From an uncultured Lachnospiraceae bacterium (GTDB lineage Bacteria; Bacillota; Clostridia; Lachnospirales; Lachnospiraceae), in NCBI GenBank assembly GCA_947169235.1, contig CAMVOY010000010.1:1-53066 (forward strand): 53,066 nucleotides of DNA, read 5' to 3'. Positions within the stretch are counted from its first letter, which is position 1. Each line of letters opens with the position of its first letter. This document shows positions 1 through 53,066 of this stretch, piece by piece. The notes beneath the pieces were generated by a model, which saw nothing but the letters and a program-made list of their open reading frames with translations, was not told the DNA's origin and ran no database searches. A program made the translations under genes and the position numbers.

Positions 1-958
1 ATATTGGAGATGCTACTGTCTGCTGCTGAATCTTTACTGACTCAGCATCATCCTCGACTCTATTATACTTACTCCTACTTACAGACTCCGATTTTCTGAT
101 TCCATAGAAAGTCAGGATTCGCTGATCCCTATATAGTGAATTAATTACTCTAGTAATTGGTCCTGTCTTAAACATAGAACAGCACCATCTCATCATTCTA
201 GCCGGCGGTCCTATATCCTCACACACATCCTTGAAGACCTGCTCACGATTCTCAGCAGTCTTAAAAATAGACTGTGTATGATTCTTTCTATAGCGTTTGA
301 CATACTCTGTAGTGAGCGGAAACTCAAGGGTTGTGTTCCCAAAAATGTGCACTAGTGATGGATCACTCAATGCCTTTATCGCCAAATCAGCAGTTACGGT
401 GGAGTCCTTTCCACCCGAAAACGATAGGACTATATTCTCCTCTGGAAACTTATCCGCTGTTTTCTTGACGAAGGTGTGAGACTCATCAATCAGATAGTCC
501 AACCTTGTCCTGTTTGCCTCAACAAAAGCATCTATATAGTGATCAAAAGCTTCATAAGAATTATCGTCCTTATTTTTTTCGAGCTGATCAATATACTCAT
601 CTGCATTTGCTTCCATAAACAGCTTGTTTGGCAGGGCTACAGGCTTGCCATTTATATAATATCTGTTGTTAGAAGCCCATACAGATTCATTTATCCACTG
701 GTGAGGTTTCTTACCCAATAGTATTTCGATTAGCAGCCTCTCTTCCGGAAAGACAGGTCTAATATCAGCAACTAAGTATTTTGTCGGCTTACCACATCTA
801 GGACAGATTCCTTTGTCTGCCTGATTCACTGCCTGCATTACAGGAACTACGCAATTATCGCACCAGTATACTTCCGTCGGGTAATCTTCAACTGTCTCCT
901 CTCCGCAGATAGGGCAATTCTTTTCATTTGTTTCTATATTACAGTTCTTGCACCACAC
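1..958 (-). CDS. PAPS-reductase-family protein with N-terminal zinc ribbons (partial, 3' end outside window)
   Basis: The reading frame is open from a GTG at 956-958 to the left edge, giving 319 codons without a stop. The GTG is chosen because AAGGAG (967-972) lies 8 nt upstream and an in-frame TAA precedes it with no ATG between. The N-terminus has several CxxC pairs (CKNC, CPIC, CDNC, CPRC), consistent with two zinc ribbons. Around residue 160 there is an SFSGGKDS motif, the PP-loop of the phosphoadenosine phosphosulfate reductase/ATP pyrophosphatase fold, which binds ATP or an adenylyl sulfate. A later RWCCSMFK stretch resembles the Cys-containing segment of this family. Such proteins occur in accessory loci, where some act in nucleic-acid modification. 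Biosynthetic sulfate assimilation is less likely because of the zinc ribbons and the lack of sulfur genes nearby. The exact role is unknown. Confidence 0.8.
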   Translation of the reverse strand, partial: MWCKNCNIETNEKNCPICGEETVEDYPTEVYWCDNCVVPVMQAVNQADKGICPRCGKPTKYLVADIRPVFPEERLLIEILLGKKPHQWINESVWASNNRYYINGKPVALPNKLFMEANADEYIDQLEKNKDDNSYEAFDHYIDAFVEANRTRLDYLIDESHTFVKKTADKFPEENIVLSFSGGKDSTVTADLAIKALSDPSLVHIFGNTTLEFPLTTEYVKRYRKNHTQSIFKTAENREQVFKDVCEDIGPPARMMRWCCSMFKTGPITRVINSLYRDQRILTFYGIRKSESVSRSKYNRVEDDAESVKIQQQTVASPI

Positions 959-1145
959 AAAAAATGCTCCTTGAAATTAGTTTTTTGCAAATAGTTCTGG
1001 CCGTTGATTTTCAACCTTCACCCATAGTATGCATCATATACCTATCCAAATGTCCGGACACAAAATGGCATTTTCTCAATTTTCTTAAATACGCCATTTT
1101 CCGTTGTTTTTGACAATACGTCCATCATCTCACAACAACATTTCT

Positions 1146-1174
1146 ATTATACACCATTTGATAGCAAAAGTAAA
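1146..1174 (-). promoter_or_regulatory. Candidate promoter for the PAPS-reductase-family gene
   Basis: On the minus strand, TATAAT (1146-1151) is preceded by a 17-bp spacer and a weak -35 TTTACT (1169-1174). This would give a leader of about 180 nt before the GTG at 958. The start of structured repeat copy 1 lies only about 10 bp upstream of the -35. Confidence 0.45.
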
Positions 1175-1181
1175 GAATGAA

Positions 1182-1475
1182 CCCTGTAATTGAAACATTG
1201 CCAACCCACGCAGTCAGGCTCCGTTGAAGACATGTCTGACAGACACTTGCCGAACAAGGTCAGACGAGAGGTACCTGTCGATATGCCCGTTCCCGAGGAA
1301 CATGTTTGAGCGTCAGTTTCGAAGAGCCGATAGGAGTCACGCGAGATGACGCGTGACGAGTGTCGGGTCGCACGAAACAAGCGAGTTTGACGAGGGCGGG
1401 CATGAGGTATCGACAGGTGCGTCGAGTCGACCGGCGTTCGTGCGTCTGGCAGGCATGGCTGTCAACGGAGCCGAC
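1182..1475 (+). ncRNA. Structured repeat RNA candidate, copy 1
   Basis: This is an unannotated repeat with a rich inverted-repeat structure. The core (1213-1475) is identical over 263 nt to copy 2 (3402-3664), and about 30 nt of 5' flank is also similar. Visible helices are: 1217-1227 with 1462-1472 (11 bp, extended by GTC/GAC); a long imperfect helix starting AGACATG at 1228 with its partner ending at 1461; 1274-1283 with 1408-1417 (10 bp); 1284-1289 with 1397-1402; 1316-1321 with 1373-1378; and hairpin 1336-1343/1350-1357. A diverged copy at 8747-9014 keeps these helices through paired changes. G-U pairs (for example CCGATA with TGTCGG) make the plus strand the better RNA. There is no plausible protein in it. 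I do not recognise it as a known family. Confidence 0.7.
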
Positions 1476-1558
1476 CAGTGTCGGAACATTTTTAAACCTT
1501 CTTTTGCGATCTCTGATACGGTCATTTTCTTTGCAATAACTTTTTCATTTAAGGCTCA
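1476..1558 (-). pseudogene. Possible 5' remnant of a small gene cut by structured repeat copy 1
   Basis: On the minus strand an open frame begins after a TGA near 1558 and reads about 28 protein-like residues (NEKVIAKKMTVSEIAKEG then LKMFRHW), with an ATG at 1525. The frame then enters the structured repeat, where the translation becomes repeat-derived. This suggests that the repeat edge interrupts an older helix-turn-helix-like or transposase-like gene. The fragment is too short to identify, and a chance ORF is possible. Confidence 0.25.
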
Positions 1559-1669
1559 TTTCCCCCTGACACTGTCATTATAGCGCAGGTACGTGTCCAA
1601 TATTCAGGACTCGTGAAGGTTTTTTTTCGAAAAAGGTTACTGTTCAGTGGTCGGCCAAACTGGTCATCT

Positions 1670-1784
1670 CATAACCATATTCTACCTTCCCGCAACCATC
1701 AAATTCTGCCGAATTTTCGTTGTTTTTTGCCATTTATCTCTTGACTTTTATATGGTTATGTGTTATAATTAACTCATAACCATA
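1670..1784 (+). promoter_or_regulatory. Sigma-A promoter with three operator-like half-sites
   Basis: TTGACT (1741-1746), a 17-bp spacer and TATAAT (1764-1769) form a near-consensus promoter for the 102-aa gene. The 10-mer TATGGTTATG (1751-1760, in the spacer) is the exact inverse of CATAACCATA (1775-1784, around the expected start site). A further CATAACCATA lies upstream at 1670-1679. This arrangement suggests a dimeric repressor that covers the promoter and may loop to the upstream site. Confidence 0.6.
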
Positions 1785-1799
1785 CAGGAGGTATTTCAC

Positions 1800-2108
1800 A
1801 TGGCAATTATTTTTCAACACGACAAGCGTTCCGGCATCACTTACGCTTATGATTCCAAATCTTACTACGACAAAACCACTAAAACCTCTCGTGCTAAACG
1901 TACACTGATTGGTCGTGTGGATCCCGAGACCGGTGAGATCGTTCCCACGGACGGCCGCAACAAGCGCAAAAAAGACAAAACTCTTCCTGAGGCTGTTGAC
2001 AAGGACAAACTCATTAACCGGCTCCAAGACGAAAATCGCCAATTAAAACTCCAAGTTTCCGCACTTGAAAAGGAATTGAACCGGCTCAACAAAGCTAACA
2101 AATCCTGA
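1800..2108 (+). CDS. 102-aa protein, IS1634/IS4-transposase N-terminus-like with coiled coil
   Basis: The start has AGGAGG 8 nt upstream. Residues 1-55 resemble the N-terminal segment of IS1634/IS4-type transposases (a pattern of the form SYYDK..K.SRAKRTLIGRVDPETGEIVPT, seen here in pieces). Residues 68-100 form a leucine-zipper-like coiled coil (LQDENRQLKLQVSALEKEL). No DDE catalytic core follows, and the gene stops normally just inside the right inverted repeat. It could be a stand-alone accessory or DNA-binding protein of the element, perhaps the repressor of its own promoter, or a truncated transposase that stayed expressed. The intact promoter and ribosome site argue that it is a real gene. 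Confidence 0.65.
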   Translation: MAIIFQHDKRSGITYAYDSKSYYDKTTKTSRAKRTLIGRVDPETGEIVPTDGRNKRKKDKTLPEAVDKDKLINRLQDENRQLKLQVSALEKELNRLNKANKS

Positions 2109-2150
2109 TCACCGCAGAGTGGCTAATCTCTGAACAGTAACAAAAAAGGG

Positions 2151-2182
2151 CAAAATAAAAGAACCGACCCTAAGGTCGGTTC
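2151..2182 (-). terminator. Rho-independent terminator of the Rpn-family gene
   Basis: The hairpin GAACCGACC/GGTCGGTTC (2161-2169 with 2174-2182, 4-nt loop) is followed on the minus strand by TTTTATTTTG. It lies 10 nt past the stop codon at 2193. There is no U-tract on the plus side, so it serves the minus-strand gene. Confidence 0.85.
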
Positions 2183-2192
2183 TGTCCATTAA

Positions 2193-3083
2193 TCATACTC
2201 CTGCGGAGACTTTCTTTCGAATCTCATCTGCTTTTTCCGGAGTGATTGAGCCGTCAGCAAGGAGCTCGGAAATGACATCTTCTGTGTTCTGTGTCATTTT
2301 CTGTGTGACTTGCTGCGTGACTTGCTGCGTGACTTGCTGTGTCACTTCCCTTCTGAGTTGAGCATCATGGTTCCTCATGATCGTTTCATCATCGTATAGA
2401 GTCATATACATGCGAATCACCTCCGTCTCCTTTTCTTCAAAATAATCTTTCATGATATTCTTTTCTTTACAGATTGCGATGGTATCCGTTATCGCTTTTA
2501 GGGACCTTCCGTGCATCCTTCTTTGCTCATCATATTCCTTTGTGAAAGCCACATACTGGCTGATCACGTCGTCCTCATCAGTTCCGTAAAGCATTTTTAC
2601 CCTGATCTCAAGCGGGCAGTCCTCTCCATCAAAGAAGTCTTCTATGAGAGACAGTTCTTTCGGGCGTTCTTTTCTGTCTCCCGTGTATAGGACAAACATT
2701 TCCGGTTTTGGAAGTTCGATCTTTGTGCTTCCATAGAGGTCCATCTCGTTTTCGTTTACATATCTGTGATAAGTATCTGCAAGATAGAATAGTACTCGGA
2801 TGATGATGTTTGGACTCCATGTAGTCTGTGCTTCGATCAAAATCAGTAGTCGGTCTCCAACGCGGAATCCCAGATCATTGTACAGGTGATTGACCAGGAC
2901 ATTCTCTATCGTTACGTACTTCAGATCATCTACTGTTGTTTCCTGGTCCTCCGGATGGAGTGTCCGGTACAACTTCAACAGGTTTTCCGTCATCCCGAAA
3001 AAGTCAGAGAACACACAATCCTTTATGGTGGCTTTAACTACTTTATCCTCTTTTTTCTCATGGGTTTCCTTGGTTCTATTCAT
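2193..3083 (-). CDS. Rpn-family recombination-promoting nuclease / PD-(D/E)XK nuclease transposase-like protein
   Basis: The start is ATG at 3083 (MNRTKE) rather than the upstream ATG at 3116, because AAAGGAG sits 7 nt before it. The product is 296 aa. The N-terminal half matches the Rpn/YhgA-like family: a domain opening VFSDFFG, then GDRLLILIEAQ followed by R..FY, the usual D..E.Q nuclease core with a downstream arginine. These proteins cut DNA and promote RecA-independent recombination, and they are typical of mobile or defence-related loci. Near residue 250 there is a VTQQ repeat (x3) ending in VTQKMTQ, then a short helical tail. The gene stands alone between two copies of the structured repeat. 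Its own promoter and terminator are visible. Confidence 0.8.
   Translation of the reverse strand: MNRTKETHEKKEDKVVKATIKDCVFSDFFGMTENLLKLYRTLHPEDQETTVDDLKYVTIENVLVNHLYNDLGFRVGDRLLILIEAQTTWSPNIIIRVLFYLADTYHRYVNENEMDLYGSTKIELPKPEMFVLYTGDRKERPKELSLIEDFFDGEDCPLEIRVKMLYGTDEDDVISQYVAFTKEYDEQRRMHGRSLKAITDTIAICKEKNIMKDYFEEKETEVIRMYMTLYDDETIMRNHDAQLRREVTQQVTQQVTQQVTQKMTQNTEDVISELLADGSITPEKADEIRKKVSAGV
2305..2340. repeat. 12-bp tandem repeat (three units) inside the Rpn-family gene
   Basis: GTGACTTGCTGC is repeated at 2305, 2317 and 2329 (last unit ends in T), encoding VTQQ units. The period is a multiple of three, so changes in copy number would lengthen or shorten the linker without a frameshift. Confidence 0.85.
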
Positions 3084-3098
3084 AGTTTTGCTCCTTTC

Positions 3099-3127
3099 AT
3101 GATAGCATAAAAACAAGAGTTATTCAA
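3099..3127 (-). promoter_or_regulatory. Promoter of the Rpn-family gene
   Basis: On the minus strand, TTGAAT (3122-3127), a 17-bp spacer and TATCAT (3099-3104) lie directly upstream of the ribosome site, so the leader would be very short. The stretch from 3128 to 3371 holds no gene or structure I can support. Confidence 0.55.
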
Positions 3128-3371
3128 CTGTTTCCTGGAAATAAAGTGGCTTTAAGAGAGGCTCGCATCCCGGGCGCGAACCCAAATAATGATTAATCGG
3201 AATCTTTTAGATTAACTGAAACTACTTAGGCACCCGCCAGCCAAAGAACTTGACCGGTGTGTGAGAATATAGCGGATACTCTTTACATCCATCAGATTGG
3301 ACGGAACGTATCGGCTACTAAGTGATACTACTATATCATCGATAATGTGTGTTGTCAAGACTTGATCAGCT

Positions 3372-3664
3372 CCCTGTACTTGAAACATTGCCACCCCCGC
3401 AGTCAGGCTCCGTTGAAGACATGTCTGACAGACACTTGCCGAACAAGGTCAGACGAGAGGTACCTGTCGATATGCCCGTTCCCGAGGAACATGTTTGAGC
3501 GTCAGTTTCGAAGAGCCGATAGGAGTCACGCGAGATGACGCGTGACGAGTGTCGGGTCGCACGAAACAAGCGAGTTTGACGAGGGCGGGCATGAGGTATC
3601 GACAGGTGCGTCGAGTCGACCGGCGTTCGTGCGTCTGGCAGGCATGGCTGTCAACGGAGCCGAC
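3372..3664 (+). ncRNA. Structured repeat RNA candidate, copy 2
   Basis: The core 3402-3664 is identical to copy 1 (1213-1475) over 263 nt. The 5' flank from 3372 is similar with a few changes and one deleted base. The orientation is the same as copy 1, so the two copies form direct repeats about 2.2 kb apart, flanking the 102-aa element and the Rpn gene. It lies between the Rpn gene and the terminator of the signalling operon. ORFs running through it are not gene-like. Confidence 0.7.
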
Positions 3665-3707
3665 TCGTGCGGTGCACCAACGTGTGTCCAATAATCCTGT
3701 CAGATCG

Positions 3708-3746
3708 AAAAAGAACAGCGTCCGGTATCTCCATACCGAACCTGTC
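3708..3746 (-). terminator. Terminator of the signalling operon
   Basis: On the minus strand a long hairpin pairs GGACAG with CTGTTC and TTCGGTAT with ATACCGGA around a GGAG loop. It is followed by TTTTT, and lies about 40 nt past the diguanylate cyclase stop. Confidence 0.8.
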
Positions 3747-3782
3747 CTCTCAATGTCGTATTACACATATTCCCGGAATCCG

Positions 3783-5138
3783 TCAGCCAAACGCCACGCC
3801 GCATCGACCGTTCTCCTTGACCCTGTAGAGCGCATCATCTGCGTTCTTAAACAGCGTCTCGAGTGATATCCCTTCCCTGCCGAACGATACTCCTACGCTT
3901 ATGGAGATGGCAGGGAGATTGCGGTCATCCGCCTGGAGCTCATTGTTGACTTCTACGATCTTTTTCTCGATCAGAGGCTTCATCGATGGATCTGCATGTA
4001 CCATGATGACAGCCATCTCATCGCCACCGAACCTGCATATGTAGTCGCGGTTGCGGAAACTGCTGTGGAGGATCTCGGATACTTCTTTTAGGATCCTGTC
4101 TCCTATCTCATGACCGTATGTATCGTTTATGCTCTTGAACTCATCCAGATCTATGAGAAGTAAAGCGCATGTCTCTATATCGATGTTCTCTAAGAGGAAA
4201 TCATATCCGCGTCTGTTGTAAAGGCCCGTGAGCTCATCGTGGGTTGCCTGGAAGTTCAGCTTTTCAAAACTCTTCAAACTCGTATTGTGCATAAGGTTGT
4301 ATGTCTTTGCCAGGAATCGTACCTCGTAAGCGCCCTTTAGAGGCAGGGTCTTTTCCTTGCGGATGAGCTTCACTGAGTCCTTCAGAGGGAATACGACCAG
4401 TTTTAATACGATCCAGACCAGGACGAACATAAAGACGCTCATTACGATCGTGAGCAGATGCTCGGTGAATACCTGTCCTTTGAGTCTCTCCGATATGGCT
4501 TCCTGCTCGTTTGAGAGCTCTTCGGATATGTCGCCGAGGCAGTCGTTCATATGCTGCGATATGGTATCCTTGGCCGCATGATACTTCTTGCCGAAGGCCG
4601 CCTCTATGGCTGCTTCCTTTTTCTGTGATGAGGTTTTGGCCATGTCCGCTTCGGATAGCTTGACTTCCCTTATCTCATCAGGATAGCCTGTGATGTCTTC
4701 GTGATTTGCCTCTACTGTCAGTCTCGCCGCATAGTACTCCAGGGTCTGCAGAGCCACCGACTCTTCCATGGCCGCCTTTAGATTTTTTACGGATGGCAAC
4801 CCCTCACGGTTTTTCTCCAGCTCGTTTATCGCTCTGTCACGTCTCTTGGTGACGTTTACTTCTTCGAAATAATCATCGAGATATGGTTTTTCGCCGGTCA
4901 GGACAAAACTTCTGATCTTGTCAGTCAGATAATCCGATGCGATCTGAAGCTCGTATGCATCCGAACGATACTTGCCGAGCTGTACGGTGAGCTCAGCTGT
5001 CTCGTCATTTATCTTGCTCGTCTTCGTCATCGAATAGTATAGTAAACCCGCAGTCACTACCGACAGGATGAGCATGAGGATGCTCAACCTGTATAGGTTG
5101 ATCCCGCGGTTTCTTATCCTTCTTAACGTGTTACCCAT
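3783..5138 (-). CDS. Membrane-bound diguanylate cyclase (GGDEF domain)
   Basis: The product is 451 aa. Two membrane segments (about residues 17-37 and 225-252) enclose a helical extracytoplasmic sensor of roughly 190 residues, perhaps CHASE3-like. A GGDEF domain covers about residues 290-450 and makes cyclic di-GMP from two GTP. The active-site loop reads GGDEM (371-375), with Met replacing the usual Phe, a position outside the catalytic residues. An intact I-site RNRD (362-365), five residues before the loop, predicts product inhibition. The NxxDxFKxxND-type motif is present as LDEFKSINDTYGHEIGD. It is the last gene of the operon, 22 nt after the STAS gene, linking the kinase/regulator pair to c-di-GMP signalling. 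Confidence 0.93.
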   Translation of the reverse strand: MGNTLRRIRNRGINLYRLSILMLILSVVTAGLLYYSMTKTSKINDETAELTVQLGKYRSDAYELQIASDYLTDKIRSFVLTGEKPYLDDYFEEVNVTKRRDRAINELEKNREGLPSVKNLKAAMEESVALQTLEYYAARLTVEANHEDITGYPDEIREVKLSEADMAKTSSQKKEAAIEAAFGKKYHAAKDTISQHMNDCLGDISEELSNEQEAISERLKGQVFTEHLLTIVMSVFMFVLVWIVLKLVVFPLKDSVKLIRKEKTLPLKGAYEVRFLAKTYNLMHNTSLKSFEKLNFQATHDELTGLYNRRGYDFLLENIDIETCALLLIDLDEFKSINDTYGHEIGDRILKEVSEILHSSFRNRDYICRFGGDEMAVIMVHADPSMKPLIEKKIVEVNNELQADDRNLPAISISVGVSFGREGISLETLFKNADDALYRVKENGRCGVAFG

Positions 5139-5160
5139 CTCGACTTCCTTTCAGAATCCT

Positions 5161-5466
5161 TTACTCCAAAATGTTTAATGCATTCGAAAACCCTGTCATC
5201 TCAAATACGTCCATAACAGATCCCGGGACGTTTCGCATGTTCAGCTCGCCGTCTTTTTTTCTCATATTGTTGTCCGCAGCGAGGAACACTCTGAGCCCCG
5301 CACTCGATACATACTCGATCTTTTCTATGTCCAGTATGATCTTGTCCGCAGACGGTATGATCTTCTCGATCTCCTCCATAAGCTGCGGCGATGTCACGGT
5401 GTCCAACCTGCCGTCAACATAAATTATAACCTCTGAACCGTTTACCTCTGTTTTGATGTCCAACAT
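5161..5466 (-). CDS. STAS-domain protein, anti-sigma factor antagonist type
   Basis: The start is the ATG at 5466 (MLDIK), 7 nt from AAGGAGG; the upstream ATG at 5472 is too close to that site. The 101-aa product is a single STAS domain with the SpoIIAA-type phosphorylation motif YVSSAGLRV (Ser pair at 54-55). Proteins of this type bind an anti-sigma kinase and are reset by PP2C phosphatases. No anti-sigma kinase is seen in the window, but a SpoIIE-type phosphatase is encoded at 17.8-19.9 kb, so the two may form a partner-switching pair. The gene lies between the response regulator and the diguanylate cyclase. Confidence 0.9.
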   Translation of the reverse strand: MLDIKTEVNGSEVIIYVDGRLDTVTSPQLMEEIEKIIPSADKIILDIEKIEYVSSAGLRVFLAADNNMRKKDGELNMRNVPGSVMDVFEMTGFSNALNILE

Positions 5467-5478
5467 GATCATTCCTCC

Positions 5479-6270
5479 TTATAATCTTTCTTCGATATCC
5501 CAGATGTATTCCTCGCCCCAGCTGTACTGGCTCATGAACTTGCCCGAGTACGCCCGGATCGCATCAGGATCTCCTTTCAGAAACTCATAATAATCACAGT
5601 CAACCTCGTCAACCTTTAAGCTGTATTCATTGTTCTCATTTATAAGGACCGACTCGCAGTCAATGTCCTTTAATGTCTTTTTTAAATCCATCAGGAGCAC
5701 TCGTATGTAGGACTGCTTTGACTCCCTCTCTTCGTCCTCCCACAGGACGTCACAGAGCTCCTTCCTGCTGACACTGTTCCCGTTTCTCGCAGTCAGATAC
5801 GCCAGTATCTCCCTTGATTTGGATCGTGAGAATCGTAATGGCTCCCCGCCGTACTCCGCGCGAAAATCTCCAAAGCAGGTGAGCTTTAACCGTTTCCGGT
5901 CACCTTCTCCTTCCATGGGATAGATCAGATTGTTAAGCTCCTCTCTGATATCATCCGCATCCACCGGCTTCATCAGATATCCGCCGATATGGAGTTTGTA
6001 TGCGTCAACCGCGTAGTTCGGATATGCGGTAGTCATGACAATGTTTACGTCCGGGCGCATCTTCCTCAGGTTCTCAGCTACCTCGAGGCCGCTCATCCCG
6101 GGCATCTCCACATCGAGAAACGCCAAAGAGATGTCATTCTCACTGAACACCTTGAGCGCCTCCGGACCTGATTCCGCCAAAAATATATTGGCATCCGGCA
6201 GCACCTTTTTAACTTCTTTTTCCATTCCGGTGCGCATCATCTTCTCATCATCTGCGATCAGTATCTTCAT
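5479..6270 (-). CDS. Response regulator with SARP-like winged-helix DNA-binding domain
   Basis: The product is 263 aa. Residues 1-120 form a receiver domain with acidic pocket DDE (7-9), phospho-acceptor Asp53 (FLDVEMPG) and Lys101 (MKPVD). After a short linker, residues 127-230 form an OmpR-type winged helix preceded by the LTCFGDF strand typical of SARP/BTAD regulators, and the tail (VDCDYYEF...AIRAYSGKF) looks like the first part of a bacterial transcriptional activator domain. The start overlaps the kinase 3' end by about 23 nt, showing a co-translated pair. SARP proteins bind heptamer direct repeats with 11-bp period near the -10; two such sites occur at 17.7 and 25.0 kb. Confidence 0.9.
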   Translation of the reverse strand: MKILIADDEKMMRTGMEKEVKKVLPDANIFLAESGPEALKVFSENDISLAFLDVEMPGMSGLEVAENLRKMRPDVNIVMTTAYPNYAVDAYKLHIGGYLMKPVDADDIREELNNLIYPMEGEGDRKRLKLTCFGDFRAEYGGEPLRFSRSKSREILAYLTARNGNSVSRKELCDVLWEDEERESKQSYIRVLLMDLKKTLKDIDCESVLINENNEYSLKVDEVDCDYYEFLKGDPDAIRAYSGKFMSQYSWGEEYIWDIEERL

Positions 6271-7181
6271 CCGTTACCTCTTCCGGTATGGATATGTGGA
6301 TCTTTGTCCCTTTGCCGGGCTCACTCTCCACATCCATGTTTCCATGACACATCAGTTTAAGTCGTTCTACGGTATTTCGGAGACCGATATGGATCCCTTC
6401 CTGTTGCTCCGTAACATCGAAGCCTACCCCGTCATCTTCGACATCTATATGATGATAGCCGTCCTCAAACCACGAATGTATGCGGACGTGGCCCATCGGA
6501 GGATCCTTTTTGCGGATACCGTGTCTGACAGCGTTCTCGACCAGAGTCTGCAGGCAGAATGCCGGCACCCGAAAAGCCATATCCTCGGCTTCCACATCAA
6601 AAGATACCTGATTCTCAAAACGAAACGCCTCTATCTCAAGATAACATTTGACGGTCGCGAGCTCCTTGGAGAACTCCACGCACTCTCTTTCATCGAGGAC
6701 ATCGAGGCTTCCTCTCAGATATCCGGACAGATCCTTGATCGCCTTCTTCGACCTGGGGATATCCTCCTCCAGCCCGTAGTAGATACCTGTCAGAGCATTG
6801 TAGATAAAGTGCGGTTTTATCTGGTCATACAGAAGTCGTATGTTTTCGTCGGCGATCCATTTTTCACGCTCACGCTCTCTGTCGATCACTTTTGCAGTGT
6901 AATCCATCATATGCGCGACGAATGTAAGGATCACGGCAACGCACGTGGATATACTGACCATAGATGCGCCGTATTTGAATACCTGTAGCGCCAGAGAACC
7001 CATCGGCAGTATCAAAGCCGACAGAACGGCGAACCGCTCCATACTCGTCAGATCCTTGAAGAAGTTGAGTATGAGCGTCAGTATAAGGAGCACTCCCATG
7101 ATATAGAGAAAGCTGATCACCCAGTTCCCGGGCAAACGGAAATATCTGTTGTGCTCATCAAAATCATATAAAAACGGAACG
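6248..7181 (-). pseudogene. Sensor histidine kinase, C-terminal part (split by IS)
   Basis: This is the 3' part of a LytS-type (His_kinase/HATPase) sensor kinase. From the insertion point the frame reads LYDFDEHNRYFRLPGNW, then two or three membrane segments, then the H-box IKPHFIYNAL (family phospho-His), the N-box LVENAVRHGI and the G-boxes DDGVGFD and EPGKGTKI. It gives 307 residues after the duplicated target at 7172-7181. The TTG at 7135 could in principle start a shorter product, but no good ribosome site precedes it. The other half is at 9099-9515. The native protein would be 446 aa. Confidence 0.9.
7172..7181. repeat. Target-site duplication, left copy
   Basis: AAACGGAACG occurs here and again at 9099-9108, directly outside the two ends of the insertion sequence. 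Joining the kinase halves with a single copy restores the reading frame exactly on a TTT (Phe) codon. Confidence 0.85.
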
Positions 7182-7219
7182 TTAGTGTATAATTTTTATG
7201 GGTTTTAGAAAAAAATAAA

Positions 7220-7244
7220 GGGAAGGAGGAATTTCCCCCTTCCC
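7220..7244 (+). other. Hairpin in the IS left end, upstream of the transposase
   Basis: GGGAAGG (from 7220) pairs with CCTTCCC (ending 7244), with GG/CC continuing inwards past a bulge. It lies within the leader of the transposase mRNA. Such hairpins often protect IS elements from read-through expression, though that role here is inference. Confidence 0.5.
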
Positions 7245-7306
7245 AAAAGTACAGTTATCCTTTATTATGTTATTGGGAAAACTATAGACAAAGGAGGACT
7301 GTACCC

Positions 7307-8746
7307 ATGGCTAATATTATAGCTGAAAAACTGATATCGTTCAAGACCCTGGAGCAGAGAATTTTTCAATACGTTTGTATGTTGGCGGTGGAGATCACCA
7401 GGATCCTTCTGGAGGAGTATGACAAGGATTTGATGAAAAACCGGGACAAGAAGCGTTACAAGGCAAAAGACAGCCATAAAACAACCATAAAGACGGTTTA
7501 CGGCTCGGTCACGTACAGCCGGCGCTACTACGAGGTGTTGGACGAAGCCGGTCACAGGGAGAGATATACAAGCCTTCTGGATGACGCGATGCAGATGGAT
7601 AAGATTGGCCTTATGTCATCCAATCTAGCGGAGAAAATCGCCATGATTGTTACGGAAAGCCCCTACCGTGTTGCGGCAGAAACGATCAACAGTACATGTG
7701 GACAGAGCATCAGCCACGGGGGCGTCTGGCATTTCATCCAAAAGCTTGGAGAACGAATCTGTAAGGAGGAAGAGTCATCAGTAAGCCGTGCTGATGCAGA
7801 TGAAACTAAGGGAGAAAAGGTCGTTCCAGTTTTATTTGAGGAAATGGATGGCATCATGATAAAGATGCAAAAGAACCGTAAGAAAGCGGCATCCAAGGAA
7901 ATGAAAGTAGCTACTACCTACGAAGGATGGGACGAGGAACTTGAGAAGGAAAAACGCAGTACCCTCGTTAATAAACGTACCATCGCCGGGATGGAAAACG
8001 GCGAGGAGTTCCACAAGAAGAGAGAAGCACAGATACGCGAGGTATATGCAGCGGATGAGATCAAGCAACGCATCGTAAACGGCGATGGCGGAAGCTGGAT
8101 TAATGAACCAAATGATCCGGATGCTATCATTCAACTGGATAGATTTCATATCTACAAGGCGATAAAAAAGTACATAGGCGATAAAAGGATGATCTCAGAG
8201 ATTGAGGATTTGTTCCATCAGGAAAAATATGATGAGATGCTTGAGTCCATCGTAGTATACGCCGACAGTGTAGTGACCAACGATGAGGGTGATAAAAGAA
8301 GCAGGGAAGCCATGAAACTCTATAAATACCTGTTTGATAACAGAAATGCACTCAAGCCGTATCAGTCATACGAAAATAGGATTCCGGAACCGCCGGATGG
8401 AATAATATACAAGAACATGGGAGTGCAGGAAAACCAGAACTGCACGCTGATAACGATGCGCATGAAACACCGTCGGATGAGATGGTCAGAAAACGGTGCC
8501 AATAACATGGCCAAGGTTCTGTATCGAAAGGAAAACAGAGAACTGGGAGAGACCATTGATCGATACATGGACGGACTGATCTTTTTGGAACACACCTCGA
8601 AGGTGCTGGATGTTTTGAGTGCCGGAAGAGCGCCCAAAAGGGATGGCAAAGGGAATCCGTATGTTGATGTGATCAATTATAAGATGCCGATCCTGGAAGC
8701 GATGCAAACCGCATCCAGGCGTGCGTTCAGAAGGGCATTTGGATGA
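7307..8746 (+). CDS. ISLre2 family transposase (UPF0236)
   Basis: The start is preceded by AAAGGAGGA at 8 nt spacing. The 479-aa length is normal for the family, and no frameshift or internal stop is present, so the gene looks intact. Recognisable family features are the N-terminal KDSHKTTIKTVYGSVTYSRRYY segment, LLDDAMQMDKIGLMSSNLAEKIA, the EEMDGIMIKMQ strand, the GDGGSWI and DRFHIYKAIKKY stretches, and the C-terminal MRMKHRRMRWSENGANNMAK block. Its TGA stop (8744-8746) directly abuts the first base of structured repeat copy 3, so the RNA would be part of the transposase transcript or processed from it. Confidence 0.9.
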   Translation: MANIIAEKLISFKTLEQRIFQYVCMLAVEITRILLEEYDKDLMKNRDKKRYKAKDSHKTTIKTVYGSVTYSRRYYEVLDEAGHRERYTSLLDDAMQMDKIGLMSSNLAEKIAMIVTESPYRVAAETINSTCGQSISHGGVWHFIQKLGERICKEEESSVSRADADETKGEKVVPVLFEEMDGIMIKMQKNRKKAASKEMKVATTYEGWDEELEKEKRSTLVNKRTIAGMENGEEFHKKREAQIREVYAADEIKQRIVNGDGGSWINEPNDPDAIIQLDRFHIYKAIKKYIGDKRMISEIEDLFHQEKYDEMLESIVVYADSVVTNDEGDKRSREAMKLYKYLFDNRNALKPYQSYENRIPEPPDGIIYKNMGVQENQNCTLITMRMKHRRMRWSENGANNMAKVLYRKENRELGETIDRYMDGLIFLEHTSKVLDVLSAGRAPKRDGKGNPYVDVINYKMPILEAMQTASRRAFRRAFG

Positions 8747-9014
8747 TGCCCGGGAGATGTTGCAGACATGAACGGCAGACACTTGCCGAACAAGGTCAGA
8801 CGAGAGGTGCCTGTCGATAGGTCCGTTCCCGAGGAACACTGTTTGAGCGTCGGCTGCGAAGAGCCGATAGGAGTCACGCGAGATGACGCGTGACGAGTGT
8901 CGGGTCGCACGCAGCAAGCGAGTTTGACGAGGGCGGACCTGAGGGATCGACAGGTGCATCAAGTCGACCGGCGTTCGTGCGTCTGACGGTCATGGATGGC
9001 AACAAGACCGGGCA
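8747..9014 (+). ncRNA. Structured repeat RNA candidate, copy 3 (inside the IS)
   Basis: This copy is homologous to copies 1 and 2 but diverged, with helices kept. The closing stem is TGCCCGG (8747-8753) with CCGGGCA (9008-9014), then TGTTGC (8758-8763) with GCAACA (8999-9004); these replace the different closing sequence of copies 1/2. Compensated changes include GGTCCG/CGGACC (8820-8825 with 8934-8939) for TGCCCG/CGGGCA, and GCTGCG/CGCAGC (8853-8858 with 8910-8915) for GTTTCG/CGAAAC. Loop and hairpin sequences such as GTTCC-CGA-GGAAC and GTCACGCG/CGCGTGAC are unchanged. It starts at the base after the transposase stop codon and runs in the same direction. Confidence 0.75.
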
Positions 9015-9098
9015 CTACAAATCCCGTTACTAATCCACCCTGCGAGAATGGCATAAAAAAGGAGCTGGAGAAAAAACCCATAAACACTTGACACAATC

Positions 9099-9108
9099 AA
9101 ACGGAACG
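9099..9108. repeat. Target-site duplication, right copy
   Basis: The same AAACGGAACG as at 7172-7181. On the minus strand it encodes the VPF of the kinase sensor region. Confidence 0.85.
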
Positions 9109-9515
9109 AACAGATTGATCATCACCATCAGGACACCGATGATTCCGATGACGTACTCGATCATCTTCCAGTTTTTGATGGAAACACCTACGCGCTCCTC
9201 AATAAGGCCCGCAAAATAAGAAACTCCCGAGACGATCACCAGATATCCCATCGCAAACACAAGGAGATTTGCGATTCTGACAATAAAAAATGCCACTGTC
9301 CCCTCTTGTCCGCGAAATCCTATGGCAAACACGTCCGAGAGAAGCAGCAGCCCGTCTGCTATGAGAAATCGGATCAGCCCATCTGCCTTTTTTCTATCAG
9401 CCCATCTGGTCTGCGAGATCACTATGATAGCTACAAGGCAGAAAAATGCTCCCCAACCTTCGATGACCAGCTGTATTATCCTAGAGAGCTCCGGCTCGTT
9501 TCCGATCCCGTTCAT
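9099..9515 (-). pseudogene. Sensor histidine kinase, N-terminal part (split by IS)
   Basis: The ATG at 9515 has GGAAGGAG 6 nt upstream. The 139 codons to the insertion point encode four hydrophobic segments of a membrane sensor (MNGIGNEPEL... to ...INLFVPF). Past 9099 the frame enters the IS and ends after about 22 foreign residues, so a truncated membrane fragment without kinase core would be made. The gene follows the PrsW-like protease by 19 nt. Excision of 7172-9098 would rejoin it with the C-terminal part as a 446-aa protein. Until then, the response regulator has lost its cognate kinase unless another one serves it. Confidence 0.9.
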
Positions 9516-9534
9516 CTGTAACTCCTTCCGCTGC

Positions 9535-10191
9535 CTACTTTCTGTCCTTCATAGCACGCGCTTTCCTTGCCTTGACGACAAAGAACGCGATCAACGGGAT
9601 ATAGGTAGAGATCGGCAGAACGAATCCCCAGTATTTATACTCCTCAGACTGCACGAGCGTATTGAAGATAGAGTGATATGTGATCGCCAGCGTGAGAAGA
9701 GCGAATGTTCCACACACAAACAGCTTCTGCCTGGTCCTGATAAACGAGATACCGTATCCGACAAAGGATGTACAAATACCGTGCATCAATCCGGATGCAA
9801 ATCCTCTGATGACCGCCCAGAAGATGCTGACCGTAGCGATGTTCTGAGTCAGGATGATCATGTTCTCCAAAACCGCAAAACCTACGCCCACGGCGAACGC
9901 CAATGGTATCAGTTTGTCCTTTTCGGAGTCAAACAAAAATGCATAGTACAGGATCGGGAGACCCTTTATGATCTCCTCAGTGACCGGTGTCAGGTTCGTA
10001 GTGATGTAGTACATGTCAAAGTCCACATGACTACGGATAAACCCGTTGACACCTGCCGCAAACAGGCATGCAAAAATACCGATCATCATGAATCCGACCA
10101 AAAGTCTCGACCGTCCCGTCAAAAGCGGAAACATCAAAAGCATCGGGACCATAATGCATATAAACAGAATGTAGATCATATTGTTGTCCAT
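9535..10191 (-). CDS. PrsW-like glutamic intramembrane protease
   Basis: The start is ATG at 10191 (MDNNMIY), with AGAGG 7 nt upstream; a longer frame from 10236 overlaps the previous gene too far. The 218-aa product has about seven membrane helices and the PrsW pattern: EExxK (E72, E73, K76), FAVLEN (E109, N110), an Arg and a His in RGFASGLMH (H137), and HSIFN (H173, N177). PrsW enzymes cut membrane substrates such as anti-sigma factors (RsiW in Bacillus). It is co-transcribed with a sensor kinase operon and lies next to a cluster of proteins that share a C-terminal membrane tail, so these are candidate substrates (inference). Confidence 0.85.
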   Translation of the reverse strand: MDNNMIYILFICIMVPMLLMFPLLTGRSRLLVGFMMIGIFACLFAAGVNGFIRSHVDFDMYYITTNLTPVTEEIIKGLPILYYAFLFDSEKDKLIPLAFAVGVGFAVLENMIILTQNIATVSIFWAVIRGFASGLMHGICTSFVGYGISFIRTRQKLFVCGTFALLTLAITYHSIFNTLVQSEEYKYWGFVLPISTYIPLIAFFVVKARKARAMKDRK

Positions 10192-10841
10192 TTTGTCGCC
10201 TCTTTCTTTAAGACCGGTATAAGCATAACACACCATACTGCCATGGCGATGCCTGCAGCCAGATACAGCACGTCGTAGCCATTCATATCAGCTATTATAA
10301 GCACCGCGGTGGAAACACAGAGTAGCAGTGCCAAAGCATTATACCCTCTGATCGCCCGGACTACACCATAGTCCACGTCCGGGAATATCAGATGTTTGAA
10401 GTGATACCTCGATGCCAAGGCGATAACCAGAACCGCAATGGAATAAGGGACCAATTTAGAACCGGGATTACGTAATACACAACAGATCACGAATCCGACG
10501 ATGATGGCTATCGGTGCCAACCAACTGATCAGTCGCACATTCAGATACTCGATACTGCCATCATCAGCTAAGCCGTCGATCATTCCGAAATTTGCACTGA
10601 ACAGGAACAAAAAGCAACCCAAAAGTCCCAGCATACCTACATGGAACACATCAGGCTCAGTTCCCTTTACGAGATTTTGTAAAAGAATATACCCCCTACT
10701 TATCGTCATACATGCCATAGCCAGAACTACCATCTTGAGATAGAGCGGATTTCTCCTGAGAAGAATAGTAAATGTCCCGTAGAGAAAACCAAGAAGGCTG
10801 GCTGTAATTATAATCAGATTGGTGATCACATCAAGTGTCAT
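10176..10841 (-). CDS. Membrane protein of unknown function (221 aa)
   Basis: GGAGG lies 9 nt before the ATG. The protein is almost entirely hydrophobic, with about seven predicted membrane segments and short loops; I recognise no motif or family. Its 3' end overlaps the start of the PrsW-like protease gene by 16 nt, so the two are translated together and probably act together. It is the first gene of the signalling operon. The 5-helix sensor region of the kinase further downstream has a similar composition, so a sensory role is possible but not shown. Confidence 0.75.
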   Translation of the reverse strand: MTLDVITNLIIITASLLGFLYGTFTILLRRNPLYLKMVVLAMACMTISRGYILLQNLVKGTEPDVFHVGMLGLLGCFLFLFSANFGMIDGLADDGSIEYLNVRLISWLAPIAIIVGFVICCVLRNPGSKLVPYSIAVLVIALASRYHFKHLIFPDVDYGVVRAIRGYNALALLLCVSTAVLIIADMNGYDVLYLAAGIAMAVWCVMLIPVLKKEATKWTTI

Positions 10842-10891
10842 TGGATGAATCCTCCGTTTCTCCGTGGAAAAAATGCAAATATCCGTTTACA

Positions 10892-10920
10892 AGTATACTA
10901 TAAAGCACAAAAAAACGCAA
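10892..10920 (-). promoter_or_regulatory. Promoter of the signalling operon
   Basis: On the minus strand, TTGCGT (10915-10920), a 17-bp spacer and TATACT (10892-10897). The -35 lies inside the upstream terminator hairpin, a compact arrangement. Confidence 0.5.
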
Positions 10921-10937
10921 CACCTAAATGTCGCGTT
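10907..10937 (-). terminator. Terminator after the beta-helix protein gene
   Basis: On the minus strand, AACGCGACA pairs with TGTTGCGTT (10929-10937 with 10914-10922) around a 6-nt loop, followed by seven T. It lies 29 nt past the stop codon at 10966 and ends the envelope operon. Confidence 0.88.
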
Positions 10938-10965
10938 TTTCCGTATGTTCATATTATGGGGTTTA

Positions 10966-12576
10966 TCACCCCTTCATCTGTCCCTTTTTCTTCATATGAA
11001 CGTAAATGAAACTTGCTACCGCACCGGCCAGAATCACGCTGATCATAAAGATCATCATCTTGGCTCCGGCATCTGTAAATACGCTTGCCAAGATGCTCTC
11101 ATTGACCCCTGCCTTTACATTTTTCTTCTCAATCGAGGTTCTCGTATCGGAAAAAAAGCACTCTTCAAACTCGTACTGCGTTATGTTCTTTATGGCATTG
11201 TAGGATTCGTTCGATCTGACACCAACATGCGATCCTTCCATCAGCCCTCCGGAGTACAGATAAGCGCTCGATACTTTTCCTTTCTGCAGGAACAGGTCAT
11301 CGGCACGATTTTTCTTTCCTTTGTTATCATACACCTTCATGACACCCTGGATGCTGATATCGTGCATGGAATCGACATATATCCCGCCTCCGCCGTATCC
11401 ATCTGCAGAGTTCTTATGGATATCACACTCGATCACATATACGTCATCATCATTGATATAGATGGCGCCTGCAGCATCATCTGCTTTGTTGTTTACGAAG
11501 GTACACTCGCGGATCACCGCACCGTCCTCGTCATTGATGTATACAGCCCCACCGTCATCGTCGGCAGAATTCCCGTCAAAAGTTGTATTCTTCACTCTGA
11601 GGTTACCCCGGTCGACATAGATCGCGCCGCCGTCATCATCGGCGAAGTTCCTGATAAACTGACTATCCTCTATCGTGATATAGGTATTTCCCTCATTTGA
11701 GAATATAGCGCCTCCATAATCCTCTGCTTTGTTTTCGCGAAACACGCAGTTCCTGATACGGATCTTGCCACCTTCCGCATATATGGCACCTCCGTTGGTG
11801 TTTAAGTACGCATCTCTGGTCTTGTTTTTGAAAACATGGACGCCATCCAGAAAAAGCCTTGCACTGCCTCCCTCAGTCTTGAACGCGCCGCCGTGATCAT
11901 TGGTCTGGTTGCAGCAGATATTGCCGCCCTCCATCCTGACATAGCCTCCACTCTTGATGTGGATGCAGCCGGCTCCGTCCTCACTGGCACCTCCCATGAT
12001 CGCTCCACCCGTGGTTTCCACACCGTCTATCGTTTTTTTCACGGTCGGATTGGAGTCGATTATACGAAGATATGCGTTGCCACTGACATTGATCACTTCG
12101 CCGTCATCATTCTGGTTGTTTCCGCGTTTACGGTCAAGGTTAAAGCCGTTTAAGTCTATGGTGATCTGCTTACCGTCCTTTACATTCAGATGTCCTCCGG
12201 AGAATCCGTCCACCTCTTTTTTGGAATCATCCAGTCCCTCCACATGTTTGCGCTGCAGATCGGATCCAAGGTTATACTTTCCGATGGAATACTTTGATCC
12301 ACGGGCCTTGAACGTCGTTTTGGACTTGGATGCTTCCCAGTTCGCGAGAAGCTTGATGGTCGTCATCTCCGTCGAATTAGACGAGTAAACTACATAACAC
12401 CAGCCCTCACTGAAGGAGTTATAATACTTTTTCTCACCCCAGCGGTTCGTGACCTCACAGCAGGCCGCCAGACTGACCGTACCGGATATGATCAAACCCA
12501 GTCCCAGCGCTGCCACGCTCACAAGACATCCCCGAAGGATTTTATCTGCGGCTTTATTATTGAAAAATAACCCCAT
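10966..12576 (-). CDS. Secreted beta-helix (pectate-lyase-like repeat) protein with C-terminal membrane tail
   Basis: The start is ATG at 12576 (MGLFFNNK), preceded by AAGGAGG at 5 nt. The 536-aa product has an N-terminal hydrophobic export segment (about 15-40). From about residue 125 to 430 it consists of repeated GGAIY/GGAIF rungs with N.A.D.GGA and F..N.A spacing, the pattern of right-handed parallel beta-helices of the polymorphic outer membrane protein/pectate lyase type. No catalytic residues of a lyase can be assigned, so a structural or binding role is likely. The C-terminus ends ASVF, a hydrophobic helix and MKKKGQMKG, the same tail type as three neighbours. It follows the 1,668-aa gene by 44 nt and is the last gene before the terminator. 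Confidence 0.85.
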   Translation of the reverse strand: MGLFFNNKAADKILRGCLVSVAALGLGLIISGTVSLAACCEVTNRWGEKKYYNSFSEGWCYVVYSSNSTEMTTIKLLANWEASKSKTTFKARGSKYSIGKYNLGSDLQRKHVEGLDDSKKEVDGFSGGHLNVKDGKQITIDLNGFNLDRKRGNNQNDDGEVINVSGNAYLRIIDSNPTVKKTIDGVETTGGAIMGGASEDGAGCIHIKSGGYVRMEGGNICCNQTNDHGGAFKTEGGSARLFLDGVHVFKNKTRDAYLNTNGGAIYAEGGKIRIRNCVFRENKAEDYGGAIFSNEGNTYITIEDSQFIRNFADDDGGAIYVDRGNLRVKNTTFDGNSADDDGGAVYINDEDGAVIRECTFVNNKADDAAGAIYINDDDVYVIECDIHKNSADGYGGGGIYVDSMHDISIQGVMKVYDNKGKKNRADDLFLQKGKVSSAYLYSGGLMEGSHVGVRSNESYNAIKNITQYEFEECFFSDTRTSIEKKNVKAGVNESILASVFTDAGAKMMIFMISVILAGAVASFIYVHMKKKGQMKG

Positions 12577-12620
12577 ATTGCCCTCCTTACCAAGCGTACT
12601 CGCTTTTTGAAAATGTCTCA

Positions 12621-15600
12621 TCAGCTGAAGATCTTTGCATCCATCCTTACCGTCTTTCGACCGGTGTCGGTGATATCAAAGAGTGCCTCACTTTTTACCG
12701 TGTTATCCAGTCTGTGAACGAACAGCCACAGCCTGATATCCTGCATCTTGTCACCCGAAACTGTCGTCGCTCCTCTGTTCAGATTGGCTTTTTCACCCGT
12801 ATCCGTCATTATATACTCATATCGTTTTTGACCGGCTCCTTCGGGTATCGAGTCTCCTTTGGACATAACGAGCGATTCGAGCGGCGAGTTCGCCTTGTCC
12901 GTCTTATCGAATGAGTAATACATATATAGCTCTTCCCCATCCGTACCGTCATTCAATGATATATCCGATACCGGATAGTACTCGCCCCCATTCTTTTCGA
13001 AACCGTCCTCCGAATATGGTTTTCCATGTGTGATCAGGATATCATGTACTCCATAGGAAGGATCTCCGCCTGACCAGGTGCTCTCGGCATTGTATCCTAT
13101 GCAGACATACTTTCTCGTTTTCGTTTTGGTAGGCTCCATGGAATCCGATCCGAACTCAAGTCCCTTGCTGTCACCAACAACGGATGTGCCTACCCCCATG
13201 TTTGTATCAAAGCTGTATACGTAGGATGCACCTTTTTTTATGGCCTCATTCACGGCTTCTTCTTTGCTGTTGCCATGTCCCAGGATGATATCCGTAATAA
13301 ATGTATCACTGTTGTCCACAAACAAATGACCGGAAAGCTTATTCTGATAGAGCGGCTTCAGGTTTACAGCCTGGTTCCTGACCTCTGCTTTCTTTCTGAT
13401 CTTCTCAAAGTCTTCCAGATCATCATCCAAATCAATGGCATCGAGCTTCTGCTGGAGATCGGATGGATCCGTTCTGTCTGTCTGAAGCAGTACCGCCGAA
13501 CCTCCGAGTGACAGATCTTCGTCAAATGAGATGTCCGTGATAGGCAGTCCCGGCATGGCGTTGTCGGATTTTGTCGTATAGTAGCAGCAATCTCCCACGG
13601 CATCTCCTGCCTTCGTGTATTTCACACCGCCTATAGTGATCTTTGATGGTGGAGTGCCCTTCCCAAACTTGTATCTGATGATACCGGTCAGTGCTTCATC
13701 CGGATCGTCGGTACGGCTCACTCCTACATATGAATTGTGTCTGGCCGCATCCGGGATAGTTATTTGCGGATCACGTGTCACATCCATCGTTGAGGAATGA
13801 CTTCTGCTCTTCCAATATATCGTGAAATCATCATACAGGATGCTAGTCTTGTTGGTATATTTTTTCTTTTTCTTTGCCGTGTCATAATCACACCCATCAA
13901 GAAGGTTATACCACGCATATTCAGGCTTTACAGCTATATTGGTCGATATGACTTCTCCGTCGCTTGCCGCACCTGCCGCGAGCATCGTCGCATCATCTGC
14001 TCCCTTGATAGCCATCCATTTGTCCATTTTTTCCAGACCGCTCTGAAGCTTGAAGCTTGATACGTAGATCCCTGATATGTATTTTTTCTTTACTTCCTCG
14101 GGTCTGTTGATATAAAAATACACACCGTCCTGATCACACGACAAATCATAGTTTATACCCGAAGCCTTGTTAGTCATATACGATATCGGACGCATACCGG
14201 AAGGAGCAGATGACTGCTTGGTGACCAGTATATCCGAGGGCTTCAGCGCCGGATGATCGGCATCGGCTGCAAGAATGTAGAGTTCCCTCTCCGCATAGTA
14301 ACCGTAAGCTATGAAGTCCTGCCAGCTTTCCGCATCCTCTCCGTTCCATTCATAACCGTTTTTCGCATTTCTTCTGTCTGCTGCAAACAACAGATCGTCA
14401 CTGGCACCGCAATAGGCTTTTCCGGAATTGATCCCTCGTCCGAAAACATTAACATCCATACCGATCCACGTTCCCTCAGGTGAGCCTGCACTGTACTGAA
14501 GAGTCTTGGAATAGGTCGTTCCCTTGTAGTATCGTATATCTCCTATGGCCCTAAACGGATTAATGGTCGTAGCGTAGCCCAAATAACACGAGATCGTTGA
14601 CTTCCTGTCCTCTTCCTTTTCCTTGTTCTTGTAATACTTATTAAGCAGATCTACCTCAAAAACCTTATATCCCATTTTTTCCGCACGTTCTTTGAGTTTT
14701 TCCCTTCTGTTCTTACCTCCGATCGCGAACGCCTGAACTCCCGCCACATACTCTTCATCGGAAGTCACATAGGTAACTCCCTTTTTCTCCTCTACCTCAG
14801 TACCTGACCTTATATAGGACACCGCAGGCTGGTAGTATACGTATCTTCTTTTGCTGTCACTGTCCTTTTTGTATCTGGTATTGAAGTTAAACGCAGCTCC
14901 TCCGCATCCGGAGATGATCGGCTCATATCCCACAGGAGCTTTGTCCAATGAATCTACTATCATAAAATCTGCAAGTATCGGTGCGCCCGAATACGACATG
15001 ACCGTCGAACTCTCTTCCTCCTCAACTAAAGCAGCCCCGCCTGACACCGCATCTTCCTTTTTTTCCTTATCAGATTTTCCGGAAACAACTGTCTCACCCT
15101 TGTTGACCGCAGTCTGATACAGAGTTATACAGTGACCGTCCTTATCCGGTACAGATGTTCCTGTCGATGCGTATCCGATGTCGTTTCTTCGGTAGCCTCC
15201 TCCCATGGAGTTTCCGGTATTTACCGGATCTACACGCAGGTCTCTGATCGCGTCATCTATATTCTCTGTCGTTGCGTATCCGATATAGGTGTAGCATCCC
15301 TGATCCGGAGTCAGATTCTGATCGAGGAAATTGTACTTTCCGGCTTTGAGCTTGATCGCAGCCTTTGCGTCCTTTTCCTCATCCTCACTTATCAGAATCA
15401 CATCCGATACATACTTGCCATCTACCTTGAATGAGACCGCTTCGGGATCCAATATCGAGTTTTCCGTACGATAATAAAGATAGATTCCTCCGTCATGATC
15501 GCTGTATTGATTCGAATTAAGGTTTACCGCATTCTCATTACCAAAGGATGAGTATGCCTGGTAACCGCTGATATTCGGACGATACTCTCCCTTCTTTACG

Positions 15601-17627
15601 AGAAAGATATCATTGATATTCTCACCACAGATAGGGCTCCCCGCATTCGGATCCTTTGTGATATAAAGTGCATTCCATTTCTTACCCTGTTTTGCATTGA
15701 AATCACTTATAAGGGATTTGTTATATCGTCTCTTATCTATTATTGTCGAAGAACTATCGCCGTATTCGACCGGCTTGTATTCCGGAATAACGAGTTTATC
15801 TTTGTTTGCATCCACGTTAAAAACAGGTCTGTATAGAAGGTATTGGGATTCTTTTTTTCCGTTTGCCTTCTTTATCTTCTCAACGCTGTACATATATCCC
15901 GGAACTTCTGACCAGTCCGGGTTATAATAATCGGCGAGTTCATCGAGCTTGTTAGCCACATACCACACTAACATTACCACAGCAAACAAAATGAATGTCG
16001 CCATTCCACTCAGGATCTTCGTTGGCATCGCAAGGTACGAGAATGATCTCCCCACGACCGTCTTAAACATCCATTTGAGTCCCATCTTGACCATCGCCCA
16101 GCTTACGGCTTTACCGAGGAAATGTGCAGCCATCGCAAATATGAGAACTCTGTTTCCCCAGGTGAATACTTCATCCCAGACTTCCATATTTTTTTCGTAC
16201 TGTGTTATCTTGTGATACTCTTCTCTGGCTGATGCTGCACGGATCGCCTCAGATGTCATGGCAACCCTGGCGCGGTACAGAGAATCATTCTCTCCCGGAT
16301 ATATAGGTATCCTTCCGTCTGCCGTCTCCTTCAACCCCGTTTCTTTTATCTTTTTCTGCACTTCCGCCATGAGCTGATCTCCGTCAGAGAGTGCATCCGA
16401 AGAAACCTCGAGGTAGTTCGCCGCATCAATAAGTCCCGTATAAGGGAACATGACCAGCTGCCCCGGAGACAATGCCATAACGAGAGGATAAGCCTTTCGT
16501 ATATCCTCTTTTGATTTGAGCGAAGAAGTCCCCAAACGGTACAGATATGTTCCTACACCCGTTCCGTCTGACAACGTATATTTGTTAAGTCTGTTGTAAG
16601 CCTGGACGTTCAGTGCATCCTCGGTATGGTTTTCGATAAAGGAATCATTAAGCGAGTTCCCGGCCTCCTGATATGCCTTGATCGACGGCTCCAACATATT
16701 GGAAAAATCCTTAAGGGAATCACGGATGTCCTTAACACTATCCTTATAAAGAGAGTCAAGTGTCACATATTCGCTCTTCATCATGGAACCGACCTTTTCC
16801 GAAGCAGCTACTATACGCTCGGCAAAGTTTCCGTCAAGTCCCGATACCTTTGTCCCTGACACACCCATCGTGAGATAAGAAAAGATATTCACGATGACCA
16901 CGGTACTGGATCTTTTCAAAAGCTGAGAGATCTTTCCCGCATCCGATTCAAATATCGCATCCCCGAGTCCTTTGTTATCCATATAAGGAACATAGAACAG
17001 ATTAAGACCTTCTCTTACCTTTTCTGCATAGGCATCTCCGTCCTCTATGTTCTTTTTGGTCTCAGCTACTGCTGTCACGATATCCTCAGCAAGCATGTTC
17101 ATACCTGTATTCATGTTCGCTTCTATCTCATCATAATCAAAACTCTGATATCCGGTATCCATCTCACACATCTTCATCGAAGTGATGGCATCGTTACGAT
17201 CCTTTGTTGTTTTGTATCCCATGTATACATAGGCACCATCACCCTCATCAGACCAAAAATCCTCCCATGCATTCTTTGATGTACCACTGTTCAGGTCTGA
17301 GTCGAGGAGCGTATAACCCGCTTTTTTGCAGGCTTGCTTTGCCTTATCCTTGCTCTGCGCATGGAACAGTCTTACATCACTGACATAGTCAAGGTTCTCC
17401 GGGAGCTTTTTCTCGGTCTCCTCAGCTTCATCGTCTTCGGTAGTTTCATCGGAAACACTTCCCGGTGCATCATTATCGCTTTTATCACCTGACTCCGTAG
17501 AGCTTCCTGCAGCCTTTGCCGTCCCGCCGCTGTTCACGTAGTCTCCCGCAGGCATATCAAAGCATAAGACGAGAGCAAGCGCTATTGCGATCCAACGGAT
17601 TCTCTTTTTGTTGAAAAATATCCTCAT
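12621..17627 (-). CDS. Giant secreted/membrane protein with repeated GY-DLN-YxGY modules (1,668 aa)
   Basis: The start is ATG at 17627 (MRIFFNKKR), after AGGTG and a typical signal peptide; the frame extends further upstream but without a ribosome site and through the promoter. After an acidic linker comes a first module (Y-V-S-D-V ... A...AGY..LDSDLN ... YVYMGYKTT.D...AI). Residues about 140-490 are helical, followed by hydrophobic segments near 495-575, so the protein is membrane-embedded in its middle. The C-terminal 1,000 residues hold further modules (for example YVSDVILI ... YTYIGYATTENIDDAIRDLRV, and YVAGVQAF ... CYLGYATT). These recall MABP-type beta-prism repeats, but the assignment is tentative. 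It lacks the SVF tail. No enzyme motif is seen. Confidence 0.8.
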   Translation of the reverse strand: MRIFFNKKRIRWIAIALALVLCFDMPAGDYVNSGGTAKAAGSSTESGDKSDNDAPGSVSDETTEDDEAEETEKKLPENLDYVSDVRLFHAQSKDKAKQACKKAGYTLLDSDLNSGTSKNAWEDFWSDEGDGAYVYMGYKTTKDRNDAITSMKMCEMDTGYQSFDYDEIEANMNTGMNMLAEDIVTAVAETKKNIEDGDAYAEKVREGLNLFYVPYMDNKGLGDAIFESDAGKISQLLKRSSTVVIVNIFSYLTMGVSGTKVSGLDGNFAERIVAASEKVGSMMKSEYVTLDSLYKDSVKDIRDSLKDFSNMLEPSIKAYQEAGNSLNDSFIENHTEDALNVQAYNRLNKYTLSDGTGVGTYLYRLGTSSLKSKEDIRKAYPLVMALSPGQLVMFPYTGLIDAANYLEVSSDALSDGDQLMAEVQKKIKETGLKETADGRIPIYPGENDSLYRARVAMTSEAIRAASAREEYHKITQYEKNMEVWDEVFTWGNRVLIFAMAAHFLGKAVSWAMVKMGLKWMFKTVVGRSFSYLAMPTKILSGMATFILFAVVMLVWYVANKLDELADYYNPDWSEVPGYMYSVEKIKKANGKKESQYLLYRPVFNVDANKDKLVIPEYKPVEYGDSSSTIIDKRRYNKSLISDFNAKQGKKWNALYITKDPNAGSPICGENINDIFLVKKGEYRPNISGYQAYSSFGNENAVNLNSNQYSDHDGGIYLYYRTENSILDPEAVSFKVDGKYVSDVILISEDEEKDAKAAIKLKAGKYNFLDQNLTPDQGCYTYIGYATTENIDDAIRDLRVDPVNTGNSMGGGYRRNDIGYASTGTSVPDKDGHCITLYQTAVNKGETVVSGKSDKEKKEDAVSGGAALVEEEESSTVMSYSGAPILADFMIVDSLDKAPVGYEPIISGCGGAAFNFNTRYKKDSDSKRRYVYYQPAVSYIRSGTEVEEKKGVTYVTSDEEYVAGVQAFAIGGKNRREKLKERAEKMGYKVFEVDLLNKYYKNKEKEEDRKSTISCYLGYATTINPFRAIGDIRYYKGTTYSKTLQYSAGSPEGTWIGMDVNVFGRGINSGKAYCGASDDLLFAADRRNAKNGYEWNGEDAESWQDFIAYGYYAERELYILAADADHPALKPSDILVTKQSSAPSGMRPISYMTNKASGINYDLSCDQDGVYFYINRPEEVKKKYISGIYVSSFKLQSGLEKMDKWMAIKGADDATMLAAGAASDGEVISTNIAVKPEYAWYNLLDGCDYDTAKKKKKYTNKTSILYDDFTIYWKSRSHSSTMDVTRDPQITIPDAARHNSYVGVSRTDDPDEALTGIIRYKFGKGTPPSKITIGGVKYTKAGDAVGDCCYYTTKSDNAMPGLPITDISFDEDLSLGGSAVLLQTDRTDPSDLQQKLDAIDLDDDLEDFEKIRKKAEVRNQAVNLKPLYQNKLSGHLFVDNSDTFITDIILGHGNSKEEAVNEAIKKGASYVYSFDTNMGVGTSVVGDSKGLEFGSDSMEPTKTKTRKYVCIGYNAESTWSGGDPSYGVHDILITHGKPYSEDGFEKNGGEYYPVSDISLNDGTDGEELYMYYSFDKTDKANSPLESLVMSKGDSIPEGAGQKRYEYIMTDTGEKANLNRGATTVSGDKMQDIRLWLFVHRLDNTVKSEALFDITDTGRKTVRMDAKIFS

Positions 17628-17689
17628 ACGCGTCACCTCATGTACTATGTAATACTGTATAAAACATGCTTTTTCACCGGTACGCACCC

Positions 17690-17724
17690 ATTGTATCACA
17701 GGCGCCGTTACAAAAGAGTTACAA
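17690..17724 (-). promoter_or_regulatory. SARP-type promoter A (heptamer direct repeat)
   Basis: On the minus strand two TTGTAAC heptamers (17718-17724 and 17707-17713) are spaced 4 bp apart (11-bp period) and lie 11 bp before the -10 TACAAT (17690-17695). No good -35 is present, as expected for an activator-dependent promoter. The arrangement is duplicated at 25005-25039. The repeat sequence can also fold as a hairpin with the downstream TGTAACG at 17731. It drives the 1,668-aa and beta-helix genes. Confidence 0.7.
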
Positions 17725-17749
17725 CTCTCGTGTAACGTTTCTGTGATGA

Positions 17750-19915
17750 TCAATTATATGTGATACATAACATAGTCAGATCGTCAAACTGAGGAGCATC
17801 ACCTACAAAGGCTTCTACCTGTTCCTTTACAACGGTGATGATCCTCTCCGGTCCGGCTTCAGTTTCTCGGTTTAGAGCCTCGATCATACCATCGGTCTCA
17901 AACATTTTCATCTCGGCATTGGTTGCCTCAGGAACACCATCCGTGTACAGAAACAGCGTATCTCCGTGATCAAGTTGGAAAGTCTGATCCGTGTGTTTGA
18001 TCGAAGGTCTCCCACCCAGAACGAATCCATGCTTATCCTTTATAAGTTCAAACCTGCCACCCTTGTGACGGATCACAGGGAACTCATGACCGGCATTTGC
18101 CTCGATGAGTTCGCCGGTTGAGAGCGTGATCACCCCAAGGAATGCAGTCACAAACAGATACTCGGCATTTTTATCACAGAGCTGGTCGTTGACATCCATC
18201 AGGATCTCTGCCGGTGTTCCTCCCTTCATAGCCCTATCGCGAATGGAAATCATGGCACGTACCATAAACATGGCTGAAGGTACTCCTTTACCGGACACAT
18301 CTGCCACCACGAGCGCCAGATGGTCGTCATCGATCAAAAAGATATCATAAAAATCACCGCCAACCTCTTTGGCCGGTGTCATGGACGCATAAACCTCAAA
18401 CTCATTCCGCTCCGGATAAAGCGGGAATTTGTTAGGCAGCATAGCTGCCTGGATCTTGGTCGCTATGGATAACTCTGTTCCTATTCTCTCCTTCTCTGCC
18501 TGAATCCGCATGATCTCCTGAATATAGTTCCTTGTCTGCTCAGACATATTGCTGAAGGCGTTTGCCAGAACCTCGATCTCATCTCCTGTTTTGTAGATAT
18601 CCTCAACCTCAAACTCCAGATTGTCGCCTGTTATCGTCTCAACCTTTTTTGTCATGGCGTCGATGGGCTTGATTATCTTGCGTGCAAAGTATACAGAAGT
18701 GATGATCGCATTCAGGAGCAGGAAAATAAGGACAACCAGGGTTATCTGTGACGAACGTTTGAAATTATCTTCAAATTTTTCTTTTGTATCCTGCGCTACA
18801 TCATCAACCTTTTGTAACAATTCATCAGTTGTTTTGGTCAGTTCCTCCTCGGGAATAAACATCATCAGAGTCCAGCCGACGGTCTCTACCGGCGCATAGC
18901 CTACGTAATAGTTGATATCGTTCATCTTTATTGCCTGGAATCCCGTCTCCCCGAACATGGCAGTACGGACAAGCTTTTTGAGCTCACTGTTACCCGTCTC
19001 AAATGCCGAGATCGACATCTCCTTATCCATAGCCAGATCACCTTCCTTTATCGGGGAATAGATGATCTGTCCCTGATCATTCACCAGTACGGAGAACCCT
19101 GTTTCTCCGGCCTTCGCCTCAGCCAACATCTGCTGGAGCACATCCAGCTTCATCGAGCCTTCAAGCACACAGACCAGTTCTCCATTTGTGTAGATCGGGG
19201 TACCGAATACGACCTCAGTCAGATTGTAAAAATAACTGTGGATAGCCGGAGAGAAATATTGCTTCTGACTCTCTACGGCTCCCTTATACCACGGACGTTC
19301 TCTAGGGTCATAATCCTTTATGCTCCCATCCTCCTCGAACTTCTGATCGGACATGGAGTCCACCACCAGAGAGACGCCGCTGGGAAGCGCCGCTATACAG
19401 TCCATCGTGTACCGGTTGTTCCCTTCGACGATCTCCTTCATCATCGGTTCGAGATTGGCTATCTTCCTGAGTATCCTAAGTGAATCCGGATCCGCTCCCT
19501 TCTTTGTGTCCGCCATCATCAGCTGAGCAGACATCTTGCCGCCGTTCTTCTTGTCAGGCGGAGCCAACTCCTTTTCGACAAACTGGTCCGGATGATCAAA
19601 AACAGTCTGGATCTGCTGCGCCAACACATTGAAATCGTGTCGCAGAGTCCAGAACTCTCCGTCAATATTTTTCGCATTCGCTATCGCACTTGACGACAAC
19701 ATCTTTTCCGTCTGTGCCATCAATGTCTCCTGCGATTCGGATTTTATCACCTTGGCCTGTCTCTCACCGTTCTCTTCGGTCATCAGAGACAGCGACCGTA
19801 ACTGAAAAATTCCGATCACCGCAAAAGCGGTGATCGCAACTACTACCAAAACGAAACAGAGGTTAAATATCTTGCTGCCGAGCCCTCCGAAAACCATTCT
19901 TCCGATTTTTTTCAT
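17750..19915 (-). CDS. dCache-HAMP-PP2C (SpoIIE-type) membrane phosphatase
   Basis: The product is 721 aa. It has an N-terminal membrane segment (about 14-37) and an extracellular dCache sensor carrying the DPRERPWY motif. A second membrane segment (about 395-415) and a HAMP domain (IIKPIDAMTKKVETI) follow. A PP2C phosphatase domain occupies the last 250 residues with metal-binding motifs EVGGDFYD, ADVSGKGVPSAMFM, YTDGVPEA and FDDLTML. Such proteins dephosphorylate STAS-domain anti-anti-sigma factors on sensing an external ligand. The STAS protein at 5.2-5.5 kb is the obvious candidate substrate. The gene follows the 688-aa surface protein by 9 nt, with GAGGATG as ribosome site, so it belongs to the upstream envelope operon. 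Confidence 0.93.
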   Translation of the reverse strand: MKKIGRMVFGGLGSKIFNLCFVLVVVAITAFAVIGIFQLRSLSLMTEENGERQAKVIKSESQETLMAQTEKMLSSSAIANAKNIDGEFWTLRHDFNVLAQQIQTVFDHPDQFVEKELAPPDKKNGGKMSAQLMMADTKKGADPDSLRILRKIANLEPMMKEIVEGNNRYTMDCIAALPSGVSLVVDSMSDQKFEEDGSIKDYDPRERPWYKGAVESQKQYFSPAIHSYFYNLTEVVFGTPIYTNGELVCVLEGSMKLDVLQQMLAEAKAGETGFSVLVNDQGQIIYSPIKEGDLAMDKEMSISAFETGNSELKKLVRTAMFGETGFQAIKMNDINYYVGYAPVETVGWTLMMFIPEEELTKTTDELLQKVDDVAQDTKEKFEDNFKRSSQITLVVLIFLLLNAIITSVYFARKIIKPIDAMTKKVETITGDNLEFEVEDIYKTGDEIEVLANAFSNMSEQTRNYIQEIMRIQAEKERIGTELSIATKIQAAMLPNKFPLYPERNEFEVYASMTPAKEVGGDFYDIFLIDDDHLALVVADVSGKGVPSAMFMVRAMISIRDRAMKGGTPAEILMDVNDQLCDKNAEYLFVTAFLGVITLSTGELIEANAGHEFPVIRHKGGRFELIKDKHGFVLGGRPSIKHTDQTFQLDHGDTLFLYTDGVPEATNAEMKMFETDGMIEALNRETEAGPERIITVVKEQVEAFVGDAPQFDDLTMLCITYN

Positions 19916-19924
19916 ATATCATCC

Positions 19925-21991
19925 TCATTTCGATCTATTGACCGTTCTCAGTTTATATCCAAGACTCGCTATAACTCCGACAAGTATCACTCCTATCATA
20001 CCACATATCACCAGCTGGCTGATACCCATTCCGAATACGCTGGCGGTGCTCTCTGCGCTGTCAGGAGACTCCTTGGCTTCGTCGTATGAAAGCGTCACTT
20101 CAAACGGATCAGCATCTGTCTCTCCCGGCCTGGTAACATAGCCGATGCAATTGGTGAACTGCGCGCCTTTTTTGTCACTGCCGTATATATTGGAGATCCA
20201 GAGTGTCTCATCACTTTCGGCTGCCGACATATACCCGCTCTCTTCATACAGATATTTGGATGCTGTCTGACTTCCGCCTCTCAAAAAGTATCCGGATATC
20301 CAGTCCTTCGTCGATATCTCCGTATATATCCGATAAGCCTTTGCTAAGCCCGGACTATTCTTTTTGGTTTTATCTTTTTCCTTTTCCTTGGCTTCTTCCT
20401 CTTCTTCTTTTTCTTCTTCCTCCGCTCCGTCCTGATCATCTCCATCCGGAGCTTCCTCCTGCTCACCCTCATCCTTGGATCCATCATCGGATTCCGGTGA
20501 GGCATCGTCAGGTTTTGCGTCGTGATCAGTCTCATCCTTTGGTTCTGGTTCATCGCCTTCGTTGTCAGAGGCTGATTCATCACCTGCCTGATCTGGCTCA
20601 GTCATAGTATCAGGCTCCAACTCGGCCACTTTTTCAACCGGCTCATCTGCACCCGAGGGGATTCTTACATTCAATCCCACCATACAGAGTCTACCGAGTG
20701 CACGGCTACCTGATGTAACGGCCGATACCGTTTCAGGTTCAGCTTCATCATCGTCAGGACTGCCATCTGACTCATCAGACTCATCTGAGGCCTCCTGCTT
20801 TTCCTGCTCATCGCTCTCGGTAGCTTCATCGCCATCCGTAGCTTCGTCAGTCTCGGTAGCCTCCTCAGTCTCCTCAGCTTCTTCTTCTTTACTTAGGCTT
20901 TCCAGCCCGAAATCCCCGGGATCGTATCCACAGGCAACCAGATCTATGATCGGTTCGCCCACTCGTTCATCTGTCGTCATATAGAAGGTATATTTGATGT
21001 CTGACTTGACCTCACCGCCTTCTACCGGTGCATATGATATGCCATGAAGCTCAATCTCACCTTCGTTTGCCCCCGCGCGGATCATATCTTCATCAGCATC
21101 CTCGGTTTCCGCTTCTTCGGCACCGGCTTCCGTTGTGTCCCCCTCTTCTTCCGTTCCGTCTCCTGCTTCTTCAGGGTTCTCAGCCTTTTCGATCTGCTTC
21201 TGTATGGCCTCTTCATCTCCACCGATAGCGATCAGGGCACGCAGAGCTTTTTGCACATCATCAGTTCGGGTATAGCCGACAAATACGCTGTTTTCATCCC
21301 CAATATCATAATTGATATAGTAGGTACAACCCTTTCCTGCCAGCTCCTCGATCGCAGCTTCCTCGCTGCCGGCTGTAGCCACTACCACGCTCTCCACATA
21401 GGGCTTATAGAGATTTCCCTTGTACATCCTTAAGTACAGCTCAGATCCTCCGATACCTTCGTCGAAATCCGCCACTTTATCTTTGTCGGAGGTGACCACC
21501 TCAGAGCCGTCAGAGGCTAATACCGGTGAGTCATCCGAAAACGCGTCTGACTTTTTTACGAAGAAACTCAGTCCCCTGAGCGCATCTCCGGTTTCCGAGT
21601 CGTAGCTCGCATAAAGATAGCTACCCGATCCGCCCGCTCCCGTGTTCAGGCTGACATCACTGACCTTCTGATAGCTGTGACCGTCTATCTCGATGGTACC
21701 GCTTCCGCTCGATGATACCACAAGGTCGCGGATCGCGCCACCCTCTCCGCCTGTCCTATATCCGAGGTAGAGATTCGATGAGCCCGACGCCGGGTTCAAC
21801 GGCTGCTCGATAACATTGTAACCGGATTCCTCCAGTGACAATGTGCTCAGATCTCCCTCCATCAAAGTGATCTCCGTTATATAGTCTCCGCCCTCCGCTC
21901 GAGCGGTCAAAAGCCCTATGGGAAGCATCCAGAAGACCATATTCAGTATAAGGAAAAATGCCCCGGCTCGAACAAATATCTTTCTTCTCAT
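19925..21991 (-). CDS. Acidic secreted module protein with SVF membrane tail (688 aa)
   Basis: A signal peptide (MRRKIFVRAG...LTARAEG) is followed by modules of the local family: YITEITLM ... ESGYNVIEQPLN ... LYLGYRTG; then the variant HSYQKVSDVSLNTGAGGSGSY; then VESVVVAT ... VFVGYTRTDDVQKALRAL. Two long Glu/Asp/Thr-rich low-complexity linkers (about 255-310 and 375-560) follow, then a last folded segment. The C-terminus ends STASVFG, a hydrophobic helix and a basic end. The protein is probably displayed on the cell surface with the acidic regions as flexible spacers or ion-binding stalks. The start overlaps the previous gene by 4 nt (ATGA), so expression is coupled. Function unknown. Confidence 0.8.
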   Translation of the reverse strand: MRRKIFVRAGAFFLILNMVFWMLPIGLLTARAEGGDYITEITLMEGDLSTLSLEESGYNVIEQPLNPASGSSNLYLGYRTGGEGGAIRDLVVSSSGSGTIEIDGHSYQKVSDVSLNTGAGGSGSYLYASYDSETGDALRGLSFFVKKSDAFSDDSPVLASDGSEVVTSDKDKVADFDEGIGGSELYLRMYKGNLYKPYVESVVVATAGSEEAAIEELAGKGCTYYINYDIGDENSVFVGYTRTDDVQKALRALIAIGGDEEAIQKQIEKAENPEEAGDGTEEEGDTTEAGAEEAETEDADEDMIRAGANEGEIELHGISYAPVEGGEVKSDIKYTFYMTTDERVGEPIIDLVACGYDPGDFGLESLSKEEEAEETEEATETDEATDGDEATESDEQEKQEASDESDESDGSPDDDEAEPETVSAVTSGSRALGRLCMVGLNVRIPSGADEPVEKVAELEPDTMTEPDQAGDESASDNEGDEPEPKDETDHDAKPDDASPESDDGSKDEGEQEEAPDGDDQDGAEEEEKEEEEEAKEKEKDKTKKNSPGLAKAYRIYTEISTKDWISGYFLRGGSQTASKYLYEESGYMSAAESDETLWISNIYGSDKKGAQFTNCIGYVTRPGETDADPFEVTLSYDEAKESPDSAESTASVFGMGISQLVICGMIGVILVGVIASLGYKLRTVNRSK

Positions 21992-22449
21992 AGACTATCC
22001 CTCTCTTTTTTGTTTCCCGGTCTGATCCGCATGGAAACCATCCCGATCAGAACACCGATTATCATCGTAAAGCCTGCTATCATCAGAGCTGATTCTCCGA
22101 ATACGCTTCCCGTGCTCTGAAGATTTTTATTCTCCATTGCTTCGGACGGATCAGTCGTTGTCCTGTATCCCATATAAACGAAAGGAGATGCCAGCTCGGG
22201 TTTTTCATCCGCTATGTTTCTCATGACAGGTATATATCCGGCTTTTTTGATCCGGTCGATCGCATCCTTCTCAGTTGTTCCTGCCGCGATCATGACCTCC
22301 GAGATATATACACCGCTGCCAGCTTCCGTAGATGAAGGTGAGTCCGCTGCTCTTGATGCACTGCCTGCCCCCCGGAAACTCACGGCGAAGCCTGTCAATG
22401 AAAACAAAAGAATAGTGATCAGAATAATCCATTTTCTTCCATGTTTCAT
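21988..22449 (-). CDS. Single-module secreted protein with SVF membrane tail (153 aa)
   Basis: GGGAGG lies about 9 nt before the ATG. The protein has an N-terminal signal segment, one copy of the local module (VYISEVMIAAG ... IKKAGYIPVMRN ... FVYMGYRTTTDPSEAM), then STGSVFGES, a membrane helix and a basic end. It is the smallest complete version of the architecture used by its neighbours and so defines the module boundaries (about residues 45-110). Unknown function. It sits 43 nt after the 822-aa gene and overlaps the next gene. Confidence 0.8.
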   Translation of the reverse strand: MKHGRKWIILITILLFSLTGFAVSFRGAGSASRAADSPSSTEAGSGVYISEVMIAAGTTEKDAIDRIKKAGYIPVMRNIADEKPELASPFVYMGYRTTTDPSEAMENKNLQSTGSVFGESALMIAGFTMIIGVLIGMVSMRIRPGNKKERDSL

Positions 22450-22492
22450 AGGTGCAACACCTCCCGTTTCTCAAATATCGTTATATATCTTT

Positions 22493-24961
22493 TTACTTCT
22501 TGTTTGTCTTTCTTCTGCGGGCATAGATCACTCCTCCTGCTCCCGCTATTATCGCAATCAGTAACAGTCCAATCAAATACATGCTCGAAGGATATCCGAA
22601 TACCGATGCCTCCGTATTTGTTGCTCCTCCGGAGACAGCATCAGAAGTATCCGTATCTTCTTCCGTCTCCTCTGTTATCTCCTGTTCTTCCCCGGCATCG
22701 GCAGCTTCCGTTCCCTGTTTAAAGAACATATAAGCTGAGTGTTTATCACCATCCAAAAGCTCACAGCCGTCTGTGTAGCAGAACCTGGTAACCGGGTTAT
22801 AATCTACATCACTATGACCCGATGAGCTGAAGGTCCGAAGAGTATTCGCCAGTACGGGATCTCCTGCGTTTTCATCCGATGTTGTATAGACCGCCAGCCA
22901 TTCATCCCGTTTCCAGTTGTGCAGGTCCGCTTTCTTTCCGCCCGCAGTTTTGGCTACTGAATAGGTCATATATACGATCTCGTTTCCTTCATAAGTTCTG
23001 GAAACCATGTTTTCGGGGATCTCGGTATACTCTACACCCGGCTTATCTTTCACGGCCATATAAAGCTCATATCCGACAAATCCGAATGCAACCACAGCAC
23101 CAAGAAGGTATGCTATTCTGGCTCCCGCCCTGCTAAAATTTATTTTCTTTACTTCTACCGGTTCATACTGCTTATTATAAGCGTCTATCTTATTGGACAG
23201 CTGTATCTCTTTGCTTTTTATATACTTAGCCTTTGCCTTACTTGAAAGATTGTTGACCTTGTTAAAGTTTCCGTTCTGTCTTAACTCCGGTTCCAGCTTT
23301 CTCAACATCTCTTCCGCTTCCGGTCCTTCCATATATTTGGCATTTACGGTAAAGTCCTTTATCAATTTCTTGTCCTGGATGTACTTAAGCTTTAATACGC
23401 TGTCAAAGTTTTTGATCCTTAATAATTCCTTATTCATGCCGTGAAGCAGCGCTTCTGAGTTGAGGACCGGAGTTTTTGCAGGTAAAGTCTCAACCTTTAC
23501 AAGACCATCAAGTCCTCTCATCAGACAAAATATACCCGTACTCACGGCAAGGATCGAAAGCACGAACTCCCACGGGACATCTTTGACCGTCAGAGACTCG
23601 TTGTCATCTTCTGTTTTCATTCTTTTGAGAGCATCCTCGGTCAGAGCTGTATCACCATTAAATACATCCCTGTCAACTCCTTCGTATACCGACGTGACCC
23701 CCTGTCCCATCTCTTCTATGCTTTCTTCTGTTTGCTCATCCATCTCTGAATACTCGGATATCACGCTCTGAAAAACGCTTAATAATCCTATATCTTCAAG
23801 AATGCTTTTCTGTCCGGATGAGAGAACATATGCAAAAGTATAGAGGTCGCTTCTTTTTAAGTCTTCTCTCATGAAGAAATCATAGAGCGACTGACCTGTG
23901 CCGTAAGGTGTATTTTTCAGGATATGCATAACAGAACCCATAACAGTCTGCTCGGCCACGTCTAACATATCTGTTGTATTATCCAGTGCTTCTGAGAATG
24001 AATCTCCCATCTCATCAACACTCATATCGATGTTGTAATCTTCACCGGTATCACTGTCACAGACATCCGATATGATCTCTGCTGTTTTGTCAGCATCACC
24101 GTTTTCTATCGCCTTACACATCTCGGTATCTGCGAACTCGCTGAAGGTCTTTCTGATATCCGGTAACTCTTTCATCAGGACATCCACATCCGTGCCAAAA
24201 TCATTTTCCAACTGTTTGTTGATAGCGGAGGTTGTTTTTAATCTTGGATATGCAACCTTGTACTGATCGATCAGACCGTTCGGTCCCAACTCTCCCATAC
24301 GGGTATGCCAGGCGCCCTTTTTCCCAACCTTGGTGTCGGCTCCCTGTATGATGATCCTCTCGATAGCATTGATTATGGCATCGTTTCCCTGTACAAACAC
24401 TTTTTCAAGTTCTTTTCTTGCATTATTATCTGAGTTGTTTCGGGCTAAAGCACGACCTTTATCCAAAAGGAAATCTCCCAGAAAAGTATCGCTGTCGTCC
24501 TCATAGTAATAATTCAAAAACTTGTTGACAAGGATAGCTGCATCCAGATTCGCATCATAGTTTTTTGCGTATTCCGTAAGAGCCGGGATGATGATATCCA
24601 GCTGACTCGAGATAGCGTCTTTTTTATTCTTCAGGATCTCCTCATATTCAGAGACGGAGTACCCCCCACTCATCAACTCCACTTTGATATCGCGGATAGC
24701 TTGTTCCGGATCGTCTGTAGTGGTGTAGCCGATCCATGATGAACCACTCTTTCCTTCGTTGAAATCCTGATCAAGGATCACAAAGTCATCTCCCAATTCC
24801 TTCTGAGCATCTTCTTTGCTCGAAGCATAGCTGATGGTTATATCCTTAACATATTTGCCACCGGCAGCTGCAGCCTTTACTACCTTTCCGCCGGATACGG
24901 CCATCAGTGTGACTGCTGCTATAAGGGTCATGGATATTATCTTTTTCGTGATTGTGTTCAT
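22493..24961 (-). CDS. Secreted/membrane module protein with SVF membrane tail (822 aa)
   Basis: The start is ATG at 24961 (MNTITKK), 7 nt after GGAGG. A signal peptide (to about residue 33) is followed by a first module (YVKDITIS ... DDFVILDQDFN ... SWIGYTTTDDPEQAIRDIKV). Residues about 90-430 are mainly helical, with hydrophobic segments near 455-480 and 630-655. A second module-like segment follows (WLAVYTTSDENAGDPVL), then an acidic linker and the tail TEASVFG, membrane helix, ARRRKTNKK. The overall plan (module, helical part, membrane segments, module) matches the 1,668-aa protein, so the two look paralogous. It is the first gene after SARP-type promoter B. Function unknown. Confidence 0.8.
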   Translation of the reverse strand: MNTITKKIISMTLIAAVTLMAVSGGKVVKAAAAGGKYVKDITISYASSKEDAQKELGDDFVILDQDFNEGKSGSSWIGYTTTDDPEQAIRDIKVELMSGGYSVSEYEEILKNKKDAISSQLDIIIPALTEYAKNYDANLDAAILVNKFLNYYYEDDSDTFLGDFLLDKGRALARNNSDNNARKELEKVFVQGNDAIINAIERIIIQGADTKVGKKGAWHTRMGELGPNGLIDQYKVAYPRLKTTSAINKQLENDFGTDVDVLMKELPDIRKTFSEFADTEMCKAIENGDADKTAEIISDVCDSDTGEDYNIDMSVDEMGDSFSEALDNTTDMLDVAEQTVMGSVMHILKNTPYGTGQSLYDFFMREDLKRSDLYTFAYVLSSGQKSILEDIGLLSVFQSVISEYSEMDEQTEESIEEMGQGVTSVYEGVDRDVFNGDTALTEDALKRMKTEDDNESLTVKDVPWEFVLSILAVSTGIFCLMRGLDGLVKVETLPAKTPVLNSEALLHGMNKELLRIKNFDSVLKLKYIQDKKLIKDFTVNAKYMEGPEAEEMLRKLEPELRQNGNFNKVNNLSSKAKAKYIKSKEIQLSNKIDAYNKQYEPVEVKKINFSRAGARIAYLLGAVVAFGFVGYELYMAVKDKPGVEYTEIPENMVSRTYEGNEIVYMTYSVAKTAGGKKADLHNWKRDEWLAVYTTSDENAGDPVLANTLRTFSSSGHSDVDYNPVTRFCYTDGCELLDGDKHSAYMFFKQGTEAADAGEEQEITEETEEDTDTSDAVSGGATNTEASVFGYPSSMYLIGLLLIAIIAGAGGVIYARRRKTNKK

Positions 24962-25004
24962 GACGACACCTCCTCGCAATGATATTCTTTAGTATCTTGT
25001 GCCT

Positions 25005-25039
25005 ATCATATCACAACTAGCGTTACAAAAAGGTTACAA
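25005..25039 (-). promoter_or_regulatory. SARP-type promoter B (heptamer direct repeat)
   Basis: On the minus strand, TTGTAAC at 25033-25039 and 25022-25028 (11-bp period) is followed after 11 bp by the -10 TATGAT (25005-25010). Spacing and the TGTGA before the -10 are the same as in promoter A. The site begins directly after the T-tract of the cheV terminator. It drives the 822-aa gene and probably the following three genes. Confidence 0.7.
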
Positions 25040-25042
25040 AAC

Positions 25043-25073
25043 AAAAAAAACCCGAAACCACGTGGGTTTCGGG
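25043..25073 (-). terminator. Terminator of cheV
   Basis: On the minus strand CCCGAAACC and GGTTTCGGG form a strong stem (25051-25073) followed by eight T. It lies 14 nt past the stop codon. Confidence 0.92.
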
Positions 25074-25087
25074 CCGTAAGATCACTA

Positions 25088-26002
25088 TTATTTTAACAAC
25101 TCGTCTATGGCTCCGATCAGATTTCCTATCTCAGGCTTGGTTAGCTGTGCATCAGCGCCGAGCCTCTCTCCCTTTCTTCTCATCTCATCACTGATAAGCG
25201 AGGAGAAGATGACTACCGGAAGTCCCTCAAAGCGCTCGTCATTTTTGATACGCTTTGTGAGGTGATGTCCATCCATCTGCGGCATCTCGATATCCGTGAT
25301 AACCATCGATACGTCTTTTCCGACTACCGCTCCCTCATTCATCATCTTATCAAGCTTCGTCCATGCCTCAAGTCCGTTCTCGGTCGGTATCAGATGTGTA
25401 TAACCGGCCTTGATCAGGCATTTCTTCAGCATCTCGAGAAGCAACGGTGAGTCCTCGGCGAGAAGTATGGTGTGATCGCTTCTCTCACGACCCTCCATAG
25501 CATCAACCTCGGAGATCTTCAGTCCGGTCTCAGGGTTTATCTCCGTCATTATCTTCTCGAAGTCGAGTATGATGATGATCCTGCCGTCTATCTTTGTGAT
25601 ACCCGTAGCCACACCGTTTCCGCCGTGGTTGATGGTCTCATCCGGCTTTGAGATGTCCTGCCAGGATATGCGGCTGATACCGAGAACCTCCTGAACGTGG
25701 AACGCTACGCGTATTTTGTTAAACTGTGTGATGATATACATATCCGAGGATCTGTTTGAATTGAGCGGAATGCCCAATGCCCTCGACAGATCGACCACCG
25801 TGATGATCGTATCACGCGGCATAAATATCCCCTCGACATACTCATGTGCATTCGGCACAATGGTAGGCACCTCATAAGGACGGAGCTCACTGATCTTCGC
25901 TACGTTGATACCATAGCGCTGGTTGCCAACTATGAACTCGAGAAGCTCTAACTCGTTGGTTCCGCTCTCTAACAGGATCCCTGTTTCTTCTGCTGTTGCC
26001 AT
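25088..26002 (-). CDS. cheV: Chemotaxis coupling protein CheV (CheW domain plus receiver)
   Basis: The start is ATG at 26002 (MATAEET), 8 nt from GGAGG. The 304-aa product has a CheW domain (about 15-165) that couples receptors to CheA, then a receiver domain (about 180-304) with acidic pair ED, a phospho-acceptor Asp in MVITDIEMPQMDGHH, and a conserved Lys in LTKPE. Phosphorylation of CheV is known to aid adaptation in Bacillus. No cheA, cheR or flagellar gene is in the window, so the partner genes must be elsewhere. It has its own terminator and is transcribed separately from the surface operon behind it. Confidence 0.93.
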   Translation of the reverse strand: MATAEETGILLESGTNELELLEFIVGNQRYGINVAKISELRPYEVPTIVPNAHEYVEGIFMPRDTIITVVDLSRALGIPLNSNRSSDMYIITQFNKIRVAFHVQEVLGISRISWQDISKPDETINHGGNGVATGITKIDGRIIIILDFEKIMTEINPETGLKISEVDAMEGRERSDHTILLAEDSPLLLEMLKKCLIKAGYTHLIPTENGLEAWTKLDKMMNEGAVVGKDVSMVITDIEMPQMDGHHLTKRIKNDERFEGLPVVIFSSLISDEMRRKGERLGADAQLTKPEIGNLIGAIDELLK

Positions 26003-26105
26003 ATACATATCCTCCGTGGAATATAAATACATTCACATGTTATTCTTCATTATATCATAAGTCTGTTTTCATTTCCACAAGTTTTTTATTTTTTATCAGC
26101 TTTAC

Positions 26106-28568
26106 TTAGGAAGCACTCAGTGCACTCTCAAGTTCCTCTGCATACCTTACGGTATCCATGGCGTCCTTTCCGTACTTGTCAGCCTCTATGGAATCTGCAT
26201 ACTCCTGCGTCATCACGGCACCGCCCACGGCTACCTTCGCCCATGGAGCCTGCTCTCTGAGTAACTTGATAGTGTTCTCCATGGCAGGGACCGTGGTCGT
26301 CATGAGAGCGGACAGTCCGACGAGCTCGGCGTGCTCTGCCACAGTCACATCGACGATGTCCTGTTCGGGCACATCCTTTCCCATATCTATCACGGTGAAA
26401 CCATAGTTCTCCAACAGAAGCTTCACTATGTTTTTTCCGATGTCATGTATGTCCCCGTGCACCGTGGCGATCACTATTTTCAGCTTTCTGCCGCTGCCCT
26501 GATCGTTCGAATCGGCCATCCGCTTCTTTATCTCCTCGAAAGCCGCCTTCGCTGCCTCCGCTGCCATCAGAAGCTGCGGTAAGAATACCTTCTTTGCCTC
26601 GAAATCCTGACCGACCTTATCGAGTGCAGGTATGACATCCTCGTTTACTATTGAAAGCGGTTCTTTGTCAGAGAGCATTTCCCTGGTGAGCTGTCCCGCT
26701 TTTTCTTTCAGGCCCCTTACTACCGCCCGGTTGAGCTCAGAGCCTTCTTTTTCATTTGTCTCACCGGGCTTAGATTTTTTTCCTTCGGTTTCTCCGGCAT
26801 TCGCACTTCCTGCCGCCTCGCTGCCCGCGGGCACGAGCTCCGGCAGGGTCTGCGTGTACTCGATATAGCTCATACAGTTCTCATCGAGATCATGCAGAGC
26901 GCAAAAACTGTAGTATGTATTCATCATCTCGGTCGCGTACGGGTTCATGATCGCAGCAGAGAGTCCGCGTTCCAGGTTCGACGCGAAGAATGTCTGCGTG
27001 ATCAGGTTCCTCTCGGGCAGACCGAAAGAAACATTTGACACACCGAGAGAGGTGTGCGCTCCTATCCCGTGTCTGATCTCATCCACTGCGGATATGGTCG
27101 CGAGTGCTGCTTTCGTATCGGCACTGATCGCCATCGCCAAAGGATCGAATATCAGATCTTTTTTCGGGATACCGTACTCGGCGGCTTTTTTCAATATTTT
27201 GTTTGCTATCTTCACCCTGTCACAGGCCTCATCCGGTATACCGTCCTCATCGAGAGTGAGCGCCACGATGAGTCCGCCGTACTTCGCAGCCAGCGGGAAT
27301 ACCGCATCCATGACCTCCTCTTTTCCGTTCACGGAGTTGATCATAGGTTTTCCGTTGTAGATCCTGAGCCCCGCCTCCATGGCCTCGGTGTCGGTCGTGT
27401 CGAGCTGAAGCGGGAGGTCCGATACCGCCTGGAGTTCCTTTACAACGGTGACTAACATCGCCGGCTCATCTATCTCCGGCAAACCTACATTCACATCCAG
27501 GACATCCACACCGGCATCCTGCTGGTGCAGTCCCTCTCCGAGGATGTAGTCGATATCGTTCTCTCGGAGCGCCTGCTTGAATCTCTTTTTCCCGGTAGGG
27601 TTTATGCGCTCGCCGATAAGTACCGGCTTCTGTCCGAAAACGACGGCCTTCGTGTATGAGGAGACCATCGTGATATCCTTTTCGGTTACGGGTACCGGCT
27701 CTATATCTTTTGCTTTTTCGGCAATTGCTCTGATATAATCAGGTGTCGTTCCGCAGCAGCCTCCGGTTATACGTACTCCCTTTTTCAAAAGATCTGCCAC
27801 ATCGCATGAGAACTCAGGCGGGAACACGTCGAATACCGTCTCTCCGTCGACGGTTCTGGGTAGGCCTGCGTTCGGCTTCAACAGAACCGGGACCGATGCA
27901 TACTTCAAATACTCCTCCATCACACCGACGAGCTGTTTGGGCCCCAGTGAGCAGTTCGCTCCGATAGCGTCCGCATGGAGTCCCTCGAGCATCGCGACCA
28001 TGGCTGCGGGGCTCGCACCCGTCATCAGCTTCCCGTCGGAGCCGTATGCATTTGAAACAAATACGGGGAGATCAGAGTTCTCCTTTGCGGCCAGCAGAGC
28101 CGCCTTCGTATCGTAGCTGTCATTCATCGTCTCGATGAAGATGAGGTCGACTCCTGCAGAGGCGCCCACTCTTACGATCTCGGCATAGACCTCCACGGCA
28201 TCCTCGAAATCGAGATCGCCGTAGGGCTTCAAAAGCTTTCCGCAGGGGCCGATATCGAGTGCGACGAATTTTTCCTGATCACCCTTACTCTCTTTCGCCG
28301 CCGTCCGGGCATTTTTTACCGCTGCCGTGATTATATCCGAAAGCTCTTCGTGGTCAAACTTGAATGAGTTCGCTCCGAAGGTGTTCGTCAGCACCACATT
28401 CGATCCCGCCTCATAGTAGGACGAGTGGATCTTTACTATCTCCTCGGGGTGCTCTGTGTTCCACCTCTCGGGATACTCGCCGGGCTTTAAGCCGGCCGCC
28501 TGTAAAAGCGTTCCCATGCCTCCGTCAAGTATGACAAAGTGGTCCTTCATGTACTCTCTGATCGTCAT
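26106..28568 (-). CDS. metH: Cobalamin-dependent methionine synthase, core (no activation domain)
   Basis: The product is 820 aa. Domains in order: homocysteine-binding methyltransferase (1-290; zinc ligands in GANCS and ITGGCCGT), pterin-binding domain (about 305-560; GERINPTGKKRFK, DVNVGLPE), a cap region with a Ser/Glu/Gly-rich insertion near 595-625, and the B12-binding domain (about 675-815) with the HGDIHDIGKN motif that supplies the cobalt-ligating His. The C-terminal reactivation domain of E. coli MetH (1,227 aa) is absent and is encoded by the previous gene. It transfers methyl from methyltetrahydrofolate to homocysteine. The start overlaps the activation gene by 4 nt, and methylene-THF reductase is upstream, so the operon forms a complete methionine methyl branch. 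Confidence 0.92.
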   Translation of the reverse strand: MTIREYMKDHFVILDGGMGTLLQAAGLKPGEYPERWNTEHPEEIVKIHSSYYEAGSNVVLTNTFGANSFKFDHEELSDIITAAVKNARTAAKESKGDQEKFVALDIGPCGKLLKPYGDLDFEDAVEVYAEIVRVGASAGVDLIFIETMNDSYDTKAALLAAKENSDLPVFVSNAYGSDGKLMTGASPAAMVAMLEGLHADAIGANCSLGPKQLVGVMEEYLKYASVPVLLKPNAGLPRTVDGETVFDVFPPEFSCDVADLLKKGVRITGGCCGTTPDYIRAIAEKAKDIEPVPVTEKDITMVSSYTKAVVFGQKPVLIGERINPTGKKRFKQALRENDIDYILGEGLHQQDAGVDVLDVNVGLPEIDEPAMLVTVVKELQAVSDLPLQLDTTDTEAMEAGLRIYNGKPMINSVNGKEEVMDAVFPLAAKYGGLIVALTLDEDGIPDEACDRVKIANKILKKAAEYGIPKKDLIFDPLAMAISADTKAALATISAVDEIRHGIGAHTSLGVSNVSFGLPERNLITQTFFASNLERGLSAAIMNPYATEMMNTYYSFCALHDLDENCMSYIEYTQTLPELVPAGSEAAGSANAGETEGKKSKPGETNEKEGSELNRAVVRGLKEKAGQLTREMLSDKEPLSIVNEDVIPALDKVGQDFEAKKVFLPQLLMAAEAAKAAFEEIKKRMADSNDQGSGRKLKIVIATVHGDIHDIGKNIVKLLLENYGFTVIDMGKDVPEQDIVDVTVAEHAELVGLSALMTTTVPAMENTIKLLREQAPWAKVAVGGAVMTQEYADSIEADKYGKDAMDTVRYAEELESALSAS

Positions 28569-29215
28569 GTATCTGTCCTCTCCAAACCTATGATCGCCGT
28601 CACTGATTTCGACGGGCTCATCATATATGAGTTTCCTAGTGTGATCCCCAGCCTCTTTTCCGCGTTCAGCTGGGAAAGAAGTATCGGCTGTACCTCGAGC
28701 GGCAGATCGCCGTACCCGGGTGAGAACCTCGGATGCGTTTTGAATCCCGCTTTTTCTGCAGCCTCTTTTACATCATCATTGAATGCGTCACACAGCGCCT
28801 CAACTCTCTCCGCCCCGTGTGCCTGCAGCATCAGTGACCTCGCGGGTTCGATCCGCTCATATCTCCTGATCAGACGGTCTATACCCGCTCCAACCGTAGC
28901 CGCGAATATCACAGCTTCATCACAGCCTTCGAGATTTCGCTTCAGGTTCTCCGATCTTCTAAAAATGTCAAGCACGGGGATGTCGTCCGTATCCGCACTG
29001 AGGCTTATATGCTGCGACATGACCCGGTAAGTAAATGACTGCGCTGCCTGTGCTGTCACATCATCTAACAGTGCGCAAACATCATCCGTCCCGGGCGTCC
29101 CCGGCCTCATCCCGCTGTAGCGGAGGATCTCGCTTTTTCTTATCTCCGGGGCCTCATACTCCATATACTGAGCGGGTTCATACGATATACCCGACAGACC
29201 GGCAATTGTCATCAT
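28565..29215 (-). CDS. Methionine synthase reactivation-domain protein (stand-alone)
   Basis: The product is 216 aa. The C-terminal part carries the activation-domain signature RFSPGYGDLPLEVQ and LGITLGNSYMMSPSKSVTAIIGL, which binds S-adenosylmethionine for reductive methylation of oxidised cobalamin. In E. coli this is the last domain of MetH; in many Clostridia it is a separate protein, as here. It overlaps metF and metH by 4 nt at each end (ATGA), so the three are translated in a fixed ratio. The reductant (flavodoxin or a corrinoid reductase) is not in the window. Confidence 0.9.
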   Translation of the reverse strand: MMTIAGLSGISYEPAQYMEYEAPEIRKSEILRYSGMRPGTPGTDDVCALLDDVTAQAAQSFTYRVMSQHISLSADTDDIPVLDIFRRSENLKRNLEGCDEAVIFAATVGAGIDRLIRRYERIEPARSLMLQAHGAERVEALCDAFNDDVKEAAEKAGFKTHPRFSPGYGDLPLEVQPILLSQLNAEKRLGITLGNSYMMSPSKSVTAIIGLERTDT

Positions 29216-30102
29216 TTACCGAAATCCTTTCCGAGTATATCCGAGAGATTGTCACTGATCGCCTTCGCTATATCGGGCTTATTCATCGAATATACGTGAA
29301 CATTTGTTATGCCGTTGGCATACAGGTCGATGATCTGGTCAGTAGCATACGCGATGCCTGCCTGTTTCATCGAGTCGGGATCCGAACCGAAGTAATCTAC
29401 GAGGCTTTTGAACCTCTGCGGCATGAATGCACCCGAAAGCTTAATGGCGCGCTCGACCTGATTTGCGTTTGTGATCGGCATGATACCCGGGAGTACCGGC
29501 ACCGTGATACCTGCCTCTCTGATCTTATACATAAAGTTGAAAAACAGATTGTTGTCAAATACCATCTGGGTAGTCAGAAAATCAGCACCCGCATCCACCT
29601 TCTCCTTGAGATGGATGATGTCCTGTTTCTGGTCGGCGCTCTCCGGATGTATCTCCGGGTAGCAGGCCGCTCCTATACAGAAATCATGACCGCTTTCTTT
29701 GAGCTCCCTGATAAGCTCGACGGCATATCTGTAGTCCCACTTGCTCCTGTCTGTCTGCTCGAGCTCGGGAGTTAAGTCTCCGCGGAGAGCCATTATATTT
29801 TTGATGCCGGCTCCGGAGAGCTCCTCGATGCGCTCATGCACGGTCTGCCTGTCAGATGAGACGCACGTCAGATGCGCGAGTGTCGGGACTCCGAACTTGT
29901 CCATTATGTTTTTGGCGATATCGAGCGTGTATCTGCTCGTACCGCCGCCCGCGCCGTAAGTCACGCTCATGAAACTCGGCTTATAGCCGGCGATCTCCTC
30001 GGTCGCAGCTCTCACACTCTCAAATCCTGTCTCCTTTTTGGGCGGAAACACCTCAAATGAGAGAGACATGTTCTTTTTGTATAGTATATCCGTGATCTTC
30101 AT
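29212..30102 (-). CDS. metF: Methylenetetrahydrofolate reductase
   Basis: The product is 296 aa, the usual bacterial MetF length, a single FAD-binding TIM barrel. Recognisable parts: SLSFEVFPPKKETGFE with the active-site Glu, SVTYGAGGGTSRYT, HLTCV, ALRGDLTPELEQ, CIGAACYPEIHPES, TTQMVFDN and LPGIMPITNANQ. It reduces 5,10-methylene-THF to 5-methyl-THF, the methyl donor for the next two gene products. It follows the 117-aa membrane protein by 15 nt. Confidence 0.95.
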   Translation of the reverse strand: MKITDILYKKNMSLSFEVFPPKKETGFESVRAATEEIAGYKPSFMSVTYGAGGGTSRYTLDIAKNIMDKFGVPTLAHLTCVSSDRQTVHERIEELSGAGIKNIMALRGDLTPELEQTDRSKWDYRYAVELIRELKESGHDFCIGAACYPEIHPESADQKQDIIHLKEKVDAGADFLTTQMVFDNNLFFNFMYKIREAGITVPVLPGIMPITNANQVERAIKLSGAFMPQRFKSLVDYFGSDPDSMKQAGIAYATDQIIDLYANGITNVHVYSMNKPDIAKAISDNLSDILGKDFGK

Positions 30103-30117
30103 CTATGGTTCCCCTCC

Positions 30118-30471
30118 TTAACCTTCTTCTCCTTTTTGCGAAGCGGCTTCACCGGCCCTCGCGTCCAGCTCCGCGATATGTGCTTTGCATTTTTCCATAT
30201 CTTCTACGAGCTTCTCTCCGGCTTTCTCCTCATTCTTACGGGTCATATCGGTGACCGTTTCGTATATCCTGAACCGGTTCATGTTCATAACGAAAAATAC
30301 CACCGCACCGCTCAGTCCGCCTATGAGGACGAGGACTCCGAGCCAGGATGCGAGGCTGATCAGCTTGATGCCTATGACGGCGGTAGCGATCACTATCAGA
30401 AATGTTATGGCAAGAAACCCTCTGCGCTTGGTCTGTTCGGGATTCTTCTGCTTTTTCTTTTTCTTTGCCAT
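30118..30471 (-). CDS. Small membrane protein, unknown function (117 aa)
   Basis: GGAGGG lies 9 nt before the ATG. A very basic N-terminus (MAKKKKKQK) precedes two membrane helices (about 19-40 and 44-65) and a charged helical tail with many Glu and Lys. It is the first gene of the metF operon and probably not enzymatic. No family recognised. Confidence 0.75.
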   Translation of the reverse strand: MAKKKKKQKNPEQTKRRGFLAITFLIVIATAVIGIKLISLASWLGVLVLIGGLSGAVVFFVMNMNRFRIYETVTDMTRKNEEKAGEKLVEDMEKCKAHIAELDARAGEAASQKGEEG

Positions 30472-30502
30472 AGCTGTTTTCCCTCCGAAAATATTTCCTA
30501 TG

Positions 30503-30532
30503 ATTATAGCATTACGAGAATATGCTTGTCAA
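30503..30532 (-). promoter_or_regulatory. Promoter of the 117-aa gene-metF-metH operon
   Basis: On the minus strand: TTGACA (30527-30532), an 18-bp spacer and TATAAT (30503-30508), close to consensus. It overlaps the divergent prfC promoter. The leader is short and I see no SAM or cobalamin riboswitch. Confidence 0.8.
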
Positions 30533-30554
30533 TGCCTTGTATTTGTGATAAGAT
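30526..30554 (+). promoter_or_regulatory. Promoter of prfC
   Basis: TTGTCA (30526-30531), a 17-bp spacer and TAAGAT (30549-30554). The -35 overlaps that of the opposite promoter, so the two may compete. Confidence 0.6.
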
Positions 30555-30630
30555 TGAGAACAGCGGGGATCCTGAGAGGATCCGAGTCCATCGTCAGGTC
30601 TCATACCGCCGGAAAGAAAGGAAATCAACC

Positions 30631-32313
30631 ATGTCTGACATTAAGAACGAGATAGAAAAACGCCGCACCTTCGCCATCATATCCCACCCGGATGCCGGAA
30701 AGACGACTCTGACGGAGAAGTTTCTCCTGTACGGAGGCGCGATCAATCTGGCCGGCTCCGTCAAAGGACGTAAAGCTGCCAAGCATGCGGTCTCCGACTG
30801 GATGGAGATCGAGAAGGAGCGTGGTATCTCGGTAACATCATCAGTTATGCAGTTTGACTATGACGGATATTGCATAAATATCCTCGATACTCCGGGACAT
30901 CAGGACTTCTCGGAGGATACATACCGCACTCTCATGGCTGCCGACTCTGCCGTGATGGTCATCGACGGTTCAAAGGGTGTCGAGGCACAGACCATCAAGC
31001 TTTTCAAGGTCTGCGTGATGAGAGGTATACCGATCTTTACATTCATAAACAAGATGGACAGAGAGGCCATGGATCCTTTTGAGCTGATCGACCAGATCGA
31101 GGAAGTGCTCGGGATCAGGACCTGTCCGATAAACTGGCCCATAGGCTCAGGCAAGAGCTTCAAGGGCGTATATGACAGGGATTCACAGACCATCCTTCGT
31201 TTCGTCGCCGGTGACAACGGTCAAAAGGTCGAGACCCATCAGGTCTCTCTCGGCGATCCTTCCGTCGATGAGCTGATCTCTGAGATCCAGCACAAGACGC
31301 TAATCGATGAGATAGAACTCTTGGACGGAGCGAGTGATGACTTCGATCTCGAGAAGGTCAGGGCAGGTAAGCTCAGTCCCGTATTCTTCGGCTCTGCACT
31401 TACAAACTTCGGTGTCGAGGCATTTTTACAGCACTTTTTGACGATGACGACCTCTCCTCTCTCGAGAGAGTCTCTCAAACTCGAACTCGCTCAGTCCGGA
31501 GAGACGAAGGTCGTATACTCGGATGGTTCGCTCGTGGGCGCATCGGACGAGGCACCTGCCGGAGCTACTGCCGAGACCACAGAGATCAGCCCGTTTAGCG
31601 ACGATTTTTCAGCATTTGTTTTCAAGATACAGGCAAATATGAACAAGGCTCACCGCGACCGCATCGCTTTCATGCGCATCTGCTCAGGGAAGTTCGATGC
31701 AGGCATGGAGGTCATGCACGAGCGCGAAGGCAAAAAGATCCGCCTCACCGCTCCGCAGCAGATGATGGCCGAGAACCGACACATAATCGAAGAAGCCTAC
31801 GCAGGCGATATCATAGGTGTTTTCGACCCGGGGAACTTCCACATAGGGGACACGCTCTACACCGGCAAGACCCCGATACGTTTCGAAGGCATCCCCACCT
31901 TCGCACCCGAGCATTTCGCGAGGGTCCGCCAGGTCGACACGATGAAGAGAAAACAGTTCACCAAGGGTATCTACCAGATAGCCGAGGAGGGCGCGATCCA
32001 GATATTCCAGGAGTTGAATGTCGGGATGGAGGAGATCCTCGTCGGAGTAGTGGGTGTACTGCAGTTCGAGGTACTCACCTACCGCCTGAAAAATGAATAC
32101 AACGTCGAGATCCGTATGGAGCAGCTCCCCTACGAGCACATCCGCTGGATCACGTCTACGGATATCGATATCAACAGTCTTTCTCTCACCTCGGACACGA
32201 AAAAGGTACAGGATCTGAAAGGGCATCCGTTGCTCCTTTTCCAGCATCCGTGGAGTATACAGACTGCACTTGACCGAAATGAAGGTCTTACACTCGAGTC
32301 ATTCTCCAGATAA
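30631..32313 (+). CDS. prfC: Peptide chain release factor 3
   Basis: The start is ATG at 30631 (MSDIKNEIEK), after AAAGGAAA; the open frame further upstream is not coding. The 560-aa product is a translational GTPase with G1 HPDAGKTTLTE, switch II DTPGHQDF, G4 NKMD, and the RF3-specific ERGISVTSSVMQF. It recycles RF1 and RF2 from the ribosome after termination. It is about 30 residues longer than E. coli RF3; an acidic/Ala-rich insertion (around SDEAPAGATAETTEIS) lies between the G domain and domain II. The PBP gene follows after 11 nt, so the two may be co-transcribed. Confidence 0.95.
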   Translation: MSDIKNEIEKRRTFAIISHPDAGKTTLTEKFLLYGGAINLAGSVKGRKAAKHAVSDWMEIEKERGISVTSSVMQFDYDGYCINILDTPGHQDFSEDTYRTLMAADSAVMVIDGSKGVEAQTIKLFKVCVMRGIPIFTFINKMDREAMDPFELIDQIEEVLGIRTCPINWPIGSGKSFKGVYDRDSQTILRFVAGDNGQKVETHQVSLGDPSVDELISEIQHKTLIDEIELLDGASDDFDLEKVRAGKLSPVFFGSALTNFGVEAFLQHFLTMTTSPLSRESLKLELAQSGETKVVYSDGSLVGASDEAPAGATAETTEISPFSDDFSAFVFKIQANMNKAHRDRIAFMRICSGKFDAGMEVMHEREGKKIRLTAPQQMMAENRHIIEEAYAGDIIGVFDPGNFHIGDTLYTGKTPIRFEGIPTFAPEHFARVRQVDTMKRKQFTKGIYQIAEEGAIQIFQELNVGMEEILVGVVGVLQFEVLTYRLKNEYNVEIRMEQLPYEHIRWITSTDIDINSLSLTSDTKKVQDLKGHPLLLFQHPWSIQTALDRNEGLTLESFSR

Positions 32314-32324
32314 TCGGAGGAAGT

Positions 32325-34883
32325 ATGAACTACAGCGAGAAAAATGTCGAAAAACGCTCAAAAAGGCTCCGCTCCAGATGGCCCGCCAGAGGCCGCAGAG
32401 TGCAGGTGTTTTTGTTGCGCTTCGGATTCTTTTTGCTGGTAGTGGGAACTATCTACGCTGCCTATTTGGGCTTCTCTTACATGAAGGAGCTGATCGCCGA
32501 GGTCCCGAAAACTGACGCCGTCGATCTGATCCCTGACGGCTTCACCACTTCTTTTCTCGATGATTCGGGTGAGGCAGTGCGTGTTCTGGTGAGCTCTGAC
32601 TCGAACAGACACTATGTGAAGCTCAACGATATCCCGATCAATCTCCAAAATGCGTTTATCGCGATCGAGGATGAGCATTTCCGCTCACACGAAGGCATCG
32701 AGCCTGTCGCCATACTCAAATCTTCCATTTCAAAAATAGCGAACAGCTTAAGCTCCGCCACCGAGCCTCTGACCATCACGCAGCAGCTGCTGAAGAATCA
32801 GCTTCTCTCGGGTGGCGAGGAGAAGGATCTCCTCTCGGGCTTCAGACGCAAGTTCAAGGAGCTCTATATGGCTTTACGCATGGAAAGCCGCTATACCAAG
32901 GATGAGATCCTGGAGTTCTATCTGAACACGATCAATCTCGGACAGAACACCTCGGGTGTCGAGTCCGCTTCTCTGAGATATTTCAACAAAAGCGCCGCCG
33001 ATCTGACACTGCCGGAGTGCGCGACCCTGGCCGGGATAGCCAAAAACCCAACTGCATACAATCCGATAACCCATTCGAGCAGAAACCGTACCAGGGAGCT
33101 CATGGTACTGACAGCCATGCAGGATCAGGGCTTCATCACGTCCGATGAGTATGAGCTGGCGATCCGCGACGATGTACAGGCGCGCATCCAGCGCTACAAC
33201 GATGAGTTCACCAAGGATCAAAAGCCCACCTCATACTTTACCGATGCCCTGATGCAGAGCGTCATAGAGGATATGAAGAACGAACTCGGATACTCGGAAA
33301 CGCAGGCTGCCAACGCACTCTACACCGGTGGTCTCACGATTCAGACCACATTGGATTCGGATATGCAGAGCATCTGTGAAAAGGAAATAAACAATCCTGA
33401 TAACTATCCGAAGAATGTATCGTTCCAGCTTGAGTATCAGCTCACCATACAGCATCCGAACGGGACCGCGGAATCGTTCAATTTTTCTGATATCAAAAAA
33501 TGGTACTCCGACCGCGGAGAGCCGATAAAATCGTTTTTCACAAGTGAAAAGGCGGCAAAGAAAGTTATAGCTCCATTTAAAAAATCTATGGTCAGGGAGT
33601 CCGACAAGATCATCGCAGAGTCCATCAATACCATCATCGAACCTCAGGCTTCATTCGTTATCATCGACCAAACCAACGGCGAGATCAAAGCCCTGGTCGG
33701 CGGCAGGGGGACAAAGCTCGACGGCGTTTCCGGAGGCAGGGCTACCGACTCGAACAGACAGCCCGGCTCCATCTTCGGCATCCTCTCAACTTATCTTCCT
33801 GCACTGGACACCGCGGGACTCAGCCTCGCGACGGTAAAGGACGACACCGAGTACTATTATCCCGGAACCGAGGAACTCGTAGAGAACCAGTACGGCGACA
33901 CCTACAGAGGTCTCACTACCAACCGAGACGCCATCATAAACTGGTCAAACGTCATCGCCGTAAAGACTCTGGATCAGGTCACACCTCGTGTAGGCTATGA
34001 TTACCTGAGGAATCTCGGATTCCAGACATTGATCGACGGTTACTCGGATGATACGGGGCGCAGCCTCACGGATATCGCTCTTACGCTCGCTCCCGGCAAC
34101 CTCACCAAGGGAGTGAACAATCTCGAACTCACAGGCGCATTTGCCACGATAGCTGCAGGCGGCGTGTACAACAAGCCACACCTGTATACCAAGATACTTG
34201 ACCATGACGGAAACATCCTCATAGATCATAGCATAGCACACAGCAAAAAGGTCATGAAGGACACCACGGCGTGGCTTCTTACCGATGCCATGCACGAGGG
34301 CGTACAGACGATGAATGCCGGACACATCTGCTTCAAAAAATCCGAGATGGCCATAGCCGGACAATCCGGAAGTTCCGAAAGGGCGAACGACCTTTGGTTC
34401 GTCGGCTACACTCCGTATCTGACTGCCGGAATATGGTGCGGATATGATGCGAACAGATCTCAGAAGGATACGGAATATCACATGGATATATGGCGCAGAA
34501 TAATGGAAAAGGTCAGCACCGACTATGACGTAAAGACTTCCTTTGACAATAATGACGGTCTGACCGGTGTCAGGATATGCACAAAATGCGGGAAACTCGC
34601 GATCGACGGGCTGTGTGAAGAAGCCACGGGCGGCTCCTGCTCAAGAATAGAGTATTTCACCCCGGAAACACTGCCGACAGACAGCTGTGACTGTCATGTC
34701 CGCTGCAAGATATGTAAGGCCTCGGGACTTCTGGCCGGTGATGGCTGTCCCGAGTCAGACGTATATGAAGCTGTCTATCTGCAGAAAAAGGATGAGATAT
34801 ACGGCGAGGGCAAGACCTCCGATTCAAACCTGATCATGCCGAAATATCTGATCGACTCTGTCTGCGATGTCCATAACAACTGA
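32325..34883 (+). CDS. Class A penicillin-binding protein with degenerate transpeptidase
   Basis: The product is 852 aa, start after GGAGG. A short cytoplasmic segment and a membrane anchor (about 27-50) precede a glycosyltransferase-51 domain with its motifs intact: EDEHFRSHEG (catalytic Glu115), TITQQLLKN, KDEILEFYLN (second Glu194). It should polymerise lipid II. The transpeptidase domain aligns through RQPGS but every catalytic motif is altered: SxxK is SIFG (Ser482, Gly485 for Lys), SxN is WSN (540-542), and KTG is QSGS (680-683). Cross-linking activity and beta-lactam acylation are therefore doubtful. The tail (from about 750) has many paired cysteines (CTKCGKL, CDCHVRCKIC), perhaps disulphide-stabilised. 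It may be a glycan polymerase with a structural second domain. Confidence 0.9.
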   Translation: MNYSEKNVEKRSKRLRSRWPARGRRVQVFLLRFGFFLLVVGTIYAAYLGFSYMKELIAEVPKTDAVDLIPDGFTTSFLDDSGEAVRVLVSSDSNRHYVKLNDIPINLQNAFIAIEDEHFRSHEGIEPVAILKSSISKIANSLSSATEPLTITQQLLKNQLLSGGEEKDLLSGFRRKFKELYMALRMESRYTKDEILEFYLNTINLGQNTSGVESASLRYFNKSAADLTLPECATLAGIAKNPTAYNPITHSSRNRTRELMVLTAMQDQGFITSDEYELAIRDDVQARIQRYNDEFTKDQKPTSYFTDALMQSVIEDMKNELGYSETQAANALYTGGLTIQTTLDSDMQSICEKEINNPDNYPKNVSFQLEYQLTIQHPNGTAESFNFSDIKKWYSDRGEPIKSFFTSEKAAKKVIAPFKKSMVRESDKIIAESINTIIEPQASFVIIDQTNGEIKALVGGRGTKLDGVSGGRATDSNRQPGSIFGILSTYLPALDTAGLSLATVKDDTEYYYPGTEELVENQYGDTYRGLTTNRDAIINWSNVIAVKTLDQVTPRVGYDYLRNLGFQTLIDGYSDDTGRSLTDIALTLAPGNLTKGVNNLELTGAFATIAAGGVYNKPHLYTKILDHDGNILIDHSIAHSKKVMKDTTAWLLTDAMHEGVQTMNAGHICFKKSEMAIAGQSGSSERANDLWFVGYTPYLTAGIWCGYDANRSQKDTEYHMDIWRRIMEKVSTDYDVKTSFDNNDGLTGVRICTKCGKLAIDGLCEEATGGSCSRIEYFTPETLPTDSCDCHVRCKICKASGLLAGDGCPESDVYEAVYLQKKDEIYGEGKTSDSNLIMPKYLIDSVCDVHNN

Positions 34884-34905
34884 GGACTCTACAGCTTTTA
34901 ACTCT

Positions 34906-36726
34906 TTATTTTCTGAAGAACTCCATGACTGCATGGGCACTCTTAAGATTCATCCCCGGAACTTCCAAAAGCTGTTCCTCCGTGGCATTTTTGATATCCT
35001 CCAGAGAATCAAAAGCCTTTATGAGCGCCTGTCTGCGCTTGGGCCCTATCCCCGGGATATCGTCAAGGATCGACTTCGTCTGGGACTTGCTGCGGATGAG
35101 CTTGTGATACTCTATGGCGAATCTGTGCGTCTCGTCCTGTATCCTCGTGATCAGATGGAAGCCTTCGCCGTGCGTGTTTATGGGGATCTCCTCATCATGG
35201 AAATACAGCCCCCTCGTGCGATGGTGATCGTCTTTTACCATGCCGCAGACGGGAACATCTACCTGCAATCTGTCCAAAACCTCCTCACATATGTGAACCT
35301 GTCCGCGTCCTCCATCCATGAAGATGATATCCGGGAGATGCCTGAACGAATCGGAATCCGAGAGGCCTTCTTTTTTCGCATGTTCAAACCTTCTCGTGAG
35401 CATCTCGTCCATGGAACCGTAGTCGTCGGGACCGCTCACGGAGCGTATCCTGAACTTCCTGTAGTCATTCTTTTTGGCCTTCCCGTCCTCGAAAACGACC
35501 ATGGACCCCACCGTCTCGAATCCGTTGATATGGGAGATATCGTAGGACTCGACACGTGAGAGCCTGCCCTCCATACCGAGTAACTTCTCTATCTCCTCCA
35601 TCGCTCCTATCGTTCTCTCTCGCTCTCTTTTCAGCTTTTCGGCATCCTTTTCGAGAACCATACGGGCATTCTTCCCCGCGAGTTCGATAAGCTTTTCCTT
35701 GCTCCCGCGCTTGGGGACTATGCTTCTTACCTTTCTTCCCTTCTTTTCCGAGAGCCACTCGAGTATGGACTGCGAATCACTGAACTCGGTCTCTGTCATT
35801 ATCTCGTCGGGAAGGTATGGCGTACCGGAATACATCTGCTTGATAAATGAGGATATAACATCTTTTTCTTCCTCTGATTCTACTCCGGTAAGATAGTAAT
35901 GTTCCCTGCCCAGAAGCTTTCCGTCTCTGATAAAAAATACCTGCATCACGGCTTCGTCTCCGCTCCTTGCGAGGGCCAGGATGTCTCTGTCCTTCTGCTC
36001 TCCGGAGGTGATCTTCTGCCTCTCCGTCACCCTCTCGATGCTTGCGAGCTGATCCCTGTAGATCGCCGCCTCCTCGAACTCCATCCTCTCGGATGCATCA
36101 AGCATTTTCTGCTTCAGTGAAGCCTTTATATCCTTCGTGTCTCCCTGAAGGAATCTGAGCGCCCCGTCAAAATGCTCTCTGTAGGCCTTTTCGTCAATCA
36201 GTCCCTGACACGGCGCATCACACTGTCCCATGTCGTGATAGAGACATGGGCGTTTCTTCATCCTGTTGCAGGTTCTGAGGTGGTAGATCCTGTTTACGAG
36301 CTCTATCGCCTCTCTGACCGATGCGGCGCTCGTAAACGGACCGAAATACTTGTTCCCGTCCCTCTTTAATATACGCGAAAATAGGAGCCTCGGGAAAGGC
36401 TCCTGTACGGTTGCTTTTATATAAGGATAGGTCTTCCCATCCTTGAGCATAGTGTTGTAGCGGGGCTCATGCTCCTTGATAAGGTTGTTCTCAAGGACCA
36501 GAGCCTCGAGCTCACTGTCTGTCACTATGTACTCAAACCACGCTATCTTCGAGATCATCTTCTCGATCTTCGGCGTCACGTTACGACTCTCCTGGAAATA
36601 CTGCCTCACCCTGTTTTTCAGGCTCACGGCCTTTCCGACATAGATGATCTGGCCCGATGCATCATGCATCAGGTAGACTCCGGGCTTCGCGGGCAGTTTT
36701 TTCAATTCTTCAGTCAGATCAAACAT
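34906..36726 (-). CDS. uvrC: Excinuclease ABC subunit C
   Basis: The 606-aa product has normal length. Order: GIY-YIG nuclease domain (about 13-95; PGVYLMHDASGQIIYVGKA), a Cys-containing segment (CNRMKKRPCLYHDMGQC), the UVR motif (about 200-235), an RNase H-like endonuclease domain (VESYDISHINGFETVGSMV ... FMDGGRGQVH) and a C-terminal tandem helix-hairpin-helix (DIPGIGPKRRQALIKAF). It makes the two incisions of nucleotide excision repair with UvrAB. Its 5' end overlaps ftsH by 8 nt, an unusual partner for a repair gene, but the overlap implies co-expression. Confidence 0.97.
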   Translation of the reverse strand: MFDLTEELKKLPAKPGVYLMHDASGQIIYVGKAVSLKNRVRQYFQESRNVTPKIEKMISKIAWFEYIVTDSELEALVLENNLIKEHEPRYNTMLKDGKTYPYIKATVQEPFPRLLFSRILKRDGNKYFGPFTSAASVREAIELVNRIYHLRTCNRMKKRPCLYHDMGQCDAPCQGLIDEKAYREHFDGALRFLQGDTKDIKASLKQKMLDASERMEFEEAAIYRDQLASIERVTERQKITSGEQKDRDILALARSGDEAVMQVFFIRDGKLLGREHYYLTGVESEEEKDVISSFIKQMYSGTPYLPDEIMTETEFSDSQSILEWLSEKKGRKVRSIVPKRGSKEKLIELAGKNARMVLEKDAEKLKRERERTIGAMEEIEKLLGMEGRLSRVESYDISHINGFETVGSMVVFEDGKAKKNDYRKFRIRSVSGPDDYGSMDEMLTRRFEHAKKEGLSDSDSFRHLPDIIFMDGGRGQVHICEEVLDRLQVDVPVCGMVKDDHHRTRGLYFHDEEIPINTHGEGFHLITRIQDETHRFAIEYHKLIRSKSQTKSILDDIPGIGPKRRQALIKAFDSLEDIKNATEEQLLEVPGMNLKSAHAVMEFFRK

Positions 36727-38722
36727 CGCTATCCTTTTCCTCTGATCTATCGGACTCGTCAGCGTCTTCGCTCTCGTTTACGTTTTCGGTCTCGTCAGCT
36801 TTCTCATCCCCGTCTTCTTTGATGGTTCCATCAGGATTCTTTTTCTTGAGACGGATGCCGGTCTCCTGCTCGAAAATCTCCACGAACTCATCTCCGGTGA
36901 TCGTCTCTTTTTCGATCAGATGAGCTGCGAGCTTCTCGAGAACTTCCTTGTTATCCTCGATGATCTTCTTCGCCTTATCGTGGCATTTTTTAAGTATATT
37001 TTTAACTTCTTCGTCAATCTCAGCCTCAGTCTGCTCACCGCAGTTGGTCACCGGACGGCCGTCCAGATAGCGGCTGGTGATGGTCTCAAGGCCCATCATG
37101 CCGAATCGCTCACTCATTCCGTACTGCGTTACCATGGCTCTGGCTATCGAGGTCGCCTTCTCTATATCATTCGATGCTCCCGTCGTTATATCGTCGAACT
37201 CTACCTCCTCAGCGGCACGTCCGCCGAGCAGTCCCGTAATCTGGTCGAGAAGCTCGTTTTTCTTCATAAGATACTTCTCTTCCTCAGGCACCTGCATAAC
37301 GTAGCCGAGCGCGCCCATCGTTCTCGGCACGATGGTGATCTTTTGAACCGGCTCAGTGTTTTTCAACATGCTCATCACGAGCGCATGTCCGATCTCGTGG
37401 TGGGCTACTATCCTTTTTTCTTCCTTGCCGAGGATCCTGTCCTTCTTTTCCTTGCCGGCCAATACTACCTCGACCGCCTCGAACAGATCCTTCTGGCTGA
37501 CTACCTTTCTTCCGGCTTTGACGGCCATGATGGCAGCCTCGTTGACCATATTGGCGAGGTCCGCACCTACCGCACCCGAAGTTGCGAGCGCTATCTCCTC
37601 GAGATCTACGGTCTCATCCATGAGCACGTCATGACTGTGCACCTTCAGAACATCTATTCTTCCCTTGAGGTCAGGCTTCTCAACGATTATCCTTCTGTCA
37701 AATCTTCCCGGACGAAGGAGCGCCTTGTCGAGTACCTCCGGGCGGTTCGTCGCACCGAGGATGATGATTCCCTTTGATGAATCGAAACCGTCCATCTCAG
37801 ACAAAAGCTGATTCAGCGTCTGCTCACGCTCATCGTTTCCTCCGCCGTACTGAGTATCACGGCTCTTTCCGATCGCATCGATCTCATCTATGAAAATGAT
37901 ACACGGAGCCATCGATGTCGCCTGCTTGAACAGGTCCCTGACTCTCGACGCGCCGACTCCGACGAACATCTCCACAAAATCAGATCCGCTCAGGGAGAAG
38001 AACGGCACGCCTGCTTCGCCGGCGAGCGCCTTGGCGAGAAGTGTTTTACCGGTTCCCGGAGGGCCCACCAAAAGGGCACCCTTGGGGAGTCTCGCACCGA
38101 TCTCCTTATACTTGGCCGGGTTTTTCAAAAAGTCAACGAGCTCCGTCAGACTCTCCTTTGCTTCCTCCTCACCCGCTACATCGGAGAAGGTAACTCCGGT
38201 CTTTTTTTCAACATACATTTTGGCTGTGGACTTTCCTACGCCGCCCATCAGGCCTCCGCCCTTGGTCGCCGAGCGCATAAAGAACCACAACAGAGCCCAT
38301 ATTCCCAGGATGGGGAGCAAATACGTCAGCAAAAACTCCCAGATCCCCGAATCCGAATCATTGATCTCTGCAGTGAACTCAACCTTGTATTTGTTGAGCA
38401 GCTTCTGCACAAGCTCAGTGTCATTTACGTAACCCGTGAAGTATTTCTTTGAGAGAAGTCTCATGTCAGCGGGGACATTCGGCTCGATGTAGATCATGTT
38501 CGATTTGAATGTGACCTTTCCGACATTGCCTTCCTCGAGCATCTCGATGAACTTGGTATAGCTTATCTCCTCCTCGGTAGTCCTTTTCAGTTCCGAGTTC
38601 AAGAACATGATGAAGAAAAGCGCGAACAAAAGCGCACCCAGCGAGATCAACAGGTTGATCCTGAAGCGCTTTTTCCTTTCTTCCTCACTCCTTCTGTTGT
38701 TGTTTGAGTCTTTATTATCCAT
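36719..38722 (-). CDS. ftsH: ATP-dependent zinc metalloprotease FtsH
   Basis: The product is 667 aa. Two membrane helices (about 24-42 and 128-148) enclose a short extracytoplasmic domain. The AAA+ module has Walker A GPPGTGKT, Walker [12 protein letters not shown] and a second region of homology ([21 protein letters not shown]). The M41 protease has zinc motif HEIGH (usually HEAGH) and a downstream Asp ligand region. It degrades unassembled membrane proteins and regulatory substrates. The C-terminal 50 residues are acidic and low-complexity. It has its own strong promoter. Confidence 0.97.
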
Positions 38723-38762
38723 GGTAGGAGCCCAATCCTTTCTTTATAAAAACGTATCTAAT

Positions 38763-38791
38763 AGTATACTTGATTCTGTAAAAAATGGCAA
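38763..38791 (-). promoter_or_regulatory. Promoter of ftsH-uvrC
   Basis: On the minus strand: TTGCCA (38786-38791), a 17-bp spacer and TATACT (38763-38768), about 40 bp upstream of the ATG. Confidence 0.75.
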
Positions 38792-38884
38792 GACAAACCT
38801 GCGTATTTTTTGCTAAAAAACGACACGCCTGAGTTGCGCCCATTAAAAAATATCAATAAAATTGATTAAATTTTATCATTCCAT

Positions 38885-38940
38885 TTTTCAAAAAGGTGTG
38901 GTAAGATACAATCATAAAAAACATCAAAATTGATGTTTTT
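38885..38940 (+). promoter_or_regulatory. Promoter and palindrome upstream of the leuA-araC fusion
   Basis: TTTTCA (38885-38890), a 16-bp spacer and TACAAT (38907-38912) form a plausible promoter. Immediately after it lies a perfect palindrome, AAAAAACATCAA/TTGATGTTTTTT (about 38915-38940, AA in the centre), at the expected transcription start. It could be an operator, for instance for the AraC-type domain of the gene itself, or an early terminator hairpin. No T-box or leader peptide is evident in the remaining 77 nt. Confidence 0.5.
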
Positions 38941-39017
38941 TACTATAGGTAACCGTAAACATACCAAAAACTGAAATATACTATCTATATATTTGCAGCG
39001 AAAGGAGAGACATAATC

Positions 39018-41024
39018 ATGAAAGGATACGAAAAATACGAACCGCCCTACTTCATGCCACCCGAGGTGACATATGACTGGATTAACAAAACCGAGATAAC
39101 CGAGCCTCCGATCTGGTGTTCCGTAGATCTGCGTGACGGTAACCAGGCGCTGATCGAGCCGATGAGCCTTCAGGAGAAACTTGATTACTTTGATCTTTTG
39201 GTCAAAGTCGGCTTCAAGGAGATCGAGGTCGGCTTCCCTGCTGCCTCCGACACGGAGTATGAGTTCATGCGCGCGCTCATCGATCAGAACAAGATTCCCG
39301 ATGACGTGACCGTTCAGGTGCTCACTCAGGCACGCGAGCACATCATCAGAAAGACATTTGAAGCTGTCAAAGGAGCACCCTGCGCAGTAGTGCATTTATA
39401 TAACTCTACTTCTGTAGCTCAGCGCGAGCAGGTGTTCAAAAAAGATAAAGATGAAATTAAGAAAATCGCTGTCGACGGAGCTATACTCTTAAAGGAACTC
39501 GCCGATCAGACCGAGGGCAATTTCCGCTTCGAGTACAGTCCTGAGAGCTTCCCGGGAACCGAGGTCGAGTATGCTGTCGATGTATGCAACGCCGTTCTGG
39601 ATGTGTGGAAGCCCACTCCCGACCGGAAAGTCATCATAAATATACCTACTACGGTTGAGAACGCGATGCCTCATGTGTTCGCCTGCCAGCTTGAGTACGT
39701 ACACAAACATCTTAAGTATCGTGACGGCGTCGTACTCTCACTCCACCCGCACAATGACCGCGGAGAGGGCGTGGCTACTGCCGAGCTTGGTGTACTCGCG
39801 GGCGCCGATCGTATAGAGGGAACGCTGTTCGGAAACGGCGAGCGAACAGGAAACGTGGATATCGTGACCATCGCCATGAACATGTTCTCGCACGGATACG
39901 ATCCGGGACTTGACTTTTCCAATATGAAAGAGATCAGGGCAAGATATGAGTCCTATACAAGAATGACTGTACCTCCGCGTCAGCCATACGCCGGAGATCT
40001 GGTGTTCACCGCTTTCTCGGGATCTCACCAGGATGCCATCGCAAAGGGAATGCAGTGGCGCGAGGACGGAAAGACCGACAAATGGTGTGTTCCGTATCTG
40101 CCCGTCGATCCGAAGGACGTCGGCAGGACCTACGACTCAGACGTTATCCGTATCAATTCGCAGTCCGGAAAGGGCGGCGTAAACTACACCCTCAAGCAGA
40201 ACTTCGGTATCACGCTGCCTGAGGCGATGCGCGAAGAGGTCGGCTACCTGATGAAGAGTGTATCCGATGAGGAGCACAAGGAGCTTTCTCCTCAGTGGAT
40301 CTACGATATTTTTGCTGATAACTACATCAACCCGACACCGGTATTCCAGATCAACGAATGCCATTTCCGCCAGGTAAACGGCATCATGGCATCCGTCACG
40401 ATCACCTGCGGTGATAAGGACAGGATCGTCGATGCAGTCGGAAACGGTCGTCTGGACGCTGTCAGCAATACGATCAAGCAATTTTTCGATATCAGCTACC
40501 AGCTGACCACCTACGAGGAGCACGCTCTCACTCAGGGCTCATCCTCAAAGGCTATCGCCTATGTGAGCATCACATGCGACGGCGAGGTGTTCTGGGGCGT
40601 CGGTATACATGAGGATATCATCACCGCTTCGATCCACGCTCTGACAGTCTGCGTGAACAAGCTTCCTGCAGTCAGAAACAACGAAGAGTTCCGTGATGAC
40701 AGACTCATCCAGATGATGAATTACATCCAGGAGAACTACCGCTCCGTGACTTTAGAGGATATGGCTGCCTACATGCACCTTTCAGAGCCGTACATCAGCA
40801 AATACATTCACGACAAGAGTGGCAAGACCTTTAAGGAGATCCTGACAGCGGTGCGTTTGAAGAAAGCCAGAACACTTCTTAAAAACGGCACGATGAACGT
40901 CGAGAGCATCGCTCTGTCCGTCGGATATCCGAATGTTGAGCACTTTAACCGTGTATTCAAGAAAAAATACAATATGACTCCGGTTCAGTATCGAAACGAT
41001 CAAAAGGAGACCAATCATGTATAA
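39018..41024 (+). CDS. leuA: 2-isopropylmalate synthase fused to an AraC-family DNA-binding domain
   Basis: The product is 668 aa, start after AAAGGAGAG. Residues 1 to about 558 are a long-type LeuA: HMGL-like TIM barrel with WCSVDLRDGNQAL and metal-binding SLHPHNDRGEGVA, GNGERTGNVD, and a C-terminal leucine-binding regulatory domain (about 430-555). It condenses 2-ketoisovalerate with acetyl-CoA in leucine biosynthesis. Residues 559-668 are a complete AraC-type double helix-turn-helix (LEDMAAYMHLSEPYISKYIHD, then IALSVGYPNVEHFNRVFKKKY) joined in frame without a stop. No other leu gene is nearby. The fusion suggests a trigger enzyme that senses leucine and binds DNA, perhaps its own promoter palindrome. 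Confidence 0.93.
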   Translation: MKGYEKYEPPYFMPPEVTYDWINKTEITEPPIWCSVDLRDGNQALIEPMSLQEKLDYFDLLVKVGFKEIEVGFPAASDTEYEFMRALIDQNKIPDDVTVQVLTQAREHIIRKTFEAVKGAPCAVVHLYNSTSVAQREQVFKKDKDEIKKIAVDGAILLKELADQTEGNFRFEYSPESFPGTEVEYAVDVCNAVLDVWKPTPDRKVIINIPTTVENAMPHVFACQLEYVHKHLKYRDGVVLSLHPHNDRGEGVATAELGVLAGADRIEGTLFGNGERTGNVDIVTIAMNMFSHGYDPGLDFSNMKEIRARYESYTRMTVPPRQPYAGDLVFTAFSGSHQDAIAKGMQWREDGKTDKWCVPYLPVDPKDVGRTYDSDVIRINSQSGKGGVNYTLKQNFGITLPEAMREEVGYLMKSVSDEEHKELSPQWIYDIFADNYINPTPVFQINECHFRQVNGIMASVTITCGDKDRIVDAVGNGRLDAVSNTIKQFFDISYQLTTYEEHALTQGSSSKAIAYVSITCDGEVFWGVGIHEDIITASIHALTVCVNKLPAVRNNEEFRDDRLIQMMNYIQENYRSVTLEDMAAYMHLSEPYISKYIHDKSGKTFKEILTAVRLKKARTLLKNGTMNVESIALSVGYPNVEHFNRVFKKKYNMTPVQYRNDQKETNHV

Positions 41025-41388
41025 GCACAGACTGCGTGTCGCACTGAAATACTATGAGGAGCTGACAGGTAGACCCGAAGGCGGGATATCGCCTGACGAA
41101 GCTAAACAGGAGCTTATGCGCCTGAGAATACAGATCGGGTTTTTCCAGCATGAACGACTGATCCACCTGATCGTGACCGTTCTCTTCGGTCTGGCGACCG
41201 TGATAACAGTCCCGGCCTACCTGGCCATACAGGAGCTGGCTTTACTGGTCTTGGGAGCCCTTTTCATCGTACTGTTGGTTCCGTACATCATCCATTATTT
41301 CCACCTGGAAAACGGTGTACAGCAGCTCTACCTGTATCACAACGAATTAGAGCTTTTGGCGAACCCCGGATACAAAAAGATATACTGA
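41017..41388 (+). CDS. Small membrane protein, unknown function (123 aa)
   Basis: It overlaps the leuA-araC gene by 8 nt, and its ribosome site AAAGGAG lies in the end of that gene. The N-terminal 45 residues are charged and helical; two membrane helices (about 50-70 and 73-93) and a short tail follow. No family recognised. The overlap implies co-expression with the fusion. A terminator follows. Confidence 0.75.
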   Translation: MYKHRLRVALKYYEELTGRPEGGISPDEAKQELMRLRIQIGFFQHERLIHLIVTVLFGLATVITVPAYLAIQELALLVLGALFIVLLVPYIIHYFHLENGVQQLYLYHNELELLANPGYKKIY

Positions 41389-41406
41389 TAGAGTGATGAT
41401 ACAAAA

Positions 41407-41433
41407 AGGTCCGTGCTTATGCGCGGACCTTTT
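41407..41433 (+). terminator. Terminator after the leuA-araC operon
   Basis: AAGGTCCGTGC and GCGCGGACCTT pair around TTAT, followed by a T-run (41430-41433) on the plus strand and by A-rich DNA on the other side, so it may also end the opposite gene. Confidence 0.85.
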
Positions 41434-41469
41434 ATCATGTCTTGAATGTGTAGTTCTTCTTTTTGAGTG

Positions 41470-42360
41470 TCAATAGCTTTTTCCACGCCTTTTATTATAA
41501 AAGAACATCCATAGCGCCATCGCGACTATGATGGCATAACCTATGATACTTAAAGCATCGGGGACCATTCCAAATATGAAGAATCCCAGAGCTGTCGAAA
41601 ACAAAAGCTGTGTATAATCAAAAACAGATATCTCCTTCGCCGGAGCGTAGTAGTATGCAGCCGTGATCGTAAACTGACCCAGTGCTGCACTTGCCCCGCA
41701 CAATAGCAACATCAGTAGCTGATACCAGCTTAACGGAACATAAGTCATTATCATGATCGGGGTAAAAACGATCAGCGAGCTTCCGGAGAAAAATAAAACC
41801 ACGAATGAACCTTTCACTCCGTACATTCCTGCTTTTCTTAAAAACGAATATGCTACACCCGCACCGACTCCACCCAGGAGTCCGATAAGCGCAGGGAGGA
41901 ACTCCATGCTTGAAAAAGATGGTTTAACTACAAATAATCCTCCGATAAACGCGATAAATACGGCTAAACCTTGCGAAACCGTAAATTTCTCTTTTAATAT
42001 AAACAGAGAAGCCAGCACGGCAAAGAACGGGGACATCTTGTTCAGGATAGATGCATCAGACAGCAGTAGTCTGTCTACCGCGTAGAAGTTGCATACTATA
42101 CCGATCATTCCAAATGCGGCTCTCATGGAGATGGGAAACCATGCCTTTTTCGGTATATGAAGTTTCTCCTTTGACCTGATAAGGGCCACCCCCGCCATGG
42201 CAAAGGCGACCAGATTTCTAAAGACTGCTTTTTCTATCGTAGGCACATCTCCTGCCAGCCTTATGAAGACAGCCATAAGTGCAAAGAAGAAAGCAGATGC
42301 TATCAGATACAGAACTCCAAGGTGGTATCTGTTTATTTTTGATTCATCAACCTTTTTCAT
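41470..42360 (-). CDS. DMT-superfamily transporter (EamA family)
   Basis: The start is ATG at 42360 (MKKVDESK), which overlaps the stop codon of the upstream methyltransferase (ATGA). The 296-aa product has about ten membrane helices in two EamA repeats. Members export or import small metabolites such as amino acids, nucleosides or their analogues; the substrate cannot be told from the sequence. Confidence 0.88.
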   Translation of the reverse strand: MKKVDESKINRYHLGVLYLIASAFFFALMAVFIRLAGDVPTIEKAVFRNLVAFAMAGVALIRSKEKLHIPKKAWFPISMRAAFGMIGIVCNFYAVDRLLLSDASILNKMSPFFAVLASLFILKEKFTVSQGLAVFIAFIGGLFVVKPSFSSMEFLPALIGLLGGVGAGVAYSFLRKAGMYGVKGSFVVLFFSGSSLIVFTPIMIMTYVPLSWYQLLMLLLCGASAALGQFTITAAYYYAPAKEISVFDYTQLLFSTALGFFIFGMVPDALSIIGYAIIVAMALWMFFYNKRRGKSY

Positions 42361-43307
42361 TTTTTCGCTGACCACCTTCCACTCGCACCACACGGGAGGA
42401 ACATATTGACGCTTTTGCCTTCCGGTGCAGATGCGTTTGTGACCCTAAGCCCTATCTCCTCTGCGCTTACCTCCCCGCCGAACCGCGGTGTGATAAGTGT
42501 ATCCAACATATACCGCAGCACAGCCGGCTGCAGTCCTGTCGTATACGAGTTTATCAAAAAGAAACCTGCGTCATCACTCAGAAGCTCAACGCTTCTGGCT
42601 ATCAGATCATAGACGGCTTCCTCTATCTTCCATATCTCTCCCTTCGGTCCCCTGCCGTATGACGGCGGATCCATAACGATACCGTCGTATTTGTTGCCGC
42701 GACGTATCTCCCTTTCGACCAGCTTCACGCAGTCATCGACCAGATATCTGACGGGCGCATCGGAAAGGCCGGATGCCGCGGCGTTTTCCTTCGCCCAGCC
42801 TACCATCCCCTTTGCAGCGTCTACATGCGTCACTGCCGCGCCTGCTGAAGCGCAGGCTATGGTGGCTCCACCTGTATACGCAAAGAGATTCAGCACTTTG
42901 AAGCATGACGGATCATGGAAAGGATCGCCGGCACACTCCGGAACATAAGTCTTTCCGGATGTTTTTATCTTTTCCGCCATCCACTCCCAGTTGACCGCCT
43001 GCTCAGGGAACAGACCTGTATGCTTGAAGGTAAACGGCTTCAGATTGAACCTGAGCGGTGTCTCTCCTCCAAGCTCATATCCTATTTCCCACTGCTCCGG
43101 CAGATCGATAAACTCCCACCGTCCGCCGCCCTTCGGGCTTCTGTGATAGTGGGCATTTTTCTTTTTCCACTCAGGAGCGTCATGAGGTGTATTCCATATC
43201 ACCTGCGGATCAGGACGCACGAGAATATAGTCACCCCACCTCTCGAGCTTCTCTCCGCCCGAGGTGTCGATGACCTCATAATCTTTCCATCCGTCAGCTA
43301 TCCACAT
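42357..43307 (-). CDS. Class I SAM-dependent methyltransferase, RlmI/RlmK-like
   Basis: The start is ATG at 43307 (MWIADGW), 6 nt after GAGGTG; the GTG three codons upstream is inside the ribosome site. The 316-aa product has the SAM-binding motif VLNLFAYTGGATIACASAG, a VDAAKGMVGWAKENA acidic strand, and the catalytic motif DPPSYGRGP, as in the 23S rRNA methyltransferases RlmI/RlmK C-terminal domains. The N-terminal PUA domain of RlmI is missing. The target is probably rRNA but not certain. Confidence 0.85.
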   Translation of the reverse strand: MWIADGWKDYEVIDTSGGEKLERWGDYILVRPDPQVIWNTPHDAPEWKKKNAHYHRSPKGGGRWEFIDLPEQWEIGYELGGETPLRFNLKPFTFKHTGLFPEQAVNWEWMAEKIKTSGKTYVPECAGDPFHDPSCFKVLNLFAYTGGATIACASAGAAVTHVDAAKGMVGWAKENAAASGLSDAPVRYLVDDCVKLVEREIRRGNKYDGIVMDPPSYGRGPKGEIWKIEEAVYDLIARSVELLSDDAGFFLINSYTTGLQPAVLRYMLDTLITPRFGGEVSAEEIGLRVTNASAPEGKSVNMFLPCGASGRWSAKK

Positions 43308-43368
43308 GTGTATCACCTCATCCGTTCATCTGTACTTATCGCAGACAAATTGTCGCCCCAAACGACTT

Positions 43369-43563
43369 TCATTTTTTGTTTTTGTTAAAAAAGTTTTTAA
43401 CTCCTCCGGCAACATCCATGGCCGCTCCTTCCAACATCCTGGCAGCTTCATCGACCTTGCCTTCGAGTCCGTGTTCCTTTACAAACTCACCGATCTTCTC
43501 ATCGCTTTTGTTCAGGAAATCATAAGCTTTTTCTTTTTTCTCTTCAAATGCATCCTTATCCAT
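43369..43563 (-). CDS. Small charged protein, unknown function (64 aa)
   Basis: GGAGG lies 6 nt before the ATG. The product is a hydrophilic, helical protein with many Lys and Glu and an amphipathic stretch, somewhat like CsbD or other small stress proteins, but without a recognisable motif. It sits 13 nt after purB on the same strand. Confidence 0.7.
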   Translation of the reverse strand: MDKDAFEEKKEKAYDFLNKSDEKIGEFVKEHGLEGKVDEAARMLEGAAMDVAGGVKNFFNKNKK

Positions 43564-43576
43564 TTCAATCCTCCTC

Positions 43577-45031
43577 TCAGACGTTGATCTCTGCCTTCAG
43601 ACCCAACAGATCTTCATTTGCTTTCAGCACCGGACGAACCTCATTCTCGATATACTCTTTCACCTGGCTCGGAGCACGTCCGACATAACGTGAAGGATTC
43701 ATCGTGCTCTTCAGTTCCTCGAGCGTCATCGGGAAGGAGTCATCCGCTGCGATCAGCTCCAAAAGATTGTTGTCGAGGCCACGCTCTTTGACATTGGTTC
43801 CTGCCTCCATGGACAGCTTTCTTATCTTCTCATGCAGCTCCTGACGGTTTCCTCCCGCCTTTGTTGCATCCATCATGATGTTCTCAGTAGCCATGAACGG
43901 AAGCTCGGCCATCAGATGTTTTGTGATGACTTTCTCATATACTACGAGTCCGTCGACCACGTTCAGATACAGATCCAGGATACCGTCTATCGCAAGGAAT
44001 CCCTCAGCTACCGATAATCTCTTGTTCGCCGAGTCATCCAGTGTTCTCTCGAACCACTGTGTCGCAGATGTGATCGCCGGGTTCAGCGCATCTATCATAA
44101 CGTATCTTGACAATGAAGCAATACGCTCCGAACGCATCGGGTTTCTCTTGTACGCCATGGCGGACGATCCGATCTGTCCTGTCTCAAACGGCTCCTCGAC
44201 TTCTTTTAAGTGCTGGAGCAGTCTGATATCATTTGAGAACTTGTGAGCAGATGCCGCGATACCCGCGAGTACGTTTATCACACGTGTATCAAGCTTTCTC
44301 GAGTAGGTCTGGCCGGATACGGAGAAGCACGAATCGAAGCCCATCTTCTGTGCGATCATCCTGTCAGCCTGACGGCATTTTTCCTCATCTCCGTCAAAAA
44401 GCTCCAGAAATGATGCCTGTGTTCCCGTCGTTCCCTTTGATCCGAGAAGCTTTAAGGTGCTCATCACATAATCAACATCCTCCAGATCCATCATCAGCTC
44501 CTGGATCCAAAGAGTAGCTCTCTTTCCGACCGTCGTCGGCTGAGCAGGCTGAAAATGCGTAAACGCCAAAGTCGGGAGATCCTTGTATCTCATCGCAAAG
44601 GACTGCAGTTCATCGATCACGTTGACGAGCTTTTTCTTTACGAGTTTAAGTCCCTCTCTCATAAGGATCACATCGGTGTTGTCCCCGACATAGCATGACG
44701 TGGCTCCGAGATGGATGATCTCAGCTGCCTTCGGGCACTGCTGTCCGTATGCGTATACATGGCTCATAACATCGTGGCGAACGATCTTCTCACGCTCTCT
44801 CGCCACTTCGTAATTGATGTCGTCCTGATGGCTTTTCAGCTCTTCGATCTGCTCATCGGTTATCCTCGGATTACCTTTATCATCGGTGAGTCCCAGCTCC
44901 TTTTCAGTCTCTGCGAGAGCTATCCAGAGCTTTCTCCAGGTGCGGAACTTCATATCCTGAGAAAAGATGAACTGCATCTCCCTGCTTGCGTACCGCTCCG
45001 AAAGCGGGCTTGAATATACATCTGTTGCCAT
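43577..45031 (-). CDS. purB: Adenylosuccinate lyase
   Basis: The start is ATG at 45031 (MATDVYSS), 7 nt after GGAGG. The 484-aa product belongs to the fumarase/aspartase superfamily; the signature loop SSAMAYKRNPMRSERI contains the catalytic Ser, and the TSCYVGDNTDVI and GTTGTQ stretches form the other active-site regions. It acts twice in purine synthesis, releasing fumarate from SAICAR and adenylosuccinate. At 484 aa it is longer than the ~430-aa Bacillus form and closer to the eukaryotic-like type. Confidence 0.95.
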   Translation of the reverse strand: MATDVYSSPLSERYASREMQFIFSQDMKFRTWRKLWIALAETEKELGLTDDKGNPRITDEQIEELKSHQDDINYEVAREREKIVRHDVMSHVYAYGQQCPKAAEIIHLGATSCYVGDNTDVILMREGLKLVKKKLVNVIDELQSFAMRYKDLPTLAFTHFQPAQPTTVGKRATLWIQELMMDLEDVDYVMSTLKLLGSKGTTGTQASFLELFDGDEEKCRQADRMIAQKMGFDSCFSVSGQTYSRKLDTRVINVLAGIAASAHKFSNDIRLLQHLKEVEEPFETGQIGSSAMAYKRNPMRSERIASLSRYVMIDALNPAITSATQWFERTLDDSANKRLSVAEGFLAIDGILDLYLNVVDGLVVYEKVITKHLMAELPFMATENIMMDATKAGGNRQELHEKIRKLSMEAGTNVKERGLDNNLLELIAADDSFPMTLEELKSTMNPSRYVGRAPSQVKEYIENEVRPVLKANEDLLGLKAEINV

Positions 45032-45113
45032 GTTGTCTCCTCCAATCAATTTTAATTTTAAATTAATTCTATATTTACTAAACTATAGTTGTAGTCATCT
45101 ATTTCCATGGGTT

Positions 45114-46238
45114 CTACTTGCTGTAGAACTCTTTGACTTTATCAATCTTTGCTCCCATTCCTGCCAACAATCTGTCCGCGATCACAAGGTTCACCACAGA
45201 CTCGACCACCACTACGGCTCTCGGTACGATGATGGGATCATGACGTCCCTTCACCGAGATGTTCACCGACTCACCGGATGTGTTCACCGTCTGCTGCTCC
45301 TTCGATATGGAAGGTGTCGGTTTGAACGCTGCTCTCAATACGATATCCGATCCGTCGCTGATGCCTCCGAGTATCCCACCTGAGTGATTGGTCTGCTTTC
45401 CGATCCCTCCCGGGGTCGGGACAAAGCTGTCATTATTCTGTGAGCCGACCGCGGAGGCAACCTTCATCCCGTCTCCAATCTCGACTCCCTTTACCGCTCC
45501 TATAGAGAATAACGCCTGACCGAGAAGCGCGTCAAGCTTTTTATAAACAGGATCTCCTATCCCGGCCGGAACGCCCGTGACTATGCACTCTATCATGCCA
45601 CCTGAGGAGTCTCCCTCACTCATCAGACCTGACAAATACTCCTCTGCCGCCCCCGATGCGTCGGGATCCGGCATACGTAGCGGACTTTTTTCTATCAGCT
45701 CGAGAGACGGAACACTGCCCGGAGTACCGTCGTAGATATTGTTCTCGCATTTATGCGGTCCGATCTGACTCACATAGGCGCGGGTATGTATCCCCAGCTC
45801 GCCCAAAAGCTTCTCCGCGATGACTCCTGCCGCAACTCTGGCCGCCGTTTCTCTGCCTGATGATCTGCCGCCTCCTCTGGGATCTCTGAACCCGTATTTC
45901 TTGTCGAAACCGAGATCAGCATGTCCCGGACGATAGTATCCCGCCACCTCAGAGTAATCAGATGACCTCTGCGAGGTATTTTTTATCATAAGAGATATGG
46001 GCGTTCCCGTGGTCCTTCCCTCAAACACACCCGAGAGGATCTCCACCTCATCTGCCTCACTTCTCGGCGTCGAATAGATCGTCTGTCCCGGGCAGCGTCT
46101 GGCCATGGCCGCAGGGAAATCCTCTTCACTTAAGGGGATCCCCGCAGGGCAACCGTCTATCACAACGCCCAGCGCTTTTCCGTGAGACTCACCCCATGTG
46201 GAACATGTGAATACGTCTCCAAAAACCGAACCTGCCAT
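45114..46238 (-). CDS. aroC: Chorismate synthase
   Basis: The product is 374 aa. Signatures GESHGKALGVVIDGCPAGIP, the RPGHADLGFDKKYGFRDPRGGGRSSGRETA stretch (seen in parts) and GSQNNDSFV with KQTNHSGGILGG are those of chorismate synthase, which converts EPSP to chorismate using reduced FMN. GGAGG lies before the ATG. It has its own promoter and is followed by purB. Confidence 0.97.
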   Translation of the reverse strand: MAGSVFGDVFTCSTWGESHGKALGVVIDGCPAGIPLSEEDFPAAMARRCPGQTIYSTPRSEADEVEILSGVFEGRTTGTPISLMIKNTSQRSSDYSEVAGYYRPGHADLGFDKKYGFRDPRGGGRSSGRETAARVAAGVIAEKLLGELGIHTRAYVSQIGPHKCENNIYDGTPGSVPSLELIEKSPLRMPDPDASGAAEEYLSGLMSEGDSSGGMIECIVTGVPAGIGDPVYKKLDALLGQALFSIGAVKGVEIGDGMKVASAVGSQNNDSFVPTPGGIGKQTNHSGGILGGISDGSDIVLRAAFKPTPSISKEQQTVNTSGESVNISVKGRHDPIIVPRAVVVVESVVNLVIADRLLAGMGAKIDKVKEFYSK

Positions 46239-46302
46239 ATCACTCCTCCATGACGAGCACAGTTTCTCGCCATTTTTATACGTTTTTATGATTTGCCATA
46301 TG

Positions 46303-46331
46303 ATTATATCATCTCATCGACTTTATTGCAA
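46303..46331 (-). promoter_or_regulatory. Promoter of aroC
   Basis: On the minus strand: TTGCAA (46326-46331), a 17-bp spacer and TATAAT (46303-46308). Confidence 0.8.
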
Positions 46332-46365
46332 CCTTCGTATTAACCGAATATTTACAAATTAATGG

Positions 46366-46421
46366 TTGAAACATACCTTCTAATCTGATATAATAATGCA
46401 GTATGTATGGGCTCGCCCATA
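46366..46421 (+). promoter_or_regulatory. Promoter and leader hairpin of secA
   Basis: TTGAAA (46366-46371), a 17-bp spacer and TATAAT (46389-46394) form a near-consensus promoter. A small perfect inverted repeat TATGGGC/GCCCATA (46406-46421) lies just downstream in the leader; whether it regulates secA is unknown. Confidence 0.8.
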
Positions 46422-46461
46422 TAATTAAGAAGAAAGATTAAGTAAAGAAGGTTATAAAAAA

Positions 46462-49017
46462 ATGGGATTAATTACGAAAATAGTGGGAACACACAGTGAG
46501 CGCGAGGTAAAGCGCGTCATACCGATCGTCGACAAGATCGAAGCTCTGGAGCCGACGATGGAGGCTCTTTCAGATGAGCAGCTCAAGGCAAAGACCGATG
46601 AGTTTAAAAAAAGACTCGCAGACGGCGAGACTCTCGATGATATTCTCCCGGAGGCTTATGCCGTAGTCAGGGAGGCATCAAAGAGGACCATCGGACTCAG
46701 ACATTTCCGCGTACAGCTGATAGGTGGCGTCATCCTTCATCAGGGACGTATCACCGAGATGCGTACCGGTGAGGGAAAGACCCTCGTATCTACTCTCCCG
46801 GCTTACTTAAATGCCCTCGAGGGTAAGGGAGTCCACATCGTGACGGTAAACGATTACCTGGCTCACCGTGATGCCGAGTGGATGGGTGAGATCCACAGAT
46901 TCCTCGGTCTGACTGTAGGCGTGATCTTAAACTCCATGGACAGCGATGAGCGTAGAGAGGCTTACAACTGCGATATCACATATGCGACAAACAACGAGCT
47001 CGGATTCGACTATCTGCGTGACAACATGGTCATCTATAAAGAGCAACTTGTTCAAAGAGAATTAAACTATGCCATCGTCGACGAGGTCGATTCAGTTCTT
47101 ATCGACGAGGCGAGAACACCGCTCATCATCTCAGGTTCGAGCGGCAAATCCACAAAAATATACGAGGCATGCGACAACTTCGTCCGCCAGCTCAAGCGCG
47201 GTACCGAAAAAGAGCTCTCCAAGATGGACCTCATCATGAAGGAAGAGTCAAACGAGACCGGAGACTATGTCGCAAACGAAAAAGAAAAGACCGCCAACCT
47301 CACCCAGCAGGGTGTCGAGAAGGCCGAGAGATTTTTCCATCTGGACAACTTCGCCGATCCCGAGAACTTGGAGATCCAGCACTGTGTCAACCTTTCACTG
47401 CGTGCGCACGCTCTGATGCACAGAGACAAAGACTACGTGGTACAGGATGATCAAGTCCTCATCGTCGATGAGTTCACCGGACGTATCATGCCGGGCCGTC
47501 GTTACTCAGACGGTCTTCATCAGGCTATAGAGGCAAAGGAAAAGGTAAAGGTAAAACGTGAGTCAAAAACACTTGCGACCATCACGTTCCAGAACTTTTT
47601 TAACAAATACCATAAGAAATGCGGTATGACCGGTACCGCCGTAACTGAGGAGAAGGAGTTCCGTGAGATCTACGGTATGGACGTCGTAGAGGTTCCGACC
47701 AATCTCCCTGTTCAGCGTATCGATCATCAGGATTCAGTATACAAGACCAAACGCGAGAAGCTGAATGCTGTCGTGAATGATATCAAGGAAGCTCATGAGA
47801 AGGGACAGCCTGTTCTCGTGGGTACCATCAACATCGACGCATCTGAGGAGCTCTCGGCGATGCTCAGCAAACAGGGCATCAAGCACAAGGTCCTGAATGC
47901 GAAGTTCCATGAGATGGAGGCAGAGATCATCGCCGATGCAGGTCAGATGGGAGCTGTTACCATCGCTACCAACATGGCCGGACGTGGTACGGATATCCAG
48001 CTTGGCGAGGGCGTCAAGGAACTCGGTGGTCTGAAGATCATCGGTACCGAGCGTCACGAGTCCAGACGTATCGACAACCAGCTGCGTGGACGTGCCGGAC
48101 GTCAGGGAGATCCCGGTGAGTCAAAGTTCTATATCTCACTCGAGGATGATCTGATGCGCCTGTTCGGTGCTCAGAACCTGATGAACATGTTCAACTCACT
48201 CGGAATCCCCGAGGGCGAGCAGATCCAGCACAAGATGCTTACGAACGCCATCGAGCGTGCACAGAAAAAGATAGAGAGCAACAACTACGGAATCCGTAAA
48301 AACCTTCTCGATTACGACCAGGTAAACAATGAGCAGCGTGAGATCATCTACGCTGAGAGAGCGCGCGTGCTAGACGGAGACAACATGCGCGAAGTCATCC
48401 TCGGAATGATCGAGGAGCAGGTTGAGCGTTACGTAAGTCACGTGATCGGAGTCGATCAGGGACCGACCGCTGAGAATATGGCAGAGCTGAATGAGCTTTT
48501 GCTTCCTATCATCCCTCTCGAGCCTATCGGTCCGGCTGATTACGAGGGCAAATCAAAGGAAGAGCTCACACAGTATCTGAAGGAACGCGCCATCCATCTG
48601 TATGAGAGCAAGGAGGCTGAGTTCCCTGAGCCTGAGCAGATCCGCGAGATCGAGCGCGTGGTCATCCTGCGTGTGACCGACTCTCACTGGATGAACCATA
48701 TCGACGATATGGATCAGCTCCGTCAGGGTATCGGACTTCAGAGTCTCGGCCAGCGTGATCCGGTAGTTGAGTACCGTATGCAGGGCTTCGACATGTTCGA
48801 GGAGATGATCACATCCATCCGCGAGGAGACCGTAAAGATGCTCATGCACGTACGCATCGAGCAGAAGGTCGAGCGCGAGCAGGTGGCTGAGGTCACCGGA
48901 ACCAACAAGGATGATTCCATGGCTCCTACCCAGAGAAAGGTCGAGCAGAAGGTCGGAAGAAATGATCCATGTCCATGTGGTTCCGGCAAAAAATACAAGC
49001 ATTGCTGCGGCCGTTGA
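46462..49017 (+). CDS. secA: Preprotein translocase ATPase SecA
   Basis: The product is 851 aa. DEAD-motor motifs: Walker [14 protein letters not shown], Walker [16 protein letters not shown], and the second motor domain with NMAGRGTDI and [13 protein letters not shown]. The C-terminal linker is followed by the zinc-binding [14 protein letters not shown] motif that contacts SecB, ribosomes or lipids. It drives secretion of unfolded proteins through SecYEG, which the signal-peptide proteins at 11-25 kb would use. The prfB gene follows after 57 nt. Confidence 0.98.
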
Positions 49018-49074
49018 CAACATCATTTTCATATGGTGTGACAGACAACGACGCAAACGGTTTAGGAGAAAAAA

Positions 49075-50181
49075 ATGGTAGCACTCGATAACATAAGAAT
49101 AGAGCTGCAGGGCTATGAAAAGCCCTTGGAGGAGGTCAGAAAATCCCTCAACTTAGAGGATAAAAAGCTTCGCATCTCGGAGCTTGAGAGAAATATGGAG
49201 GCCCCGAACTTCTGGGATGATGCGGACGCTGCTTCCGCATCCATGAAGGAAGCCAAGGACTTGAAAAGCATAGTCGAGGAAGCCGACGGATTGACTTCAG
49301 ACTATGACGATATCATGACCCTGATCGAGATGGGCAACGAAGAAAACGACGAATCTCTGGTGCCTGAGGTCGAAAACGAGTTCGAAGAATTTAAAAATAG
49401 ATTTGACACTTTGCGCATTTCCACCATGCTCACCGGTGAGTATGATATGGAAAATGCCATCCTTACTCTCCACGCCGGAGCAGGTGGCACGGAGAGCTGT
49501 GACTGGGCCAGCATGCTGAGCCGTATGTACCAGCGCTGGGCAGACAAAAAAGGATACAAGGTTGAGATACTCGATTCCCTGGACGGTGATGAGGCAGGAC
49601 TCAAGTCCATCACCATGCAGATAGAGGGGCCGAATGCATACGGCTACCTCAAAAGCGAACACGGCGTGCACAGACTGGTGCGTATATCACCTTTCAACGC
49701 ACAGGGTAAACGTCAGACATCCTTCGTGTCCTGCGATGTGATGCCTGATATCGAGAGAGAGATCGACATCGAGATCGCGGATGATGACATCCGTATCGAC
49801 ACATATCGCTCGAGCGGAGCCGGTGGTCAGCACATCAACAAGACCTCCTCTGCTATCCGTATCACGCACTTCCCGACAGGTATCGTCGTACAGTGCCAGA
49901 ACGAGCGATCACAGCATATGAACAAGGACAAGGCTATGCAGATGCTCAAGACCAAGCTCCTTATTCTCAAGCAGCAGGAGAACCTTGAAAAAGAACAGGG
50001 TATCCGCGGCGAGCAGATGGAGAACGGTTTCGGCTCTCAGATCCGTTCCTACGTGATGCAGCCTTACACCATGGTTAAGGATCTGCGCACCGACGCCGAG
50101 ACAGGGAATGTCCAGGCGGTCATGGACGGAGACATAGACATGTTTATGAATGCATATCTGAAATACATTAATGAGCAGTAA
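49075..50181 (+). CDS. prfB: Peptide chain release factor 2 (without programmed frameshift)
   Basis: The product is 368 aa, a single uninterrupted frame. It has the GGQ motif (SSGAGGQHINKTSSA) that triggers peptidyl-tRNA hydrolysis, and RF2-type sequence around the anticodon-like loop. Most bacterial prfB genes carry an in-frame TGA near codon 25 read by a +1 shift; here the matching region (SLNLEDKKL) reads CTC AAC TTA GAG with sense codons, so the autoregulatory shift is absent. It recognises UAA and UGA. It lies between secA and the CheW-like gene, as secA-prfB is ordered in many Firmicutes. Confidence 0.95.
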   Translation: MVALDNIRIELQGYEKPLEEVRKSLNLEDKKLRISELERNMEAPNFWDDADAASASMKEAKDLKSIVEEADGLTSDYDDIMTLIEMGNEENDESLVPEVENEFEEFKNRFDTLRISTMLTGEYDMENAILTLHAGAGGTESCDWASMLSRMYQRWADKKGYKVEILDSLDGDEAGLKSITMQIEGPNAYGYLKSEHGVHRLVRISPFNAQGKRQTSFVSCDVMPDIEREIDIEIADDDIRIDTYRSSGAGGQHINKTSSAIRITHFPTGIVVQCQNERSQHMNKDKAMQMLKTKLLILKQQENLEKEQGIRGEQMENGFGSQIRSYVMQPYTMVKDLRTDAETGNVQAVMDGDIDMFMNAYLKYINEQ

Positions 50182-50211
50182 GGTTTATGCTTCGGATTTG
50201 GGGGGATTGCT

Positions 50212-50838
50212 ATGAAGGAAGTTGTATGCTTTTACCTGAAAGGTCGTGAATTCGGCGTTGATGTGTCTCAAATGAGAACGATCGCAAACGAAACCACGCT
50301 CATGCCCAGAGAAGGGCTCCCTTCGTTTGTCAAAGGGATCGTGGATATCCACGGTGAGCAGATACCTCTGGTCGACTACGAACAGATACTGAAGATCCCT
50401 GACAACCAAAAAAGAAACGAACTCAGATATGTCGTGCTGAATGTCCCATGCGGTGCATTCGCTATCGAGTGCGACGGAGTTTCCGAGATCGTGAATGTTG
50501 AGGACAGTTCGGTACAGGGTGTCCCGGGATTTTTTAACCAGGATGGAACAAATTACGCTGATTGCGTGATACAGAAAAAGAATAAAGCACTTGTGGTCGT
50601 AATGAATCCGGCCGGCATGCTTACGAAGGAACAGTCATCAGAGCTCAAAAAGGTAATTGATGAGCTCGAGGAAGAGCGCCGGGAAGCCGAGAGAAAGCGT
50701 ATCGAGGAAGAACGTCGCCGCAAGGAAGAGGAGAAACGTCAGCGTGAGGAAGAACTCGCGAGGATGAATGAAGAAAACAAAGATTCGGGAAACTCTGATG
50801 ATAAACCGGATCAGTCACAGGAGGAAGACAATGAGTAA
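50212..50838 (+). CDS. CheW-like coupling protein with charged coiled-coil tail
   Basis: The product is 208 aa. Residues 1-140 form a CheW domain (VCFYLKGREFGVDVSQMRTI, GIVDIHGEQIPLVDY), the receptor-kinase adaptor of chemotaxis. Residues 145-195 are a very charged Glu/Arg coiled coil (EEERREAERKRIEEERRR) with an acidic end, not found in classical CheW, so it may scaffold a different complex. GGGGGA-type ribosome site precedes the ATG. The end overlaps homoserine dehydrogenase by 8 nt. Confidence 0.88.
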   Translation: MKEVVCFYLKGREFGVDVSQMRTIANETTLMPREGLPSFVKGIVDIHGEQIPLVDYEQILKIPDNQKRNELRYVVLNVPCGAFAIECDGVSEIVNVEDSSVQGVPGFFNQDGTNYADCVIQKKNKALVVVMNPAGMLTKEQSSELKKVIDELEEERREAERKRIEEERRRKEEEKRQREEELARMNEENKDSGNSDDKPDQSQEEDNE

Positions 50839-52033
50839 GATAGCAGTTTTGGGATATGGAACCGTCGGATCAGGCGTGGTTCAGGTTCTCACAACAAATG
50901 CGAATATCATAAAGGATAAGGCCGGCGAAGCCATCGAGGTAAAGAGAGTTCTCGACCTCAGAGATTTCCCGGGCGATCCCGTAGAGAATATTGTTACACA
51001 TGATTTTACCGATATCGAGAACGACGACGAGATCTCCGTCGTTGTCGAGACCATGGGCGGAACCAAACCCGCATACGACTTCGTTAAACGCTCTATCCTC
51101 AAGGGCAAGAGCGTTTGTACCTCAAACAAAGCTCTCGTGGCAGATCACGGTACCGAGCTTATCCGTCTCGCCAAGGAAAAGGGCGTTCACTTCTTCTTTG
51201 AGGCCAGCGTAGGCGGCGGGATTCCTATCCTTCGCCCGCTCTCAAGATGTCTTGTCGCAGACGAACTGCTTTCGATCAACGGAATCCTGAACGGTACGAC
51301 GAACTTCATCCTGACCAAGATGTCAGATGAGGGCTCCGCGTACGAGGATGTTTTGAAAGAGGCACAGGCTCTCGGATATGCCGAGGCAGATCCCACTGCG
51401 GATGTCGAAGGCTACGATACCTGCCGAAAGATAGCGATACTTACCGCTCTCGCCTATGGCGCGCAGGTTGACTACGAGGACATCTCGACAGAGGGTATCT
51501 CAAAGATCACTGATAAGGACATATCATACGTCAAAAAAATGGGCAAGGTGATCCGTCTCCTCGGCTCCGGCAGGCGCGAGAACGGAAAGCTCTATGCTTT
51601 GGTATCTCCGTATATCATCGGCGCAGACAACCCGCTCTACAGCGTGAACGGCGTATTTAACGCCATTTCAGTCACGGGCAACATGCTCGGCGAGGTAATG
51701 TTCTACGGACAGGGAGCCGGCAAAGAGGCTACCGCAAGCGCCGTAGTGACCGATATCGTCGAGGCTGTCAAGAACAAAAATATCCCGATAGAGATCCGCT
51801 GGGATGAGAAAAAACAGATCGTCGAGCCTTTAGATGACATGAAGAATGCATTTTTCGTTCGTATCGAAGCATCCAAAAAGGATAAGGCTTCTGACATCTT
51901 CGGTGCATCGGAGTTTATCGAGGGTGTTGTTGACGGCGAGGTCGGCTTCATCACGGATGTGATGACCGAGAAGGATTTCGCTGCAAAGGCCGATGACCTC
52001 GGCATCATCTCCCGCATCCGCTACAACGGATGA
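50831..52033 (+). CDS. hom: Homoserine dehydrogenase
   Basis: The start is ATG at 50831 (MSKIAVLGYGTVG), after AGGAGGAAG; the upstream frame is that of the CheW gene. The 400-aa product has the Rossmann motif GYGTVGSGV, SNKALVADHG, the GILNGTTNFILTKM signature and AEADPTADVEGYD. It reduces aspartate semialdehyde to homoserine, feeding methionine (the metF-metH operon), threonine and isoleucine. The C-terminal segment (NAFFVRIEAS ... IISRIRYNG) resembles a short ACT regulatory domain. Confidence 0.95.
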   Translation: MSKIAVLGYGTVGSGVVQVLTTNANIIKDKAGEAIEVKRVLDLRDFPGDPVENIVTHDFTDIENDDEISVVVETMGGTKPAYDFVKRSILKGKSVCTSNKALVADHGTELIRLAKEKGVHFFFEASVGGGIPILRPLSRCLVADELLSINGILNGTTNFILTKMSDEGSAYEDVLKEAQALGYAEADPTADVEGYDTCRKIAILTALAYGAQVDYEDISTEGISKITDKDISYVKKMGKVIRLLGSGRRENGKLYALVSPYIIGADNPLYSVNGVFNAISVTGNMLGEVMFYGQGAGKEATASAVVTDIVEAVKNKNIPIEIRWDEKKQIVEPLDDMKNAFFVRIEASKKDKASDIFGASEFIEGVVDGEVGFITDVMTEKDFAAKADDLGIISRIRYNG

Positions 52034-52055
52034 TCGGACAGCTGAAAGGACTATT

Positions 52056-52925
52056 ATGATCTCAAACGGACAGATGGTCGGGATGATCCTGGCGATTGTG
52101 GTACCGATCATGATCGGTATCGTGGTATTTTTACATATAAAGAAGGAACTGAAAGTCAAAGGACTTTTTTTCACGGCGTGCTACGGCGCAGTCGGATATC
52201 TCTGGGAGGCCTGGATCTACGCCATGGCCTACAACTGGCTTTCGGCATGGATGATCCAGGAACCGTGGTTTCTGACGGGGATCGGCGATGTCGTGAGACA
52301 GATGCTCGTCTCCTTGCTCTATGCGGTTTTCGCCGCAGGTGGGCTGTATTGGGCGGTTTTTCTCGCCAATATGCGTGAATCGGATACAAGGAGGGGCACG
52401 ACCGTCGGTCTTGGCTTCGGTATCTGCTACACGGTCTGGAACTACTGTCTCGTTTACGGTGCTCCTCTCATCTACGGCTTCCAGATGAAGTTCGGTGGCT
52501 TCAATGAGTCTGAGGAGATAAGACAGAAGGTTTTGGGACTGCCTGTCGAGAACATGTATCTGTTTACGCTTGACACTGTTCTGTTTACGCTGATACTCAT
52601 CGGTACGACTCTCGTGATGGGCTTCTATCACCAGCACGGATGCAAGGGCAGGATGTTTTTGATCGTATTCATATCGCAGTTTTTCATCAAGTTTTTCAAC
52701 ACGCTTTTCCCGACGCTCATGCCGGATATGGTCTCAACGGTCCTGTATCACTTCCTGATGAGCATGTTGGCGATCTACTCGATTTGGATACTTCTTACAT
52801 ATCTGAAAACGGGTAAGGTCTTTATGAAAAAGGATGTAGAGGTTCCTCTGGGCACGAAGGCTGCCAAAAGCTCCGACTCAACAGCGAACTTCACATACGC
52901 AGGGAATAAAAAGAAATTGAAATGA
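52056..52925 (+). CDS. Polytopic membrane protein, unknown function (289 aa)
   Basis: The start is ATG at 52056 (MISNGQM), after AAAGGA, 22 nt beyond hom. About seven or eight membrane helices with a Trp/Tyr-rich region (VGYLWEAWIYAMAYNWL, GICYTVWNYCLVYG). It slightly resembles YhfC-type membrane proteins, but their EExxR-like protease residues are not seen here. No function assigned. A strong terminator follows. Confidence 0.75.
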   Translation: MISNGQMVGMILAIVVPIMIGIVVFLHIKKELKVKGLFFTACYGAVGYLWEAWIYAMAYNWLSAWMIQEPWFLTGIGDVVRQMLVSLLYAVFAAGGLYWAVFLANMRESDTRRGTTVGLGFGICYTVWNYCLVYGAPLIYGFQMKFGGFNESEEIRQKVLGLPVENMYLFTLDTVLFTLILIGTTLVMGFYHQHGCKGRMFLIVFISQFFIKFFNTLFPTLMPDMVSTVLYHFLMSMLAIYSIWILLTYLKTGKVFMKKDVEVPLGTKAAKSSDSTANFTYAGNKKKLK

Positions 52926-52926
52926 C

Positions 52927-52974
52927 AATCAGACTTGAGAGGGGGAATTTAATCCCCCTCTCAAGTCTGATTTT
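52927..52974. terminator. Bidirectional terminator between convergent genes
   Basis: A perfect 19-bp hairpin (ATCAGACTTGAGAGGGGGA and its complement, loop ATTTAA), followed by TTTT on the plus side. It serves the 289-aa gene; the partial surface gene on the other strand reads through it before stopping at 52929-52931. Confidence 0.9.
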
Positions 52975-53066
52975 ATCCTTATAGTAACAGTCTTTTTGCC
53001 TGACTTATATCTGCTGTTTCCTGCAGCCTTCACAGTGATCTTGTAAGTACCCTTTTTACACTTGGA
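52929..53066 (-). CDS. C-terminal end of a surface protein with Ig-like/YDG-type repeat (partial)
   Basis: The minus frame is open from the right edge for 45 codons and ends in TGA (52929-52931). The peptide begins SKCKKGTYKITVKAAGNSRY and continues with KSGKKTVTIRIK, a beta-strand pattern typical of the C-terminal repeats of Lachnospiraceae secreted proteins. The last 13 residues (SDLRGGLNSPSQV) are encoded by the terminator hairpin. The start lies outside the window. Confidence 0.7.
   Translation of the reverse strand, partial: SKCKKGTYKITVKAAGNSRYKSGKKTVTIRIKSDLRGGLNSPSQV

What the first reader, a model, noticed from the sequence alone, without database searches (positions are those of the whole stretch)
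1182..9014. Three copies of an apparently undescribed ~265-nt structured RNA, with covariation
Copies 1 (1182-1475) and 2 (3372-3664) share a 263-nt identical core; copy 3 (8747-9014) is diverged. Across the pair the helices are kept by paired changes: TGCCCG/CGGGCA becomes GGTCCG/CGGACC, GTTTCG/CGAAAC becomes GCTGCG/CGCAGC, and the closing stem is replaced wholesale by another perfect stem. In the long helix after the closing stem, a T-A pair becomes C-G and an A-G mismatch is inverted to G-A. G-U pairs (CCGATA/TGTCGG; one T-G turning to A-T) fit plus-strand RNA only. The multi-helix layout is like that of large ornate bacterial RNAs, but I do not recognise the family.
Basis: partly seen in the sequence, partly recalled or inferred. 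Interest (0 to 1): 0.88.

Follow-up and report, generated by a model that had tools for sequence, protein, structure and literature searches.

The report
Mobile hairpin elements with shared cap
The three copies belong to a large, apparently undescribed family of small mobile elements that fold into one long hairpin; the tip of the hairpin is nearly the same in bacteria of several phyla, while its arms change in matched pairs.

Summary
In detail: copies 1 and 2 share 267 identical bases, copy 3 is diverged, the helices change in matched pairs, and no Rfam family reaches its threshold.

The reading changes. The fold is one long rod, not an ornate multi-helix RNA. The own genome has 11 copies. 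The cap (GAGGA..TGTTTGAGCG / AGCGAGTT) recurs in records titled as seven phyla, with 179 exact hits in 20 of 395 genomes of one phylum against 0 for the reversed pattern.

The family is mobile. It is present in 3 and absent in 22 of 26 measurable rho-rpmE sites, and copy 3 is a passenger in one ISLre2 lineage.

Best reading: a foldback, MITE-like family with a conserved cap. How the window's own copies move, and whether they are transcribed, is not shown.

The parts
1182..1475 (+). Copy 1, stand-alone long hairpin; bases 1209-1475 are identical to copy 2; cap at 1292-1396
3372..3684 (+). Copy 2, stand-alone long hairpin; identical stretch 3398-3664; arms reach slightly further out than in copy 1; cap at 3481-3585
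8747..9014 (+). Copy 3, diverged hairpin directly after the stop codon of the ISLre2 transposase; cap at 8828-8933
7182..9099 (+). ISLre2-family insertion sequence that carries copy 3 as passenger
   Evidence: NCBIfam NF033529 above cut-off (231.5 against 200 bits) and Pfam UPF0236; ends and flanking AACGGAACG read in the sequence
7307..8746 (+). ISLre2 transposase gene, 479 codons
7173..7181 (.). AACGGAACG, left copy of the duplicated target of the insertion sequence
9100..9108 (.). AACGGAACG, right copy of the duplicated target

Best explanation
The copies are non-autonomous, MITE-like foldback elements. Almost the whole element folds into a single long hairpin. Its tip (cap) holds a conserved motif, stem-GAGGA(C)-TGTTTGAGCG-[one base or an inserted hairpin]-AGCGAGTT(CCGCA)-stem, with what looks like a tandem G.A step and a one-sided bulge; the arms vary freely but stay paired. 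Inferred: transposases acting in trans on the element ends move it (typical of MITEs with target duplications), and the folded cap strand, as RNA or as single-stranded DNA, is needed for some step of spread or survival, which is why pairing is restored while arms diverge. Copy 3 moves with its ISLre2 carrier. The transposase for copies 1 and 2 is unknown.
For: 11 copies in the own genome; copies in 9 of 61 related genomes, all 9 in the own genus. Pattern in genome contigs: 31 stretches in records titled as several phyla; 14 of 15 of their genomes re-hit by model R2, 1 to 35 matches each. 179 exact core hits in 20 of 395 genomes, reversed-pattern control 0. Target duplications: 5 of 6 G433/G397 copies match at 7 or 8 of 8 bases, mismatched flanks 0 of 30; 4 of 9 G238 copies match at all 7 bases, mismatched flanks 1 of 72 at 6 or more. 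rho-rpmE: element in G000, G011, G002; 22 of 26 measurable spacers are short without it. ISLre2 of G009 carries it after the stop codon, that of G005 does not. Covariation; in 88 pairs of related copies 432 double changes against 223 single ones. Strand: 101 of 115 copies fold better on the cap strand, arms alone 75 of 115; isolated G.A/A.G mismatches 26 against C.T/T.C 3, G.U 35 against A.C 15.
Against: No target duplication or clear terminal repeat was found for the window's own copies or others of the genus (by eye), so MITE ends are shown only in distant relatives. In one search the flanks of 4 of 9 G238 copies match at 3 or fewer of 7 bases in the fixed register (a fifth at 5), and ends were found in only 6 of 10 G433/G397 copies. 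No partner gene was found: no protein recurs beside the element except at orthologous sites and in common families. The loose G.U count is not significant. Several phyla rest on metagenome-assembled genomes, where misbinning is possible, and on plasmid hits that are weak one by one (E 0.03 to 1). Homology of the caps across phyla, rather than convergence on a short motif, is inferred.
Confidence: 0.6

Rival explanations
1. A free-standing functional non-coding RNA, duplicated several times and working in trans.
For: Strong covariation, plus-strand preference, internal loops kept as mismatches between copies (424 cells), a wobble-rich step (columns 77-78 with 192-193) in most of 11 sequences.
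Against: Copy number from 1 to 75 per genome with patchy presence, insertion in an IS and target duplications are those of mobile elements. Only 9 of 37 genomes of the genus have a match. No transcript data.
Confidence: 0.14
2. A cis-acting hairpin for the host: terminator or 3'-end stabiliser recruited after insertion.
For: Several copies start right after stop codons (copy 3, rho, ISLre2 of G009) or lie between convergent genes.
Against: Other copies lie between divergent genes (C17:9839), upstream of a gene (copy 1) or run against the flanking gene (copy 2). No constant gene, side or orientation. A terminator role would not need the same cap in many phyla.
Confidence: 0.14
3. The paired changes are mutational: template switching within imperfect palindromes copies one arm into the other, so covariation needs no function of the fold.
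For: Arms are replaced in blocks and can be perfect and unique to a copy (L047, L059, L063, L066). Such a process is known for quasi-palindromes (recalled, no call).
Against: The process would erase mismatches, yet 424 cells are mismatched in both members of a pair, and it has no strand, while mismatch types and folding energies differ by strand.
Confidence: 0.1
4. An integral part of ISLre2, for example an RNA that its transposase needs.
For: Copy 3 and the ISLre2 of G009 both have it between stop codon and right end.
Against: The ISLre2 of G005 (61% identical transposase) has no such hairpin; most copies are not beside an ISLre2: the own genome has one full transposase match and 11 hairpins.
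Confidence: 0.02

Closest known systems
Bacterial MITEs and foldback repeats (ERIC, bcr1 and similar)
   Same: Short, non-coding, dispersed, intergenic, folding as a whole into a hairpin; bcr1 reaches 130 copies in one strain (passages of PMC6542083); 57 of 92 stem-loop repeat families share a predicted structure (passages of PMC2267715).
   Different: Those families are, as far as those passages and recall go, host-group specific. Here one cap motif recurs in several phyla with unrelated outer arms, and terminal repeats differ between hosts.
REP / REPIN elements moved by RAYT transposases
   Same: Intergenic palindromes, single or as divergent pairs (C33, G008:C404, L067 here); complementary stem changes and G-T pairing are reported for GTAG REPs too (passages of PMC3733652).
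   Different: REPs are 20-40 bp (listing); these are about 240-310. No Y1_Tnp gene was found in the 9 element-bearing genomes of the genus.
Large ornate RNAs (OLE, GOLLD, ROOL)
   Same: Long, structured, bacterial, intergenic.
   Different: One rod rather than many helices; no Rfam match. That these three are Rfam families is recalled.
ISLre2 insertion sequences
   Same: Carrier of copy 3.
   Different: The hairpin is a passenger; a related ISLre2 lacks it.

Membership tests
Any Rfam 15 family | Covariance-model score at or above the family's gathering score | tested here: not met
   Window 0 matches; 1000-9200 down to E 10, none over the copies; 18 relatives' loci only a tRNA; 12 loci to E 1, seven matches, all below gathering, three of them over long hairpins and of microRNA-precursor families
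MITE | Terminal inverted repeats with a target duplication of fixed length | tested here: met
   Met in relatives: G433/G397 5 of 6 with 8-bp, G238 4 of 9 with 7-bp duplications
MITE | The same for the window's own copies | tested here: inconclusive
   Flanks of copies 1-3 and related copies compared by eye, no duplication seen
MITE | Short, no transposase gene, several copies | tested here: met
   About 240-310 nt, 11 copies in the own genome; ORFs over the copies are short antisense frames only
MITE | A related autonomous element with the same ends in the genome | not tested
REP/RAYT | RAYT (Y1_Tnp, PF01797) gene in the genome | tested here: not met
   0 of 9 element-bearing genomes of the genus; 20 of 61 searched genomes have one
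REP/RAYT | GTAG or similar tetranucleotide at the foot of a 20-40 bp palindrome | not tested
   Not searched for; the size differs
Large ornate RNA | Many helices joined by multi-branch loops | tested here: not met
   MFE and consensus folds are unbranched rods in the conserved part
Component of ISLre2 | Present in ISLre2 elements generally | tested here: not met
   Present in G000 and G009, absent in G005; only these three full-length matches in 39 genomes
Structured RNA | Transcribed | not testable with these tools
   No expression data on hand

The most novel reading that the evidence does not exclude
The cap is a portable functional nucleic-acid module that has spread through at least seven bacterial phyla: it is found in elements with unrelated ends (two kinds of terminal repeat with 7- or 8-bp duplications, an ISLre2 passenger, stand-alone hairpins), so it is selected for itself, as a folded single strand recognised by something common to bacteria, and transposases are interchangeable vehicles. 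The arms would be remade in matched pairs around a constant cap.
Probability: 0.25. Interest if true: 0.88.

Novelty: new variant of a known kind. Interest (0 to 1): 0.66.

Why it matters
If the cap is one homologous module, it is among the most widely shared non-coding mobile motifs in bacteria, and it is missing from Rfam. It would give a test case for why long hairpins persist in compact genomes, and it warns that strong covariation alone, in multi-copy intergenic hairpins, does not prove a housekeeping RNA. The cap is short enough to be tested directly for protein binding.

Tried and rejected
Rfam: no family. RAYT mobilisation: rejected for this genus. Viruses: the pattern in two spacings gave 0 in viral contigs and one short match, L077, that does not continue as the element over the 700 bases read. 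Plasmids: copy 2 gave no match; two 36-base cap queries gave 36 and 11 records at E up to 10, some inside coding genes and probably chance; of the seven loci taken from them all seven fold as hairpins around the cap. L070 is probably chance: its genome has no R2 match. Shared neighbour genes: none beyond orthologous sites and common families. Insertion into terminators as the source of unique arms: not needed at the ecfA1-ecfA2 site, where relatives have abutting genes. A kink-turn in the cap was considered from the tandem G.A and the one-sided bulge; the bulge is longer than the usual three bases (recalled), so it stays a lead. Strong claims of strand specificity: the loose count (76 G.U to 58 A.C, p 0.14) does not support them; the strict one does moderately (p 0.007), 44 of 86 non-redundant copies being left out there for weak arms, and 8 of 25 in the own genus are A.C (p 0.11). 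The sets come from a loose pattern and are related sequences, so the p values are optimistic. Distribution in the own phylum is thin: R2 hits 5 of 398 genomes, the own one included, under stricter filters.

Literature: ten searches, five by sequence strings, showed no description of the cap in the listings; the library lacks most subscription journals. Passages only were read of PMC3733652, PMC2267715 and PMC6542083; other papers were seen only as listings.
Full report
OBSERVATION. The three copies are real and at the stated places. Copies 1 and 2 share an identical run of 267 bases, 1209-1475 and 3398-3664. Copy 3 is 90% identical to copy 2 over 8759-9003. Folding energies are far below dinucleotide shuffles: z -9.47 for copy 2 and -8.78 for copy 3, none of the shuffles as good. 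The shape is one long interrupted rod, not a set of joined helices.

COPY 3 IS A PASSENGER. Copy 3 lies between the stop codon of a transposase (7307-8746) and the right end of an insertion sequence at 7182-9099, flanked by AACGGAACG at 7173-7181 and 9100-9108. The transposase is ISLre2 family by NCBIfam (231.5 bits, cut-off 200) and UPF0236 by Pfam. Of 39 genomes of the genus searched with it, 6 had a match at E 1e-30 or better, three of them full length. In G009 (80% identical) a hairpin of the same type follows the stop codon; in G005 (61% identical) it is absent and the right end follows within about 110 bases. So it was gained by one ISLre2 lineage and is not part of the family.

COPIES IN THE GENOME AND GENUS. 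BLAST with copy 2 gave nine matches in the own genome. A covariance model of the cap, R1, gave 11, and matches in 9 of 61 genomes, all nine in the own genus, where 37 genomes including the own one were searched; none of 24 genomes of other genera. They fall, by my grouping, into a long type (the window's copies), a shorter type and a third type. Two types also occur as divergent neighbours (C33; G008:C404).

OTHER PHYLA. A gapped cap pattern found 31 stretches in genome contigs, where I estimate about one by chance; the records are titled Lachnospiraceae, Bacteroidaceae, Actinomycetota, Kaiserbacteria, Nitrospirae, Proteobacteria, Anaerolineales and others. Most fold as a long hairpin with the cap at the tip. 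A second model, R2, re-hit 14 of 15 of these genomes, with 1 to 35 matches; the Anaerolineales one was the miss. Plasmid searches with 36-base caps added Fusobacteriota (Ilyobacter, 12 places at E up to 10), Butyrivibrio, Parabacteroides, Aureibacter and Variovorax; seven loci were read and all seven fold around the cap. By record titles that makes seven phyla: Bacillota, Bacteroidota, Actinomycetota, Patescibacteria (Kaiserbacteria), Nitrospirae, Proteobacteria and Fusobacteriota. In 395 genomes of the phylum of G068, whose record is titled Proteobacteria, the exact 19-base core occurs 179 times in 20 genomes (75 in one), the reversed pattern never. In the own phylum R2 hits 5 of 398 genomes. 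The distribution is patchy and multi-copy.

THE CAP. In Nitrospirae and other genomes the tip is TGTTTGAGCG-N-AGCGAGTT, closed by one base; in Lachnospiraceae and Bacteroidaceae that base is replaced by a further hairpin. On 26 caps 83.9% of cells pair, against 69.9% in shuffles, 0 of 500 as high; slid partners give 24-48%; 12 of 16 pairs change on both sides. One G-C inside the otherwise constant motif becomes A-U in three sequences. Eleven hairpins of the genus give 73 pairs, 48 with a change on both sides. In 88 pairs of related copies 432 paired cells changed on both sides, 223 on one side only, and 424 are mismatched in both, so internal loops are kept.

WHICH STRAND. For the window's copies the plus strand folds better than its complement: -145.7 against -116.9, -156.0 against -129.3, -141.0 against -120.1 kcal/mol. 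Over 115 non-redundant copies the cap strand is better in 101; with the cap left out in 75 (p 0.0014). Isolated mismatches within helices of 42 copies are G.U 35, A.C 15, G.A/A.G 26, C.T/T.C 3. A looser count gives 76 G.U to 58 A.C, not significant. Copies are related, so these p values are optimistic. The result favours folding of one strand, as RNA or as single-stranded DNA; it does not tell which.

MOBILITY. Between rho and rpmE, 30 loci of the genus were read; 26 could be measured. The element is in G000, G011 and G002, G016 has another hairpin, and 22 have a short spacer. Between ecfA1 and ecfA2 only G000 of 11 genomes has it; at least four others have unrelated hairpins and several have abutting genes. 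In G433 and G397 five of six copies with both ends found (10 fetched) have an 8-bp duplication at 7 or 8 of 8 bases, against 0 of 30 mismatched flanks; ends GTAACTATTCAGC. In G238 four of nine (10 fetched) have an exact 7-bp duplication, against 1 of 72 at 6 or more; ends YTCAACTTTCGACTTTCAT. Those were 7 of 75, 3 of 29 and 10 of 20 listed copies. For the window's copies no duplication was seen.

MECHANISM. I take these as MITE-like foldback elements moved in trans by transposases that recognise their ends; shown for the relatives with target duplications, inferred for the window. Why the cap is constant while ends and arms are not is the open point. The most likely reason is that the folded cap strand is needed at some step; a mutational origin of the pairing is disfavoured by the kept mismatches and the strand bias. 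RAYT enzymes are excluded for this genus (0 of 9 element-bearing genomes). No neighbouring gene recurs.

NOVELTY. No Rfam family reaches its threshold and ten literature searches, five by sequence, showed no description in their listings. Foldback and MITE repeats are a known kind; a cap shared across phyla with unrelated ends is, as far as I could search, a new variant.

Noticed in passing
window 1636-2141: A small element with ends GTTACTGTTCAG / CTGAACAGTAAC around one 102-codon frame (1800-2108) without Pfam or NCBIfam match; it lies between copies 1 and 2.
   Followed up: partly
window 6248-7135 and 9030-9515, minus strand: The ISLre2 element appears to split a histidine-kinase-like membrane protein gene; the 5' part of the gene lies at 9030-9515 and the rest at 6248-7135.
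   Followed up: no
window 960-1180 and L003 660-900: About 220 bases upstream of two different genes are similar to each other; in the window the similarity runs up to the start of copy 1.
   Followed up: partly
L003 910-1500: A stretch of about 590 bases bounded by CCCTATAC on both sides, directly before the hairpin copy on contig C57; looks like another insertion.
   Followed up: no
L204, L205, L207, L209 (ecfA1-ecfA2 site in G011, G002, G027, G008): Four different hairpin inserts unrelated to this family at the same operon site. In at least three the outer arm contains the last codon or codons and the stop of the upstream gene, with an inverted copy on the far side, as at rho in G000.
   Followed up: partly
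L168 (G011 rho-rpmE) against L204: The same second kind of hairpin occurs at both sites of G011, with flanking bases of the ecfA1 end carried along to the rho site.
   Followed up: partly
L163 and L164 (Butyrivibrio fibrisolvens plasmid): Hairpins with arms of roughly 100 base pairs, almost fully paired, whose outermost bases differ between the two copies in matched pairs.
   Followed up: no
L071, L073, L120-L138, L160-L166: A second hairpin with TTTTGGTTACTTTT-like arms follows the cap hairpin in several phyla, its arms also varying together; possibly a terminator.
   Followed up: no
L027, L035, L041 (G012): Hairpin copies at contig ends; in L027 the transposase frame before it looks internally deleted, which suggests a shortened ISLre2 derivative in several copies.
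   Followed up: no
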